A stretch of DNA of 64,000 nt from Stentor roeselii (taxonomy: Eukaryota > Ciliophora > Heterotrichea > Heterotrichida > Stentoridae): assembly GCA_006503475.1 (NCBI GenBank), contig RSEH01000022.1, positions 124,001 through 188,000 of the forward strand, in the 5' to 3' direction. The notes beneath the pieces were generated by a model. It was not told the DNA's origin. It saw nothing but the letters and a program-made list of their open reading frames with translations, and ran no database searches. Made by a program: the position numbers and the translations under genes. Below are positions 1 to 64,000 of this stretch, piece after piece. Numbering within the stretch: position 1 is the stretch's first letter; every line of letters begins with the position of its first letter.

Positions 1-2060
1 AAGTCCTAAACTGGTCAACCTTCGCCATAGAGTTCAACAGTTTATTCGGAAGTCTTCTCGGAGTCAAAACTTTACCTAAAAGCGAAAACTTGCTTTTAGA
101 GACACATATGTTCCCAAGAGACCCAATCCGAGACTTCATCTGCAAAGTTAACCAAAAAGAGGTAAAAGAAGCGAAAAGGCTGTTAAATTCTAAACATTTT
201 TATTATATAACTGACTCAGTTAAAACTATTAAAACATTACTACGCGCTTTTCCTGAACAAACTTTGAAATTCCTGAAAAATCTTGTCAACCTTCATTTTG
301 AGAAGTCAAAAATAAGCTTTGATGAACGAATAAATCCATCATTTCCGCAGTTTAGCGATAGTTTTTCAGTAAATTTACTGAGTGTTTTCTTGGAACTTTC
401 TGCACCTTTTCTTGATATGAACAGTGATAAACCTCAAAAAATTCGTCCAGATCATTTAAAGCTTGACAAATCTTTTGAGAAACTTTTAGGCACTTCTATA
501 ATTCGTGGAAAAACTACTGTTTTTGAGGAAAAAGTGTTGGAAGGGACGATTAGCATTTATTTTTACTGCAATTTGTTTATGTTAAGGTTCGGTTGGACTA
601 CTATAAAGAAATTAACGAGATTTTTAAAAATCCAAATGAAAAAACAAATACAAAGTCCTATATATCTCAATAAAAATGAATACAATAACAAAATATTAGA
701 ATCTTACTACACAATTATTTTTGAAGAAACTAGAAATAAAAAGATTTTTAACTTTTACATATTTTTCTGTGAATTGCTTTTGAATTGGAACAAATTCGAA
801 GGAAGTCTTCCTCTTACCCAGCCAAACATCGCACTTTATTACATTCCTGAGTACATCTTGAAAGACTTGGCAGGGTTCATCATATATTTAACTTATTATG
901 ATCACTTCTCTATTTTTACAGTACATGTCGATGGTCCCATCGACAAGTTACTCACCTTTACAACAGTCCTGATATCAAGTAGAGACCTATTTCCAAATCT
1001 AAAAGTAATCAACAAATTCGTCAGAATCTTCATAATTTTATTCAAGAAAAAAGTCCTACTTGACTATTCCGACATCTTTAAAACAAACCAAACAGCGAGA
1101 AAATACTTGCTGGTCTCTTTACTCATTTACTACTCCCAGGTGGAAAAGTATCATTTTTACGGAGTTTCCCGTTCAAAACTAGAATTTCGTAAAAATATCT
1201 GCACTTTACTAAAAAATCTCAGCAGGGTTCAGTTTTTCACGAATCAGTTCAAAAAACTTCAGCATTCCGAAGAATTCAGCAAGTTTTTGAATTATCTTTT
1301 TGATGAGATCACAACTTGCTTCGAAGAAGGTCTGAATTACATAAAAAAGTACAAAGACTTCCAAGATAAAAACAAGGTTCAAAATGAATACATCGACCAA
1401 TTAAACGAAGCGAAAAGTCTTACAAGTTTTTTTTGGACTCACATAAATAAAAGTCTTTCAGTTATTCTAATGTTCAGTAGAATGAAACTAGAAATCATGA
1501 TTTCTGAAATCTTTGGGAAAAGATTAGCAGCTTTTATTAATAATTTTTTGAAAACTTTCAATGGCCCAAATTTTCACAAGATTAAAATAGATGACCCTGC
1601 AAGTGTGAACTTTAAACCTAAAAAAACATTAGAAAGAATCTTAGAAATTTATGTTTCATTTATTGACAATCAAGACTTTATCAACCATATCATTGGAGAC
1701 TCTCGGTCTTTTGACATCAAGATCTTCGAAAAGACTTTTAAGATATTGTCTAAAAAGTTGATGGTCAGCACAGTTCTTCATGACCAGTTCTTGAAACTAA
1801 TAAAAAAGTTGCAGATGTCTTCAAGTAAAAGATTAGTCCTCATCGAAAATGCTCCTAAAAACTTCTTCTGTGGTCTTTCAGAAGAAATCATGACTCATCC
1901 AGTCGAACTGCCTTCAGGTGTTATCATCGACAGATCTTCCTTAGACCGTCATTTACTAACCAGCAACTTCGACCCTTACACCAAAGTAGAACTTTCAGAA
2001 AACAATATAAAAGAACTACCAGAACTTCGAAGAAGTATTCAAGATTACCTTAATCAATAG
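1..2060 (+). CDS. UFD2: Ubiquitin conjugation factor E4 (UFD2/UBE4), 5'-truncated by window edge
   Basis: The reading frame is open from base 3 to the stop at 2060 with no start before the window edge, so this is the C-terminal ~685 residues of a longer gene. The body is a helical, Leu/Phe/Lys-rich segment like the UFD2 core. The last ~70 residues form a U-box, with PKNFFCGLSEEIMTHPV, a conserved hydrophobic core (GVIIDRSSLDRHL), then DPYTK. Known role of the family: U-box E3/E4 ligases that lengthen ubiquitin chains, usually with Cdc48. The U-box folds without zinc, matching the lack of paired Cys/His here. The internal methionine in THMFPRDP (about residue 36 of the visible part) is not the start, because coding continues upstream. 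Confidence 0.85.
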   Translation, partial: VLNWSTFAIEFNSLFGSLLGVKTLPKSENLLLETHMFPRDPIRDFICKVNQKEVKEAKRLLNSKHFYYITDSVKTIKTLLRAFPEQTLKFLKNLVNLHFEKSKISFDERINPSFPQFSDSFSVNLLSVFLELSAPFLDMNSDKPQKIRPDHLKLDKSFEKLLGTSIIRGKTTVFEEKVLEGTISIYFYCNLFMLRFGWTTIKKLTRFLKIQMKKQIQSPIYLNKNEYNNKILESYYTIIFEETRNKKIFNFYIFFCELLLNWNKFEGSLPLTQPNIALYYIPEYILKDLAGFIIYLTYYDHFSIFTVHVDGPIDKLLTFTTVLISSRDLFPNLKVINKFVRIFIILFKKKVLLDYSDIFKTNQTARKYLLVSLLIYYSQVEKYHFYGVSRSKLEFRKNICTLLKNLSRVQFFTNQFKKLQHSEEFSKFLNYLFDEITTCFEEGLNYIKKYKDFQDKNKVQNEYIDQLNEAKSLTSFFWTHINKSLSVILMFSRMKLEIMISEIFGKRLAAFINNFLKTFNGPNFHKIKIDDPASVNFKPKKTLERILEIYVSFIDNQDFINHIIGDSRSFDIKIFEKTFKILSKKLMVSTVLHDQFLKLIKKLQMSSSKRLVLIENAPKNFFCGLSEEIMTHPVELPSGVIIDRSSLDRHLLTSNFDPYTKVELSENNIKELPELRRSIQDYLNQ

Positions 2061-2101
2061 CAATTTATTAATTTCTTCAATAATTTGATGAAAGTTTATA
2101 A

Positions 2102-3502
2102 ATGGAACATATTGCCAGAAGACTTCGTCGAAAATCAACATTAAGAGGAAATGACTTCGATTATTCAATAAAAAGAGAAAACGGAAAAGTCAGTCCTGAA
2201 CCTCCTCAAATTCTGCTAAGCCAAGCTGATATTACCCCGAAACAAGAAGAATTTAAAGTCAACAGTTCGGAAGACGTGCATCAAAGCAGCAGAAGACCGA
2301 ATCGATTCAAAACAATGGAAATTCCTTGCCCTGTAAATCATATTCAAAAGAAATTCTCGTTTAATATTTCAAGTTCAAATAGAGAAACTTATCAAATTCC
2401 TATTGACTTTTCACGTTCACTGATGAATACTCCGAAAAGTGTTATTAGTCAGAAAAACTCGGAATCTGTTAATAGCTTCTCGTCTAGGATTGAAAAGGTT
2501 CTTACTCCTAAGTTTGATTATAAAGGACGGTTTTTCGCTCAGGATAAAATCGCGGAAATATCATCTTCACAGGAAATTTCTATGCCGGATTTGAAAAATT
2601 ATAAAAAAAATAAACATTCGAGGACTAATTCGATTTCTTTTGAGATTGAGAGCAATGTTTCATCCCTAATCTACGGTAAAGAAGAAAGACTTTCAATCCA
2701 CCCATTTCTAACAGTCGCTGGTGAATTAAAATCAGACCCAACCTGCGAAACAGACAAAAACAACGACTTCCTAATCCGTTCCTCAAGATTAAAAATAAGC
2801 CAAACCGAGTTAAACCAGGTGAGCTTCGACGAGGCACTTCGTCGTTTCAACTCAATGACAGAAAGCTACACCGAAGTCTCTCTTTGGATCCGAAGTCCTT
2901 CTGAGTACCTCTGCTGTTGTTTGATAAGAAAATCAGACCTCAGTGAAGATTTTCAAAACCTTTGCGAAAAATTGATAATATTCGCTTATTCCGGTTTTGA
3001 TTCAAGTAACATTTTTCATGCAAGTCTTCTTGCAAGCGTTTTTAACAGTCTTCAAAACTTGCAAGACGGAAAAAGCACTTGGGTTGAAGTTGGCTTCAGC
3101 AGTAACAATCCTTATGAAAAAGACTTGGCTCATAATATTGCACCTTTGGGATTGTTACTTTTGATGTTTCTTGCTGAATATATTCCGAGTACATTGAAAA
3201 ATATGATGATTTATTGTGTTAGTCTTCATATTTCTTTTGTTTCACTTGCTTTTGATGTCGCTGAAATCGCGATTTTAACGCTTAGGAAGAAAAAGTTAAA
3301 TGATTTGATGGATAAAACTCAGAAATGTCTGGAAATTGTTTTCTTTTTCTTTGCTGGGTGTCTTGCTGAGTGGTTTAGTCTTCATAAAGAAAATCCCGGA
3401 TCGATTAGGAAAGTTCATCAGAAACTTGAAAGTCAAGCTTTTAGTGACCCGAATGGATTTATTAATTTAGCAAAGACTCTTCTGAGTTTTCAGATGGAGT
3501 AA
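2102..3502 (+). CDS. ELMO-domain protein (possible Arf/Arl-GAP or Rac-GEF adaptor)
   Basis: 466 residues. The first ~250 are polar, Ser-rich and probably disordered. The C-terminal half looks like an ELMO domain: WVEVGFSSNNP followed by PLGLLLLMFLAEYIP matches the ELMO core, where a W..VGFQ..NP segment precedes a glycine-leucine helix. The usual TDFRG segment is altered here (YEKDLAHNIAP), so the match is recognisable but divergent. ELMO/ELMOD proteins act as GAPs for Arf-family GTPases or as Dock partners; which applies here is unknown. The start codon lies in TATAAATGG, 41 bp after the UFD2 stop. Confidence 0.55.
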   Translation: MEHIARRLRRKSTLRGNDFDYSIKRENGKVSPEPPQILLSQADITPKQEEFKVNSSEDVHQSSRRPNRFKTMEIPCPVNHIQKKFSFNISSSNRETYQIPIDFSRSLMNTPKSVISQKNSESVNSFSSRIEKVLTPKFDYKGRFFAQDKIAEISSSQEISMPDLKNYKKNKHSRTNSISFEIESNVSSLIYGKEERLSIHPFLTVAGELKSDPTCETDKNNDFLIRSSRLKISQTELNQVSFDEALRRFNSMTESYTEVSLWIRSPSEYLCCCLIRKSDLSEDFQNLCEKLIIFAYSGFDSSNIFHASLLASVFNSLQNLQDGKSTWVEVGFSSNNPYEKDLAHNIAPLGLLLLMFLAEYIPSTLKNMMIYCVSLHISFVSLAFDVAEIAILTLRKKKLNDLMDKTQKCLEIVFFFFAGCLAEWFSLHKENPGSIRKVHQKLESQAFSDPNGFINLAKTLLSFQME

Positions 3503-3527
3503 TTAATAATATGAAATTTTTTGAAAT

Positions 3528-4220
3528 ATGGACAATTTCGGGTCTCTTGAAGAGTTTTTAGAGAAAGCATCAAAAATCCCTCCATCTCGTCCCCAGACAA
3601 GTTTCAAGTCACGATCAAAGAACCCAAACCAACCCGATGCACGAGAAAAGCTTTCTCGCCGTTTAAATCTAGAATCAAGACATTACGGTAAAAAAAATCT
3701 AGACCGAAGACCCTCAGGTTTCATTTACCAGACGCCAAGTCGAAACAACACTCGAGAAATTCACTCAGCAGTGATCCGAAAGCACTCAAAAGTCCAAAAC
3801 CTGATAAAAAGACCGAAAACATCAAACAGCAGGACTTTCGGTAGAACAACAAGCGATTCCCCTGAAGTAAAGCATTTAAAACCAAAAAAAGAAGCAATAA
3901 CTGTATCATTACAAGAGCAGGTCAGAAATGAACTCCTGTAACCCTTATTCAGACTAAACAACCAGCACTACGTCATCAGATCAATGAAAAAAATAATGCG
4001 GTCTGATGAGCAAAAAGAAGAAAATGGCCAAAAAGCGAAAAATACTCTTTTTAGCAGACTTGCTAAGAAATTTGAAAAACTTTCTGAAAATCAAGGAGGA
4101 AAAGACTTGAGGTCCAGGAAGTTTAACTTGAAAGATGATGAAGTCACTAGTGAGAGAAGAAATTGGCTTAAAGATCATGGGTATATTGGAAATGATTTCT
4201 TTGATTATGAGAGCTTTTGA
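3528..4220 (+). CDS. Basic disordered protein, two exons
   Basis: Not recognised. Two ORFs (3528-3941 and 3984-4220) join in frame when the 15-nt element at 3938-3952 is removed, giving 225 residues. The first exon is rich in Arg, Lys, Ser and Pro (RPQTSFKSRSKNPNQP) and probably disordered. The second is a charged, helical C-terminus ending in DFFDYESF. Unspliced mRNA would stop at the CTG-TAA boundary. It lies 25 bp after the ELMO gene and ends 13 bp from the convergent next gene. Composition suggests a structural or cytoskeleton-associated protein, but nothing shows this directly. Confidence 0.7.
3938..3952 (+). other. 15-nt intron
   Basis: GTAACCCTTATTCAG. GT...AG ends with A at position 10. 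Removal joins the 3528 and 3984 reading frames without shift and eliminates an in-frame TAA. Confidence 0.8.
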
Positions 4221-4233
4221 ATTAATTGATTAG

Positions 4234-4536
4234 TTATTTATGGACTTTGATGTGCTTGTGATGTAGTTCGTTGTAACGGTCTTGGTATTTCAAAGGAATT
4301 GAATTGATTGCACCTTGTTTGCCTTGGAACCACTCGGCTTGTACTTGTCGGTTGAACTTCAAGATTTCGTAGTAAAGGGACTCTTTTTCTTGGTCATTCG
4401 GCAGCCTTGATAAGGAGAAACTCAGTTTAGACCATTTTTTCAGGTACCGCTCCACGTTTGTTGGATTAGGGACTAAGAATATTAACTTTAGGCTTTCGTG
4501 AAGCATTGGGATTGCTAGACCTTTTAATAATTTCAT
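4234..4536 (-). CDS. Small conserved-looking helical protein, unknown
   Basis: 100 residues, starting at MKLLKGLAIPMLHESLKL. The N-terminus is amphipathic and hydrophobic with positive charges, which could be a mitochondrial presequence or a membrane-binding helix. The remainder is basic and helical, ending in His/Lys-rich HHKHIKVHK. It is convergent with the preceding gene, with 13 bp between stops. No family recognised. Codon use resembles neighbouring genes, which supports it as real. Confidence 0.55.
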   Translation of the reverse strand: MKLLKGLAIPMLHESLKLIFLVPNPTNVERYLKKWSKLSFSLSRLPNDQEKESLYYEILKFNRQVQAEWFQGKQGAINSIPLKYQDRYNELHHKHIKVHK

Positions 4537-4684
4537 TATAAATTGCTGGGAATTAGAAGAAAATTGAAATTATTAGATATCTGAAAATAGGATGACTGTG
4601 AAAGTCTTTTAGTGAATGTAGAAGATTTAATGAAGAGAATTTTAGGATCTCTTATAAAATTATCTTATCAAAATAATCTATATT

Positions 4685-5494
4685 ATGGATCAAGTCAAGT
4701 TACTTAATATCACAGACAAGTTTCCTTATATTTTTAGTCAGGGATTCACTAAAGCTAAGCAATGTGGCATAGGGTCAAAAGGTCTTATCATGGTAATCGG
4801 ATCAGGCTATATTGAATCTCTTATTTTATCTCAAAGTCTTTCCCTGAGCAACTTCATCTATCTTTACCCTTAGTAATCTCAATACAGCTATGAATCACAA
4901 AGCATTCTAGACTGTCCAAATCTCTGTAACTATCTTTCAAAAATCTACAAAAAAGAAGCATCACATGAAGAATTTGTTAAAGAATTCAAGTCAAGTTCTA
5001 TCCTCCACTCAGAAGTACTAAATTTCGCTGACCAGATTTTCGACCTGAGTCAAAATGATTCAATTGAAGAAATCAAAGGAAAACTCATTAAAATCTCCTA
5101 TAACTTCAACATCCAATTCACTATTCACGACAACAACAACAAAACATCGAATATAATGAAAAATTCATGCATAAATGCTTCAGTAATCAATATTTTTTCA
5201 AGAGACTGCGAAGATGGTCAAGTTTTTTACCTCCTTTATCATTCGAATTACCAACAAATTAACGAAAATAACTTAAACCTCAGTAATAACTTCATTGAAG
5301 ACAATGAAAAAGACCCTGAAATCGCTGAAATTGAAGAAAAAATCAGAGGTAAAATTGAGGAAAGTATCAAAAACAAAGATATTCTGAAGGTTAACAGAGA
5401 AGAACTTTTCAACCTCATCCAAAATTTAGAAAGTTTCAGTAGTCTAGGTTATGAAATCAGACAATCAGTTTCAGAGCTTTTAGGATTAATCTAG
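4685..5494 (+). CDS. Unknown acidic protein, two exons
   Basis: 264 residues after removing a 15-nt intron at 4873-4887. Before splicing, the first exon stops after FIYLYP. After splicing it continues as YYESQSILDCPNLCNYLSK and stays open to 5494. The first ~60 residues contain GSKGLIMVIGSGYIESLIL, a glycine-rich hydrophobic stretch that resembles the beta-strand and loop of a nucleotide- or cofactor-binding fold. The C-terminal half is Asn/Glu-rich and helical. No family recognised. The stop is only 8 bp from the next start, on the same strand. Confidence 0.7.
4873..4887 (+). other. 15-nt intron
   Basis: GTAATCTCAATACAG, A at position 10. An in-frame TAG spans the 5' splice junction, so retention would truncate the protein. 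Removal preserves frame. Confidence 0.85.
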
Positions 5495-5502
5495 TTTAAT
5501 AA

Positions 5503-6474
5503 ATGTCGAGATCAATTGAATATAGAATCCAAAATTACTCTCCCGCTGAACAGACCTGCATCCAAAATATTGAATCCAAAAACTTGCAAACTTTTTGGGA
5601 ATCTTCGACGGATTCGGCAACGATTTCCTTAAGCTTCGAATTAACAAAGGTGGTAAAGGTGGAGTTTTGTACAAACTCTCAATGTATGTTTATGATTACT
5701 ACTAATGTCGTAGGGAATGAAAAAGAAATTATATTGGAAGGGAGGTCAACTTGTTCGGCAGTAAAGTGCTCTAAAATAATTGATTTAAATTACAAAGAAA
5801 AGCTCACAAATCTTGAATTCACATTCACCACTCTAGATAGCAAAATCTTAAAAATTTATTACCTAGGTCTCACAGAGCCTCGAGATGACCAATCCGAAGA
5901 GAGCATCAGAAAAAGTCAACCAAGTCCAGGGATTACAAACTTTTACAGTAAAAGTCAAGGAATAAGACCACTACCAACAAAGCCGAGTTACTCCACAAAG
6001 CCTTCAGTCCAAAGCAATCCAAAAACCTATTCTAATCAGAACTTGAGGAAAGTAACAAGTGAAAAAACAAGAGGACCTGAGAACTTTGAAAGTGCTGAGG
6101 AGCAGATGAAAATATATGAAAGTATTCAAAAGAATCGACAGAAAAAAAATGCTGAGTTGGTGAAAAATACTCCGACTAACTCTTATTGTAACTTAATGGA
6201 ACATAAGACTGATCTCATCATTTGCTGTCTTGATGAGGCTTTAATGAAAGAGACTATTGAAGAAATTTGTCAGGTTGTTGGAATTTGCTATTTCAGTGAA
6301 CTAGAGCCTGATGTTAGTTATATTATATATAATGGAGATGATATTGCGGTCTTTCACAAGGCGGAAGAAATGGGAATTAAAATTGTTAGCAAAGAATGGC
6401 TTTTTAAGTCAGTTGATTTAAGGACGGCACTTGATCCTAGAGATTTTATTAGAAATTTTAGAATTTCTACCTGA
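5503..6474 (+). CDS. XRCC1: XRCC1-like DNA repair scaffold (N-terminal domain + one BRCT)
   Basis: 323 residues. Residues 1-130 resemble the XRCC1 N-terminal beta-sandwich: it begins at the extreme N-terminus, an early W (FWESS) is followed by alternating strands (ATISLSFELTKVVKVEF), and it closes with LEFTFTTLDSKILKIYYLG. Residues 135-230 are a Ser/Pro/Lys linker. Residues ~232-320 form a BRCT domain, with TDLIICC, a central hydrophobic VSYIIYNGDD and the diagnostic KIVSKEWLFKSV tryptophan helix. XRCC1 scaffolds single-strand break repair with polymerase beta, ligase III and PARP. Animal XRCC1 has two BRCTs; only one is visible here. Without the N-terminal match it would simply be a BRCT protein. 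Confidence 0.5.
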   Translation: MSRSIEYRIQNYSPAEQTCIQNIESKNLQTFWESSTDSATISLSFELTKVVKVEFCTNSQCMFMITTNVVGNEKEIILEGRSTCSAVKCSKIIDLNYKEKLTNLEFTFTTLDSKILKIYYLGLTEPRDDQSEESIRKSQPSPGITNFYSKSQGIRPLPTKPSYSTKPSVQSNPKTYSNQNLRKVTSEKTRGPENFESAEEQMKIYESIQKNRQKKNAELVKNTPTNSYCNLMEHKTDLIICCLDEALMKETIEEICQVVGICYFSELEPDVSYIIYNGDDIAVFHKAEEMGIKIVSKEWLFKSVDLRTALDPRDFIRNFRIST

Positions 6475-7007
6475 AAATTGAATATGTAGCTTAATGGATA
6501 TAGTAATGGATTTTACTTAGATTTATATTTTATCTAATAAGAATCATTTAATTGTTGAGATATTGTTTTTTGGAAGATTAGAAAAGTTGATTGTATTAAG
6601 GGCTTTATGATTTTTTTTTTGAATAAGTTTCTTGATGCAAGATGATGACTAATTATTGATTCTTAGTCAAAATCAAAGGGTGTAATCCTTTTTTAAGTAG
6701 TTAATTAGTAGAGATTGTATTAGAGTTTTTTTATGAGGATTTGATTAGAAAGAAGAATTTTTATAAATTATTTCATTCATTCATATAGGACTAAAATGTG
6801 TAAAATGTCAGTAAAAGCATACCCTAAGCAGATACTATTTAGTGTTGACTCATCAAATTTTATTCACTTCATTCTTCCTACATTCATAAATGTTCGTATG
6901 CTTGATCAATACATACAAAATAACCAAAAACATCACCATTTCCTAAAAAACCTGAGATAAACTCAAACTAAAAAATTCTAAAATCAAGCAAAAATCAAAT
7001 ATAATTA
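6475..7007. other. Intergenic region, no gene seen
   Basis: AT-rich, 533 bp upstream of the HECT gene. No ORF with coding character on either strand. A short stretch near 6488-6510 resembles a tRNA D-arm, but no TPsiC arm or acceptor pairing follows. Confidence 0.6.
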
Positions 7008-8378
7008 ATGGGATCAAGTTGCAGAAGTCGATGTCTACCCTGCTGCAGAGGAAGTAGTCATGAGTCTGTTGAGGAGTCAATCGACATTGAGTTAAGACCT
7101 CGTCATTCACCTTTGACCTGTCCGAACTGTGGTAGAGACTTTAGCAGAGTTTACAGTGCCAGAGACTTTCCAAATCATGTGATTCGCTGTGCAGGGCGTC
7201 GGACATCAAAAGGCCGGCCATCAAAAGATTCGCCTTATGATTCAAAGAGTTTGTGGCTTCGAGAGTATTTGAATAAAATCAGGATTCCATGGACTCAGGA
7301 ATCAATAAAAATAATAATAACAAGAGACGACATCATTCAATCAACAATGAATAATCTAGACCTAATCACCGAGGAAGACATGCATAAAGAGTTCCAAGTA
7401 ACATTCCTCGGAGAAATCGCAATGGATGCCGGAGGTTTATTACGAGAATGGTTCACCGTTCTAATGCGTAAGTTTTTCAGTGAAGAATTCGGCCTACTCG
7501 AGCCTTCCAAGAGTTCATGCGTGAGTTACTACTTCAAGCCATCCATAAAACCCGCAAGAATAAAAGAATTCAACCTTCTCGGAAAGGTAGTCGCAAAGGC
7601 CTTATTCGAAAAGACTCCAATTTACTGTCCTTTGAATAGAATCATATTCAAACAGCTAGTCCAAGAAAAGCCCTCATTAGAAGATTTAATGTACTACGAC
7701 GAAGACCTTCACAAAAGTCTCATTTTTTTAAGAGACAACGACATCACCGGCATATTCTTCGAGTCTTTTCTAACTCCACAAGTAGACAACACTGACAAGA
7801 CCCGTGTTGAGCTTCGACCAGGAGGCAGTGAAGAGCAAGTAAATGAAGACAACAAGCAAGAGTACCTTTCATTACTTCTTGAATACATCATCCAAAAGTC
7901 AATCGCTGAGCCTTTAGCTGCTTTTTTAGAAGGTTTTTACTACGTGATTCCCAAGGAATACATCAGCGTTCTTACTGCTGACGAGGTTGAACTGATCATC
8001 TGTGGACTTCCTTATATTGACTTGCAGGAATGGCAGGATTTTACTGAATATCGCGGGGATCTGAACAAGTCGCATGAAACAGTCAAGATGTTCTGGAAGG
8101 TCCTTAATGACTTCAGCCAAGATGAACTGTCGCAGCTGATCTTGTTCGTCACTGGAACTCCGAGACTACCTGTTGAAGGCTTCTCCTCGCTGAGGACTAC
8201 ACGGGGAGACCCTGCCAGGTTTACAATAGAACCAGTTCCTTATTCACAAGGAGTCCTTCCTAGAGCACATACTTGCTTCAATAGACTTGACTTACCACTT
8301 TACCCGAATATTGAAGAAATGAGAGCTTCTCTTGTAAATGTGCTGAAAAATCATACTTTTGGATTTGGAATTGAGTAA
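7008..8378 (+). CDS. Compact HECT E3 ubiquitin ligase with zinc finger and acylation-like N-terminus
   Basis: 456 residues. It starts MGSSCRSRCLPCC: Gly2 plus Cys5, 9, 12 and 13 suggest N-myristoylation and palmitoylation, though residue 6 is Arg rather than the preferred Ser/Thr. Residues ~36-66 hold a zinc finger (CPNCGRDF...HVIRC). The HECT domain fills residues ~95-456: MHKEFQVTFLGEIAMDAGGLLREWF (in two pieces), LLGKVVAKALFEK, and the catalytic Cys423 in RAHTCFNRLDLPLYP near the C-terminus, followed by a normal tail. HECT ligases form a ubiquitin thioester before transfer. Most carry long substrate-binding regions; here little more than the anchor and finger precede the HECT. Confidence 0.9.
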   Translation: MGSSCRSRCLPCCRGSSHESVEESIDIELRPRHSPLTCPNCGRDFSRVYSARDFPNHVIRCAGRRTSKGRPSKDSPYDSKSLWLREYLNKIRIPWTQESIKIIITRDDIIQSTMNNLDLITEEDMHKEFQVTFLGEIAMDAGGLLREWFTVLMRKFFSEEFGLLEPSKSSCVSYYFKPSIKPARIKEFNLLGKVVAKALFEKTPIYCPLNRIIFKQLVQEKPSLEDLMYYDEDLHKSLIFLRDNDITGIFFESFLTPQVDNTDKTRVELRPGGSEEQVNEDNKQEYLSLLLEYIIQKSIAEPLAAFLEGFYYVIPKEYISVLTADEVELIICGLPYIDLQEWQDFTEYRGDLNKSHETVKMFWKVLNDFSQDELSQLILFVTGTPRLPVEGFSSLRTTRGDPARFTIEPVPYSQGVLPRAHTCFNRLDLPLYPNIEEMRASLVNVLKNHTFGFGIE

Positions 8379-8398
8379 TTAATGTAAAGATTATTAAT

Positions 8399-9649
8399 AT
8401 GGAAGATTTCATTGTTGAGATTTTTAATGAAAAGGGAAATGATTATACTGTTGTCGTCTTTCAGAAAATTTCTCAGGTTTCTTGGAGTATCAAGAAAAAT
8501 TTAAAGGATTTTCATCAACTTTACTGGAAACTTAGTCTTACTTTTGAAGATCTTCCTGTACCTCCTGGGTATGATCGGCTTTCATATCTTAAGAGCTACT
8601 TTAAAAAAGAATCTCCTGACTTAAAAGACTTTTTTCAACAGATTTTAGAATTTCCATTAGTTTCGACTAGCCAAGTATTTCAAAATTTTCTTGAAATTTC
8701 TGAACATGTCTTCGAGAACCACTTGAAAATCCTGAGAAAAGATTTTAAAGAAACCTTTTTCGCTACAAAGTTTATTGAAAAAGGTGAAAATTTCATATTA
8801 ACAGGAGAAGTAGACAATAGTCACCTTTCACGAATAGAGCAATATTTAGAGTTCATAGGTCTTGACGCTTCTCCAAAGAGTCAAGTGCGTTGTTTTGGAG
8901 AATTCGGGTCCTGGCGCCTTTCAATAAACGACTTTCTGACCTGTTTTAACTACAACCATCGATTGACTATTCTTTGTCTTGGACTTGAATCAGGTAGTCT
9001 GATGTTCATTCGAATAAAAACAGAAAAAAACTCTTCAGAATACGAAAACTTCGGAAAGTTCGAAGTACATTCAGGCCCTGTCTGTGGAATATCTTCAGAC
9101 TACAGCAATTCGAAGGTCTTTTCCTGTTCTCTTGACGGAAAATGCATAATCACATCACTAGCCACCCGTGAACTTCTTCTTGAAATCAACTTATCCTGTG
9201 CTCCAAACGGTTTAATTTTATCAGAAGACTTAAAAACTCTTTATTTTCCGACAGAAAGAGAAGTTTTCACTTATTGTCTTGGAAGTTTAAAGGAAACTCG
9301 TGCTTTTCAAGTGGATTTTTTAGGATTTATCAGTTGTCTCTGTGTCAGTCCGAATGGATTCTGCATTGTTGGAGGCTTCGGGGGAGATGTTTATGTTTAC
9401 AACTCGGATTTTATACTTTTTCAGAAGTATCAAGTCTTCGGATCGGTTCAAGCTCTTGCTTATGAACATCGTTTAAGGATCGTCGTTGTTGGAGACTCGA
9501 AAGGAACTCTTTCCATCTGGGACACTTCCGCAAAGTCAATTTTAAACTGGAAGCCACATGATTCAGTTTTCGCTGTTTGCGTCGAAAATGATGAAATTTT
9601 CACTGCTGGGAAGGATAAACAACTTTTTACATGGAAAATCGAGTTTTAA
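8399..9649 (+). CDS. PX-domain + WD40-repeat protein
   Basis: 416 residues. Residues 1-105 look like a PX phosphoinositide-binding domain: VSWSIKKNLKDFHQLYWKLS matches the W.I.R.Y.DF..L core, then a Pro-containing loop (DLPVPPGY) and a terminal helix (LKDFFQQILEFPLV). Residues ~170-416 form a beta-propeller of WD40-like repeats, with VHSGPVCGISSDYSNSKVFS, CLCVSPNGFCIVGGFGGDVY and SKGTLSIWDTS. This recalls WDFY1/2, which use FYVE rather than PX to bind endosomal PI3P. An endosomal scaffold role is inferred. The start is 20 bp after the HECT stop, on the same strand. Confidence 0.65.
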   Translation: MEDFIVEIFNEKGNDYTVVVFQKISQVSWSIKKNLKDFHQLYWKLSLTFEDLPVPPGYDRLSYLKSYFKKESPDLKDFFQQILEFPLVSTSQVFQNFLEISEHVFENHLKILRKDFKETFFATKFIEKGENFILTGEVDNSHLSRIEQYLEFIGLDASPKSQVRCFGEFGSWRLSINDFLTCFNYNHRLTILCLGLESGSLMFIRIKTEKNSSEYENFGKFEVHSGPVCGISSDYSNSKVFSCSLDGKCIITSLATRELLLEINLSCAPNGLILSEDLKTLYFPTEREVFTYCLGSLKETRAFQVDFLGFISCLCVSPNGFCIVGGFGGDVYVYNSDFILFQKYQVFGSVQALAYEHRLRIVVVGDSKGTLSIWDTSAKSILNWKPHDSVFAVCVENDEIFTAGKDKQLFTWKIEF

Positions 9650-9674
9650 CTAAAAAACGTTTATTTATTCAAGA

Positions 9675-9953
9675 TTATTTATTTTTAAAGGTATTTAAAA
9701 ATCTTCGGAATTGCTCTGCTGACATTGGAACGATTGCAGGGAACATTGAAGATTTGTTGTTGTTTAAAGATTTTACTTTTCGGTGAATCACTTTTTTTTT
9801 GCTTCGAGTTCTGATCAAATTTTGAGTGATTTGCTTTTCTGGAGTTCGGAACTCTTGACGATGCTTTTTGAATTTTTCGAGCTTTTGGATGAATCGGTCG
9901 TGGTCTGATGTTTTGAACTTGACTGGAGGAGTTAAGTACATTTGGAAGCTCAT
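9675..9953 (-). CDS. Small basic protein, unknown
   Basis: 92 residues with very high Lys/Arg content (RTRSKKKVIHRKVKSLNN). It ends with MSAEQFRRFLNTFKNK. No recognised domain. It begins only 2 bp after the stop of the upstream GTPase gene on the same strand, so it either shares a transcript or uses a promoter within the GTPase coding region. Confidence 0.55.
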   Translation of the reverse strand: MSFQMYLTPPVKFKTSDHDRFIQKLEKFKKHRQEFRTPEKQITQNLIRTRSKKKVIHRKVKSLNNNKSSMFPAIVPMSAEQFRRFLNTFKNK

Positions 9954-9955
9954 AT

Positions 9956-10420
9956 TTATTTAGATGAGTTATTTAGCTTAATCAAAAGACTTTCCCAGAG
10001 ATCGTCCAGACCTGAACCTGTTTTGCAACTGATTGGAAAGAAACGGATTTGAAGGTGATGTGAAAGGTTTTGGATTGATGATTCGCAGAGTGATGGTTGA
10101 AGGTCGCTTTTGTTACCGATTAGGAAGAATAGGTTTGTGTGGGGTTTTAGTGATTGGTGCAAGGAGTCTAGATCGGTTATTGAGTCTTGAGATGACTGGT
10201 CAAACATTAAGAAAACGCAGGCGAATCGATGGTCAAATAGAATAGGATTGAGTTCGAAAGCATCAACAAACAAAAAGTTTCCTTGAGGTGTAGATCTTGA
10301 AGACATTGAAACTGATTCAGAAGGTGAATAATTCTCTAAAAAATAATCAAATGACAATAAAGTCCTTAAAGAAGTTTTTCCAGTTTTTCTTTTCCCAATA
10401 ATAAGAATTTTATGTGACAT
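9956..10420 (-). CDS. Divergent Ras-like small GTPase
   Basis: 154 residues. P-loop GKRKTGKTSL near the start, guanine-specificity motif NKSD and SCKTG (the G5-like SA[K/T] motif) place it in the Ras superfamily. The G3/Walker B motif (DxxG) is not visible; the equivalent region reads FVDAFELN. No Cys-containing C-terminal prenylation motif is present (ends NNSSK). Members lacking DxxG often have altered or no hydrolysis, so this could be a nucleotide-binding switch or a pseudo-GTPase; that is inference. Slightly shorter than the usual 180-200 residues. Confidence 0.65.
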   Translation of the reverse strand: MSHKILIIGKRKTGKTSLRTLLSFDYFLENYSPSESVSMSSRSTPQGNFLFVDAFELNPILFDHRFACVFLMFDQSSQDSITDLDSLHQSLKPHTNLFFLIGNKSDLQPSLCESSIQNLSHHLQIRFFPISCKTGSGLDDLWESLLIKLNNSSK

Positions 10421-10440
10421 ATATTATAACCTATTCCTAC

Positions 10441-10735
10441 CTCTTATCCAAAAATTGTTTGAATAAGTCCTTATAAGTCTCTTTCCAGAATCTCAACGAA
10501 AAACTTTCACTTTTTCTATGAAAAAGGACTGGGAATGGCTTTTTCAATTAAATTTTATCAAAGAAAGTACCTGAAATGGCCATTGCCCAATCATTTAAAC
10601 AGACTATCCACAAAAATCCATCGAAACCCAGATAAGGTCATTAAAAATTCCATGATTTCCTTTCTATACTCAAAACTTAATGAAATCTTAGCATATCCTC
10701 CATAACTTTGTAGTACTTTTCATTCCTTTTCTTAT
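10441..10735 (-). pseudogene. Decayed partial copy of the neighbouring Exo84 gene (3' end)
   Basis: Reads as a diverged duplicate of 12414-12740, the 3' end of the Exo84 gene on the same strand. Shared stretches include the start (CTTATCCAAA), CAAAGAAAG.ACCTGA, CATGATTTCCTTTCT and GTACTTTTCA..CCTTTTCTTATTC. Stops and indels break the frame and no upstream coding body is present. It lies about 2 kb from the parent gene, consistent with an old local duplication. Confidence 0.7.
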
Positions 10736-11400
10736 TCTTAAATTATCCAAATCATAAATAGTAGGTAAAATTTTGAGGACAAAGGTAGACATTATTCCAT
10801 GAATAAGGAATACTAGGGTCTTGTATATTGACAATAGGGTAGACAATTGTTTGAAATTGCTGGGCAGTAGGTATACAAGGCTTACAGTTAGTAGACGCAT
10901 CTGGGCTGAACAATCTTCAATTTAGACATTTTCTGTTTATATCAGAAGATAAATATTTTATGAAATTGAGTATTATATGAAGTTTTTATATGAAAAGTTG
11001 GAAGAACTCCTGTCTAGATTTCTCTTTTAAAGATTGAGCATTGAAGGACCAAAAATATGAGATATTCGGTATTTGGTGTCTTTCTGAGACATTAATAATT
11101 ACAGGAAACAAATAGGTAAGTTTAAATTTGTTATAAAAATAAGATTTTTTAAACTCTGATTGAATTTATTGATTTACTATGATACAAGTATTCATTAAGA
11201 CGAATTTGAATGAAGTTAGATGATCCAACACAATGCGATTATATTACAAGATATTTTGATGAATAATAAATCTTTTAAAATTAGTTTGAATAATGATTTG
11301 GTATAAGATTGGAATCGAAAGTAAAGGAAAATCAAATATTTTTTGAAAATCTTGAAATTCATATTCAATAAAATTCTTATAAATCTAATTGTTATCTAAT
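10736..11400. other. Intergenic region, no gene seen
   Basis: AT-rich, no coding-like ORF. An ORF at 10688-10900 (minus) is in part the Exo84 relic read in one frame. Nothing else supportable. Confidence 0.5.
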
Positions 11401-12105
11401 CTAATCTAATTTCAAAAGATTTTCGATTCTTTCGACTCGGTTTTCCAGGTTCTGAGTTTTACCTGAAACACTTGAAAAATGATGATTTGCTGCTATAAAG
11501 CACTCGTTTGTATATTGGAGGGAGTGCTTGAGTTCTTTTTTGAAATCTTCCATTGCTCTGTCAAAATTTTCAAACTTAGTATTCATATTCGATTCTAATT
11601 GTTCCACTGATTTTTTTAGTTCATTTCCAATTCTTTCTCCTTCATCTTTAAGTCCTTTTTGGAGTCTTTCTCCTTCATCTTTAAGTCCTTTTTGGAGTCT
11701 TTCCTCAATTTTTTCCAGTTTTTTTTCGATTTTTTCTTCAAAATTTTGGATATGTTGAGAAATTTTATTTTCAATCTGATCACCTAATGTTTTCAAAAAC
11801 TTATCTAATTTTGAATTGAATTTTTTTTTCTGGTTTTTATTAGTTTTTTTGGTTCTGTCTTTATACTCTTCAAAGTCTTTTTTTAGGTTTTCAGATTTTT
11901 TATCTTGAATATTGATCTGTTCACTTAAACTCTTTTCAATCTCTTCATCTTTCGAAGTCAAGTTTCCAAGCTTAAAACCAAAGGTATTTTCTAAAGTATC
12001 AATGTCTTTACTCAAACCATCCACCCGATTGTGAGTTTTTACACAAAGCGTCCAAAGGAGTTCCGTATCTTTAAGATCTCCTTCACTTTCGTCGTATCCT
12101 GCCAT
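11401..12105 (-). CDS. Coiled-coil protein with 11-residue repeats
   Basis: 234 residues, almost entirely charged heptad coiled coil after a short N-terminus (MAGYDESEGDLKDTE). In the middle, an 11-residue unit RLQKGLKDEGE occurs twice in tandem, encoded by a 33-bp direct repeat at 11632-11697, with further degenerate copies to either side. The 11-mer periodicity recalls apolipoprotein-like amphipathic helices, but no family assignment is possible. The start lies in ATATAAATGG. Gene end and neighbours give no functional clue. Confidence 0.7.
   Translation of the reverse strand: MAGYDESEGDLKDTELLWTLCVKTHNRVDGLSKDIDTLENTFGFKLGNLTSKDEEIEKSLSEQINIQDKKSENLKKDFEEYKDRTKKTNKNQKKKFNSKLDKFLKTLGDQIENKISQHIQNFEEKIEKKLEKIEERLQKGLKDEGERLQKGLKDEGERIGNELKKSVEQLESNMNTKFENFDRAMEDFKKELKHSLQYTNECFIAANHHFSSVSGKTQNLENRVERIENLLKLD
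11632..11697 (-). repeat. Two tandem 33-bp coding repeats
   Basis: Near-identical 33-bp units (11632-11664, 11665-11697) inside the coiled-coil gene; each encodes one 11-residue turn. The preserved frame implies expansion under coding constraint or very recent duplication. Confidence 0.8.
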
Positions 12106-12416
12106 TTATATCTTAAAAATCCTAAAATAGACTTACCTAAAGTAATAAAGTGATTACCTCTACTTTGGATACCATCATCAGTTGTATCTGTAGTAAAATA
12201 GAATATAACTCAGGAATTCTAAAATCATTTCTTAATTTATTTTCCTAAATTTGCCTAAATCATCGACTAGCAAAAGGTTTCAAAACATCTAGATTTTGAA
12301 ATCCTAGAACCAGATTCAAAATTGATCAATTCTCTAACAAACCAAATTCTTCACAATTTTAAAATTTCTTCCAATATAACCAATTAATTATCATATTTTA
12401 AATCAATTCCCACATC
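12106..12416. other. Short intergenic region, nothing seen
   Basis: 311 bp between two minus-strand genes. AT-rich, no ORF or structured element noted. Confidence 0.5.
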
Positions 12417-14225
12417 TTATCCAAACAACTGATTAAACAAATTCTTATAAACATCTTCCCTAAATCTCAGCAACAAGACCTCCACCTTTTTGATCTTAAC
12501 AAACTCAGCGATAACTTTTTCAATAAAATTACTCAAAGAAAGCACCTGAGCATGACCAGCACACAAAACATTCAAAACATTCAAATCCGCGATCATCTGC
12601 TGAAATCCAGGTAAACTCATTTCACAAATTTCATGATTTCCTTTCTCCAAATGCAAAACTTCATCAAGTACCTGAACATAAGCCTCGACCATAGTTTTAC
12701 AGTACTTTTCAATCCTTTTCTTATTCCTATCAGTTGAGCTAGAAACAGCTTCAACCCCTTCCTTAACAAAAAGAACATGTTTAGAATTATTCACATTTTT
12801 CAACTCGCTTTCATTCTGCAACTTCTGAATATTATGAAGCGAAGTTAAATAAGCTGGAATCTCTTCAGTCCACTTGACCAAAGCGAAAGATTGAAGAATA
12901 TCATCGCCTCGGATCTGAGAGTCTACTTCGATTATCTGAAGGTCTGGGAATTCGACTGAAGGCGTTTTCAGCTTTTCTGCGATTTTTTTACTGATGGCCG
13001 GGATGAGAAAGGCCAGGTTCCAAAGATTGCAAACAATGACCTGGACTATTTTCGAGTCTTTTCGGTCATCAAACTTATCAGATTCTATAAACTTCTCCAT
13101 AATAGCACGAATCGTCTTTAAAAAGATAGGAACTAAAATCGCGAAGGACTTCGGGTTACTTGCTTGAAATAAACAGCATTCAGAAAGGACTTTACTTGAC
13201 TGGTTATAAACCCCGATACAAGAACTGCTCATTCTTAGCACCGAGTTAGACCCTTCAACTTGAATCACTTGAGGTCTCCAGAGTTCTCCTGCGATATCAA
13301 ATTCAACTTTTCCTTCTTCTTTCACATAAATCTCTTGAATTTTCTTTTGTACAAAAGGTAAAAACGAGTACTGAAAAGTTAAAGTGACACTTAATCCAAG
13401 ACTTTCCAAAGCATCAAAACTTTTCAAAACATTTTCATAAATACTAGCTAAATCTTGAATTTTTTCAACAATATGTAAAGTTTCTCCGATTTCCCAAGCA
13501 ATAGCCTTGACCTCTTCAGTGATCCAGCTGAAGAGTTTTCCAATAGAAAGGTTTAATTTGATGCTTTCAGTAGCAGCACTTCTAAGAAGACTGACAAAAA
13601 GTGAGGTTTGTTTAGGAATGCCTTGAACAGCTGCTTCAGTGATAGTGACTCGGCGCATGTAAAGTTTGAGTTGTTGAGACCTTCCGATGAAGTAAGCGTC
13701 TTCAGCAGCTGAGAAGGCGTTAAGCCTGATTAGATAGCTGATGTAAACATCAGGAACCACTACTTGAGGCCTTTGGAGCTCTTTCGCAATAGTTTCGATT
13801 ACTTTCAATACATGAACGTCGAAGTCCAGCTTGTGCTTCATCGTCTCTGCTGACGTTGGAAGTTGAGAGACTTCCTCAATGATCCCGATGCACTCTTCGT
13901 ATTTCTCATCAGCTAAAAGCATGTCGAGTTCATCTGGAAGCTCCTGCCACCACTCAGGACTTAATTTTTCAATTGAATTCACAGTTCTTGACTTAGAAAC
14001 AGACACTGGAGCTAGAATTTCTTTTAAACTTGACTTGATTGAATTGAAACAAGGGTCGTAACAGTCGATTGATACTGATTGAATACTTCTGAACTCTTGG
14101 AAGATGTCGATGAACTTTGAGTAGTGGCTGAAAACGTGTTCTTGCATTTCTAGTTGAAGGTTTTGACGGGTTTGTTCGAGTTCTTTTATAAATTCGGTGT
14201 ATCTCGGATTTTTGGACTGGTCCAT
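12417..14225 (-). CDS. EXO84: Exocyst subunit Exo84 (EXOC8)
   Basis: 602 residues. The N-terminal ~90 residues form a coiled coil. Then SPEWWQELPDELDMLLADEKYEECIGIIEEV matches the Exo84 core (WLxELPEELDxLLAxRxFEEAVxLIE, shown here in two parts). It is followed by VYISYLIRLNAFSAAEDAYFIGRSQQLK, the conserved repeat in which a ligase-like helix lists LIRLG..AQA.DLFL.NRS. The rest is helical, as expected for an exocyst rod. The exocyst tethers secretory vesicles to the plasma membrane. A PH domain, present between coil and rod in animals and yeast, is not obvious. A decayed copy of the 3' end lies at 10441-10735. Confidence 0.75.
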   Translation of the reverse strand: MDQSKNPRYTEFIKELEQTRQNLQLEMQEHVFSHYSKFIDIFQEFRSIQSVSIDCYDPCFNSIKSSLKEILAPVSVSKSRTVNSIEKLSPEWWQELPDELDMLLADEKYEECIGIIEEVSQLPTSAETMKHKLDFDVHVLKVIETIAKELQRPQVVVPDVYISYLIRLNAFSAAEDAYFIGRSQQLKLYMRRVTITEAAVQGIPKQTSLFVSLLRSAATESIKLNLSIGKLFSWITEEVKAIAWEIGETLHIVEKIQDLASIYENVLKSFDALESLGLSVTLTFQYSFLPFVQKKIQEIYVKEEGKVEFDIAGELWRPQVIQVEGSNSVLRMSSSCIGVYNQSSKVLSECCLFQASNPKSFAILVPIFLKTIRAIMEKFIESDKFDDRKDSKIVQVIVCNLWNLAFLIPAISKKIAEKLKTPSVEFPDLQIIEVDSQIRGDDILQSFALVKWTEEIPAYLTSLHNIQKLQNESELKNVNNSKHVLFVKEGVEAVSSSTDRNKKRIEKYCKTMVEAYVQVLDEVLHLEKGNHEICEMSLPGFQQMIADLNVLNVLCAGHAQVLSLSNFIEKVIAEFVKIKKVEVLLLRFREDVYKNLFNQLFG

Positions 14226-14259
14226 TGAATTTTTATCTGGGGTAGTTAATAGAATTTAA

Positions 14260-14643
14260 TTATTTAATTGGCAAGGCTTCTCTTTGGATAAGGTGAATAA
14301 AAACTGAATGTTTTAAACGGGAGAAACAATTTTTTAAGATTTGGGAAAGTTTCGTTATTCGATAGTCGACACTTCTTCTTAAATCTACTTGAAAATCTTC
14401 TAAGGTTTCACAAAAGTCTCGATAATTGTCAACACAATGCAATTGTATTTTTCGTAACTTTATAGTAAGTTTACTGAAGCATCGCCAAAAAGAGATAACT
14501 TTTTCAATCAGATAATGATGAACTTCTACTAAATTTCTTTCGTTTGTTTGAGTTGATTCTGCTAATTGAATGATAAAAGTTTGTGATGGAGATTGTGGAG
14601 CTGAACTTGGCTCGACTAGGTACTCTGAGAACAACTGAGACAT
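14260..14643 (-). CDS. Small helical protein, unknown
   Basis: 127 residues. Pro/Ser-rich start (VEPSSAPQSPSQ), then a long helical, coiled-coil-like region (LVEVHHYLIEKVISFWRCFSKLTIKLRK). No known family. It lies 34 bp upstream of Exo84 on the same strand, so co-transcription is possible but not shown. Confidence 0.55.
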   Translation of the reverse strand: MSQLFSEYLVEPSSAPQSPSQTFIIQLAESTQTNERNLVEVHHYLIEKVISFWRCFSKLTIKLRKIQLHCVDNYRDFCETLEDFQVDLRRSVDYRITKLSQILKNCFSRLKHSVFIHLIQREALPIK

Positions 14644-15204
14644 AAATAAATATGTATGGACCAGGATTTTAAGTTAATGAAAATTCTTTAGTTTATTTGA
14701 ACTATGTAATAAAAGGTTTGTTTTTATAATGAAAATTAAACTCGTTTTAAAAATTATTGGGATAGCTTTAAATGTCTTTTGTTCTTTTAGTTGTTAAAGT
14801 TTAAATTTTTTGGAATTATTTGGTTTGAGGTATTTTCAGATGAAGAATGGTAGATGGTAGCTTGAGGGATTCATGATAAATACAAATTTTTGATAAAAAG
14901 GATATTTTTGTTTTTTTAAAAATTGATTAAAGTGGAATGAAGTAGCTTTGTATTTAAATTAGAGAGGATTTGGAAATTATTTCAAGGTTTGATACTTTTT
15001 TAGTGTTAAAGGTATACTTAATTCAAGAAATGGCCGAAAAATTATTTAATTTTTTTTAAGAGGATAAAGCGGCCTTGGCTGATTTAGTGCAATCGAAAGT
15101 GATTGTAAGGTGAACTAAGAAACCATTGTCAATATATATCTTATCATTGAATTCTTAAAATTATAATCAACTCATTATTATAAAATCCTATGAGATTAAT
15201 TAGT
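14644..15204. other. Intergenic region between 3' end of Ulp1-like gene and 14643 start
   Basis: About 560 bp, AT-rich with T-runs. No coding-like ORF; no repeats or structured RNA noted. Confidence 0.5.
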
Positions 15205-16245
15205 CTACAACAGTCTTCCCTTTTTCAACTCGTAAATCATGATTTTTCTGAAGTATTTCATATCGTAAGCGTCGAACATGAACTCAGTGTTTGTGGCAAG
15301 ACACTGGATGATTTTTACTGCGAAAACTCCGCAATCGCAGTTATTCTGTTGATAAGGTACATCCATACCTTCCCAATCATAGGGTCCTATTCCAAGTTGA
15401 ATCAGGGCCCTTTCCAGCTTCGAGCAAATGGCTTCCATTTTCATAGTCCCTTTGCTATCATAATATTCAATACTCATTTTGAGGTTATTAATAACAAGTA
15501 CAACCCAGTGATTTTGATTAACATTAGCAGGTATCACAACATAAGGTTTCGCCGTCAAAGCTTCCAGCCCCGCCTTTCTAATAACGCGATTCAATTTATA
15601 AGTATCAATTTTTTCCCCCATAGTTTCAACATACTGAAAAAAATAAGTATTAAAAACATGCATATTTTCCATCGGTTTGATCAAAGAAATATAAGCATTA
15701 ATGACCTGATCATTAACCCATCTATTCCTTCTCAACATCTGAGCATCACGGTAGTTCAAATAAAATTCATTTATTTGAGAAAAAAGTTCATCACCCCCTT
15801 TTCTATCAACTTTCCGACACAATTCTTTAATTTCATCAGCATTAACATCAAATATTCCTTTATTCATCAAAAAATCCTCAAGACCCGTCATCTGAGGCCG
15901 ACTAATTGACTGACATTCATGCATTTTAAAAGAAGTTCTTGTAAGTCCATCAAAACTTTTTTCCGCTTCTTTTTTCATTTTTTTCAATGAAATCAGAGCA
16001 CCTTGCAAATCGCCTAAATTTTTAGAATCATTCAAAAAAGTCCTTAAAAAATACTTCGGTGAAATAGGCAAATGTGAATCGGGTGTTAAAACTGAAGACT
16101 TACTTCGAGGAGATATGAAAGGGTTGAACTTTTTACTTGCTGATCTTCGGATGTTGTTGAAGTTCTCTGAACGGTTTGGACTGCGAGAGCGTTTTCGAGA
16201 ACAGAATCCGTGAAAGACATTTAAGATCCGAGTTCTAATTTCCAT
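15205..16245 (-). CDS. Ulp1/SENP-family SUMO protease
   Basis: 346 residues. The C-terminal ~180 residues are a C48 cysteine protease. The catalytic set is visible: His246 in NQNHWVVLVI, Asp263 in YYDSKG, Gln299 (oxyanion) and Cys305 in QQNNCDCGVF. RRNRWVNDQVINAYISLI matches the substrate-tunnel region of Ulp1 (W-L-N-D-xxI). The first ~160 residues are basic and low-complexity (FCSRKRSRSPNRSENF), plausibly for nuclear or pore localisation. These enzymes mature SUMO and remove it from targets. Start codon in TATAAATGG; only 38 bp separates it from the divergent ankyrin gene start. Confidence 0.9.
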   Translation of the reverse strand: MEIRTRILNVFHGFCSRKRSRSPNRSENFNNIRRSASKKFNPFISPRSKSSVLTPDSHLPISPKYFLRTFLNDSKNLGDLQGALISLKKMKKEAEKSFDGLTRTSFKMHECQSISRPQMTGLEDFLMNKGIFDVNADEIKELCRKVDRKGGDELFSQINEFYLNYRDAQMLRRNRWVNDQVINAYISLIKPMENMHVFNTYFFQYVETMGEKIDTYKLNRVIRKAGLEALTAKPYVVIPANVNQNHWVVLVINNLKMSIEYYDSKGTMKMEAICSKLERALIQLGIGPYDWEGMDVPYQQNNCDCGVFAVKIIQCLATNTEFMFDAYDMKYFRKIMIYELKKGRLL

Positions 16246-16283
16246 TTATAAGGCTTGGTGAGTTTATTTTTTAAATTGTAATC
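16246..16283. promoter_or_regulatory. 38-bp divergent intergenic region
   Basis: Only 38 bp lie between the start codons of the Ulp1-like gene (minus) and ankyrin gene (plus). Any promoters must overlap each other or lie within coding sequence. A TATAAATG motif covers the minus-strand start. Confidence 0.5.
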
Positions 16284-17372
16284 ATGGGATGCTGTTCTAA
16301 TAAACTAGGATCTGTGAAGTCGAATGAAGAGATGAATCAAATAAAAGATGCGATTGAGAAGACTCAGATTAAGAAAATTACTTATTTGAAGAAAATGATG
16401 GAAAATTTATACAAAAGTGATTGTGTTATTGACAAACCTTTTACCACTCACAACAATTTGACACTAAGTCCATTAGGCTATGCTTTAGTTTTAGGAAAAT
16501 TCAAATCTTTCCAGCATCTCCATATCTTAGGAGCAAGTTTTTCATCATTAGAAGAACTTCTCAACAGTCAATCAACATCAGTATTAGAAATTATCTGTAT
16601 GAATGGCTTCAGCGATATTTTTTCTTACGTTTTAGAGATATTTGATGAAGTAGTTCTTCGTAACAGTATAATAACAACAGAAGGTGCATTAACATTAGAC
16701 TTCGAACGTTCTGTTTTATACGAAAAGAAAGAAAAAAGATTAAAACTTCCTCTTTTTTTAGCTGTTTCTCATGGAAACCTCAGCATAATCGACCTTACTT
16801 TCAGATTTTTCGAGCAAGGCAAGCGACTTCCAAGTCTTCTCAACATTAATTTAGTGGATCAACGAACTGGTGAAAATCTTGCATTGTTAGCTTGTAAAAA
16901 AGGAGATTTTCTTATTGTCAAGTACCTTCATGAAGTCTGCAATGCTGACTTTCACTTGTTAAATAATAAAAGTGAAAATGCACTGATTATCACTGCTATT
17001 GGAAGCAAAAAGTACAGAGATGATCGATTTTTTAATGTTTTTGTTTATTTGGTTGAAGAGGTTCATGTACAGTTTGAGAGTATTTATGAGGACTTGCTGC
17101 TGATTTTAGAAGATCATAGAATTATTCGGTATTTTTATAAGGTGTTGATTAATGTTGGAATTGAACCTGATAAGTATGAAGTTGAAAGGAAGTATAAACC
17201 GAAACCTGTTTTGATTGAAAAAAGTAATGAAAATTTGAAAAATGATAAAAATATTAGTAGAGTTGGATTTGGAAGCTTTGGCTCTGAAAGCCTTGGGAGT
17301 TTTATTAAGGAAGGGAGTAGTAGATTTACCGAATGTTTTTCTAGCTTTTTTAATTCTGAGGCAAAAAACTGA
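16284..17372 (+). CDS. Acyl-anchored ankyrin-like protein (paralogue of 29148-30248)
   Basis: 362 residues, starting MGCCSNK: Gly2 plus Cys3-Cys4 is a classic dual N-myristoylation/palmitoylation signal. The body has degenerate ankyrin-type helical repeats (TGENLALLACKKGDFLIVKYLH, then ENALIITAI), which fit N..LL.AC..G....VKYL. It shares the architecture and the phrase TGEN.AL.AC with the gene at 29148, including order of repeats and the FFN.FVFLV-like segment. The two form a small local family of membrane-tethered ankyrin proteins of unknown function. Confidence 0.65.
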   Translation: MGCCSNKLGSVKSNEEMNQIKDAIEKTQIKKITYLKKMMENLYKSDCVIDKPFTTHNNLTLSPLGYALVLGKFKSFQHLHILGASFSSLEELLNSQSTSVLEIICMNGFSDIFSYVLEIFDEVVLRNSIITTEGALTLDFERSVLYEKKEKRLKLPLFLAVSHGNLSIIDLTFRFFEQGKRLPSLLNINLVDQRTGENLALLACKKGDFLIVKYLHEVCNADFHLLNNKSENALIITAIGSKKYRDDRFFNVFVYLVEEVHVQFESIYEDLLLILEDHRIIRYFYKVLINVGIEPDKYEVERKYKPKPVLIEKSNENLKNDKNISRVGFGSFGSESLGSFIKEGSSRFTECFSSFFNSEAKN

Positions 17373-17598
17373 TAGCTTCAGCATATATAATAATTGAGTG
17401 ACCTCTCCGGTATCACCATAATAATAAACCCAATACTCTAAATTCCAAACAGTTCATTCTTTACTTCTCAATAATCCCTTCACAAACCCTCCCATTAACA
17501 CAAAATAAAAATAAACATACTAATTTTCAATGCTAAAAACCTCTCAATTTTCCTCACCTCCAATCAGCCCATGATTCCCATAAATCAATCTAAAACTA

Positions 17599-19263
17599 AT
17601 GTCGATATCAAAAAAGCCATCTCAAGACTCAATATCAGCCGAAACCGTGATCGAAGAGCGTTTTCCCTCATCAGACGGTTCAATCAAGGTAAAAAAGTAC
17701 TCAAAGCGAAAGTTCCTAGGCAAAGGTGGTTTCGCCCGAGTCTACGAGTTCCAATGTCAAGAAACGCGTCGTTTACTCGCATCAAAAATAATCGGAAAAG
17801 ACCAGCTGATAAAAGTACGAAGACGTCAAAAGCTAATGTCAGAAATAAAGATCCACAAGTCACTTTCTCATCAAAACGTTGTAAAATTCGAGCATTTCTT
17901 CGAAGACGAGGAAAACGTCTACATCCTGTTAGAGCTTTGCACAAATCAAACCCTTAGCGAGTTACTCAGAAGAAGAAAACGATTGACAGAATTGGAAGTT
18001 CAGTGTTATTCACTTCAAATCATCTCAGCACTTCAGTACATTCACAGTCGGAATATCATTCACCGAGACCTGAAAATAGGAAATTTGTTCTTGAGTGATA
18101 AAATGGAAGTGAAACTTGGAGACTTTGGACTGGCCTCGAAACTTGACTTTGAGGGGCAGAAACGGAAAACGATTTGTGGGACTCCGAATTATATTGCACC
18201 TGAAGTGCTTGATTCGAAGGTTGGACATAGTTTTGAAGTGGATGTCTGGGCGCTGGGTGTTATTATGTTTACTTTGATTGTGGGAAGGCCACCTTTTGAG
18301 ACTAATGATGTGAAAAAAACTTATAATTTGATTAAGATGAATGCGTACTCGTTTCCTGATAATATTGCGATTTCACAGGAGGCGAAAAGTTTGATTACTC
18401 AGATACTGAAAAGTGACCCTAGTCGAAGGCCTTCCTTATCAGAGATCACAGAACACGAATTCTTTCACATGGGCAACTCAATTCCAAAGCTTCTTCCCGT
18501 AAGTACATTAGCAGTTCCACCAAGTGAGTCCTACATCAAGAAATTCAACCCACTTCCCTGTTACCAGCCAGCAGAAGCCGCTCACGACACAATGCCAGTC
18601 AAATCAATTTTAACCTCTACTCGTCGTTCAGTGTCTCACAATACAGAGAAGCCCGTAAAGTGCAACATCGGGATTCCAAGCAAAAACTCTCCAGTATGGG
18701 TGAAAAAGTGGATCGACTACAGCACCAAATACGGACTCGGCTATTTACTTTCAAATGGCTCAGCCGGTGTTTATTTCAATGATTCCACCAAAATAGTCCT
18801 AAGACCAGACCACAGCGTTTTTTACTACATCGAAAGATCATCAAGTAAAAGTGACATGGTCTTCACATATGACATCAACCAAGTCCCTGAAAAAATGTAT
18901 AAAAAATTCGCTCTTTTACAACATTTTAAAAGTTACTTAGAAGCTGATGAAGATAAAAATGCGAATCTTAATAATGATTCTGGAGAAATTCACTATGTGA
19001 AGAAATGGCTGAGGACTAAAAGAGCGATTTTGTTCAGATTTGCGAATAAAAACGTGCAGGTTTGTTTTCAGGATAAAACTGAAGTGATTATTTCAAATGA
19101 GGATAAAACTATGACTTATGTTAACAAAAGGCATGAAAGAGTTTCAATGCCTATGAATAAAGCTTTAGAAAGCAACGAGCCTGACATGGCGAAGCGAGTC
19201 AAGTACACCCGAGACATCCTGAACTACATGATGAACGGAAAAGCGCAGGCAAATATGGAATGA
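17599..19263 (+). CDS. PLK: Polo-like kinase
   Basis: 554 residues. Kinase domain at ~35-295: Gly-rich loop at 41-46 (GKGGFA), catalytic Lys63, HRD 155-157, DFG 175-177. The activation loop RKTICGTPNYIAPEV places T191 at the position of PLK1 T210. A linker follows, then a C-terminal polo-box region (~365-540) with two boxes. The first is WVKKWIDYSTKYGLGYLLSN, with NGSAGVYFNDSTKI; the second begins VKKWLRTKRAILFRF. Polo kinases act in mitosis, centriole/basal body duplication and cytokinesis. This order and length match PLK1-3 rather than PLK4. The start chosen is ATG 17599, just before SISKKPS. Confidence 0.93.
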   Translation: MSISKKPSQDSISAETVIEERFPSSDGSIKVKKYSKRKFLGKGGFARVYEFQCQETRRLLASKIIGKDQLIKVRRRQKLMSEIKIHKSLSHQNVVKFEHFFEDEENVYILLELCTNQTLSELLRRRKRLTELEVQCYSLQIISALQYIHSRNIIHRDLKIGNLFLSDKMEVKLGDFGLASKLDFEGQKRKTICGTPNYIAPEVLDSKVGHSFEVDVWALGVIMFTLIVGRPPFETNDVKKTYNLIKMNAYSFPDNIAISQEAKSLITQILKSDPSRRPSLSEITEHEFFHMGNSIPKLLPVSTLAVPPSESYIKKFNPLPCYQPAEAAHDTMPVKSILTSTRRSVSHNTEKPVKCNIGIPSKNSPVWVKKWIDYSTKYGLGYLLSNGSAGVYFNDSTKIVLRPDHSVFYYIERSSSKSDMVFTYDINQVPEKMYKKFALLQHFKSYLEADEDKNANLNNDSGEIHYVKKWLRTKRAILFRFANKNVQVCFQDKTEVIISNEDKTMTYVNKRHERVSMPMNKALESNEPDMAKRVKYTRDILNYMMNGKAQANME

Positions 19264-19307
19264 TGAATTATGTATTAATACACGTTAGGCATTGTTTAGC
19301 TTAGCCT

Positions 19308-19853
19308 TTAACTCGCTGCGAAAATATCTTCGACCAGCTGAGGCCTATATCGAAACTTCTTCTTAACTTTCTTGCTTCTTATTATCGAAGGCAAGTTAAC
19401 ACCCAAGTCATTCATCGTGATTCGATTTTTCACTGAGTTGCAAGTTTTTCTGTCAGTATTTTCATCTGACTTCAAACTTCTCCTTCTTCTTGACAAAGAA
19501 CTTCTTTGCTTGTCTCTTCCTTGAATAGAAAATAAAAACGCTCCAGTGATTTGGAGCTTTGGAGGCTCAAACTCGTATTCTAGGTAGTTTATTTTCTGGT
19601 TCTTTGAAGGTGTTGGAGTTCTATTCAGCTTTTTTGACTGGAGAATGACGGACGTGGACTGTTTGTTCATTTCGCCTGGGTCTAGATGAAAGAAACATTT
19701 TCGATCCTCGGATCTTGCAGTTGACCGAAACCTGACCTTTTCACGTATTCCTAGGTTCTCTTGTTTGCTGATAAATAAAGAGATTTGAATAGGCTTCTTT
19801 TTCAGGTTTTTTGACTTTTTGATCGTGCATTGCTGACCCTGAATAGAAAACAT
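19308..19853 (-). CDS. Basic low-complexity protein, unknown
   Basis: 181 residues, rich in Lys, Arg, Ser and Thr. It has several RSRR/KK clusters (SSLSRRRRSLKSDENT) and ends KVKKKFRYRPQLVEDIFAAS. No domain recognised; probably disordered. It is convergent with the Polo-like kinase, with 44 bp between stops. Confidence 0.5.
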   Translation of the reverse strand: MFSIQGQQCTIKKSKNLKKKPIQISLFISKQENLGIREKVRFRSTARSEDRKCFFHLDPGEMNKQSTSVILQSKKLNRTPTPSKNQKINYLEYEFEPPKLQITGAFLFSIQGRDKQRSSLSRRRRSLKSDENTDRKTCNSVKNRITMNDLGVNLPSIIRSKKVKKKFRYRPQLVEDIFAAS

Positions 19854-19955
19854 CTCTTTTTATTACAAGTGATGGAAAATTCACAGTAAACTTATAATAA
19901 ACCTGTGATTTTTAGGGGTTAAAATCATGATTTTGCTAAAATATAAGTTTTAAAA

Positions 19956-20312
19956 ATGGAGTTTAGCAATTGTTTCAGACCTTTTCCTTGTAGTCTTTGC
20001 AATTTGGCTTTTAAAAGTAAACAGTTTCTTCAGAGACATATGACAAGTCATTCAGATGCTCGGGAATTTTCATGTCATTTCTGTGACAAAACTTATAAAT
20101 ATAAAAAAGGACTCAATCGACACATAAAAAAATTTCATAATTTTGGGGTTTTTGATATGATCAAACCTCTTAAAAAACAATTCAAAATTGAAGATTTTCT
20201 TGATCTTGCAAAAGAAGAGAAATATCAGCCGATTAAAGTTTGGGATTTCGCTAAAGGCAAAGAAGTGCAGATATTGTTTAATTGGAAAATAAAAGATGAA
20301 GTGTTTATATAA
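19956..20312 (+). CDS. Small C2H2 zinc-finger protein
   Basis: 118 residues with two adjacent C2H2 fingers: FPCSLCNLAFKSKQFLQRHM...H and FSCHFCDKTYKYKKGLNRHI...H. The inter-finger linker (HSDAREFS) approximates TGEKP. The tail (VWDFAKGKEVQILFNWK) is not a known domain. It may bind DNA or RNA. Confidence 0.8.
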   Translation: MEFSNCFRPFPCSLCNLAFKSKQFLQRHMTSHSDAREFSCHFCDKTYKYKKGLNRHIKKFHNFGVFDMIKPLKKQFKIEDFLDLAKEEKYQPIKVWDFAKGKEVQILFNWKIKDEVFI

Positions 20313-20403
20313 ATGCATAAATAATTGATACATTAATCGTTAGTTGGAGATTTTTTAGTTTTTCGATTTCCATTAAAACTTATATAAATCCTGATTAATT
20401 TTA

Positions 20404-21174
20404 ATGGACAAAAATCACAACTTTTTCTCTTGCTTTGTTTCTGGAGGATTCGCTGGAGCTTCTATTGATCTGACCTTGCATCCACTTGATTATATTAAAA
20501 CGAGGATTCATAGACAACAAAAACTTGATACGAATTTCAAGAGTTTTTATAAAGGAATTTCGGCTTCTCTTGTTGCATCATTTCCTTGCGCTGCTACGTT
20601 TTGGGGAGTTTATATGATTACGCGTCAGACCCTTTCAAACCACATAGAAAGCCGTCCAATAATCGAATCCTTTTCCTCAATATGTGGAAGTTTCGCATGC
20701 TGCCTAGTAAGATGTCCCTTCGAAAGAGTGAAACAACTCGCCCAATCCCACGACAACTCAAAAGTTCTAAACATAGGTCAACTGGTATTCAAGCAAGAAG
20801 GTCTTCGCGGTTTCTACAAAGGTTTTCCAGCCTTATCATTTCGAGAAGTTCCATTCGACACAATCCAGATGTTGATTTTCCAGACAGTGAAGTACTTAGG
20901 ATTCTTCGGAACAGGAGAAAACGCGTTGTACGCTTATGGAGCAATGGCAGGCGGCATCACAGCCTTCATCACCACCCCAGTTGACGTGATTAAGACTTTG
21001 ACAATGGTTGACTCTGCGAAGTATACTGGAATGATTAGAGGATTTCAGATATTTTATAAGGAGCATGGATTTTTAGCTCTTTGGAGGGGCTGGATGATCA
21101 GGACTGTTTATATTTCACTTGGAGGGATGATGTTCTTTGGGGTTTTTAATAGTTGTTTGATGAGATTCAGCTAG
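20404..21174 (+). CDS. SLC25A26: Mitochondrial carrier, probably S-adenosylmethionine type
   Basis: 256 residues with three carrier repeats carrying Px[D/E]xx[K/R] signatures: HPLDYIKTRI, CPFERVKQLA and TPVDVIKTLT. SGGFAGASIDLTLHPLDYIK and SASLVASFPCAATFWGVY resemble the SAM carrier (SLC25A26/Pet8). In that subfamily, GG.AG..VDL..FPLDTIKTR is followed by SA..GSFP.AA.F. The carrier imports S-adenosylmethionine into mitochondria. Length is slightly short of 270-280. The three-fold repeat is clear; the substrate assignment is tentative. Confidence 0.75.
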   Translation: MDKNHNFFSCFVSGGFAGASIDLTLHPLDYIKTRIHRQQKLDTNFKSFYKGISASLVASFPCAATFWGVYMITRQTLSNHIESRPIIESFSSICGSFACCLVRCPFERVKQLAQSHDNSKVLNIGQLVFKQEGLRGFYKGFPALSFREVPFDTIQMLIFQTVKYLGFFGTGENALYAYGAMAGGITAFITTPVDVIKTLTMVDSAKYTGMIRGFQIFYKEHGFLALWRGWMIRTVYISLGGMMFFGVFNSCLMRFS

Positions 21175-21192
21175 TAATGAACAGATAATAAT

Positions 21193-23730
21193 ATGAGTCT
21201 CAAGGATTTTACTGTCGCTTATTATGATGAGTTTGGAATTTGGGACCATTTTTCTCATCATGTTGAGACACGCTTACCGATTTATGGAGTCAACTTGAAT
21301 CTTCCTGAAGGTGACATTCTCATGCCTCCATTACCTCTAAAGTTTATATCACACACTGAAGGTTTCTGGCACGAAGAGCCTGAGTTTTCATATAAAAAGC
21401 CTTATCTCTGGTTATTTATCTTGAAATTCACTAATTTCGAGATATTCAAGCGAGACATAAAACCAAAGTTAAAAGAGCTGATAACTCAAATGCAGTTGAA
21501 AAACATAGAATGGCTAATAATATTCGTTCCCTCATTTACCAGACTCGTGAAATCAGATCACAAAGCCTTCCTGACATCCTTTTCAAAGGTTTCATCAGAT
21601 CTTCAGTCCTTATTCGGAAAAGTAAACATTTCCAAATTTTACTGTTCAAGCAACAAGACCTTCGTGGACCTAAGCCAGCCTTCCTGCATTAAAGACGACT
21701 ACTGGCAAGACTTCATAAAAGCCGTTGGAAAAGGAGTCAGTATCGGCATTCAAACTGCGATTTGCACTCATTTAAAAGCTTCATGTCTCCAAATGGACAA
21801 TAATTTCAAACTTTATTCACTTAATTTATTTGCCATGAGTCTCTTGTACCAGGCAATCGGAGTCAAAAACCAGGCAAGTCTTTACTTGGAGATTATCAGA
21901 GAAAAAGTGTTCTGGACTCAAATTTTACATTCGAATGATGAAGATTTTTTAATTGATTTCAAGATTGATGGCGAAGGCTTTTCGGAACTTTTAAATGAGG
22001 AAAAATTGACGAAAGTTGGAGCTTTGAGATTTTTAACTGATAAAATCACTGATTTTTACTTTCAGGAGAAACTTGTTGAAAAAGCTTCAGGGGTTGTTTC
22101 GAATTCTTTTGGGATTTTTTGGGGATTGTTTAAGTTGAAACCTTCTGAGAGTTTTTTAAGGTTTCTTGAAAGTTACTTGGATTCTTTTGTTCACCTGATT
22201 CAATCTAAGCTTTTAGGTAAGTTTTATTCAGAGGTGTTAAAAGAAAATCAACAGTTTGTGTATTTAAATATTGGAAATTTACTCACCATAAAACTAAGCA
22301 TTTTGATTCACTTACAACAATATTTAAATGAAAAACTTGAAAAAAATCATGAGAAAAATTTTTCAGGTTCTTTAGAACTTTTGAAAATTTCAAGAAAAAT
22401 TTACGAATCTTTCGCTTTTGCAGGATATCCTGGAAAAACTTTACTTTATAAATATCAGGCGAGTTGTTATGTATTAAGTCTCGGCTTGACCGACCAACTA
22501 AGTGAAATAATAAACCAACATTCCGACTGGGCAAGTATCGACTCTTTAAACAAGCAGCTTTTGCTGAAACACGACAAAACACTTTCCGAATCCGAAAAAA
22601 TGAAAACAATAAGCGAGATATGCAGCAATCAATACTTTTCCGAATCAAAACTAAAGAAACTATGGTCAAAACTATCAGAATACTCTAAACTTTCTTCAGC
22701 ATTTTACTCATTTCACTCTTTCAAGACCCATACTCTGAAGCACTTCGAAGCGAAACAAGGGCAGGTCTTTAGTATCAAGGTGTTGTTTATCAACCCTCTT
22801 TCATTTGCAGTGGACTTTGAAAAGATGACGGGGAGGTACTCGAAAGACTTTGACTGGATCGAGGTCTATGCTGAAAAAGTGATTTTACACCCTGGGCATA
22901 ATTTCGTAGATTTTCAAGGAGTCGCTTGGGATTCTGGTTCTTTTAAACTAGAGTCTTTATCAGGTCAGATCAACAGATACTCCTGCGCTTTTCCGGTATT
23001 GACAGCTTTTCTGGAGGTAACACCCTGTAAAAATGTTTTAAAACCTACTTTGCTACCTTTTCTACTGAAAAATAAAAAATATTTAATGGTCGTTGAAATA
23101 AAATCTTTTAATATCGAGCCTCAAGATGTGCAGGTTTCCATTGTTTGTCCTCCTGGTGTAACTCAAAAGTAGGTACAGATTGGAGAACAAGTGGAAATTT
23201 TTAGTTTTCACTCGAAAGGAATTGTGCAAACTACACAGAAGATTGTTGAAAATCAGATTGTTATAAAAGATATGAATTGTAATTGCTTTTCATATGTTTC
23301 ATGTGAAATCTGGAGCTCGAGTCTTCAGGAAGCTTTGGTCAAGTTTGATGTGAATTCAGAAAAAGGTGGAAGTGAAGTCGAGACCAGGCTTAAGTTTGAT
23401 GAATGCCTTCAGGTCCAGGTTGAGACTTTTGAGGATATTGTTTCGGTTCGAATTACAAATTTAAATGAAATGAAAGTGCAGGTGTTGAACATTGAATTCG
23501 ATAACTCTGAGATTGATGTTTGTTCGGATGAGCTTCCTTTTATAATTGAAAACGAACAAGAGTATCATACATTCACCCAAGTGAGAGAATTTCCGACGAT
23601 CTTAACAATCACTTATATTAATTTATATCAGAGATTAAAACCACTGTTCAGTTCGCTGATCCTCCAGGGTAAATCACAAGAAGTCCAGTATTCCCAGCCG
23701 ATCCTCCGCATCATTCCTAATAACCCCTAA
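21193..23730 (+). CDS. TRAPPC10: TRAPPII subunit Trs130/TRAPPC10-like, two exons
   Basis: 840 residues after removing a 15-nt intron (23158-23172) whose end carries an in-frame TAG. The junction reads PPGVQIGEQVEI. The N-terminus has the Trs130-type arrangement: a beta-strand/helix region where PYLWLFILKFTNFEIFKRDIKP leads to IEWLIIFVPS, recalling W.I.Y.P in TRAPPC10. Then comes a long alpha-solenoid, and a C-terminal Ig-like beta-rich region (residues ~520-840). TRAPPII activates Rab11/Rab1-type GTPases at the Golgi. TRAPPC11 or another trafficking solenoid protein remains possible. The start is 18 bp after the carrier stop on the same strand. Confidence 0.5.
23158..23172 (+). other. 15-nt intron
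   Basis: GTAACTCAAAAGTAG, A at position 10. It contains an in-frame TAG and its removal preserves frame and reading into the 23191-23730 ORF. Confidence 0.88.
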
Positions 23731-23786
23731 CCCTAATTTTTTTCTCTCCATCCAATCATTAAACCTCCACCAAAAATTCCTTATAA

Positions 23787-25589
23787 ATGTCAGGAAGTCC
23801 AAGTCACCATCGAGACAGTTTCGTGACTCCCTTCGGTACAATCCTAGGAGAGTACCAAGGAGTTCCGGGTTACTCAAACGGTCATGACCATTACTACTCA
23901 CGTGAACAGAACTACCACAAAGGGCTATACACTGGTATCAGCTATCAATGTGTGGAGTACGTTCGTAGATGGCTTCAAGCTAGTAAAGGTCTCAACTTTC
24001 ACAACATTCCCTTCGCTTCTCACGCGTGGAAACTTCGATATGTCGAGCGCATCTCTGACTCCCTGGCCACTGCGATTCGCCCAGTGCCCAACGGGTCAGA
24101 CAGTCCTCCCATCGCTGACTCTTTACTCATCTGGAAAAGTACCGAACAAGCTTACGTCGGGCACATTGCAGTGATCACTGAAGTCTCACTCGAAGATCAG
24201 TTTATCAGAGTCGCTGAACAAAACATCTCAAATGACTACTGGCCTGGAAATTATGCAAGACAATTAAAATTAGAGACTCAAAATGGCAAGTTCTTTATTC
24301 AAGACGAACATGAGATACTTGGATGGATGGTCATCAACTTCGATGTCGACGGGCAGGATCAGGATGAACTGGGATTAGAAAATATCGTTAGAAGACTCAC
24401 ACAGCCTGTAAAAGTTCCACTTGGAGAATGGCTTGATCTTTCTAATTCTTCTCAGAAATTTTGGAGTGACATTTGGGGAACTGAACCAACTCGAAAAGGT
24501 GAGGACATGATTTCGTTTTACTCGTTTGAAAATCATTTTGCTGATAAAATTAACTTCGCTGCAATGGAATTAAATCATATGTGTCTTCGAGCTACTGATT
24601 ATGTCATTGAAAGTGATGAACTTTTAAGAAGGTTCGGACTTCCTGAATGGGTCTGGCCGAAAATAAGAAACTGCTGGAAAGGCATGTGGGTCAGTGGATG
24701 GAAGACCTTCAGTGGAAGATTTGACCTTTCGTTTAATGGCAGGACTGTCAAGATGTTCGAGTATAACTCAGACAGTGCTGGGACTTACCTCGAATGTGCC
24801 GTGATTCAAGTCAACTGGGCTAATTCAGTCGGATGTGACGTTGGAAGGTCAGCTGCTCAGGAATTAGAAGAAAATCTTGTAACTCAGGCAAAAGAATTGT
24901 TTTCAGGAAAATTTGTCCATCTCATGATTGATCAAGATGATGAAGAAATCTACAACGCGATGTATATTCAGCAGGTCTTTGGTAAAGCAGGAGTTGAATC
25001 GAAACTTATTATTGGACTTGATGTTTCTAGAAATTCTGAAGGAAGATTTTTGGATAATGAAGGAAGAGAAATAAAAACTGTTTGGAAAATGTGGAATTGG
25101 GAAACTGTTATCACGAGTTATTCTTCTGAAAGAGTGGAAAATAAGTTGAAGTTAAGTGATGTGCTTCTTGATGACCATATCGATGTTTATGAACCTATTT
25201 GGAAGTTGGTGACTAGCAATAAAGCCCTTCTTCCAGTGCTTTGGGAACTCTTCCCGAACCATCCGTATCTTCTGAGAACCGAGTGGAATTTATCAGAAGA
25301 GTTATCTAAAAAAGGTTATGCTAAGAAACCTATCGTGGGTCGATGTGGTCAAAATGTGCAGATCTTCAAAAGTGGCGGAGAAAAAATTGAAGAAGCTGAA
25401 GGTAGGTACTCTTCACGTGATCATATCTTTCAAGAAATCTTTGAAATCCAAGAATTTGATGGCTTCCACCCAGTAATCGGCGCCTGGATCGTCGGCAGGA
25501 GACCCGCAGGTTTCGGCATCAGAGAAGACACTAAGTTGATCACAGACCATGAAAGTCCATACGGCTGCTGCAGGATCATCGGGGAATAA
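23787..25589 (+). CDS. gsp: Bifunctional glutathionylspermidine amidase/synthetase
   Basis: 600 residues with the E. coli Gsp layout. Residues 1-~195 are a CHAP amidase: Cys55 in YQCVEYVRRW, His126 in GHIAVIT, Glu144 in RVAEQN (E. coli C59, H131, E147). Residues ~200-600 are an ATP-grasp synthetase, with FEYNSDSAGTYLE, LWELFPNHPYLLRTEWN and KPIVGRCGQNVQIF. The enzyme joins glutathione and spermidine and hydrolyses the product. Known in enterobacteria and kinetoplastids, where it leads to trypanothione. The start codon lies in TATAAATG; codon use is like neighbours. Distribution suggests possible ancient transfer from bacteria. Confidence 0.92.
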   Translation: MSGSPSHHRDSFVTPFGTILGEYQGVPGYSNGHDHYYSREQNYHKGLYTGISYQCVEYVRRWLQASKGLNFHNIPFASHAWKLRYVERISDSLATAIRPVPNGSDSPPIADSLLIWKSTEQAYVGHIAVITEVSLEDQFIRVAEQNISNDYWPGNYARQLKLETQNGKFFIQDEHEILGWMVINFDVDGQDQDELGLENIVRRLTQPVKVPLGEWLDLSNSSQKFWSDIWGTEPTRKGEDMISFYSFENHFADKINFAAMELNHMCLRATDYVIESDELLRRFGLPEWVWPKIRNCWKGMWVSGWKTFSGRFDLSFNGRTVKMFEYNSDSAGTYLECAVIQVNWANSVGCDVGRSAAQELEENLVTQAKELFSGKFVHLMIDQDDEEIYNAMYIQQVFGKAGVESKLIIGLDVSRNSEGRFLDNEGREIKTVWKMWNWETVITSYSSERVENKLKLSDVLLDDHIDVYEPIWKLVTSNKALLPVLWELFPNHPYLLRTEWNLSEELSKKGYAKKPIVGRCGQNVQIFKSGGEKIEEAEGRYSSRDHIFQEIFEIQEFDGFHPVIGAWIVGRRPAGFGIREDTKLITDHESPYGCCRIIGE

Positions 25590-25605
25590 CTAGTTAATAT
25601 TATTA

Positions 25606-26307
25606 ATGAGTTCTTCATTTCAAGAAAGATTCAAAAACAGGGCGAATTTTGTAGGCAAACAAGGAAATATCGATATCGGCACTGCTTATATCGAAAGACC
25701 AAAGGAAAACCAAGTCTTTTACCAGATGATTCAGAAAAATGAACCTCCTGCAACTGCTTTCGCAGTTCCTAATGATGTAACCCGCCAGAGGTTTCTTCCT
25801 GTTGAAGGCGAAGCTAAAGGAGTTCCTCTTCGAAAACAGACCCACTCAGCGAAACCTGTCAGAAACTTAGACTTAAAAGACTCAGGCAAGGCTTCTAATG
25901 TTTTTACTGAAGACTTTCAACCTTATAGTTTAAAAGACTATCAAAATATCAAAAGTGAAAAATATTATCAATTAGGAGGACTAGGCCCTTCTCTCGTCGG
26001 CACTGAAGAATGGACACAAAAAAAAGAACTTAGTGAAAAAAGGATGAACTACGGCAGAAGGGTCAACATCGCTAATTCCAGCCTAATCCAAACTAAAAAA
26101 AATCCTGAACAAGTCGAAAAAGAACTCAGCAAAGCTGAAAAAGCAAGACTTTTCGCTAAAAACATTCCAAAGCCATTAAAAAAAACCAAGACCCAAGACC
26201 CTCCTCCTGCAATGAACTCTGTTCTAGAAGAGCTTGAAAAGCAGCATAACAGTTACAAACAAACGATAGAAGCCATTAAATTTGAGTATAAAGATTGTAT
26301 TAACTAA
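25606..26307 (+). CDS. Conserved-looking unknown, possibly ciliary
   Basis: 233 residues. Polar and charged, with motifs such as GGLGPSLVGTEEWTQKKELS and MNYGRRVNIAN, and a C-terminal coiled coil. The alternation of short conserved segments with basic linkers is like microtubule inner or axonemal proteins, but I do not recognise the family. It is 16 bp downstream of Gsp and 12 bp from the convergent lipocalin. Confidence 0.6.
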   Translation: MSSSFQERFKNRANFVGKQGNIDIGTAYIERPKENQVFYQMIQKNEPPATAFAVPNDVTRQRFLPVEGEAKGVPLRKQTHSAKPVRNLDLKDSGKASNVFTEDFQPYSLKDYQNIKSEKYYQLGGLGPSLVGTEEWTQKKELSEKRMNYGRRVNIANSSLIQTKKNPEQVEKELSKAEKARLFAKNIPKPLKKTKTQDPPPAMNSVLEELEKQHNSYKQTIEAIKFEYKDCIN

Positions 26308-26319
26308 AGAATGGCTATC

Positions 26320-26868
26320 TTAAGAACGCGCAGGGCAGTCAACTTGTCGGGTCAGGTAAAAGTCGCTGATGTCAAATCCGAGTCCTGCCAAGGCTTGAAT
26401 AGCGTTTGAAGGGTCGAAGTCAGTGTCTCTTGCAAGAATCCAGGCGATGGTGTAATGAGCGAGGTAGAAGTTAGAACAGCTGTAAACAATCGAAAAGTTT
26501 TCGTAGTCAGTCTTGATCACCTCGTAGTCACCCCAAGGCTGGTTGGATGAAAAGCGGACGTGGCATTGGCCGGATTTTGATGATTCGCAATAAGCAAGGC
26601 CTTCTCTGCTGGAGTAGGCGTTGTCAACTAATTGAGTGTTCACCACCTTCACTGTGTTGTCGCTGTTCAGTGAGTACTCAGCTGATACGCAGTCTCCACT
26701 TTCGAATCGAATGTTTTTTACTCGGGCTGCCTCGTACCAGGTCCCAATGTATTGAGTTATGTCGAAGTTTTCTTGAAGAGCGGGAGAAGGACACCATCCA
26801 AAACCCCAACCGGCACTTGCTGATGATGAGACGAGGAGAGTTAGAAAGAGAACCACTGGTAATTTCAT
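26320..26868 (-). CDS. Secreted lipocalin (apolipoprotein D/Blc type)
   Basis: 182 residues. A clear signal peptide (MKLPVVLFLTLLVSSSASA) is followed by a lipocalin with the hallmark GTWYEAARV (G42-T-W44-Y-E46). Other features: FESGDCVSAEYSL, WGDYEVIKTDYENFSIVYSC, and ILARDTDFD (equivalent to the conserved ILsR segment), plus paired Cys for disulfides. ApoD/Blc-type lipocalins carry hydrophobic ligands outside the cell or in the secretory pathway. Start in TATAAAATG. Confidence 0.88.
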   Translation of the reverse strand: MKLPVVLFLTLLVSSSASAGWGFGWCPSPALQENFDITQYIGTWYEAARVKNIRFESGDCVSAEYSLNSDNTVKVVNTQLVDNAYSSREGLAYCESSKSGQCHVRFSSNQPWGDYEVIKTDYENFSIVYSCSNFYLAHYTIAWILARDTDFDPSNAIQALAGLGFDISDFYLTRQVDCPARS

Positions 26869-27385
26869 TTTATACTGATGTCAGTAGGGTGAAAATGGCT
26901 GTGTTCTAGAAAATTGGACTTTGGAAAAAGTAGGGAATTTAGAGGATTTTTGGTTTTTTAGGGAAATTAAGAGAGGTTTGAGGAGATTTTGAAGGGTGGT
27001 TTGGGTTTAGGTTTGGAATTTTTTAGAAGTTTTTAGGAAATTTTAGGAGAAGGGTTATTTTAGTTGGAGATGTTGGAAGGGTGTTTTTAGGAGTGGTTTA
27101 AGTTACCTTGGAATTTTTTAAAATTTTTCTGAAGATTGAAATTGTTCCATTTCTTTTTTACCTTGAACATAATAATTTTCATTTTTTTGTTTTACAAAAT
27201 CAAATAATTCTTAACAAATAAAGTCTTTCTCTATCTGAATTGATTTCTGCAGCCTGATCAAGTTAAGTTACAATCACAACACTAAAAATGCAAACCGCCG
27301 ACATAAAATATAACATTTCCAACAATAAATCATCAAAAACCCAATCCAAATAAAACCCAATTACCAGAACTTATAATTAATCAAC
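26869..27385. other. Intergenic region, nothing seen
   Basis: About 517 bp. The part next to the lipocalin start is G/T-rich on the plus strand; the remainder is AT-rich. No ORF or repeat stands out. Confidence 0.5.
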
Positions 27386-27781
27386 TTAATCCCATCCAGA
27401 AATAACTTCCTGCTCTTCTTTCCTCTTTGTCTCTAATTTCGAAGTAGTATTCAACAAAGAAACTCTTTTACTTGAAAAAAAATTCATTCGACATCGAAGA
27501 CTATTTAATGACCTGAGCTTAGTCTTACAAATCTCTTCTTTTTTTGCCCCTTTCTGACTAGAAAAGGAAAACTCATTAAAAGGATTCGCAATTGGCTTGT
27601 GTTTCCTCACCACAAAGTTGGAGCTGGTAACGATTTGGATCTTTTGAACAGAAGTCAAAATCCCTGGCCTTGATACTGCAAAGTTTTTGCAGCTTGTTGG
27701 AGGTCGCTTATGGATTTTCCCTGCTGGAAAATACTTACAGCTTTTAAGTAAAATGCTTTGCTTCGACTTATCGATTAGCAT
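27386..27781 (-). CDS. Small basic protein, unknown
   Basis: 131 residues, Lys/Ser/Phe-rich with clusters such as KRVSLLNTTSKLETKRKEEQ. No domain recognised. ATG in good A-rich context. Coding status rests on ORF length and codon use only. Confidence 0.45.
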   Translation of the reverse strand: MLIDKSKQSILLKSCKYFPAGKIHKRPPTSCKNFAVSRPGILTSVQKIQIVTSSNFVVRKHKPIANPFNEFSFSSQKGAKKEEICKTKLRSLNSLRCRMNFFSSKRVSLLNTTSKLETKRKEEQEVISGWD

Positions 27782-27999
27782 TAATTATTTACCATATGAG
27801 TCATTTAGACTAGATAGGATTTGGGTTTTAATGTGAGGTATTATTTTTTGGAGTTTTAGTAGATTAATGAGTTGGTTAAAGGTAATCTTCTGATTATTGA
27901 GGGTCATTTTCATGAGATAAACTAATAAAATATTGGTAAATTATTTGATGTCTTTAAATTTATATTTTTAAGTTAAATGTTAAGATTTTATCATTTGAC

Positions 28000-29015
28000 T
28001 AGATAGTTTAAGTCACTTTCATATAATCAGTATCTTTCGAGTTGCTGTTACTTGAATACTTTATATCTTTGAGCTTTTCTAAAAAGTCTTTAAGTTCTAT
28101 CATAAATCCGCATTTTTTTGAGTTAAATCATCAATTATTCCTGGGTCTTTTTATTCCCTTCTCAAGTTACTGATTAAAAACTCTTGTATCCTTCAGATCA
28201 AGTTCACCCAGATCTTTCCGCTTATCTCATCAATCACCATTTCTTTAGTCTGTTCTCCAACAGCTTTAATCATATTTCTTACCAGATTCTTTATCATAAA
28301 GAAAATTAAAACCTCTAATTTTTTTAATAATCCCAGAAGTTTTTGCTGTCATTTTGAGATTCTTTTTTTTTTCTTCAAATCGCTCTTCACTTTTACTCGA
28401 TTTCATTTGTTGTATCATTCATCTGAAAACTTTGTTTAATTTCAAGTTTTTTAAGGTTTTTAGACTTTCGATTATTTCATGAAGGTTGATTTGAAATAGT
28501 CCAAGTGAGACTTTACATTTCTTCGTGTTTTTCTAAAGACTAGTTGATTGCTGATCTCAATCACTGAATTTTTGAAGAAAGTTAAGATGATTGAAACTCT
28601 ATTTATTAAGTCTACTCATTAGGGGGCTTTTTAGAATTGAGTTTCTCTTTTTTTAGTGATGTTCTGGATTTCTGAAAGATTTTCAATGTTTTCTTTTTGG
28701 GACATATGGAAGATTCTTTCAATGTGTGCAAAATTTTCATAAATTTTAAAGATTTTTTAAAATCAAGACTTTTAAATATCCGTGTTAAAATTCTAAGGTT
28801 TCTTTGAATTTACTATTAGAAACTTTAAAGCCTTCAAATTTATCAATGATCTCTTGAATATTTCTAAACTAATATCGATGTAAATTTCGAATTCATTTAA
28901 TTTTATCATATCTAAGAATAAGCTGATTGATTTATTCACTACTTTCTTCTAATCTCATGAAAAGTTCTGTCTTTTTCTCATTTTCCAACTTTTCAAGTCT
29001 TTCTGCACCTTAAAC
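28000..29015 (-). pseudogene. Probable decayed coiled-coil gene
   Basis: Minus-strand translation shows stretches of typical coiled-coil protein (for example AERLEKLENEKKTELFMRLE around 28945-29005, and KEMVIDEISGKIWVNLI around 28200-28260) interrupted by stops and frame changes. Base composition is purine-rich on the minus strand, as in real coiled-coil genes here. Stops are too many for the 15-nt introns seen elsewhere to repair. Boundaries are approximate. Confidence 0.4.
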
Positions 29016-29147
29016 CATTGAAAAGAAATTCATCCCTCTCCTTCCTCAGTAATTCCAAACCTTAAACCAAAAACCCAAATTTTCTTCAAAATAAGCATCA
29101 CCAAAAATCATCTAATTAATTCTCCACACAAATAAACTTAATACAAA

Positions 29148-30248
29148 ATGGGTCAATGCATGTCAAGACGAAAGTTCCCAGAAGGTGATTCGATTCTTTC
29201 ACAAGTAGAACGATCAATAATGCACAACGATATCCTCGACCTAGAGACCTTAAGCAAGTCAGAGCCTTTCCAATCCTTCTTCTCCAAATTAAACGAAGGT
29301 CATTTCAAAGTTCTCGATTTGCATTTAGACCTTTTGTCCTTATCCGCATATCACAGTGCAAGTGACTGTTTTATTTACATCCACAAGAATCTGAAGCCCA
29401 GTCTTTGTCTGACCGACTCGCTGCTTATGGACCAAGGCACTTCTCTGATCGACATAATCTGCACCAGAGGGAACACCGAGATTTTAGACTATTATCTTCC
29501 TTTATTCAGTCCGAAGAACGGTGAAAGTTCCGCAGAAGACCTGACCTTCAGTCTGAACTTATCCAACGGCGACGAGGACAGAGAAAAAGTGCATAAAAAA
29601 GGACTGAGCACTTACACGGCAGTACAGAAAGCTTGTGAACAAGGAAATATCAATGTTTTGTCTTACATTCATCGATACTACGAGAATAGGTCCCCTGTAC
29701 CTGTACAACTTGATATTGAGTACCAAGATGAAGTGACTGGAGAAAATTGCGCGTTAATCGCTTGTCGAAGGGCAAATTACACAATGGCAAAATTTTTGCA
29801 TTCAACTTGTAAAGCGAATTTCAGGGTTCTTAATAAAAAAGGGGAAAATGCAATACAGATCTTGGCCGCTACTCAGCAAAGGACACCTGTTAGAGACTTC
29901 TTTGAAATTTTTGTGTTTCTTGTTGGGCAGGCTGGGGTTGACTTGTTTTATAACTATGAGGAAACTTTTTTATTGGTCTCTTGCAAGAAAACAGTGAAGT
30001 TTATACTTAAGAAGTTTAATGATAAAGGAATCTCAGTCGATCGAAGCCAACTTGAGGAAAAATGTCAACTTTTTAAAGCGGATCATATTGCGAGTTCTGT
30101 TGAAAAAAAAATTGAAAGATTATCGAGACAAGATTTGGATTTCTGTAGTATTTACAGTGAAGTCATGGAAAATGATGATGATATTTCAATCATCGATGGG
30201 CGGAAAGAGACTCCTTTTTCGAGTCTTTTGGAGCAAGAGGCCTTATAA
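29148..30248 (+). CDS. Acyl-anchored ankyrin-like protein (paralogue of 16284-17372)
   Basis: 366 residues, starting MGQCMSRRK: Gly2, Cys4 and Ser6 fit a myristoylation plus palmitoylation signal. Body of degenerate ankyrin-type repeats, including DEVTGENCALIACRRANYTMAKFLH and NFRVLNKKGENAIQILA, closely parallel to the gene at 16284. The shared segment FFEIFVFLVGQAG has an equivalent in the paralogue. Function unknown; likely membrane-tethered adaptor by analogy with other ankyrin proteins. Confidence 0.65.
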   Translation: MGQCMSRRKFPEGDSILSQVERSIMHNDILDLETLSKSEPFQSFFSKLNEGHFKVLDLHLDLLSLSAYHSASDCFIYIHKNLKPSLCLTDSLLMDQGTSLIDIICTRGNTEILDYYLPLFSPKNGESSAEDLTFSLNLSNGDEDREKVHKKGLSTYTAVQKACEQGNINVLSYIHRYYENRSPVPVQLDIEYQDEVTGENCALIACRRANYTMAKFLHSTCKANFRVLNKKGENAIQILAATQQRTPVRDFFEIFVFLVGQAGVDLFYNYEETFLLVSCKKTVKFILKKFNDKGISVDRSQLEEKCQLFKADHIASSVEKKIERLSRQDLDFCSIYSEVMENDDDISIIDGRKETPFSSLLEQEAL

Positions 30249-30253
30249 ATAAT

Positions 30254-31156
30254 TCACCATCTTAATTTCTTACTTTTTTTAATTTTTGATCCAATTTCAT
30301 AAGCTCCAGGTCCAGGCACGGCTGAGGCAAGTCTAGTGACTTCATCCATATACCTCTTAGCCTTATACGGATGAATGACTCTTCTAGTTGATTTCTTGAC
30401 TTTATAGGCGATAGTCCCGATGAGGTCATCTGTATAAGTCCCCACTCCAGGAGTGCGAACAGTCGTCGCTGCGGTGCTGATCGATCTGGCTGACTTGGCC
30501 CTTGGAATTGAGTACTTCGGTGGAGCTTCTTTTAAATGCTTCTCAATCGCTTTTTCCACCTGCTCGTAGTACCCGGGACCGACTTGTTCTTTCTTTCGAG
30601 CACCTGGCTTCGCCGTTTTGCACCAGTTTGAATGCTTTCGGTCAGTCACTGAGTATGGCTCGTATTTCCACCCGCATGGTGTTTCTTCGGATAGGGCTTC
30701 TGTGGTTGATAGGAAGGTACGTCTTTCGCATTTGCTGAATGGAAATTACTCGAATTTACCCATTGATGTCGTTTTTAGAAGAGTGTTGCTTTTTTGGTCT
30801 TCGTATTTTCCGGGTCCAGGAACCCTAGCAGAAAGTTTCATGACATCATCAATAATAGACTCTTTTTTAGACTTTTCAAATCGAGCACCGATACTCTTCC
30901 ACGATTTTTTCATACTGTCATCAAAATCCCCAGCATAAGCAGTAGGTCCAGGATCATTTGCCCGTCTAACCGAGTCACTAAGAATATCAGCTTTTTTCGC
31001 TTTAGGGATAGAAATTTCACATGCAGAGTAAGTATAATCATAAGTCTTAGGTGCTTTGTACCCAAAAATCCCGAAAAGGTTCCTGTCGCCTTCAGAAACA
31101 TGAAAAACCTGCTGAGGGGTGAATTTTTCATGCAGCTTTTTTGAACTTTGATACAT
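30254..31156 (-). CDS. PGPG-repeat (SHIPPO/ODF3-like) axonemal protein, two exons
   Basis: 295 residues after removing a 15-nt intron at 30735-30749, which joins ORFs 30746-31156 and 30254-30649 in frame and recovers a stretch (ERRTFLSTTEALSEETPCGW) that neither ORF shows. PGPxxY-type motifs: DPGPTAYA, VPGPGKYE, VGPGYYE, TPGVGTY and VPGPGAYE. Repeats are degenerate compared with the neighbour at 37650. SHIPPO proteins occur in sperm outer dense fibres and as microtubule-associated proteins in axonemes. Its stop is 5 bp from the convergent ankyrin gene. Confidence 0.75.
30735..30749 (-). other. 15-nt intron
   Basis: GTAATTTCCATTCAG on the minus strand, A at position 10. Removal eliminates an in-frame TAA and preserves frame. 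Confidence 0.85.
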
Positions 31157-31218
31157 TTAATTATATTGCATAAAATTTTAAATTATAGAGAGAAAGAGTT
31201 TACTTGAAATTTATTAAT

Positions 31219-32325
31219 TTACAAAATCGTGCAAGATGATGATTTTCGAGTAGAGCAGTACTGAATAACCGACAGAAACCGAAGACGGTGGCCGTATTTT
31301 TTCATCAGCAACTTCGACTTCAGTTCCTCTTCATTAAAAACAGAAGAATTAAAAGCATTTTCAAGTAAAAAACTAATTTTTTCCATTCCATGTCGTTTCA
31401 GCTCCAGAAAATAAATCCCAAGTCCGATTTCCTCAAGCATTTCTTCTGTACTATTAAAAATCCCTGTAAACTTCAAGTCAAGTGAAGCATTTTCAAGTGC
31501 AACAATAAGCCGACTTCGATCTCCAGGTTTAAAAATCCCGATTTCATTAAAATTGAAATGATTTAAAGGTTTTTGCGTTTTCATCTGAATGAGTAGTCCA
31601 TCAAGATGATCAAATCCATTAGCAACAAGTATCCTGAAATAATGTCTTAATTTATTCCTTTCCAGAAAATCAAGAAGCTCTTCCTTGAAAAAGTTATTTT
31701 TAGTCTTAAGTCTTTCATCAAGAAAACTAGAACAACCAAAAAGCCTCGTCGTTTTATTGAAAAAAATAACGCTTTCATCTAAAACACTTGTTTCCTCAAC
31801 AACCACGCCTTGACCCCTTCCTTCTCTTGAGTTTCTATCAGTCAAACATTTCTGTCTCAGCGGCGAGTCATTTGAAAAGTTATCAAAAACAGAAGTTGCA
31901 CTTAAAAGAAAATCATTTGAATCCAAAGTTTGAGAAACTGGACTGTGAAGGTCAAGAAGGGCTTTAATTGACTGGTCCTCGAATTGAAAAGCGTAGTCAA
32001 AGACTGAACGGTTATCGTTTGAACGAAGACTCGGATTCGCGCCGTGTTGTAGAAGAATGGAAACTATTTGATGGTATCCTCGGAATACTGCTATGTGAAG
32101 AGGACTTTCGCCTAATGAGTTTTGGATGTTTACATCCATCTTTAAGCTTAGAAGGTACTTCACGATCGGCTCTTGGTTGTTGTCGCATGCAATGTGAAGT
32201 AACGAGTCACCGTTTATCAATGATGACAGAAGTGAATTGTTCTCGGTGACTAGAAGCTGAAGATTTTGTAGGTCGCCTTGGATTATTGAGGATTCGCATT
32301 GGGAAAATAAAGCTGTTGGGTCCAT
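31219..32325 (-). CDS. Ankyrin + SAM-like domain protein
   Basis: 368 residues. Residues ~5-135: four ankyrin repeats, clear in GDSLLHIACDNNQEPIVKYL, GESPLHIAVFRGYHQIVSIL and the following NRSVFDYAF. Residues ~215-350: two helical SAM-like domains (FLERNKLRHYFRILVANGFD and LEEIGLGIYFLELKRHGME, the typical L..LGL..Y...F...G). Such pairs serve as scaffolds via SAM oligomerisation. Function in this cell not known. Confidence 0.75.
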   Translation of the reverse strand: MDPTALFSQCESSIIQGDLQNLQLLVTENNSLLSSLINGDSLLHIACDNNQEPIVKYLLSLKMDVNIQNSLGESPLHIAVFRGYHQIVSILLQHGANPSLRSNDNRSVFDYAFQFEDQSIKALLDLHSPVSQTLDSNDFLLSATSVFDNFSNDSPLRQKCLTDRNSREGRGQGVVVEETSVLDESVIFFNKTTRLFGCSSFLDERLKTKNNFFKEELLDFLERNKLRHYFRILVANGFDHLDGLLIQMKTQKPLNHFNFNEIGIFKPGDRSRLIVALENASLDLKFTGIFNSTEEMLEEIGLGIYFLELKRHGMEKISFLLENAFNSSVFNEEELKSKLLMKKYGHRLRFLSVIQYCSTRKSSSCTIL

Positions 32326-32649
32326 TGTTGGAATAGGGTTTATTAGGTGATGACATTAGGACTGGAAGTAAAGAGTACCTGGATTTGTTCAGGGTTTATT
32401 TGTTTGAGCTTTGAAGCATTTTTTCGAATTCAGGAGGTAAAATGTTGATTTATAGCTATTTTAAAGGTTTGGAATTTTGAAAATTTTAATGTGATGTGGT
32501 TTTGGATATTTTCATTTGGTTGAAGTTTGGAATTATTGGAAATTTTTAGGATTTGATTTTTGTTTAGGTTTAGAGTCTTTATAATTATATAACTTCTTCT
32601 AGTCTGATTTCACCATTGATGAACTAATGTCGGCCAGTGATTCATATAA
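32326..32649. other. Divergent intergenic region, nothing seen
   Basis: 324 bp between the divergent ankyrin/SAM gene and the PPC-repeat gene. T/G-rich, ending with TATAAATG over the downstream start codon. Confidence 0.5.
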
Positions 32650-35600
32650 ATGTTCTTTGTCTTTATATTTTCTTTTGCTTTCAGCAGAGAAATAAAGGAC
32701 GGTGAAACTCGATCTGGGACTTTATCTTATATGGAAAGTAATAAAGAGGTATTTTCTTATAGTTCTAAGTCAACATCTGACCTCCTGATAATGGTCTCGA
32801 TGTTTTCAGACAATAGTGACCCATTTCTGTACATCCACTCAGTTCCAGAAGTATCAGAAAACAATTTCCTATACTCAAGCACCTCAAGAAATGAAGCTTT
32901 AATGCGAATTCCATCCTCATTGTTAAGTATATCAAATTCATCCAATTACTACATTCTACTAAAATGTCAGAACTTCTGCAACTATCGTCTTTCAATCTTT
33001 CAAGACAACGCAATCCTCCTTCAAGATGGAATTCCAATTTCAAATACTTTGTCACCAGGAGACTCTCTTCTATTTAAATATGAGTTCACTAAAGATTCGA
33101 AAGAAACACTTGCATCTTTGCAGTACTCAGGAGAAGTTTCGATGTTTGTATCTCAAGAATCATCTGATCCTTCACCAGAGAACTCGTTGGAAGTAAAAAC
33201 GAATTGGCTAGATGACTATGAGTTTTTTTCTAATAGTTTCAAGAAAAATGATGAGGTTTATATCAAAGTAGTAGCTTCGAAACCTTCACATTTTTTACTT
33301 GTTCTTACTGACTCACCCGATTCTCCAGTAAAAGTTCAAGAAAGCAAAGTGATAAAAGGTACCATAAATCATTCTCAAACAAAAAACTACTTCATCGAAC
33401 TAACCGAAAACGCAAGCGGTCTTGAAATATCCTTAACAGTCTTCCGAGGAGACGCCGATATTTACATCTCAATCATGCGACAGCCAGGTCCAAATTTCCA
33501 CGATTTCAGTTCTGAGTCAATAGGAAACGATTTCATAAGACTCACTAAAAAAGACTTCGAAAAATTAAACTTTTTATCAGGAAGAGTATTTTTATCAGTC
33601 TACGGCGCCGAAGACTCAAGTTTCAGCTTTGTCGTGCGATTAAGCCAGATCTCATCAGTAGGTCTATCTGAAGGAGTACCTTTAGAATCAAACATCTTAG
33701 ACTCCGAGATTCAGAACTACTTCTTCCCTCTCGCGATGTACTCTCAAAACATCAGCATTTACCTGACAACATACGACGGCGATGCTGACCTTTACGTGCA
33801 GTTCTGTGCACATCGATGCATTATCACATCTGAAATAAAAAACTCTGAACAAATCTTTATTAATGAAGGCTCTCAAGCTCTTCAGTCTATTGACCTTGTT
33901 TATCAACCTGAAACCTTCTGCGTTTTTTCAAGTTGTAACTTTGCAGTCGCTGTTAAAGGCAAGTCTCAGTCTTACTACTCGTTAGTTGTCACTACGGAAA
34001 ATAGTAAAATTGTTCTACAACAGGGAAGGTCTTTTATCATGAGTTTCCCTGCAACAGGGGAAAAAGGTTATGAATATAGTGTCACTGACTTGACTGTCAC
34101 TCAGGTTGACTTTGTTTTAACACCGGTCTTTGGAAATCCTGACATTTGTGTTAGTTTTAATACTGGTGATCAGAAAATTTGTGAAAAAAAATCTAGTAAA
34201 AATGGATTTGAAGTTGATGTGGCTAGCTTTGTTAGAGGGGATGATCGGGAAAGTCTTGCTGGAGTTTTTGATGTTCGTGTTAGTTGTGTTGGTGGGTGTT
34301 ATTATTCTATTGTTGTTAGGGAAACGGCTCCTGAAAAAAACTCGTCGGTTCATTTGATACCGGGGCATCCTCAGAAAGATGTCTTGGTGAATTCAACAGA
34401 CCAAGACTACCGAATCTACTACTTCGACGTCGGTGAAAGTAAAAATGACATCAAGATAGTTTTAACATCACACATAGGCAAATTCGATGTCTTTGTTGCA
34501 AATAACGATAAAAATCTTGACTGGAAACATGAAAAGTTTTACTATAACTGGAAAGCAAGTGAATCAGGTAACAACGATCACCTCACAATAAGCCACTCAG
34601 ACAAGCACTACAAAGAAAACTCAAAATACCTGATATTGGTTCAAGCAGTTCGTTTTTCAGGTGATAACTCAGCGAGTTACACAATTCAATTTACTCAAGG
34701 TGATGATATTTTCATGCTACTCTCAGACATGAGTATGTCTGGACACATTGAATCACAAGAATACGCTTTTTACTCTTTTCCATTGCACTACTCAAGGCTG
34801 GACATCAAGATTTCATTGACAGTCTCATCAGGAGATCCAGACCTTTATATTTCATTAGACTACCAAAACACCCGTCCAAGCAAATCTTCCTATTCGATCC
34901 GTTCAACAACCTTCGGAAGTGAGACCCTAACCTTATTATGGGACGATGAGATTTCAACCTACTGTCCAGAACTTGCTCAAGAGTACAAACACGGCATGAG
35001 TCACGGTTGTTTTTTATACATTTCAGTCTATTCAGAATACGCAAGTTCTTACACATTAAGAGTCTCTCCTCAAAGCAACCTTCCAAAGTACTTATCTCGT
35101 GGAGGTATAACTTACGGAAACCTCAACCGAGGCGAATACGAATTTTTCTACGGCTTTGTCGAAGTGAATGAAAAGTTAATCGTCAGTCTTCAGAACATTG
35201 TCGGTGACAGCGAGTTGCTAGTAAGTGTAAACGACAAAGACCTAGTTTCCAGTGACTTGAAGGACTGGGTGCGACCTTCAGAAGACAACTCGATGATAAA
35301 AGTAAAAAATCTGTTAACTGAAGAGGTAAAAATGACTCCAGCAGAACTAGCATCTCACTGTGAAAGTACTTGTTTGGTACTAGCAAGTGTCAAGTGTATC
35401 AGTGACACTTGTTCATTCGTGATTGAAATTCCTGAAGAGGAAATCGTTAAGTTAACTGAAGGACAAGCGAAATTTGGTTATGTCGGTCGAGACTTTCAGT
35501 ACTACAGCTATTTTTGTGATAAGGCTGAAGCTGACTTGGTATTCATCGTGACTCCTCTGGAAGGATGTGATCCAAGTCTTTATATATCAAAAGGTAAAGA

Positions 35601-37641
35601 CTCTCGTCCTTCATTACTTGAATTCGACTGGTTTTCAGTGAGTTCTTCTGGAGAATCAGTGAAAATCACAGCGAAAGACAAGTACTTTCAAGGAAAGTCA
35701 ATGCAAGGGACTTACATAATCGGTGTGACGAGTGAGCACGATACATGTTCCTATACAATAACAGTGACGAATCATGAAATCCCTGTCGTGGTCCTATCAG
35801 CAGGTCTTCCTCAACAGGGTTCTTTGCTGGCAAATGAATATAAATACTACGCCTTGTACAATAGTTTAAGCGAGCAGGTCTCAATCGCGTTGACCCCGTC
35901 ACTAGGCAGTCCTTACCTCCTGGTATCTGTTCACAGTCAATCAGAAAATGAGTTCCTGGCAGACCTGCCTTCACAATTCTCATATCAATGGAACACCAAT
36001 CATGGTAAAGACAAGTACTCTTTAACTATCACCAGTGAAGATCCTCTCTTCTGCAGAGATTGTTATTATCTCATCGCTGTGACCTCTGAAGAAATCGCAA
36101 CTTTCACAATCACAGCTTCCACTGAAACCAGCTGGAAAGTACTTCAAAACGGTTTTCCTTATAAACGAGAAATAAAACAAGCTAATTTTCATTACTTTTC
36201 ATTCACCAGCAATGGAAATCGACCACTTCACATTTCAGTCTCTGAATACAGTGGACAGGTTGACTTTGGAGTAAGTTCTTCCAAAGGCTCAGCGGATTTC
36301 ACTTGGAAGGCTTCGAGCGGGTTCAAAACGAAGTCCTTGTTGATTCCTCGAGAAGACCCTAACTTCAGTGCAGGTACCTACTTCATCACAGTATCTACAA
36401 CTGACCCGATAGCAGTGTATTCAATTGTCTGTTACCACGAAGAGACTTACATCTCGCTCGTTGACGGCTGGCCTTTAGTCTATCGAATGGCAGGAAGTTC
36501 TGAAAGTTCAGTCAAGTTTAAATTCGACCAGTCCGGGTCGATTTTTTGCATGTTGGAGTCTTTGAAGCCAGGGTTTTTACCTTCAGTAGTCTCCTCGAAA
36601 CGGTCAAAAGTAACGAAAGAAGTCACTGTGATTTCAACTTTTTCTCCTGATAACTACCAAGACCGGCATATTTTGATGGACTTTCAGCTGGACTTAAGTG
36701 AAACTTTGATGCTTAATATGAAAAACCTGGTAAATCAAAGTGATCTTTGGAATGAATTCAGTCTTTACTGCACAAAATCATTTCATCCTGCAATGCTCGC
36801 TGTTGGACTCATGTCAATCGGACACCTTAACAAGGGTCGACCTGCTCTAAGATACGAGGTGTCTTCAGTGAAAAAGCAAACTTTCAGTATTTACGTAGTT
36901 CCTTGTATGGGAAACGTCCAACTTCAAGTCTCTACCAACTGGACAATGATCACTGGAGAACCGACTCTGCTCACTTTAATTAAATTAACAGACGGAGTTA
37001 TTTTTGGAAAAGTGAAGGACTTTGAAGGGCAGCTTTACTTGACTGTTTCTAATAAAGATGAAGAAGAACCTGCAAGTTTTAAGGTGTTAGTTGATAACTT
37101 ACAACTTCCAAGACTTTTTCCAGGAAATGAAGGATTTCTTAGCTGGGACTTCGAAAAAGATAAAGTGAAAGTTGAGTGGAATGGACTGGAGTACTCGGAT
37201 GGGAAGCCTTATGAGGGAAAAGTGACTTATCACTTGTTTTTTACCAGGTCTCAAAGTGTCCCTTTGCTTACTACTTGTCAAGTCCAGTACGCTGCTAGTC
37301 GCAAAGAAGGCAAATGGCTCGGGTCAACTGAAAAAACATCAATTTTAGTAGATTTGAAAAAAGACGGGTATTTAACCATTGTCGCTCAAGTTGAAGCTTT
37401 AGGAGTTGTTGCTTTAAATGAAGTCATTTATGATAAGACTAAAATTGAAGGATCTGGTCTTCTGAGTTCTTCATTGAGACTTATTTTTATACTTTCTATC
37501 ACTGCCATTGTTTTGGGAATCATGGTCTGGGTCTTTTACTGCAGGTATCGCAAGGTCAAGACTGAAGTCAAGGTCATGAAGGACTACGGAAAACAACTGG
37601 AAATTGTAGATGATACTATTATGCATGAAAATCCTAAATAG
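32650..37641 (+). CDS. Giant type I surface protein with ~10-11 PPC-like repeats
   Basis: 1663 residues. A short signal peptide (MFFVFIFSFAFS) is followed by about eleven ~110-120-residue beta-rich repeats. Each has a G-[D/N/S]-x-[D/P]-x-x-[V/I]-S type turn. Examples: RGDADIYISIM (~residue 263), DGDADLYVQF (~375), FGNPDICVSF (~490), SGDPDLYISLDY (~725), EGCDPSLYISK (~973), GSPYLLVSV (~1083). This resembles the bacterial-type pre-peptidase C-terminal (PPC) domain. One transmembrane segment near residues 1607-1632 (LIFILSITAIVLGIMVWVFY) precedes a short basic cytoplasmic tail. Paired Cys in several repeats suggest disulfides. Likely a cell-surface or contractile-vacuole/alveolar membrane protein; location is inference. 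Confidence 0.75.
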   Translation: MFFVFIFSFAFSREIKDGETRSGTLSYMESNKEVFSYSSKSTSDLLIMVSMFSDNSDPFLYIHSVPEVSENNFLYSSTSRNEALMRIPSSLLSISNSSNYYILLKCQNFCNYRLSIFQDNAILLQDGIPISNTLSPGDSLLFKYEFTKDSKETLASLQYSGEVSMFVSQESSDPSPENSLEVKTNWLDDYEFFSNSFKKNDEVYIKVVASKPSHFLLVLTDSPDSPVKVQESKVIKGTINHSQTKNYFIELTENASGLEISLTVFRGDADIYISIMRQPGPNFHDFSSESIGNDFIRLTKKDFEKLNFLSGRVFLSVYGAEDSSFSFVVRLSQISSVGLSEGVPLESNILDSEIQNYFFPLAMYSQNISIYLTTYDGDADLYVQFCAHRCIITSEIKNSEQIFINEGSQALQSIDLVYQPETFCVFSSCNFAVAVKGKSQSYYSLVVTTENSKIVLQQGRSFIMSFPATGEKGYEYSVTDLTVTQVDFVLTPVFGNPDICVSFNTGDQKICEKKSSKNGFEVDVASFVRGDDRESLAGVFDVRVSCVGGCYYSIVVRETAPEKNSSVHLIPGHPQKDVLVNSTDQDYRIYYFDVGESKNDIKIVLTSHIGKFDVFVANNDKNLDWKHEKFYYNWKASESGNNDHLTISHSDKHYKENSKYLILVQAVRFSGDNSASYTIQFTQGDDIFMLLSDMSMSGHIESQEYAFYSFPLHYSRLDIKISLTVSSGDPDLYISLDYQNTRPSKSSYSIRSTTFGSETLTLLWDDEISTYCPELAQEYKHGMSHGCFLYISVYSEYASSYTLRVSPQSNLPKYLSRGGITYGNLNRGEYEFFYGFVEVNEKLIVSLQNIVGDSELLVSVNDKDLVSSDLKDWVRPSEDNSMIKVKNLLTEEVKMTPAELASHCESTCLVLASVKCISDTCSFVIEIPEEEIVKLTEGQAKFGYVGRDFQYYSYFCDKAEADLVFIVTPLEGCDPSLYISKGKDSRPSLLEFDWFSVSSSGESVKITAKDKYFQGKSMQGTYIIGVTSEHDTCSYTITVTNHEIPVVVLSAGLPQQGSLLANEYKYYALYNSLSEQVSIALTPSLGSPYLLVSVHSQSENEFLADLPSQFSYQWNTNHGKDKYSLTITSEDPLFCRDCYYLIAVTSEEIATFTITASTETSWKVLQNGFPYKREIKQANFHYFSFTSNGNRPLHISVSEYSGQVDFGVSSSKGSADFTWKASSGFKTKSLLIPREDPNFSAGTYFITVSTTDPIAVYSIVCYHEETYISLVDGWPLVYRMAGSSESSVKFKFDQSGSIFCMLESLKPGFLPSVVSSKRSKVTKEVTVISTFSPDNYQDRHILMDFQLDLSETLMLNMKNLVNQSDLWNEFSLYCTKSFHPAMLAVGLMSIGHLNKGRPALRYEVSSVKKQTFSIYVVPCMGNVQLQVSTNWTMITGEPTLLTLIKLTDGVIFGKVKDFEGQLYLTVSNKDEEEPASFKVLVDNLQLPRLFPGNEGFLSWDFEKDKVKVEWNGLEYSDGKPYEGKVTYHLFFTRSQSVPLLTTCQVQYAASRKEGKWLGSTEKTSILVDLKKDGYLTIVAQVEALGVVALNEVIYDKTKIEGSGLLSSSLRLIFILSITAIVLGIMVWVFYCRYRKVKTEVKVMKDYGKQLEIVDDTIMHENPK

Positions 37642-37649
37642 TTAATAGT

Positions 37650-38884
37650 CTAAATCACTTCGTAAGCCCCTGGACCTGGAACTTGCCTTGGCACTTCAGA
37701 TGATCTGTTACTGGAACCGAAACTCCATTTTGGACCTGTTAATGTTGAAGGGCTTGGATAACTTCCTGGACCTGGAAGGTCTTTCGAGTGCTTCTCGATG
37801 TCGCTTTCGAAACCTTTCGCTGTTTTGCATACTGCGAAGGTTGGAACTGTTTCCATTGTTATTTTTGGGTTTGGGTCGTATTTTCCTGGACCTGGAAGCT
37901 TTTCTTTGTCTTTTGAGCTGACTTCTACAGGTCGGGATCTCAGGGAAAAGCTTAGACTTGTCTCAGGGTAGATTGGGTCGTATTTGCCAGGCCCTGGAAC
38001 GATCTTTTGCTTTTCATATATAGATCTAGCAGCTGAACCGAACCTAAGTGTGAAGTACACGAGTTATGACCTTGCGACTTTGGAGGTTCTGGATTATAGC
38101 TTCCTGGACCTGGTGAATCACTTGACAAGCCTGAAGCTTTTCTCTCACTTTTACTCACAGAGTAATTGGGTGAACTGCTTTTGATGAATGATGCATAAGA
38201 TCCTGGGCCAGGAGTAGATTGTTTTAGAGCGGGTGTTCTTCTTGGAGTCATAGAATAAGCATAACCTAGTTTTTCTTCTTTAATAGAGTAACTCCCTGGG
38301 CCAGGCATTGAGTTTTCATATGAAACAGATCGTGAAGACTTCCCAAAGTTAATATTAGGAGTAGCTGAATCAAGAATTGGGTCATATTTTCCTGGGCCAG
38401 GGGTAAAAGTCTTCACAAACTCCCCAGTTCTTTTTGAAGATCCCAATCTAAACCCAGGAACTTTTTCCAAAGTAGCTTCATATATCGGGTTATAATTTCC
38501 AGGCCCAGGATAAGAACTTTCCGTTAAAGTTCTAGTCCTTCCTTTCAAAGAATAAAAAGGTCCATCTGCTTTAACTGACGAAGTATAAGTCCCTGGTCCT
38601 GGAATCGAGTTTTTATTAACCAGTTCTGACCGAGCCGATGTGGGCATGCTAAGTTTTCCTTACAAAGTATTTCCTCTGAAGGGCAGTTGCTTTGCTGGAG
38701 AATAAGAGCCCGGCCCTGGATTATTTCCGCTTGTTTGAATTGAACTGCGGCCTGAAGTTCCCATTCGAAAATTAGGACCTGATAAGGTAGAGTTCATCGA
38801 ATATGCACCTGGACCTGGGGTCGATTCTTGGTGTGTGTAAAATTTTCGAGTTGTCATTGTCCAGGATGGGCCTTGTTTTTTCAT
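37650..38884 (-). CDS. SHIPPO/ODF3-type PGPG-repeat protein, three exons
   Basis: 400 residues after removing introns at 38649-38663 (15 nt) and 38044-38060 (17 nt, unusual). Twelve PGPG[x]Y motifs, for example TPGPGAYS, IPGPGTYT, TPGPGKYDP, SPGPGSYNP, LPGPGKYDP, VPGPGAYE, spaced about 32-35 residues. Some repeats carry an intervening FG[S/K]xxR segment. Splicing the 17-nt element gives GHN-SFGSAARS, aligning exactly with the repeat phase. Such proteins bind along axonemal or cortical microtubules. Convergent with the PPC gene, 8 bp between stops. Confidence 0.85.
38044..38060 (-). other. Candidate 17-nt intron
   Basis: GTGTACTTCACACTTAG on the minus strand; branch-type A at 6 nt from the 3' end. 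Needed to connect the two PGPG-repeat frames. A canonical 15-nt intron (GTACTTCACACTTAG) sits inside but would shift frame. May be a real 17-nt intron or a GT duplication relative to a 15-nt one. Confidence 0.6.
38649..38663 (-). other. 15-nt intron
   Basis: GTAAGGAAAACTTAG on the minus strand, A at position 10. Removes an in-frame TAA and keeps frame (NTF-MPTS). Confidence 0.88.
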
Positions 38885-39662
38885 GGATTTTATATTTAAT
38901 GAATTTTGAAAGTTTGAGAAGGTGAATTGAATTAGTTGTTGTTTTTAAGATTTAATTTGAATTGGAATTTTTTGGATATTTGAAGATTTTGGAAATTTAT
39001 GGATTTTAGTTTCAGGGGTTTTGATATGGAATTTAATATGTTGGGTTGAGAATTTGTGTGAGATTATTGATTTTTTTTTATTTGAGGGGAGTGAAATTCA
39101 GTAGATACTTTAGGGATTTAGTTTCACTTGTGATCTTATTTAATTATAGTAGAAATTATTGAATAATTAAAGTTAGATTACCTTTATGTGATCTTGTCTA
39201 AACGTAATCAGTTGAATATTGATATAGAACGTGAAATAATTATTATAAGAGTTCTTCCAAAAAATTATTTGGAATCGATTTTCTATATATATATTTCGAA
39301 ATTTTGGTATTCATAGTCTGGTCTCTATACTAACCTGCAGTATCTAATAATACGATTTCTTCTAAATTTTATAAATTCCTTAAACCTTGGTAAATAATTC
39401 TATCAAAACTTAATATTATCAACATTTTTCACTGCCTAGCAATAACAAAAATTTAACAATCTTGAATTTCTTAAAATTTGAAAAATCGATAAATTCAAAT
39501 ATTTCATCATCAGCATTTATTAATTAAAGCTACTAAATCTATATTTACTCAGTTTCTTTAAATCCGCCATAATCAACCTTAATTCATTCCTCAACATATT
39601 CCTCTGCATATTCAAAACCCACTTCCAAATAATAAACTAAATTATTTCCATTATCTTAATAA
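38885..39662. other. Intergenic region, nothing seen
   Basis: About 780 bp, strongly AT-rich with ATATATAT. No coding-like ORF, repeat or structured RNA noted. Confidence 0.5.
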
Positions 39663-40316
39663 TTAACTCGACCTCTCCTTGGCTTTCACTTTAATATTGT
39701 TGATTACCAAAGGCTGGATATGAATCCCTTTCGACTCCAAACTTTGTTCTGGTTCAAGAACCAAAGAAAAGAGTCCTCCAACATAATGCGATGAGACTTC
39801 CTTGATCTGAAGTTTAAAGTGAGCCAAGTGTTTTTCTTCAACTATATCATAAGCTAAAGTCGAATGAAAATTACCTCTCAAGATGTTCTTTCCTTGCATC
39901 GTGTAAATGACTTCAACTGGTTTCGAATCATAAGTAAAAAGTTTCACAGTAATTCGGACTTTATCGTCTCTAGAAATAATGATCTCTGGATCTAATTCGA
40001 GTTTCACGGTAAATTTAAAGTATTTTGACTTGCAAAGGGACACTGGAAAGTTTTTGCTCATTTTAAGTTTACTGTTATAAGTACTGGATGTTTCGGTTAT
40101 TTCAGCTATTGTGTCCACATTTGGTGAATCTGTGATGGTAGAAACATTTGATTGTTTAGTTAAGTTTTCATAAATTTTCTGCATTTCTTGAAGTATTTTT
40201 GCATTTTTCCATACCTCTATTGAAAGAAATTTATTTCTGCTTAACAAGTATTCGCGAAATTTACTGTTATTGGGGTCTTGTTGAAATTTCGTGATATTTT
40301 CATTGTAGGAAAACAT
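39663..40316 (-). CDS. Unknown protein with beta-rich C-terminus
   Basis: 217 residues. Helical N-terminal half (FREYLLSRNKFLSIEVWKNA), then a beta-rich C-terminal domain with regular strand-like stretches (KYFKFTVKLELDPEIIISRD, KVRITVKLF, VEVIYTMQG). The pattern suggests an immunoglobulin- or C2-like fold, but no family is recognised. Flanked on both sides by long empty AT-rich DNA. Confidence 0.55.
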   Translation of the reverse strand: MFSYNENITKFQQDPNNSKFREYLLSRNKFLSIEVWKNAKILQEMQKIYENLTKQSNVSTITDSPNVDTIAEITETSSTYNSKLKMSKNFPVSLCKSKYFKFTVKLELDPEIIISRDDKVRITVKLFTYDSKPVEVIYTMQGKNILRGNFHSTLAYDIVEEKHLAHFKLQIKEVSSHYVGGLFSLVLEPEQSLESKGIHIQPLVINNIKVKAKERSS

Positions 40317-41752
40317 TATTTATTAATAAAAGTATCAAAAAAGTATAAAGAAAAGAATAATTAGGATGTAAGAGTTGAAGTGCTTTTGAGGATCTCAGCA
40401 TTAATCTTGAAATTTAAATATTTTGGGGATTTTCGTATATACTTATAGAAGTGAAAAAGTTATGTTATGCATCTGTTTTATCGCAAGTATTGATAATCTG
40501 ATTTGGATCAGATTGTAAACTTGAGATAATAGATTCTAGACTCGCTCACTAGTCAAGGTATGTTTATTCCATTATGTTGAAAAAGGAAGAGATTTAAGAA
40601 TAAGGAAAATTTTAAAGACTTGCATATTAGGATAAAATCAAAAAGATTGATTAATTATAGATGTTTGAGGATATAATAGATTTTCAAAGATATTTAGGAA
40701 TTCTTTGAAATGGTCTATAGAAGTTTAGTCTTTTGGAAGAAAAACAATATAATTGATATTTTGGATATTTCAATTGTTTCTTAGACCTTTAAGTATTGAT
40801 TCCTTGAAGGTTTAACAATGATCTTAGAATTTGCTTGTGAATAGATTATCCTTAAATCTAAACACTTGCTAACACGTTCTAAGAATTTTGAAAAATTTTA
40901 TTGAAAATTGATAAATTTAATCACTTCTTTTCAAGCATCCTGAAGTATTAAAGAGATCATAAAAAGCTTAAACTGTTCAGTCTTCTCTTGGGTAATCATA
41001 AAATCGATAAATTTTGTGATAATATCACTGAAAAGTGACTCACAAAATTTTAATTTAGCCGAAGTAAAATTTGAGAAAGATGATTACTTATGTTATCGTT
41101 CATTTAATATTTAAGACGATATTTATTAGAAGCAATACTATTGAAGAAGATTGACAAATACAAAGGATAAATTAAAACAAATTAAAAAAATTATAAAGGC
41201 TGGGAATCTCGAATTTTTTAAGAAAATTGAGAGAACTGGTAGATGTTTTGATTCTGTCAAGGGAAAAAAGAGCAATTTTAATCAGGATTTTAAGATTTGT
41301 CTTTGAAAACAATCCTAATAAATTTTGATAGATCTTGAAGATTTGTTTATATTAAATATAGCAAAAATGAGGTATTTAAGTCTAATCTTCCAATTTGTTA
41401 AGTTTCACAAGGAAAATTACGTAATAATAACAATTATTATCAGGAAATTTTATAGGTAACTATTTAAAACATTAAAATTTCAAAAAACATCCAAATTCTT
41501 CAATATTCAAAAGAATCGCTTAAAATTCTTAGTTTTCATTTAAAAAAATTATTAATTACCGCAATTTGGAATCCCAAATAAATTTTCAATCCTTCAAATT
41601 ATTAATTCTCTAATTCTTAACAAAACCATTAAAATCCAATCCCAAACCTCATAAAAAGTCTTAAAAAAAAACATAAAAATAATTTCTCTCATATCATTCA
41701 TCTCCTAAAATACCTAAAATATAAACATTAAACATAAAAAAGGGGCCTAATA
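40317..41752. other. Long intergenic region, nothing supportable
   Basis: 1.4 kb, the longest apparently empty gap without a recognisable relic. AT-rich with scattered AAAAG and GAT-rich stretches; no ORF over 60 codons with coding character. May hold old relics too decayed to identify by eye. Confidence 0.4.
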
Positions 41753-42619
41753 ATGACATCATATCAAGGTAAAGGCAAAAGGTCAGCCACAGATTCTCTA
41801 GTTTTTTCCTCGTCCTTCAAACACGTTAAAGCGAAAGACCCTGACGACCTCCTCTCAAATCACAGTGATTCCCCATCACATCGATCCGAAGAATCAATCC
41901 ATTCAACCGACAACTACCACTACGTGAAAAAAATCATAAAATACCGAGACAACCCTCTCCTCTCCTCAGATTCCGACGAAAGTGGCAAAGACTCAGGCGA
42001 TTCCTTAAAATTCAAGTCATCCGGTTACAAAATCCAAAAATTTCCCTCTAAAAAAGAAAAAAAACATAAAAAATCCCCTAAATTCCAGAAACCTTTCGAA
42101 AAAATCAAAAAAAAACCAGGAAAAAATCAAAGAAAATCTGAAAAAAATCGAAATTTTTTCGAAAAGGAAAAAAAAATCAAGAAAAAACGAGTAAAAGAAA
42201 AGACTGACCCAGTGAAAGACGATTTGATAAACAGGATCTTAAGAAGATGGTGGTACGCTTTAGACGAATGGCCTCCAGAAGGTTTCAACTACTCAGAAGT
42301 TCTAAAAAAGCAGAAGTTTCGACTGGTCCATCAGGATTCCTGGTCTTCAGAGCCAAATGTGAATCACGGGTTCACAAAAGTGATGCAATTGCCGGGGTAC
42401 CCAGGAGTTTACGTCCTTCCCAACGGGTACCTGAAAGACCTGCGTCCTGAAGACAGTTGTCCTTCTTACCACAACCTCTACAAGAAGCCTGTGAAAGAAC
42501 TGAAAGAGATTCTTTTAACTGCCATCAACTGTCAGATCAACCAGGTCCGTGAATTGAAAGACAATGATTTAGCTGATGAGTTGATTTCTGAACTGAAAGA
42601 AATAAAAAGCAAATTCTAA
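41753..42619 (+). CDS. Lys-rich protein with a conserved-looking Trp/Pro domain
   Basis: 288 residues. Residues 1-150 are Lys/Ser-rich, low-complexity and likely disordered. The C-terminal ~130 residues look folded: LINRILRRWWYALDEWPPEG, GYPGVYVLPNGYLKDLRPED, then a helix ending ELKEIKSKF. Aromatic and Pro density suggests a specific small domain I do not recognise. Possible chromatin-associated protein judging from basic disorder; no direct evidence. Confidence 0.6.
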   Translation: MTSYQGKGKRSATDSLVFSSSFKHVKAKDPDDLLSNHSDSPSHRSEESIHSTDNYHYVKKIIKYRDNPLLSSDSDESGKDSGDSLKFKSSGYKIQKFPSKKEKKHKKSPKFQKPFEKIKKKPGKNQRKSEKNRNFFEKEKKIKKKRVKEKTDPVKDDLINRILRRWWYALDEWPPEGFNYSEVLKKQKFRLVHQDSWSSEPNVNHGFTKVMQLPGYPGVYVLPNGYLKDLRPEDSCPSYHNLYKKPVKELKEILLTAINCQINQVRELKDNDLADELISELKEIKSKF

Positions 42620-42625
42620 CATTTA

Positions 42626-43462
42626 TCACTTCTTTTTTATAGGAGGCTTCATTTTTGACTTCCCTTTGGCATCAGGTTCATCTGCGTAGGTCAGGTCTTC
42701 TTCTATTGTCCTGATGCAGTACCCGTCAATATCAAACAACTGGCAAGAGTCGTTATCTTCAACGACGACTACCTGATAAACAGTACGAGTATTCAAAAAA
42801 GAACTTGCCAGGTCTTCAAACTTATTCTTAACAAATTTTCTATTTCCAGACTGGTCCATTAAATCAATTTCTTTAGGAATAGCAGAGTATCTCTCTTTAG
42901 AACTTTTCACAATATCAAGTTTTTCATAAAGTTTCTCTTTCCTACTAAGAATTTCAGCGATTTCTTTACGAACTTCTTCTTTTTCCGCTTCAAGTTTCTG
43001 CTGCTTTATCTCTTCAGGAGTCAGTTCTTTCACCTCCTCAACGACAGGTTTTTTAGCAGCTGCTTTTTTCGGGTCTTCTTTTTTTGCAGGTTTTTCGTTT
43101 TTGCCCTTAGGCGGGTTCTTTTTTTCTTCTTTGATTTCTTCAGGTTTTTTTTCTTCGACTTGTTCTTCTTGTTTGGGTTCTTTAGTGTCGGAGGCTGTTT
43201 TGACTCGGGACTTGGCATTTGCAGCTTCTTTTAAGTCTTCTTCTGGAGGAGGGTTCTCAAGACGATTGAGCTTTTTTTGTTTGGCCTCCAGCCGTTGGCT
43301 GGTTTCTTCGATTTCTTTGTGGATCTGGACTTGACGCGTGTTCAGCAAGTGCACCACGTCGGTGAAGGCTTGCTTGCGGATTGACTCGATTAAAGGCGCT
43401 GTTTGGCAGTTGATGTTGTAGATTTGACCTTGTTTGTACCCGTATGCTGCTAAGATAAACAT
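42626..43462 (-). CDS. CXorf65-like domain protein with charged insert
   Basis: 278 residues. N-terminus MFILAAYGYKQGQIYNINC then IESIRKQA, and late segment IDLMDQSGNRKFVKNKFEDL with LNTRTVYQVVVVE, match the two halves of the uncharacterised animal protein CXorf65 (beta strand, LL..IRRK helix; IDL.D..G; ...FL..R.TY.V.KVE). Between them is a ~130-residue Lys/Glu-rich, highly charged insert (residues ~65-200). Convergent with the previous gene, 6 bp between stops. Function unknown; animal relatives are ciliated-tissue associated as I recall. Confidence 0.4.
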   Translation of the reverse strand: MFILAAYGYKQGQIYNINCQTAPLIESIRKQAFTDVVHLLNTRQVQIHKEIEETSQRLEAKQKKLNRLENPPPEEDLKEAANAKSRVKTASDTKEPKQEEQVEEKKPEEIKEEKKNPPKGKNEKPAKKEDPKKAAAKKPVVEEVKELTPEEIKQQKLEAEKEEVRKEIAEILSRKEKLYEKLDIVKSSKERYSAIPKEIDLMDQSGNRKFVKNKFEDLASSFLNTRTVYQVVVVEDNDSCQLFDIDGYCIRTIEEDLTYADEPDAKGKSKMKPPIKKK

Positions 43463-44009
43463 TTTAGTTAGGAGAATGTGGAGAAGGAGTTTTGATGGAT
43501 CGATGAGAATAGAAATTTAATGGATGGGATTTTTAGAGAGTTTTGAAGGATTGAGGAGGGTTGGGTTAGGAGAATTTTTTGGGGATTGGGATTTTGTTGT
43601 TTTGGAGTTTTTGATATATTGAGAGGGTTTATTATTATTTGGAGAATGGTATTAGGGTGAATTATTATAAATATAGGGATGGTGAATTAGGAAATCTTGA
43701 TTATTTGGAAATTTTAAGTGGCGTGGATGTTCAAGATCGTTGTTATGGGACTGAAACTCAAACCTCCTTAACTTAACCTCACCTCCCTTCGAAACTTAAA
43801 ATTTTCCTGAAAACAAGGTACAATCTGAAACGAACCCTATCACAACAATTCAAACCCCTTCAATCCCAAAACCATTCACCTCATCCTTTCATTCCCCAAA
43901 CTCTCCAACATTCACGATCCTCCATGACTTTCCCAAAAATCCCAAATAAAAAAATCCACATCAAACCCAAACTAAAAAATGATCCACCCTAAGCTATGAC
44001 GTAATACTA
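43463..44009. other. Intergenic region, nothing seen
   Basis: About 547 bp. The first half is G/T-rich on the plus strand, the second half C/A-rich. Divergent between two genes; no ORF or repeat noted. Confidence 0.5.
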
Positions 44010-45026
44010 ATGGATCTAATACAAAAGGCCGAAACATCAGGACTTCTCTCAGAAGTCTGTCCTCGTTTAAACGTTTTCCCGACATTACACAAGCCAAGTT
44101 TTAAGCGCAAAAGCGAGTTGCCAAGCATAATAAGTTCTCGTCTGAATTCTGAAGGTTACCACAACATGCGCGTATTAAACAATGAGGGTACAGATCTGAA
44201 CCCAGTCTTCGAAATCGTCAAAAAAATCTACGTGGAAGAAATGGCAGCCACTGAGGTTCTTCTTTTGCGTCATGTTCACCTCGATGAACTTTTTATTCTG
44301 AAGCGAATTATAAAACAGAAGCTTCTCCAGCCCGAGCACTGGGAGTCTGCATCACGCGAATTGCAGATTCACAGTCAACTAAGCCACCCGAACATAGTAG
44401 ACAACATCGACACAGGGGAGACAAGTACTTATTTCATGGAACTTCTGGAGTTTGTACCCAGGTCGAATTATTTTGTGGAAAAGGTCGAGATTAATAACAC
44501 GCCTTTCATGACTAAAAGAGATGGAGGAATACAGAAGTTAAAAAGTTTTTGCTTTGATATCTTGCAAGGACTGAAATTTTTGCATTCGGTTAACATTATT
44601 CATATGGATATCAAACCAGCGAATTTACTGCTTAGCACGAAAGTCACTGAGGATGAGTACTCGATTGTTAAGATTTGCGACTTTGGACTTTCTAAAATCG
44701 CGGATATTGAAGGGAAGACACTTATTCTGCATCGTTGTGGCACTGAACCGTACATCGCCCCTGAAGTCCAAACTGGCAGGATGGTGACTTGTGCTGTTGA
44801 CATGTGGAGCTTTGGAATTTTTCTTTATATTGTGACTGTCGGGTACTCTCCTATTACTCTTAAGTGGAAACCGGGAAATAAACTACCGGCTTATGCAAGA
44901 CATTGGAAAAAATATGAAGGAACTGGACTTTTCGATTTGATTGATAATTGCTTGAAGTTTGACCCGGGAGAGAGAATCACTGCTGAGCAAGCTTTGAATC
45001 ATCAGTGGCTGAGGTGCAGAAGCTAA
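44010..45026 (+). CDS. Protein kinase with HMD catalytic motif
   Basis: 338 residues, kinase domain ~70-335. Lys in FILKRIIKQK, HPNIVDNID, HMDIKPANLLL (Met in place of Arg of HRD), DFGLSKIAD, GTEPYIAPE, and a C-terminal WSFGIFLYIVTVGYSP. The Gly-rich loop is not recognisable. HMD variants are typically active but not regulated by activation-loop phosphorylation. It resembles CAMK-like or plant/protist orphan kinases; no subfamily is assigned. Confidence 0.85.
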   Translation: MDLIQKAETSGLLSEVCPRLNVFPTLHKPSFKRKSELPSIISSRLNSEGYHNMRVLNNEGTDLNPVFEIVKKIYVEEMAATEVLLLRHVHLDELFILKRIIKQKLLQPEHWESASRELQIHSQLSHPNIVDNIDTGETSTYFMELLEFVPRSNYFVEKVEINNTPFMTKRDGGIQKLKSFCFDILQGLKFLHSVNIIHMDIKPANLLLSTKVTEDEYSIVKICDFGLSKIADIEGKTLILHRCGTEPYIAPEVQTGRMVTCAVDMWSFGIFLYIVTVGYSPITLKWKPGNKLPAYARHWKKYEGTGLFDLIDNCLKFDPGERITAEQALNHQWLRCRS

Positions 45027-45814
45027 GATTATTTGTATTATTTTAGATTTTTTTATGATTTTATAATAGAGAGAATGATTATGTTGGAAAGTTTGATTAA
45101 AAACTGGAAATTATGGCAGAACTCATAGTTTTATTGTTTGCCATTAATGTTAGAGTAAAATATAATAATGAAGATAAATTTAATCGAAGTTTAATAAATA
45201 TGTCAGAAAATTTATTAAGTCTCAATTGATTCAAAAAAGACGGAAAGTCTGAAAGAACTGTGGAGTGGTTGGATGGATTAATGATTTAATTTTTGTAATT
45301 TTATTGGAAAAATATTGAAACTGTTTGTTTTGATTGAACTTCTTGCTTAAACAAATAAAATTATGGAAACAGAACATATAATCCTCATTTATTTAGCCAA
45401 ATACCCTAAATCTTTTCAGCCCACTTTAGAGTTTCTCTCAAACTTTTAAAATTCCTATCATAAATTTTCAGTCCTCATAACTAAAGTGAATTGATTAATC
45501 GAACATAAATGTTCTGATAACCAGCTCAAGTAGTTTCTTTAGATTTATATAAAGTTACCCATTTATACTAAAAAGCCAGTCTATATTCCAGCATCTCTAC
45601 TTTCATTAAAGGCCTCATCTTCCAAGACGATTATTCGATTTCTTCACAGAGACTTTCACAATTTTTTATTTAATTCCCTAAAATAATCTTTAATTCCTTC
45701 ATTCTACTGAAATTTGACTCTATCAATTTCAAAAATATCACTACAAAAATAAACTTATAAGGGTTTATTTTTTCATTTTTGTTTCTTTTTTGGCCACAGG
45801 TCTGGTTTAATAAA
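45027..45814. other. Intergenic region, nothing seen
   Basis: About 790 bp, AT-rich. No ORF with coding character. The downstream ORF extends to a TTG at 45779, but the ATG at 45815 is the likely start. Confidence 0.5.
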
Positions 45815-46267
45815 ATGCAAAATATTCCTAGTGTCGAGACCTTAGACTTGGTGATATGTTCAGGAAATGGCCAGCAGTATAAATGCAAGAAGTGTGATTT
45901 GACCTTTTTTAGTGAGTTTCATTTAAGGAAACACGAACTGATGCAAAATGAGTCTGAATCGAATGATCTTCTCAAAAAAAGATTATGCAAAATCTGCAAC
46001 CAAATCTTCGCCACCTACAGAGGAATGAGACAGCACATGGGGAAAATCCATTCCTCAACGAAAAAAGTCAAATGCAAATTCTGCCATAAGCGGTTTAAAG
46101 ATAACTACGCTGTTAAGTACCATAGAAAACAGGTTCACGATAAAGTGACGCAAGTTTCTTGCCATTTATGTGAGAAGGTGTTGTATAATCAGTACAGTTT
46201 AAAAAAGCATCTAGAGCTTTGTGAGCAGGTGCACGCGAATTTCAATGGCTTAGAAGTACAAATATAG
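45815..46267 (+). CDS. C2H2 zinc-finger protein, four fingers
   Basis: 150 residues from ATG 45815 (MQNIPSVETL). Four C2H2 fingers: YKCKKCDLTFFSEFHLRKH, LCKICNQIFATYRGMRQH, VKCKFCHKRFKDNYAVKYH and VSCHLCEKVLYNQYSLKKH. The fourth ends H-LELC rather than H-x3-5-H. Inter-finger spacing is longer than TGEKP linkers. Likely nucleic-acid binding. Upstream in-frame codons to 45779 lack an ATG. Confidence 0.82.
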   Translation: MQNIPSVETLDLVICSGNGQQYKCKKCDLTFFSEFHLRKHELMQNESESNDLLKKRLCKICNQIFATYRGMRQHMGKIHSSTKKVKCKFCHKRFKDNYAVKYHRKQVHDKVTQVSCHLCEKVLYNQYSLKKHLELCEQVHANFNGLEVQI

Positions 46268-47335
46268 ACTAGATATAGTAAAGATGATTGAAGATGTCTT
46301 AGAATAAATTGATGGGGTTTTTTTCATTATGGGAGTAAATGAATTTTAGGCTTTAGAGGAAATATTATCGGGTATAGATAAGATTTTACTATTTACAGCT
46401 TTGGATTGAAAGAATATTTTGTGAATTCGGGGGTTTGGTGATTTGGTGACTACTTCCATATTGGTTAATTTTTAGTATATTTTTAGACTTAAAATAACAA
46501 CAAATTTGAATTATATTTTGAAAATCTGATTTGTTTTTGATGGATTTAGGAAAATTAACTAAACGGTTTAAGAATTAGTTTCCTTTGAGGTTGATATTCT
46601 ATTTTTTTTAATTTTTCTCAATTTTTTTTATCGAAGCTGTCAAGAAAATAAGCAAAAAAGTCTCATTAAAGTGGTTTCATTGATGCTCATTCGACTTATT
46701 GACTGTTTTTTCAAAATTTTTGTTAGGGCTTAGCCCATTTACAATAATATAATCGTGAATGATAGTATTTCAATTATCTAAAATGTAAATATTTTTAATA
46801 TAACCTCAAATTTTGAATATTTTGGACTGTCTGAGCAATAACGAGCAGATTTTATAATAAAAATCTAAAAGAAAACTATTCAAAATAATGCACTCATATA
46901 TATTCTAATATCCATTTGACTTAATTAAATTATATTCAAATTAAACTATTTAAAAGCCTTTATATCGATTTAATTAATCCTACCTAAAATATTCCTTTAT
47001 TTTTATCAATTTGAAAGTCTCCTCTCAATCATTTGCTTCTTGTTCTGAAAACTTTTAACGATTCATAAATTAGAAGGTATCATCAATGATTAAGACCATG
47101 TTTTTAATATTTTTAAAACACTCAAATATTCATCATTTAAACAATTAATTGATTGAAACTTAAATTACTCGCAGACCAAACCTTCTAAATACATAAAATA
47201 CTTTAAAACTCCAAATTAAACTTCCAATTCTATAAAATTCTTTAAAAACAAATAAAAATCTCCTTAAAGTGTTTTCTCTTCAATCATCTTCCCTCAAATT
47301 TGAATCAACCTTGATGACGCTGTAGAATAAACATC
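46268..47335. other. Intergenic region, nothing seen
   Basis: About 1.07 kb. AT-rich; contains a short palindrome GGGCTTAGCCC near 46727 and no coding-like ORF. Confidence 0.5.
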
Positions 47336-47947
47336 ATGGAAGAAATACTTTTCCGTATATTGATAGTGGGAGACTCAGGAGTAGGTAAATCCTGCATTTT
47401 ACTTCGATTCACTCAAGGTATATTTTCCACTAGTGTTGATCTCACCATTGGAGTAGACTTCGCAACAAAGACTATTCAATTGTTTAACAAACAAGTCAAA
47501 CTTCAAGTCTGGGATACTGCTGGACAAGAAGGTTTCAGAAGTATAACTAGAAGTTTCTATCGCAATGCTGATGGAATTTTTTTGGTTTTCAATGTGAATA
47601 ATCGAAAAACTTTTGATAATTGTGAGTCTTGGATCAATGAAATAAGAAATAATTCTCCCCCTGAAGTTTTAATTTATCTTCTTGGAAATCAATGTGACCT
47701 GCCAGGTGCGAAAGAAGTCACACCGGACGATGCAAAATCCTTCGTAAATTCCCGTAACCTAAACGGCTACATCGAGACCTCAGCAAAAGAAGGTCTAGGT
47801 ATAAACGACGCCTTCCACGACTTCTGCAGTCAAATCTACAAGAAAGCCGGAGGCCGTTTATCAGATCCTCCAAAATCAATCAAGCCATCAGTAGAGCGTA
47901 TGCAATTATCCCACCATTCGCCTAAAAAGAAGAAAAAGTGTTGCTAA
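47336..47947 (+). CDS. Rab-family GTPase
   Basis: 203 residues. P-loop GDSGVGKSCILLRF, switch I TIGVDFATKTI, switch II WDTAGQEGFRSITRSFYRNA, G5 ETSAKEG, and a C-terminal double Cys (KKKKKCC) for geranylgeranylation. The G4 motif reads GNQCD instead of GNKxD (Lys to Gln), and Arg of QERFRSI is Gly. Sequence resembles Rab8/Rab18-type. Rabs direct vesicle traffic; specific pathway not assigned. Convergent with GSK3, 20 bp between stops. Confidence 0.9.
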   Translation: MEEILFRILIVGDSGVGKSCILLRFTQGIFSTSVDLTIGVDFATKTIQLFNKQVKLQVWDTAGQEGFRSITRSFYRNADGIFLVFNVNNRKTFDNCESWINEIRNNSPPEVLIYLLGNQCDLPGAKEVTPDDAKSFVNSRNLNGYIETSAKEGLGINDAFHDFCSQIYKKAGGRLSDPPKSIKPSVERMQLSHHSPKKKKKCC

Positions 47948-47967
47948 TCTTATTCATAACAATCATT

Positions 47968-49089
47968 CTAACTACTTACCCAGCTAGGAGTCAAGTTTCT
48001 GATAAGTTCAGGATGAGTCTTGACTTCAATTTCACTCCAGTTAAACAAAGGTGGCAAAGAATCGCCATTCGGCAGTTTGGTCCCTTGTGCCCTGAGTTCG
48101 TCGAAGAAAGGATGGCCCATCAACTGGTAAGCGTTCGGCCTTCGCCCCGGGGAGTAAACAAGGATCTGAGAAAGAAGGTCCACTGCGTCAGCGTTCGCTC
48201 TTCCTCTGAACACTCGGGTCCATGGCGTTTGTCTTATGTCTGGAAAACGCCCTTCTGTGTAGTTTGGATTCATTTCGTAGATCTGTTCACGTGTCGGCGT
48301 TCCTAACACTTTTATTATCTCTACTAACTGGTCAACTGCTGACTCACCTGGAAATAGAGGCTGGAATAAAAACATCTCGGCTATCACGCAACCGGCGGAC
48401 CAGATGTCGATCACTGTTGTGTAGTCTGTTGCACCGAATATTAACTCTGGCGCTCGGTAGTATCGGGAACAAATGTACGCCACATTAGGTTCTCCCTTGA
48501 CCAATTTCTTCGCAGATCCAAAGTCACATAAAACCAATTTATGACTAGCGGTATCGACCAACAAATTCTGCGGTTTGATATCACGATGACAGACCCCCAT
48601 AGCATGAATATACCCAAGACTTCTAAGTATCTGATAACTATAAAGTTTCGCCAAAATAGTCGGAATAGGTTGTCTCATCCTTCCATAGTTCTTAACAACT
48701 CTATAAAGAGTCTCAGGAAAGAACTCCATAACAAGATTCAAAAAGACTTCATCAGGTTTTTCTCCCTGAGTATAAAACGCATGCTTAAGTCCGACCACGT
48801 TATTATGGCTGAGTTCTTTCATGATCTCGTATTCTCTGTTCTTGTATCGCTTGTCTTGAAAGACCTTCTTTATCGCCACCTTGTCTCCCGTTTCAGCGAT
48901 CGTCGCTTGATAAACCACTCCAAATGTCCCGTTTCCGATCGCTTTGTCTGATATGTAAGTGTGACTCACACCTTTGTCATTCAGCGACAGTCGCTGTAGG
49001 GATGTGTTTATTTCACCCATTCTTGCTGAGGCTGTTGAAATGTTGTGGACTTGAGATTTTGGCTTTGCTCCTCGTTTTCCAGGCTCCAT
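47968..49089 (-). CDS. GSK3: Glycogen synthase kinase 3
   Basis: 373 residues, kinase domain ~44-330. Gly loop GNGTFG 52-57, VAIKKV Lys74, [19 protein letters not shown] (the hinge region, in GSK3 wording), [10 protein letters not shown] (168-177), DFGSAKKL (189-196), and [14 protein letters not shown] with Tyr205 at the autophosphorylation position. The C-terminal tail ends NLTPSWVSS. The N-terminal extension is short and lacks the RPRTTSF phosphoinhibition motif of animal GSK3. The downstream gene on the same strand starts ~130 bp past the stop. Confidence 0.96.
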
Positions 49090-49219
49090 TTTGAGTTTAT
49101 TTAGGATTTAAATGTTGGAATTTGAAATTTTTTAGGGTTTTTTTGGAATTTGGTTTGAAGTTTAGGTTTTAGGTGGGATTTGGGGTTGGGGTTAGGGGGT
49201 TGGAATGGTTTGGAATGGG

Positions 49220-50143
49220 TTAAGAATAGAAACATCTCTGGAGCCAATGCTTTGCTTCTTCTTCGTCGATGTATCCGCCGTATTCTTTCTTTCTTGAGTT
49301 CACATCGTAGATTCGGACTGCCTGTCAAATACTAACTATTTTTCAACTACTTCTTCCTTTCTTTCAAATACTTGCTGCATATGCGATACCCACTGAATAA
49401 ACCTAACAATCTTCATAAGTATCACAATCTTAATGCCAGATACAATCTACCTAAATCCAACAATCTGCATAATCCCTACAAACAACAACAAACTGTCTAT
49501 CATTCGAAACCCTGACATCATAAGTATCAACCTGGACATCATGTATTCTAATTCCAACCCTATTCAAAAATTCTATCTTTTCCTTCAATTCTAAAGAAGA
49601 AAACATTCTCTGCACATCTGAATGACTGCCAAATTTCACTTTTTACTCAATACAAATTATCTCATCTTGAAAAGTCGCTTGTCGAAACCTTTGTTCTTCT
49701 CCCGGATCATTAGAAAAATGTTGATTTAGCAACTGGACTGTTAAATCTGCGAAGCCTTTCAGTTCTTTTCCTTTGAAGCTCGAGTATCTGAACTGCCCGA
49801 GGATTTCGTCTACGTTTCCTGCTTGGCCTTTTGATATGAAACTTTTTAGAATTCTTTGTTTTGTCTTGATCAGGTCGAGGAATTGCTTCGCCATTCTGCT
49901 TAAGTCGTCTGTCATTTTGTTTACTATGAAGATTGCCTCGTTTTTTGCTTCTTGCAGTTGAGAATATGCCTGGTTCATAACAAATAAATGAAAAGAAACT
50001 TCATGAGTCTTCGAATTTCCATAGCATCCAGACATCTCTCCATGCATCCTAAAATGAAACTCGCAAAGCCTTAACTTCCGAGGACACGAACATTCATATT
50101 CAACCCATCGAGAGCAGTCAAGGCTTTGACAGCGAAGAGACAT
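49220..50143 (-). CDS. B-box-like zinc protein encoded across an array of tiny introns
   Basis: Starts at ATG 50143 (in TATAAATG), ends at TAA 49220-49222. The first ~50 residues have a Cys/His cluster (C5, C10, C18, C20, C27, H30, H34, C40, H47, H52), zinc-binding in B-box-like fashion; then a coiled coil. A 15-nt intron at 49639-49653 joins to VQRMFSSLELKEKIEFLNRV and continues to QFVVV. From 49479 to 49318 come nine 15-nt GT...AG units with A at position 10, separated by 3- or 6-nt segments. Removing the six that contain in-frame stops gives 272 residues with a junction leading to RRIIRIYDV, KKEYGGYIDEEEAKHWLQRC. Removing all nine gives 257. Either way the frame is kept to the final stop. 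Family not recognised. Confidence 0.75.
49318..49479 (-). other. Array of nine 15-nt intron-like units with 3/6-nt exons
   Basis: Units at 49465-49479, 49447-49461, 49429-49443, 49411-49425, 49393-49407, 49375-49389, 49357-49371, 49336-49350 and 49318-49332 (minus strand, listed 5' to 3'). Each is GT(N7)A(N3)AG: 9 of 9 have A at position 10. Spacers: ATT, ATT, ATT, ATT, TGG, CAA, GAAGAA, TTA. All lie in phase 1. Units 2, 3, 5, 7, 8 and 9 contain in-frame stops; 1, 4 and 6 do not. Confidence 0.7.
49639..49653 (-). other. 15-nt intron
   Basis: GTATTGAGTAAAAAG on the minus strand, A at position 10. It removes an in-frame TAA and joins the two halves of the B-box-like gene. Confidence 0.75.
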
Positions 50144-50159
50144 TTATAAAAACTTAACT

Positions 50160-51623
50160 TTAAACAATTAACTTAAAAACCTGGTATTTCAAATTAAGAC
50201 TAGAAACAATCAAATATTTCAAAGACCTGCTCATACACAAAGTCCGGATAGCAGAAATTTTGGTATATGTTGAAAGGATTGAACTTTGCTCACCTTTTTC
50301 CCTGTTGTTAATAAAAATCTTATTCAAATCAGCGAAAATCATCAACGAAGGGCTTGGACTTAAAATCCTGATTTTATTTTTAATCTCAAAAGAAATTTTG
50401 CGAGTTGAAAAAGTTTCCATATCAAGTTGAATCAAAGCCTTGTTAAAAACAATCAAAAATACACTTCTCCCGTCATTAGAAACTGAAAAATCATAAACTA
50501 ATCTCTGATTATCAATGAACTTTACTTCACTTTTTTCATTCCAGATATAAAAGTAAGACTTTTGAGTAAGTCCTGCAAGATTTCTGCCATTTCCAAACAA
50601 AGCGATTTTTTTCAGTTTTCCATTCAAAAATTCAAAAGATTTAATTGCAATTTCTTTTCGTAAGTCCCATAAAATGACTTGAAGGTTGATGTACCCAACA
50701 ACAAGTCTCAAGTCATCCTGAGTGACACAAAGTGAAGTGACTTGAGCTGAAGTGTTTCCAAGTCTTTTTACTTCCTGGTCAACTTGCCATACACGAACAT
50801 CGAATTCTCCAGTAAAAAAAAATTTCCCTTCATGATCTGAAACTAAAGACAATGTCGAAGTCCTGCCCAGAGATCTTTTCCAGATTTTTCTCTCATTTTT
50901 CAAGTCCCAAAGAGTCAAAGTCAGGTCTCTCGAAGAAAATACTAAAAAATCATCATTTGCTAGAATTAAAAGACGCTCAACTTCACTTTCCAATCCTTGA
51001 ATTTCTTGAATGATAAATTTTTGCTCTATTGACCATATCAACACTTTTTTTTCAAGAGCGATTGCAAGATTATTGCTGAAGTGAAAAGGACGAAAAGAGC
51101 TTATCCAAAGATTTTCCCCGAAGTTGTATTTGAAGTTATCAAGATTTTTATCTTCTAAGGGGAACTGAAGGTCGAGAATCAAGAGTTCGTTTTCAGATGA
51201 TTTTGTTATCAGCCACCTTGAATCGAATGAAATGGAAAAACTGGAAAAGGAGGTCCAGTCTTTTGAGATTTTTGTTAAAAGCTTCAGGGATCTTGTGATA
51301 AGGTCGAGGGTGAAGATTTGATGGTTTTTAAGAGAAATTATTATTGAAGTTGATGTGCTGTTCATATAGGATATTGGGAAATTGAATTTTAGAATTTCTA
51401 ACATTTTTCCGGTGTTTGAGTCCCAGAGACATAACTTTTTACCGTCTGTTGCTGTTAAGATTGTTGAGTCTTTCTCGAGGATTTTTAGACAACCTGATTT
51501 GTTTTCTTTGAAAAAGTAAGACTTGGATTCTCGGCAAAGCTTTTTAAATCTTTTGAGTCTTTTTAAGGTGAAACTTTGGTTGATTACTGAAAATTCTTTT
51601 ATTACCAGACCTTTGAAATCCAT
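50160..51623 (-). CDS. WD40/beta-propeller-like protein
   Basis: 487 residues. Repeated segments with GH-less but WD-like ends: DGKKLCLWDSNTGK, SRDLTLTLWDLKNER, INLQVILWDLRKEIAIKSFEF, plus repeated strand patterns through the whole length. This fits at least one, possibly two propeller-like arrays. No catalytic features. It starts 186 bp after the next upstream gene's stop and ends 16 bp from the B-box-like gene's start, all on the minus strand. Confidence 0.7.
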   Translation of the reverse strand: MDFKGLVIKEFSVINQSFTLKRLKRFKKLCRESKSYFFKENKSGCLKILEKDSTILTATDGKKLCLWDSNTGKMLEILKFNFPISYMNSTSTSIIISLKNHQIFTLDLITRSLKLLTKISKDWTSFSSFSISFDSRWLITKSSENELLILDLQFPLEDKNLDNFKYNFGENLWISSFRPFHFSNNLAIALEKKVLIWSIEQKFIIQEIQGLESEVERLLILANDDFLVFSSRDLTLTLWDLKNERKIWKRSLGRTSTLSLVSDHEGKFFFTGEFDVRVWQVDQEVKRLGNTSAQVTSLCVTQDDLRLVVGYINLQVILWDLRKEIAIKSFEFLNGKLKKIALFGNGRNLAGLTQKSYFYIWNEKSEVKFIDNQRLVYDFSVSNDGRSVFLIVFNKALIQLDMETFSTRKISFEIKNKIRILSPSPSLMIFADLNKIFINNREKGEQSSILSTYTKISAIRTLCMSRSLKYLIVSSLNLKYQVFKLIV

Positions 51624-51809
51624 TTTATTTTTAGATTTTGCTTTTTTTTAAACGATTTATTTGGGGTGGTTGAGATATGAAAAACAAATCATATACACCC
51701 TAGCATTAATTCAATCTTTACCAATACTAAAAAAATTACCATATTTCATAAAATCAACCAACCTCCCAATCATAATTTATTATCAAAAAGATCCTCAAAA
51801 CACCTCACC

Positions 51810-52598
51810 TCAAATCAAATTTTCAAACAATCTTCTAACAAGTGGATCATTGACTTCATCAACCAACTGCCCCAAATCCTGCGCCTGATAAAAACATCTA
51901 GTCTCCTCACCCCGATTAAAAAAAACCCACTGCAAAGTAACAATAGCCCTAGGCCAGGAATCATCAATACTAAAAGTCCACAACTTACAAACATCCTGAG
52001 TAAAATCAAAAGCAACTTTATGATTATTCGGTGAAATACTCAAACAGCCACTTTTAAAATGCATGGACATATACTCAAGTCTAAACTCCTCAAACTTCAC
52101 TCCTCCATTCTGGATTTCTCTAACACCCTGAATAGGAAGAATGCAGGAAGGTATATGTTTAACTTTTCTTCCATTGGTAAATCCAGTGATAGCCCAGGCG
52201 TGGTTTACCAGATTTAAAACCTGTCCTTTCTAAATGTTTTTTACGTGTTTCAGTTCAGACAAGTCGCTTACCACCCAAAAGAAGTCAATTTCTTGGGGAA
52301 TCGGAAAATTCATTCGTTTTGAGATCCATTCGCCTTTCTTGTTTGGAGGAGGGTAAGTGTAGTAAGACTCTTCGCAACTTTGAAGAACTTGATGCACTCT
52401 CTCCGGAAAGTTCAGCAAGTCGCCGTTAATACGCACGATGCAGAGAGGGTCTGAATGGAACTTACCACCGTATGGGTAGTTTTCTCCGTAGTACGCTAGT
52501 GTTGGGATCTTGTAAAAACCTAGGTTTAGGTCGAAGATTTCTTCGATCTTCTCGTTGGAGAGAGATAAGTGGAAATAAGGACCTGGCTCTTTTTTCAT
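51810..52598 (-). CDS. Unknown protein, two exons
   Basis: 257 residues after removing a 15-nt intron at 52230-52244, which joins the 52230-52598 and 51810-52100 ORFs through a stretch not seen in either ORF alone (VNHAWAITGFTNGRKVKHIP). Notable segments: GFYKIPTLAYYGENYPYGGK, YYTYPPPNKKGEW, DSWPRAIVTLQWVFFNRGEE. Aromatic-rich, no recognised domain. The stop-adjacent region ends FENLI. Confidence 0.7.
52230..52244 (-). other. 15-nt intron
   Basis: GTAAAAAACATTTAG on the minus strand, A at position 10. Contains an in-frame TAG; removal preserves frame. Confidence 0.88.
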
Positions 52599-53132
52599 TA
52601 TGGATTAGAGATTTTTGAAGATTAGGATTAGATTGATTGGAAATGGTTGGGTTTTGAAGAGGGTTAGGATTTTTAGGGGTTTTTTATGGAATATTAAGAT
52701 ATTCAGTTTTCTTTTATTTTTCATGAAGGCTTATTGGTTGATTTTCTATGAATTGTGAAAATTTTTATTATTTATATGAAAGAAGTTTTAATTATTATTT
52801 GCAATGAGTGGAATAAGATTTCTTTGTTATACTATTATTTAAAACTAGCTCATTTTATTGAAAAGGAAAGCTTCTGGCATTACTCTGAAAAACCAGTTGA
52901 TTCATATGCCAAAATAATTCTGATAAAAAAATAATTGAAAACCCACAAACTAAAAATAGCACCTTTCTCAAGTTCCATATATCGATTTTAATATTGCTGT
53001 CTTCCCTCACCTTTCCCCTAATCCTCCAAAAAGATTCATCCCTTCCCAAGCCATCAACTGCACCTTTTCCATTCAAATCTCTTTCATTCCAGTCATCCTT
53101 GCCTCATTCATAGGTTTAAACCATTCATATAA
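52599..53132. other. Divergent intergenic region, nothing seen
   Basis: About 534 bp between divergent genes; AT-rich, with TATAAATG over the plus-strand start at 53133. No ORF with coding character. Confidence 0.5.
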
Positions 53133-54176
53133 ATGAGTGCAGTGCTTGACCGATCCCTAATGGAACTGTGGAGATCAGTATACCAATCAAACCCTTCCTC
53201 GTTCAATGTGCGTCTCGAAGAGACGCGCCATAGAGAAGTAGCTCCTTACCATGTGATGCTGAACACATCCGCCCCTGCTTCAGCGTCATCAATTACGAAC
53301 ACCACTTTTAGCAACTTTGACGATAGTCAGAGCAAACTGGGGGATGAAAGCAACGTCATCTGTTGGGTTGACTTTGACAATGAAGAAATCTCTAAAGAAA
53401 AACCAAGTGAGGAGTCGAAAGAGATCTGTGATGAAGAAGTTGGAGATTCTTACCACCCACTTTATGTGAATCCGACACCATGGGTAGAGGGTCAATGCCT
53501 TCTAGCCTTATTCCCAGACGAATGTCTTCCGCAAGCAGTAAGCACAGAACTTCTAACCCTCGCAATGAACATCTTCCGTCTCTCTAAAAACCCTCACCTA
53601 AGACTAGGCTACGATTCCCTCGGAGCGAATTCCGACATAAACCATCTTCACTTCAACGTTTTATTCACAGACCGTTTCGGTCCTCTTCCCGTAGAAAAGG
53701 CTGACCGGAAGCTTCTGATCGAGTCTTCACTTCAGCACAAAAAGCCCGACGAAATAAACATGTTCAGCATCGGTGTTCGTTTGTTCGAACTCACTTACCC
53801 CGCGAAGTGTTTACTAATCACCCCTGCCTGTGTGATTGACGAAAGCAACGTCAGCGACGGTACTGAAAGTGTTGGAAACGTGACAGGAATGGTCGTGAAC
53901 CACTTGATTGAGAAAAACGTGCCTCATTCCTTGTACATCGCAGGGGACAAGCTCGAGGTTTACATCTTTCCAAGAGCCTTTCAAACTGACTTCTCAGTCA
54001 GCAAGGCAAGTTTCTTGGACATGGCAGGAGTCGTCTGTTCGCACTCGGAACAGTTCTTTGGAAGTGCCGGTCATGGCGATATTGATGGCTTTTTGAATAA
54101 CATCGCTGCCAGTCAGGCGGACTGGGCAGAGGCGACTGGGTACATAACGCAATTACTAGCTAAGCTATATAATTAG
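53133..54176 (+). CDS. GDP-hexose phosphorylase (VTC2/GDPGP1-like, HIT superfamily)
   Basis: 347 residues. The HIT-type segment GYDSLGANSDINHLHFNVLF (residues ~155-175) matches the GxNSLGAxASINHLHFQ block of plant GDP-L-galactose phosphorylase and animal GDP-D-glucose phosphorylase, with the catalytic-type His pair HLHF. Upstream, LALFPDECLPQAVSTELL corresponds to the LvPe...LPQ region. In plants the enzyme commits GDP-galactose to ascorbate synthesis; in animals it cleaves GDP-glucose. Which substrate applies here cannot be told. Start in TATAAATG. Confidence 0.8.
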   Translation: MSAVLDRSLMELWRSVYQSNPSSFNVRLEETRHREVAPYHVMLNTSAPASASSITNTTFSNFDDSQSKLGDESNVICWVDFDNEEISKEKPSEESKEICDEEVGDSYHPLYVNPTPWVEGQCLLALFPDECLPQAVSTELLTLAMNIFRLSKNPHLRLGYDSLGANSDINHLHFNVLFTDRFGPLPVEKADRKLLIESSLQHKKPDEINMFSIGVRLFELTYPAKCLLITPACVIDESNVSDGTESVGNVTGMVVNHLIEKNVPHSLYIAGDKLEVYIFPRAFQTDFSVSKASFLDMAGVVCSHSEQFFGSAGHGDIDGFLNNIAASQADWAEATGYITQLLAKLYN

Positions 54177-54199
54177 ATAGGAATATTTTATATTTGAAT

Positions 54200-54961
54200 A
54201 TGGACAGACAACAGAATCATTGGACGTCAAATACTTACCCGTCTCCACCTTTGCCTCAAGCGGGGTTTACCGGGTTTTATCCTCAAGTGCAGAATATTCA
54301 GAACTTTCAAAATACTCAAAATTTCTTGGGTAATGGAGTACCTCATTTTCAAGGACTTTCTGAAGATATTAACTCACATGATGCCCAGCAACTTCAAAGA
54401 TGGGCTAATTGGGTTAAGTTCGTTGCTGCTTTCATGGCGATTAAAGCTATTTTATCTATTATTTCTGTCGGGTTTCAAATGACTTTTGCTCAGAATGCCA
54501 GTGAAATGGATTTGCTTAGTCAGGTGCTGTTTGTTTTGATTTTATTTTTTGTTGTTGGACTCATTGGGTATCGAGTCGGGAATAGAAAGTCAGCTGCTGG
54601 AGCGAAGTTTTATATTTTTTGTATTTTGACTTATGTGGTGGTTGAAGGACTTTGGATTGTTAATTTTACTGGGGATATTGTGAAGAGTGTCTGCAGAGAA
54701 TCTGATGTTAGGACTGAGGGGCAGTCAGAAAGTAAGTGCTTTGATGAGATTTATACTACTGCTTGCACTTTTATTGGAATTGGTTATATTCTGGTCAGTT
54801 TGGGTGTCTGTGCTCCTGTCATTTGGTGTCCTTATAAGATGTATAAACATGCTAAGGCGGTTGAGAGATTTAATACTAGAAGACTTCAGAATATGTCGGG
54901 CGAGACTGGCCATTTTCAGGTGTTTGGGTTTCATCCGGTCTTGGGAACGCCTGTTAGTTAA
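54200..54961 (+). CDS. Tandem-family multi-pass membrane protein, copy 1
   Basis: 253 residues from ATG 54200 (an in-frame TTG lies 6 bp upstream). The N-terminal ~70 residues are rich in Pro, Gln, Asn, Tyr and Phe (PQVQNIQNFQNTQNFLGNG) and cytoplasmic by likelihood. Four hydrophobic segments follow, one with a Cys-containing loop (VCRESDVRTEGQSESKC). Then the conserved WCPYKMYKHAKAVERFNTRR and a C-terminal motif FGFHPVLGTPVS. Paralogues at 57591 and 58411. Function unknown; the family looks lineage-specific. Confidence 0.7.
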   Translation: MDRQQNHWTSNTYPSPPLPQAGFTGFYPQVQNIQNFQNTQNFLGNGVPHFQGLSEDINSHDAQQLQRWANWVKFVAAFMAIKAILSIISVGFQMTFAQNASEMDLLSQVLFVLILFFVVGLIGYRVGNRKSAAGAKFYIFCILTYVVVEGLWIVNFTGDIVKSVCRESDVRTEGQSESKCFDEIYTTACTFIGIGYILVSLGVCAPVIWCPYKMYKHAKAVERFNTRRLQNMSGETGHFQVFGFHPVLGTPVS

Positions 54962-56394
54962 TTAGTTATTATGGTTTTTAGAGATCATTAGGAAAATATT
55001 TATTATCTTGAAGAGTTTATGTTTGTTATTGGTTAATTTTAAAGATTATTATATTTGTTGAGATAGAAGTTTTTTTTCAATTTTTCTGAAAACTTATGTG
55101 CTTTTGAATTATGAGGAATATTTCAGGTGTTTTTGAATATTGAAATGATTTAATCATTATGATCTAAGTAAATGCAAGGAGTGAAAATGATAATAATATT
55201 ATGCTTTAGAGTTTGAATAAAATATAAATATAAAACTATAAGATAGAATAGAATATCAAAAGAATAATTGAAAGTTCAATGATACAAATAGTTGCAGAAT
55301 AATAATGAATGTAGGTGGATCAATAATAGAAAAAATAAGATGATATAACCATTATTATAGGATTATTCAATAATATAATTAAAAGGCTCGCTGAAAAAAA
55401 TAAAAAATATAATACAATAAATATAATATGATTTCAGCTAAAATGATTTGAATGTGAAGAGTAAATATTCTTAATAGATTCAGAATAAAATTGAGATATC
55501 GATGATAAACACGGAATTTTAACAAAACAAGAGGATCAAGATGATTAGACACATTAATTATCATTATGTATAATAGATCTAAACAGAAATATAGAAGGAT
55601 CAATTGTTAAAATATCAAATGAAGAATATATGAATTTACCCCTCAATTTTAATTAATAAAGACAAAGAAAATTTCAAGAAATAAAATATTAATTTTTACA
55701 GAGAAGAATCGCTCTTACCAATAAACGAGAATGAAGCACATAATGTATATATGAAAGTCGATCAACTGAAAAGAAACTGTGACGAATCAAAGTAAGCCAA
55801 CAAGAAAAAATTCAATAATTAAACGATTTCCAAATTTAAAAAATAGTAAGCGAACTTAAAAAAGCGAAGGATACTTGATTAATAGATTACAAAAATTCAA
55901 CAGTTTCCAAAATTAACAGAATTATGACTTTTATCAATAATTCTTATATTAATGCATCTACATATAATCGCATACAAAAAGGCTATAACATTTGATCAAA
56001 TAAAAAGCAATGAATAAATATTTATTGAATAGCCCAAGTTTTTAATATCAATTATTTCATTATACTAATGTTTCTAAATTATAAAAACAGTATATAATAA
56101 ATATAAAATCACCCAATTTTATTTTACCAATCAGCTAAGCAGTAGTGACAGAATTCAGGATATAAATCATCAGCTGGAAATTTTTTCTTCAATGCTAAGG
56201 TTATCAAAAATAGCTTGATGCCTATTCTGGTTAAAAATAGTTGTCCTTGTTATTACTTGAATCATTTTTGTGATATATTATTACTAAAAAATACCCATCT
56301 TATCATTCTTTTTCTTTTGTGTTCAAATGATTAATCATTAAGTATAAATTTGTTTATTGGAAAACTAAAAAGATGATTTAAGGAAAGTGATTAT
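54962..56394. other. Long A-rich intergenic region
   Basis: 1.4 kb, very AT-rich. A short coding-like stretch at ~55703-55793 (plus strand, LLPINENEAHNVYMKVDQLK) stands out for composition but has no flanking coding sequence. No supported gene. Confidence 0.4.
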
Positions 56395-56535
56395 TTTGTT
56401 TTTCTTCATTTGCATCAAAGTTACAAGAACTTCAATGTCACAAAAGATTAAAGAAAATAAGCTACCAGAATATGACTTTTCGAAAACTTATGGCAAGGGA
56501 GTTGATTTTCATCCTGTTCTGAGTTTTCTGTTAGT
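56395..56535 (+). pseudogene. Decayed copy of the tandem membrane-protein family (3' end)
   Basis: The segment from ~56410 to 56535 matches the 3' end of the intact copies, for example copy 2 at 58190-58320. In both, a ...GCAT..AAAGTT... stretch is followed by TACCAGAATATG and then GGAGTTGATTTTCATCCTGT (GV.FHPVL). In the relic the frame is shifted and stopped. It lies between copies 1 and 2, so the array once had at least four members. Confidence 0.65.
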
Positions 56536-57003
56536 TTTTCATTCGAAGTAATTAAATTTCCAGCCTAGCCTGATTATAATCGATATTTATAAATAAGTAA
56601 CAATAAGTACTCTCTTAAATTTGGGAGTATACTCATAACTCAAATCATTCTTATAAGTTAATAATAATTATAGTGACTTTGGATAATGATTTCACTCAGG
56701 TTTGAAATATTTTAATGAATTTCCCTTAGATATGGCCTAATCTTATTAGATGTATCGAGAAATGGCAGACTATAGTGAAAGCGAAAGAGATTAAAATAAA
56801 GGCAACTATGAGGATTTATTATGTAAAACATAATCTGATCAATAATACAAGTGAAGATTTTGATTTCATTTGTATAAATTCAAAGTGAAACTTGAAAATA
56901 TTGAAAAACCTTTAAAAAAGTTTTCGTGCAAAGATTGATCACTTGATTATATTGAATATTAAAATTTATTGTTTTTTATAATACAATATTTAAGGTAATT
57001 TTT

Positions 57004-57063
57004 AGATACAGCCATCATGTTGAAATAATATTTACATACAGCCATCATGTTGAAATAATATTT
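57004..57063. repeat. Two tandem 30-bp repeats
   Basis: Near-identical 30-bp units (57004-57033, 57034-57063) sharing CAGCCATCATGTTGAAATAA, differing at one base. Non-coding; probably replication slippage. Confidence 0.85.
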
Positions 57064-57487
57064 AGATAGATGGAGTTGATTTATATATATTTTTCAAGTA
57101 TTTTTCAATTATCTATGAGATATTACCTAAAACTTACACTTCTAAGACATTATGTGAAGCCTAATATTATAAGAAATCATTCATAAATAAAATAAGTAAT
57201 AAACTAATACCCATGATCAGAATTATCTTCGTGAACTTAGCAGTTCATTCAAGTGCTCCAAAACATAATTTTCGAAAGTATGCCAATCAAAAGATTTTTA
57301 TGCTTGAGGAACTTGGATCGCAATTTTCTAGTAGAGAAAAAATTAGTTGATTTTATATTATTTTCGTCTAAGTTCTATATTAACTATCTTTAAACTCCTA
57401 AACAACTTTCATTCATCAAAGTGAAACTTTTGATCCTTTTCAAAACTAATTTTCTAAAACTTAGAATACATTTTGTTATTATTCTTT

Positions 57488-57570
57488 ATGATGCCGCATC
57501 GGGGAAGGTTTCAGAGCCTTCTTCAAAAGACTAAAGAAAGTCTATACGTCGGACATGGGATTTGACTAAG
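57488..57570. ncRNA. GC-richer segment with two hairpins, possible structured RNA or 5' leader
   Basis: Stands out from surrounding AT-rich DNA. Two adjacent stems are readable: GAAGG/CCTTC (57504-57508 with 57517-57521) and AGACT/AGTCT (57528-57532 with 57539-57543). It ends 20 bp before the start of the membrane-protein copy 2, so it may be a 5' leader or a separate small RNA. No known RNA family could be matched. Confidence 0.25.
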
Positions 57571-57590
57571 AATTTTTCCACATATAAATA

Positions 57591-58322
57591 ATGGATAGAA
57601 ATGCTTCTCAATGGACTCAGCCAGTCCAAGCTCAGCCAACTCCACTTTATCCATCTTTGTTATCTCCAAGTCTCCAGACCGAAAACATTTATCCTCAATC
57701 TGGGCAGATCCAAAATCATCAAAATCTTCAACACTTTCTAATCCCTCATCAGCCATTATATCAGTTCCCAAACAGTGAAAATAGCATTAAGAATGCAGAG
57801 GATCAGCTTAAAATATCTATGACGGTTTATAGGCTCATTGCATTAGGATTGTTTCCAATCGTATTTTCTAGGCTTGTTTATGTTATTATTGATTGGGTAC
57901 GTTATATGCATCCAGGTTACCCTTATAGATTAATTGTCTTATTACTCCTTTTAATTTTAAGTGCAATCGATTTAATCTTTATGGGAAAATTTCAGCCGGG
58001 TTATAATTTCAAGTACTACTTCTTGCTTATTGTAAAAAATTTAGTATTTGATATAATTGCTATTTATGTTGACTTTGTGAATCATTTTCGGAAAAAAGTA
58101 ACAAGTGGAAGTGATCATGTTGAAGATAGTGATTATTTAGTGTTGCTTCTTATTGGAGCTTATATGAGTCATCATATAATCGTCTTTTCAACTGCATTTA
58201 AAGTTCATAAGCATTCAAAAGAAGTCGAAAAGTTGAAAGCAAGAAGTTATCAGAATATGGGTTTGATGAATACTTATGTTCAGGGGGTTGGATTTCAGCC
58301 TGTTATGGGAATCCCCTGTTAG
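57591..58322 (+). CDS. Tandem-family multi-pass membrane protein, copy 2
   Basis: 243 residues. N-terminal Gln/Pro-rich stretch (SLQTENIYPQSGQIQNHQNL), then four hydrophobic segments, an HxHKHSKEVEKLKARSYQNM segment equivalent to the KMYKHAKAVERF part of copy 1, and C-terminal VGFQPVMGIPC. More diverged from copies 1 and 3 than they are from each other: the region before the first membrane span (SENSIKNAEDQLKISM) differs. Function unknown. Confidence 0.7.
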   Translation: MDRNASQWTQPVQAQPTPLYPSLLSPSLQTENIYPQSGQIQNHQNLQHFLIPHQPLYQFPNSENSIKNAEDQLKISMTVYRLIALGLFPIVFSRLVYVIIDWVRYMHPGYPYRLIVLLLLLILSAIDLIFMGKFQPGYNFKYYFLLIVKNLVFDIIAIYVDFVNHFRKKVTSGSDHVEDSDYLVLLLIGAYMSHHIIVFSTAFKVHKHSKEVEKLKARSYQNMGLMNTYVQGVGFQPVMGIPC

Positions 58323-58410
58323 TTAGTTATTTAGATAATTAGGATCTTCTCTTTATTTGATTTGAATTGAATTTTCTATAAAAAATTAATGATTCGTATT
58401 GTCTTTATAA

Positions 58411-59187
58411 ATGGAAACTCAAATGCAGAACTTGAATCAGTCTTCACAATTCGCACGTTTTCAGCCATCCTTAGTTTCAGCTGTACCTGTGCAATCGCCT
58501 TTCACTCCATCCGGATTTCAAAATGGAAATCATTACCCTTATCAGAATCATCAAAATATGCACAGGTATCATCTAGTGCAAGAAGAATCCCGTCTGTATC
58601 ACCAACAACAAGTGCAAAGATGGGCAAATTGGGTAAAATTTATAGCTGTGTTTATAATAATCAAGAATCTTATGTCAATTTTTATAATGGCAGCAGAATT
58701 ATTATTCACGAAGGTAAATACGACTACTAAAAACATGTTATTGCCAAATTTTCTTGAATCATGTTCATTTGTGTTGGTGGGAATGATTGGGTTCAGGGTA
58801 TCATTGCAAAAAACAGTGAAAGGAGCCAAGGTTTATATTTTTACCTTAATTTTGTTGATTCTTGTTGAATTTCTTTACGCTGTTTTTGTTGTTGAAGATA
58901 TTATTGATTATTTATGTGAAGATGGAATAATGAGTGCGATTTATGGGTCTTATGGAGATAAAGTGTGTGATGATAAGAAGCTCTATATGATTACTCAAGT
59001 ATTTACTATTTTTCTTTATGTTATTTTGTTCATTTGCATTATGGTCCCGATTATTTGTTGTCCTTACAAAATGATCAAGCATACGAAAATAATTGAAAGT
59101 AGTCGGCTAAGTAGAGAGGAGTCTCATTCAACTGAACATTTCCAGAGTTTTGGATTTAATCCTGTTATAGGAAGGCAAGTTAGTTAA
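58411..59187 (+). CDS. Tandem-family multi-pass membrane protein, copy 3
   Basis: 258 residues. N-terminal region with Asn/Gln/His (NGNHYPYQNHQNMHRYHLV), the shared QQVQRWANWVKFIAVFIIIK that also begins the first span of copy 1, four hydrophobic segments, CCPYKMIKHTKIIESSRLS and C-terminal FGFNPVIGRQVS. Start in TTTATAAATGG. Closest to copy 1, so copies 1 and 3 probably arose from a later duplication than copy 2. Confidence 0.72.
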   Translation: METQMQNLNQSSQFARFQPSLVSAVPVQSPFTPSGFQNGNHYPYQNHQNMHRYHLVQEESRLYHQQQVQRWANWVKFIAVFIIIKNLMSIFIMAAELLFTKVNTTTKNMLLPNFLESCSFVLVGMIGFRVSLQKTVKGAKVYIFTLILLILVEFLYAVFVVEDIIDYLCEDGIMSAIYGSYGDKVCDDKKLYMITQVFTIFLYVILFICIMVPIICCPYKMIKHTKIIESSRLSREESHSTEHFQSFGFNPVIGRQVS

Positions 59188-60254
59188 GATTGTTATTAAA
59201 TCAATTAGGATTAGATGATTCTTTTGTTTTATGAGAGATTTTTCGTTATTTATAAAGATTGAGTTGGGATTAAGGATTTTATGATTAGCTTGGTTATTTT
59301 GATAGTGTTTAAGATTTAGTAGAAATAACTTTCGTTTTATTCACTATTAAACAATGAATGAAATTTTATAAATTTAATTGGAAATATGAAGTCAAGTGAT
59401 TTAAAAATCAATATAGTAATTTTATTATGCAAATAAATCATATCGAATATATCCCTTCTAATATAGTAACTATGAATTCTCCTCTACTTAGACGATTACC
59501 TCATTAGCATTATCACACAATGATTAACCTTGCACAGAACATTAAATCTTTAATTTATTAAACTTCTGATTTTATTTGAGAGTCTTCAGATATTAAACTC
59601 TTGTTGATATCAGAGAAAATTCTGTTAAAACAGCATCTTTTCAAGAAAGACCTTCATTGATTTAAATCATTCAATATATTTGCCTACAGTTTTGAATTCT
59701 TTACTGCATTCCTTTAAGATAATCTGCAAGTTTCATAAGAAATACGACCTCCAATGGAGAGAACATTATTATGTGAAGGGTCTTAAGACAATATTAAGTA
59801 AATAAAGGATGAGCAAAGATAATATATGACTTAAGTGAAGAAGTAAAGACAATATTAATCATTCAAATAGTAATTTCGATTAGTTCTGAATATTATTGCA
59901 AAGAATAATTAATCAGAATTGAAAATTGATTTCAAAAGAAAAAGTGCTGAACTATCTCTAATGCACAAGAATAACATAAAATAATTATTTTTCCCTATAT
60001 GATTATATCATTTTCGTTTAAACATTGAGATGCTAATATATTAAAAATTTCAAAAAAATGATGAACAGCAGCAAGAATGAAAAGAAGAAGAAAATTCCCT
60101 TAACCACAGCCTAGCCTGATCGGCTAAAGAACCTAACCTCAACTGGTAAACCAATCCAGAAACCTACAAATAGAATTAAAAACCATACCCCCATAAAATT
60201 AATACATTCAAACAAATAATCCAATTAAATTCATTCTCTCACCAATTCTCATCA
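59188..60254. other. Intergenic region, nothing seen
   Basis: About 1.07 kb, AT-rich, no ORF with coding character, no repeats noted. Contains A-rich GAAGAAGAAAA-like stretches near 60080. Confidence 0.45.
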
Positions 60255-60800
60255 TTATTCCTCATTAAATACTCCCATCAACCCAGCAGCAGGAATTCCA
60301 CAAAGTCCATCAAACCTTCCCTGAGCATCAATAAACTCATCTAAATCCTTCACTCCATTCAACAAATTCAAAGCCTCATCAATTTCCTCCTGCATCATCC
60401 TAATCCTAATCCCACCAGCCTCAACTTCCATTTCAAGTTTCCTTTCCACTTCCTTCTGCTTAAAACATTCAGCTTCCAGCCTCTTTTTACTTTTCATTAA
60501 TTCAACAACTTGAATTTCAACATCATTAAAACATTCCTGCAAATCATCTAAATTTTTAACTATTTTCTGATCATCATCAGTTTGAACTTCCACATTTTTC
60601 ATCTCATTTCTCACTTTTTCCATTCTTTCCCTAATTCTCGGATAAACACTTTGCAAGACTTTTTGCAGTTGTTGACTTTCTTCTTGACTTTGAGCAAGAA
60701 AAGCTTTAAGTTCAGCTTCAGCGGATTCAAGAAGACTTTCAAGTTCTTTATTTTCTCTTTTAAGTTTTTCAATAGTTTTAAAGTCCCTGCTTTGTGTCAT
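60255..60800 (-). CDS. Coiled-coil protein, unknown
   Basis: 181 residues. Long charged heptad coiled coil from residue ~5 (LKRENKELESLLESAEAELK) to ~160, then a short non-coil tail (GRFDGLCGIPAAGLMGVFNEE). No family recognised. Start in TTATAAATG; only 19 bp separates it from the divergent DHHC gene start. Confidence 0.65.
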   Translation of the reverse strand: MTQSRDFKTIEKLKRENKELESLLESAEAELKAFLAQSQEESQQLQKVLQSVYPRIRERMEKVRNEMKNVEVQTDDDQKIVKNLDDLQECFNDVEIQVVELMKSKKRLEAECFKQKEVERKLEMEVEAGGIRIRMMQEEIDEALNLLNGVKDLDEFIDAQGRFDGLCGIPAAGLMGVFNEE

Positions 60801-60819
60801 TTATAAGAGTTCTCAATAA
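60801..60819. promoter_or_regulatory. 19-bp divergent intergenic region
   Basis: The two divergent start codons (60800 minus, 60820 plus) are 19 bp apart. TATAAATG covers the minus start. Transcription in both directions must initiate within or very near coding sequence. Confidence 0.55.
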
Positions 60820-62465
60820 ATGTCGGCAGAAATTTTTGAGATGCTTCATTCATCTCTTCTGAATCTTGACGACAGAAGGTATATCTCGATTCTTTCAAAT
60901 ATTCCTTGCAAGGTCACGAGTCTTCTGACGAAGGAGGACAACAACAGTAGAAATATTTAGTTTTGCATGAATTGGCTTTGGACATTGGCAAAGAAGAACA
61001 TCTTTTGACGTTTCTTGAGAAGATTGAAATGCATGTAAGGAAAAATCAGTTCTCGAATGAACCGGAGATTATGAAAATTTTGTCAAATCAGCAGAATAAG
61101 GATGGAAAAAGTCCACTTCATCAGGCAATTATGACTGGAAGGAAGGTAAAAAAGAATTAGAAACTTGTTAAGTGTTTTATTGACTTTGGAACTGACTTGA
61201 ACCTTCTGGATTATCAGGGACAAGGAGTGATTCATATGGCGACTATCGCTGAGCAGTTGTCTTTGCTTACACTTTTTCATAAGGTTTACCAACTGCCTAT
61301 TAATTCTAAGGATAAAAACGGGAGAACGCCTCTTCACATCGCAGCCTTTGAAGGCCACGAGCAGAGTTCAACCCTATTAATCGCTTGGAGTGAAGACATG
61401 AATGAATTAGATAATGAAGGACTGACTCCTCTACATCTAGCCGTGGTCGCAAAATCCTATCGCATAATCCGACACCTACTAATGCGAGGTGCAAGAAGAA
61501 GCATAAAAAACAATCAAGGTTCAACAGCTTTAGAAATCTCAGAACGAGTAGGAGTATCCGATCAAATAAAAGAATCACTTCAAGAGCCATTTTGCCTTTC
61601 AGGTCTAAATCCAATAAAATCACCATTACAGCCAGTGACAAACAGTTACTCTTCATTCGTGGTATACGTTGTCACCTTTTGTTTAAGATACATTCTTATC
61701 TTTCTCTACCTTTTCCCACAGCTCAATTTATTTTATGACATTTGTTTTATTTTTCTTTTTACCATCAATTTTGTGTTGTTTCAAATCGTGAGCAACGTCG
61801 ACCCAGGCTACGCGAAGATCGACTTTTCAATGGGTTACCTTCAGTTATACGAGAAGTACAACGGGGACTTCGTTTGTGCCTATTGCCAGGTGAAGAGGCC
61901 GTATCATATAAAGCACTGTCAACATTGCAATCGTTGTGTTCGGAAGTTTGACCATCACTGTCCTTGGATCCATAATTGTGTAGGTGAAGGAAATCATCGA
62001 GTCTTTTTTTGGTTTCTTGTCTTGACGGAAACTGACTTCATGTTTAACCTCGTCATCGGGATTCTTCATTATCTCGGCATTATTGCTGGAGATAGTCCTT
62101 TTGAAGAACTTTCAAGGCATAGTCCTTATGTTGACTTGGAAATTTACTTTGCACTTGGAACTGCGATTTTTAGTGGGGTTGCTTTTTTGATTGTCTCACC
62201 CCTGCTTTATGTGCAACTTACTAATTTGATTCAGAAAACTACCACTAATGAAAGGTTCGCTTTTCAAAAGCATAAAGGGAAGAAAAAAGGGGATTTGGAC
62301 TCGGATACTCGCAGCATGCTGCTCGTTGATGATGATGCGGAACCTCAGATGGTCAATGAACAGAATTCGGATTTGAGTGATAGTGAAATAAGTGTACAGG
62401 CTGTTCATAGGAGATGCTGCTTTAAAAGGTCGGCTAGGGTTAGTTGGGATAAGATACCGAACTGA
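60820..62465 (+). CDS. Ankyrin-repeat DHHC palmitoyltransferase, three exons
   Basis: 538 residues after removing a 14-nt intron (60947-60960) and a 15-nt intron (61146-61160). Residues 1-240: ankyrin repeats, including DNNILHELALDIGKEEHLLT (rebuilt across the first intron), DGKSPLHQAIMTGRK, QGVIHMATIAEQ, GRTPLHIAAFEGH and GLTPLHLAV. Residues ~280-480: four membrane spans around the DHHC cysteine-rich domain, CAYCQVKRPYHIKHCQHC, then CVRKFDHHCPWIHNCVGEGN, with DHHC at 368-371. This is the layout of Akr1/HIP14 (zDHHC17). The enzymes palmitoylate cytosolic Cys; the ankyrin domain recruits substrates. The tail is acidic and low-complexity. Confidence 0.85.
60947..60960 (+). other. Candidate 14-nt intron
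   Basis: GTAGAAATATTTAG; branch-type A at 6 nt from the 3' end as in the 15-nt introns. The upstream frame runs into the TAG of this element; removal of 14 nt (not 15) connects to the downstream frame and rebuilds the ankyrin signature DNNILHELA. Confidence 0.65.
61146..61160 (+). other. 15-nt intron
   Basis: GTAAAAAAGAATTAG, A at position 10. Removes an in-frame TAG and preserves frame (TGRKKLVKCFIDFG). Confidence 0.88.
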
Positions 62466-62860
62466 AGATTATTTAATAAGTTGGATGGAAGAGATTTTGA
62501 ATGGATTAATTTTTTTCGGAGTTTTGTTGATTTGATTGTTTTCTTCTTGAATAGATTAATTTTTTTCATTGTGTTCGTTAATCTTCTTGTTTTCTTCTTG
62601 AGTGGATTAATTTTTTTTATAGTTTTAGTTGATTTGATTGTTTTTCTTCTAAAATTGGCTAATTCTTATTGTTTCTATAGTTTCCGTTGATTTACTCAAC
62701 TTGTTATTTGTCTTATCATTTAAGGACTTTATTTTTATGATTGAAGATTTTTGATTTTCAGGAAGAATACTCGTTGAAGAAGTGAAAAAGTATGTATTTT
62801 TATAGAGTTTACTGTATTTTAAATTTAATTTCGCTAAAGACACATGTTTATTAAAGTAAA
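62466..62860. other. Intergenic region with minisatellite
   Basis: About 395 bp after the DHHC gene. The first two thirds hold the tandem repeat described next; the rest is AT-rich with nothing seen. Confidence 0.5.
62499..62690. repeat. 50-51-bp minisatellite, ~3.5 copies
   Basis: Units beginning GA[A/G]TGGATTAATTTTTTTC at 62499, 62549 and 62600, with a fourth degenerate unit at 62651. Spacing is 50, 51, 51 bp. One frame is open through the repeat (hydrophobic, VFFLNRLIFFIVFVN-like) but lacks an ATG and the 50-bp unit breaks codon phase. Confidence 0.8.
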
Positions 62861-63076
62861 ATGGAAGATGAGGAACTCAAGGTGCAGCTGTCTGAAACTC
62901 GGTTCTTAGAGGTCACTAAATTCAGGGGAAAAACACTTATTAGCATCAGGGAATTTTATGAAGATGCTAATGGAAATTTGAGACATAGCAAGAAAGGAAT
63001 TAGTCTTTCTGTTGATCAATGGACGACTTTAGTTGAAAATGCAGAAAGGATTAACGAAATGATCTTGAATAATTGA
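62861..63076 (+). CDS. SUB1: PC4/SUB1 transcriptional coactivator
   Basis: 71 residues, essentially only the PC4 domain: RFLEVTKFRGKTLISIREFY, then DANGNLRHSKKGISLSVDQW and a final helix (TTLVENAERINEM). It matches the PC4 core (RFVSVREFKGKxLIDIREY...KKGISLxxxQW). PC4 binds single-stranded DNA and acts in transcription by RNA polymerase II and III. The animal N-terminal Ser-rich regulatory arm is absent, as in small plant and bacterial forms. Convergent with the next gene, 9 bp between stops. Confidence 0.9.
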   Translation: MEDEELKVQLSETRFLEVTKFRGKTLISIREFYEDANGNLRHSKKGISLSVDQWTTLVENAERINEMILNN

Positions 63077-63085
63077 TTAAAATAA

Positions 63086-63391
63086 TTAGTTTATATGACC
63101 AGTCGCATCAGGCCTTGTGATTTTTAATGATGCTGTTTTCAAAACTTTTTCAGTGTCCCACAGCGAATTAGTTGTTGTTAATTTATAGTTCTCACACGAT
63201 GGGACACCTGAAATTTTGAACCTCTCAACCGCCTTTCTTACTTTAATGATATGTCCAATTTTAAACCCGAGTCTCTCGAAGTGATTCTCAGTGAGTTCCA
63301 TTAATATTTCAACCTCATCAACTCCATTATCGAGCAGTACTTGCTGATATTCCAACAAATTCAAAATTTTCAAAAATTCAAAAAGTTCCAT
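63086..63391 (-). CDS. Small SAM-domain protein
   Basis: About 101 residues from ATG 63391 (an upstream in-frame ATG at 63409 is possible). FLKILNLLEYQQVLLDNGVD then ILMELTENHFERLGFKIGHI and IKVRKAVERF give a full SAM domain (L..LNL..Y...F...GVD...LL.LTE..L..LGI..GHR.KI...I). The remaining ~35 residues are not a known domain. SAM domains mediate oligomerisation or binding to RNA or lipids. Confidence 0.8.
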   Translation of the reverse strand: MELFEFLKILNLLEYQQVLLDNGVDEVEILMELTENHFERLGFKIGHIIKVRKAVERFKISGVPSCENYKLTTTNSLWDTEKVLKTASLKITRPDATGHIN

Positions 63392-63518
63392 AATTATTCT
63401 AAAATTCATCAACCCACTAAAACCCAAGACCTAAAAAAACCCAAACTCTAAATTATTCCATTCTTCCATAAAATCCAGCCATTCACATATCTCTAAATTT
63501 CTCAATAATCATCTAATA

Positions 63519-64000
63519 ATGGATCCATCAAACAATTTCGAGAACCTCGAATTAATCGACCCAGTACCTTCTTCCCATTCACAAGAGCCTCGGATCCAAA
63601 TAACTTCAGCAATCTTCGAAAAGTCAAACCTCTCCAAATACGTAGCCTACGAAATCAAGCTCTTCCAAAACAACGAGAAACTCGAGTTACGCAAGCGCTA
63701 CACAGAATTCAAACAACTCCGAAAACAACTTCTTCAAACTTGGGGTGGAACCTACATCCCCCCCCTTCCTCCAAAGAAATTAATGGTAACCTCCACAAAG
63801 GGAAAATTCGACCCATCTTTCATTGAAAGTCGTCGAAAAATCTTAGAAAAATTCCTTCAACAATGTATCAAAATCCCTCATCTAAGCAATTCAGAAATTT
63901 TCCAAAGTTTTCTTAAAGGACTTGAACCTTCTTCTGAAAAAATTACAATTTTTCATATTCAGACTCTTTTTGAAGTAAATTTTGCGAATTATGTAGGAGC
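63519..64000 (+). CDS. Sorting nexin (PX domain), 3'-truncated by window edge
   Basis: First 160 codons visible; frame open to the edge. After a ~30-residue leader (MDPSNNFENLELIDPVPS) a PX domain covers residues ~30-145: YEIKLFQNNEKLELRKRYTE, FKQLRKQLLQTWGGTYIPPL, PPKKLM and FIESRRKILEKFLQQC. The RRY-TEF pair and the PPLPPK loop are typical of SNX1/2/4-type nexins that bind endosomal PI3P. What follows, for example a BAR domain, is outside the window. Confidence 0.85.
   Translation, partial: MDPSNNFENLELIDPVPSSHSQEPRIQITSAIFEKSNLSKYVAYEIKLFQNNEKLELRKRYTEFKQLRKQLLQTWGGTYIPPLPPKKLMVTSTKGKFDPSFIESRRKILEKFLQQCIKIPHLSNSEIFQSFLKGLEPSSEKITIFHIQTLFEVNFANYVG

Follow-up and report, generated by a model that had tools for sequence, protein, structure and literature searches.

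An array of nine candidate 15-nt introns separated by one or two codons in Stentor roeselii, and its counterparts in a family of paralogous genes

Tiny spliceosomal introns have been described in heterotrich ciliates. In Stentor coeruleus, 92.8% of introns are 15 nt long, 90.9% of all introns carry A at position 10, and their A+T content of 75.6% lies above the 62% of the nine introns described below (PMC9505925). Intron-bearing genes of that species mostly contain one intron, and the authors were unsure whether every intron is spliced in genes with more than eight (PMC9505925). Blepharisma stoltei likewise has introns of 15 or 16 nt, and in Blepharisma UGA encodes tryptophan (PMC9942806). Here, we describe a locus of Stentor roeselii in which such introns appear to follow one another with almost no exon between them.

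The window, that is, the whole stretch of 64,000 nt analyzed, belongs to a contig of 217,912 bases, and the genome measures 44.4 Mb. On its minus strand, from 49479 to 49318, nine units of the form GT-N7-A-N3-AG, each 15 nt long, are separated from their neighbors by one or two codons. A preliminary description of this DNA had reported nine such units with GT, A at position 10 (A10), and AG, and the pattern is borne out in 9/9. Its spacers of 3 or 6 nt are found at all eight places and read, in order, ATT, ATT, ATT, ATT, TGG, CAA, GAAGAA, and TTA. It had also stated that splicing keeps the frame; with the nine units and a single upstream intron removed, 49978-49220 indeed becomes a single 202-aa open frame, whose predicted protein ends ...SNDRQFVVV-YYYYLARRII-RIYDVNSRKKEYGGYIDEEEAKHWLQRCFYS. 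Among the 512 combinations of keeping or removing the nine units, only eight stay open, and units 2, 3, 5, 7, 8, and 9 are removed in all eight, which agrees with the earlier claim that at least six units have to be removed. The parts of the gene are listed below; array introns were assigned from the unit signature and the frame, and the 3- and 6-nt exons are the spacers between them.

49654-49978, minus strand: exon 1 of the host gene, from the ATG at 49978 (open frame; the 111-aa ORF P0001)
49639-49653, minus strand: single 15-nt intron upstream of the array, with an in-frame TAA inside (unit signature, frame)
49480-49638, minus strand: exon 2, ending ...VSNDRQFVVV and one further nt (phase 1); this end can be aligned with the family's upstream flank
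49465-49479, minus strand: array intron 1, GTAGGGATTATGCAG, without an in-frame stop, retention possible
49462-49464, minus strand: 3-nt exon ATT
49447-49461, minus strand: array intron 2, removal obligatory for an open frame
49444-49446, minus strand: 3-nt exon ATT
49429-49443, minus strand: array intron 3, removal obligatory for an open frame
49426-49428, minus strand: 3-nt exon ATT
49411-49425, minus strand: array intron 4, retention possible
49408-49410, minus strand: 3-nt exon ATT
49393-49407, minus strand: array intron 5, removal obligatory for an open frame
49390-49392, minus strand: 3-nt exon TGG
49375-49389, minus strand: array intron 6, retention possible
49372-49374, minus strand: 3-nt exon CAA
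49357-49371, minus strand: array intron 7, removal obligatory for an open frame
49351-49356, minus strand: 6-nt exon GAAGAA
49336-49350, minus strand: array intron 8, removal obligatory for an open frame
49333-49335, minus strand: 3-nt exon TTA
49318-49332, minus strand: array intron 9, removal obligatory for an open frame
49220-49317, minus strand: last exon, ...RIYDVNSRKKEYGGYIDEEEAKHWLQRCFYS, with TAA at 49222-49220 (open frame; alignable with the family's downstream exon)

A further unit of the same form, without a stop, lies inside the last exon at 49303-49289 and is read as coding. On the coding strand, C makes up 7-8% of exon 2 and the array (49318-49638) vs 18-19% of exon 1 and the last exon. 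The exon 1 ORF, P0001 (49654-49978), is present on three contigs in the protein database, the longest of 8,501 bases, so further assemblies of this stretch may exist. Elsewhere in the window, 32650-37641 is occupied by an intronless ORF of 1,663 aa with a match to a PPC domain only.

The signature of the array units is also that of ordinary introns in this genome. A strict test for single introns, in which 70 open codons were required on each side and both unspliced frames had to be blocked, returned 13 GT-AG gaps of 15 nt in 342 kb vs two for each of four control letter pairs. A10 was present in 12 of the 13 although it had not been selected for, so 15 nt with A10 is the rule in this genome, as in S. 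coeruleus. No 16-nt single intron passed the test in the 342 kb, and six other single introns were identified by it in the window. Chains of units were sought on both strands of 342,001 bases in 29 stretches, comprising the window, its neighbors, and arbitrarily chosen ones, with units of 15 or 16 nt and spacers of 0, 3, 6, or 9 nt. Three chains of at least four units (nine in the window, ten in stretch L025, and six in L031) and one chain of three were obtained, vs none of at least four and one of three in dinucleotide shuffles (30 times all 29 stretches). A looser scan (15-nt units, spacers of 0-12 nt) yielded a chain of four in L014 with spacers of 12, 9, and 12 nt, which was taken as repetitive coding sequence and is excluded from the count. 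Nineteen frames of at least 300 codons were found with all three stops read as stops (TAA ends 9, TAG 6, and TGA 4), and tryptophan is encoded by TGG in 109 of their 9,911 codons; together with the 15-nt introns, this suits a Stentor-like heterotrich that uses the standard genetic code, the test of the code being a weak one, with ORFs cut at all three stops by construction.

The arrays in L025 and L031, found by a blind scan of arbitrarily chosen stretches, interrupt related proteins at a corresponding site: the flanks are ...GKYLFHC and LHIWNLE... in L025, and ...GKYLFYC and LAVWNLE... in L031. The L025 protein has at least 157 matches in the genome (140 of 281 candidates scored), and the family is large, with a Cys-rich N-terminus, a coiled coil, and a WD-like C-terminus where the arrays sit at equivalent positions. 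Matches to array-bearing members break off after GKYLF and restart ~80-260 nt further on at the WNLE exon. The L031 flanks have 75 matches, 65 of them to the downstream exon. Twelve further gaps, picked from a larger match list for known exon ends on both sides, were fetched, and arrays are present in 12/12; a later addition, C261, is array-like only in part. Seen as a single curiosity in the preliminary description, the array is an instance of a pattern that recurs in this genome, and other members have zero-length exons as well. The ten next-best matches to the member C400 have 42-49% protein identity. The frame of C50a is broken upstream of its array, that of C50b is interrupted there by a TGA for which no 15/16-nt intron accounts, and the copy C473 (in L047) looks degraded; together with the partial array of C261, these defects suggest that pseudogenes may be among the copies. 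Positions ~2600-4930 of L031 (C50) hold a tandem pair of array-bearing family genes, the second with two 14-nt units. Family copies with many in-frame stops, at C386:4443-5091 (G000) and in L047 (C473), are probably decaying.

The window protein was aligned to the family profile with hhalign across the array, with a score of 32.2, a probability of 34%, and an E-value of 4.2e-4, vs a best score of 19.4 in 200 shuffles. Judged by this one profile comparison, the window protein is a diverged relative of the family.

The anatomy of the arrays was obtained from a frame-aware parse of the 12 arrays with both flanks (the window, C400, C50a, C50b, and eight of those fetched), in which GT and AG were imposed, lengths of 14-17 nt were allowed, and 15 nt, 16 nt, and A10 were favored. 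Outside this set were C349, C124, C70, and C513 (one flank), C473 (degraded), and C261 (a later addition). The 124 introns comprise 62 of 15 nt, 60 of 16 nt, and two of 14 nt; the 112 internal exons comprise 83 of 3 nt, 19 of zero length, six of 6 nt, three of 9 nt, and one of 18 nt. One open frame results in 12/12 arrays, and A10 is present in 60 of the 62 15-nt introns; because this parse seeks the frame and favors A10, its 12/12 is not independent evidence. A frame-blind parse, applied to 12 arrays without C349, C124, C70, and C513, restores the frame in nine and fails for C50a, C50b, and C481. Over 17 loci (without C473), it gives 138 internal exons, of which 129 have a length divisible by three, where one third would be expected. 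In the window, this parse also removes a unit from the last exon. Units of ambiguous assignment that lack A10 occur in C254 and C6. Since 16-nt units are frequent in the paralogues, read-through loses the frame there, and the flanks join only after removal.

Introns that abut directly (AG followed by GT) occur at the array start in 11/11 and near the end in 8/11 of the non-window arrays of the frame-aware set, whereas the window array has 15-nt units only and no zero-length exon. One such pair of 31 nt has 21 matches in the genome (13 + 8) with at most three mismatches, 11 of them exact and 20 starting with GT, vs none for the reversed control; a second pair has nine matches, and its control none. 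Each half of such a pair looks like a complete intron, and a single 31-nt intron is a possible reading.

Predicted splicing of the array yields GKYCFFYFGAKHLIVWSL in C481 and DKYIFYYLSYDDYMYVWNLE in C6. Both products are spaced like a WD40 repeat. A profile of 12 spliced hairpins, the window included, was compared with solved structures; the best match is RACK1 with an E-value of 0.0047, nearly all others have E-values of at least 0.01, and, going by their names, most of the best 60 of 68 matches are WD proteins (RACK1, WDR5, and others), the single stretches being weak and taken alone not significant. Neither the spliced proteins tried nor ten single hairpins match the Pfam WD40 family, no Pfam family reaches the cut-off in the window protein or C400, and a profile of three whole family proteins found no WD40 chain. 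The predicted hairpin is thus weakly WD-like, with WD40 membership not proven. A first idea, a Tim44/NTF2-like fold, was abandoned once the paralogues revealed the WD-like hairpin. At the other end of the protein, Pfam B-box profiles stay below the cut-off in the family N-terminus: C140 matches only ANCHR-like_BBOX (E 0.12), and C400 none. The C140 gene (L017:2339-3169) has a similar Cys-rich N-terminus and coiled coil, followed by a CBM_20 starch-binding domain (E 2.5e-17) and no WD-like hairpin, so the N-terminal module seems common to different C-termini. A search for homologues outside this genome returned only its own 111-aa ORF for the window protein and none at E 0.01 for C400, and P0001 has no match among viral contigs.

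The alternative that survives best is that only the six stop-bearing units are introns, the other three (1, 4, and 6) being either coding sequence or subject to alternative retention. The eight open combinations, with the same six units out, accord with it, and the frame survives retention of a 15-nt unit. All nine units nevertheless carry the full signature, the paralogues also need their 16-nt units out, and full removal gives the hairpin closest to the usual WD40 spacing; we regard this alternative as unlikely.

The array introns of the paralogues resemble one another. The 16-nt array intron GTAACCTACATCGAAG has 78 + 80 genome matches with at most two mismatches vs 13 + 10 for the reversed pattern. 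Among 100 matches listed, 54 neighbor distances are below 400 nt, and 33 of these equal 19 nt, the length of the intron plus a codon; at C469, 12 units extend over ~260 nt among the matches listed. Introns and codons were compared in eight arrays; the opening ATT exon was omitted from every array, as was the 18-nt exon from C400, and 6-nt exons were taken as two triplets. At eight free sites, 56 16-nt introns have an identity of 0.55 within and 0.56 between arrays, with position 14 nearly fixed; for single introns elsewhere, the identity at comparable sites is 0.34. The 57 codon triplets have an identity of 0.31 within and 0.29 between arrays, and 0.28-0.33 per position is predicted from composition alone. 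The paralogous arrays thus display an inverted conservation, the introns being alike and the codon exons alike at the level of composition only. The window introns lack this mutual likeness, with an identity of 0.30 at their free positions; hence they are no fresh 18-nt repeat and have little in common beyond the splice letters.

This last result weighs against a second alternative, an unspliced tandem minisatellite of 18/19-nt units within or after the gene, with GT and AG by accident and the downstream frame a chance ORF. The regular 18-nt spacing and the four successive ATT spacers in the window would suit a minisatellite, as would the 19-nt spacing and similar units of the paralogues. In the paralogues, however, unit length varies between 15 and 16 nt while nearly all spacers are multiples of three, and the downstream exon recurs and aligns to the last exon of the window, which leaves this alternative very improbable. 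Slightly less credible still is elimination at the DNA level, by which the units would be internal eliminated sequences in a germline or mixed assembly: ciliates do excise intragenic DNA (PMC9942806, in the part available), but the units share GT, A10, and AG with the ordinary single introns of this genome. Reassigned stops, with the array as a coding repeat (ADCWI*VDCIWH*DCDTYEDC* in the unspliced frame), can be practically discounted, as the long ORFs and TGG codons described above speak against it, weak as that test is, and the 16-nt units of the paralogues break any frame.

The preferred reading starts from what is directly observed, namely the letters, the frame, the recurrence at a corresponding place in the paralogues, and the weakly WD40-like predicted product. 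The intron reading of the preliminary description gains support from the mixed 15/16-nt units of the paralogous arrays in the same genome and from that product. On these sequence data, all nine units are very probably true spliceosomal introns, of the kind usual in Stentor, and together they form a diverged local version of the recurring array. The sequence that encodes the C-terminal WD-like hairpin would, at one site, be divided mostly into single codons, each shared by neighboring exons (phase 1), with a complete 15/16-nt intron between one codon and the next, and the hairpin so encoded would be hypervariable. Recognition may follow intron definition with a strict length ruler, under which each GT would pair only with an AG 15-16 nt away. 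As the end of the next unit lies ~33 nt from a GT, 3-nt exons would not be skipped under such a ruler, which would also permit two introns to abut with a zero-length exon. The introns are probably taken out singly and in order while transcription proceeds, so that the upstream exon would grow by about one codon per step.

The arrays probably grew via tandem duplication of a unit of intron plus 3 nt. Each duplication would add one residue to the loop, for which reason the arrays may be tolerated, and they may be used to diversify the loop. A stronger version, in which the arrays serve as a codon-cassette system that diversifies one surface hairpin of a large recognition-type family, is speculative and, in our judgment, rather doubtful; similar introns around single codons could allow unequal exchange or conversion between paralogues to add, drop, or swap codons in frame. 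If that version were true, splicing would be a frame-safe source of hypervariability. The inverted conservation suggests a role of the introns as frame-safe spacers for the evolution of a protein loop.

If transcripts agree, the spliceosome joins 3-nt and even zero-length exons in roughly ten consecutive steps, each across a 15/16-nt intron, a rigid intron-definition ruler is indicated, and the minimal exon and intron sizes for splicing become directly testable. Splicing would then assemble a segment of the protein in steps of little more than a single amino acid. Gene finders unprepared for such arrays would misread these genes. A literature search of titles and abstract openings returned no account of 3-nt exons in runs or of intron arrays like these, and the available parts of PMC10946202 and PMC12862383 contain nothing further on such arrays. 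Within that scope no earlier description was found of the feature that appears novel, the runs of single-codon and zero-length exons among otherwise known tiny introns.

Several known systems share some features of the arrays, and the comparison with each draws on the parts of the cited papers available to us. The tiny introns of S. coeruleus and B. stoltei are alike in length (15 or 16 nt for 9/9 window units, all of 15 nt, and for 122 of the 124 introns in the 12 arrays), in GT-AG, and in A10 (PMC9505925, PMC9942806), but runs of 3-nt or zero-length exons, a feature of the arrays, are absent from the descriptions there. Micro-exons of 1-6 nt, such as the 1-nt exons of Arabidopsis APC11 and Fusarium CYP621A, are likewise too short for exon definition (PMC12940212); they are single, whereas in the arrays several stand in a run between 15/16-nt introns. 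In recursive splicing, AG and GT abut directly at ratchet points and a 5' splice site is regenerated (PMC8605326), as at the 19 zero-length junctions of the paralogous arrays; the introns there are long, however, while the halves in the arrays look like complete introns of 14-16 nt. Fungal stwintrons resemble the arrays as two introns removed in consecutive reactions (PMC9024468 and others), but they are nested, one splitting a splice element of the other, whereas the parsed array units are each complete and lie side by side, either abutting or 3-9 nt apart, with one separated by 18 nt. Intron gain via tandem duplication also carries the splice signals along (PMC4974935); in the arrays, the duplication would have recurred many times, and about one codon would be gained per round.
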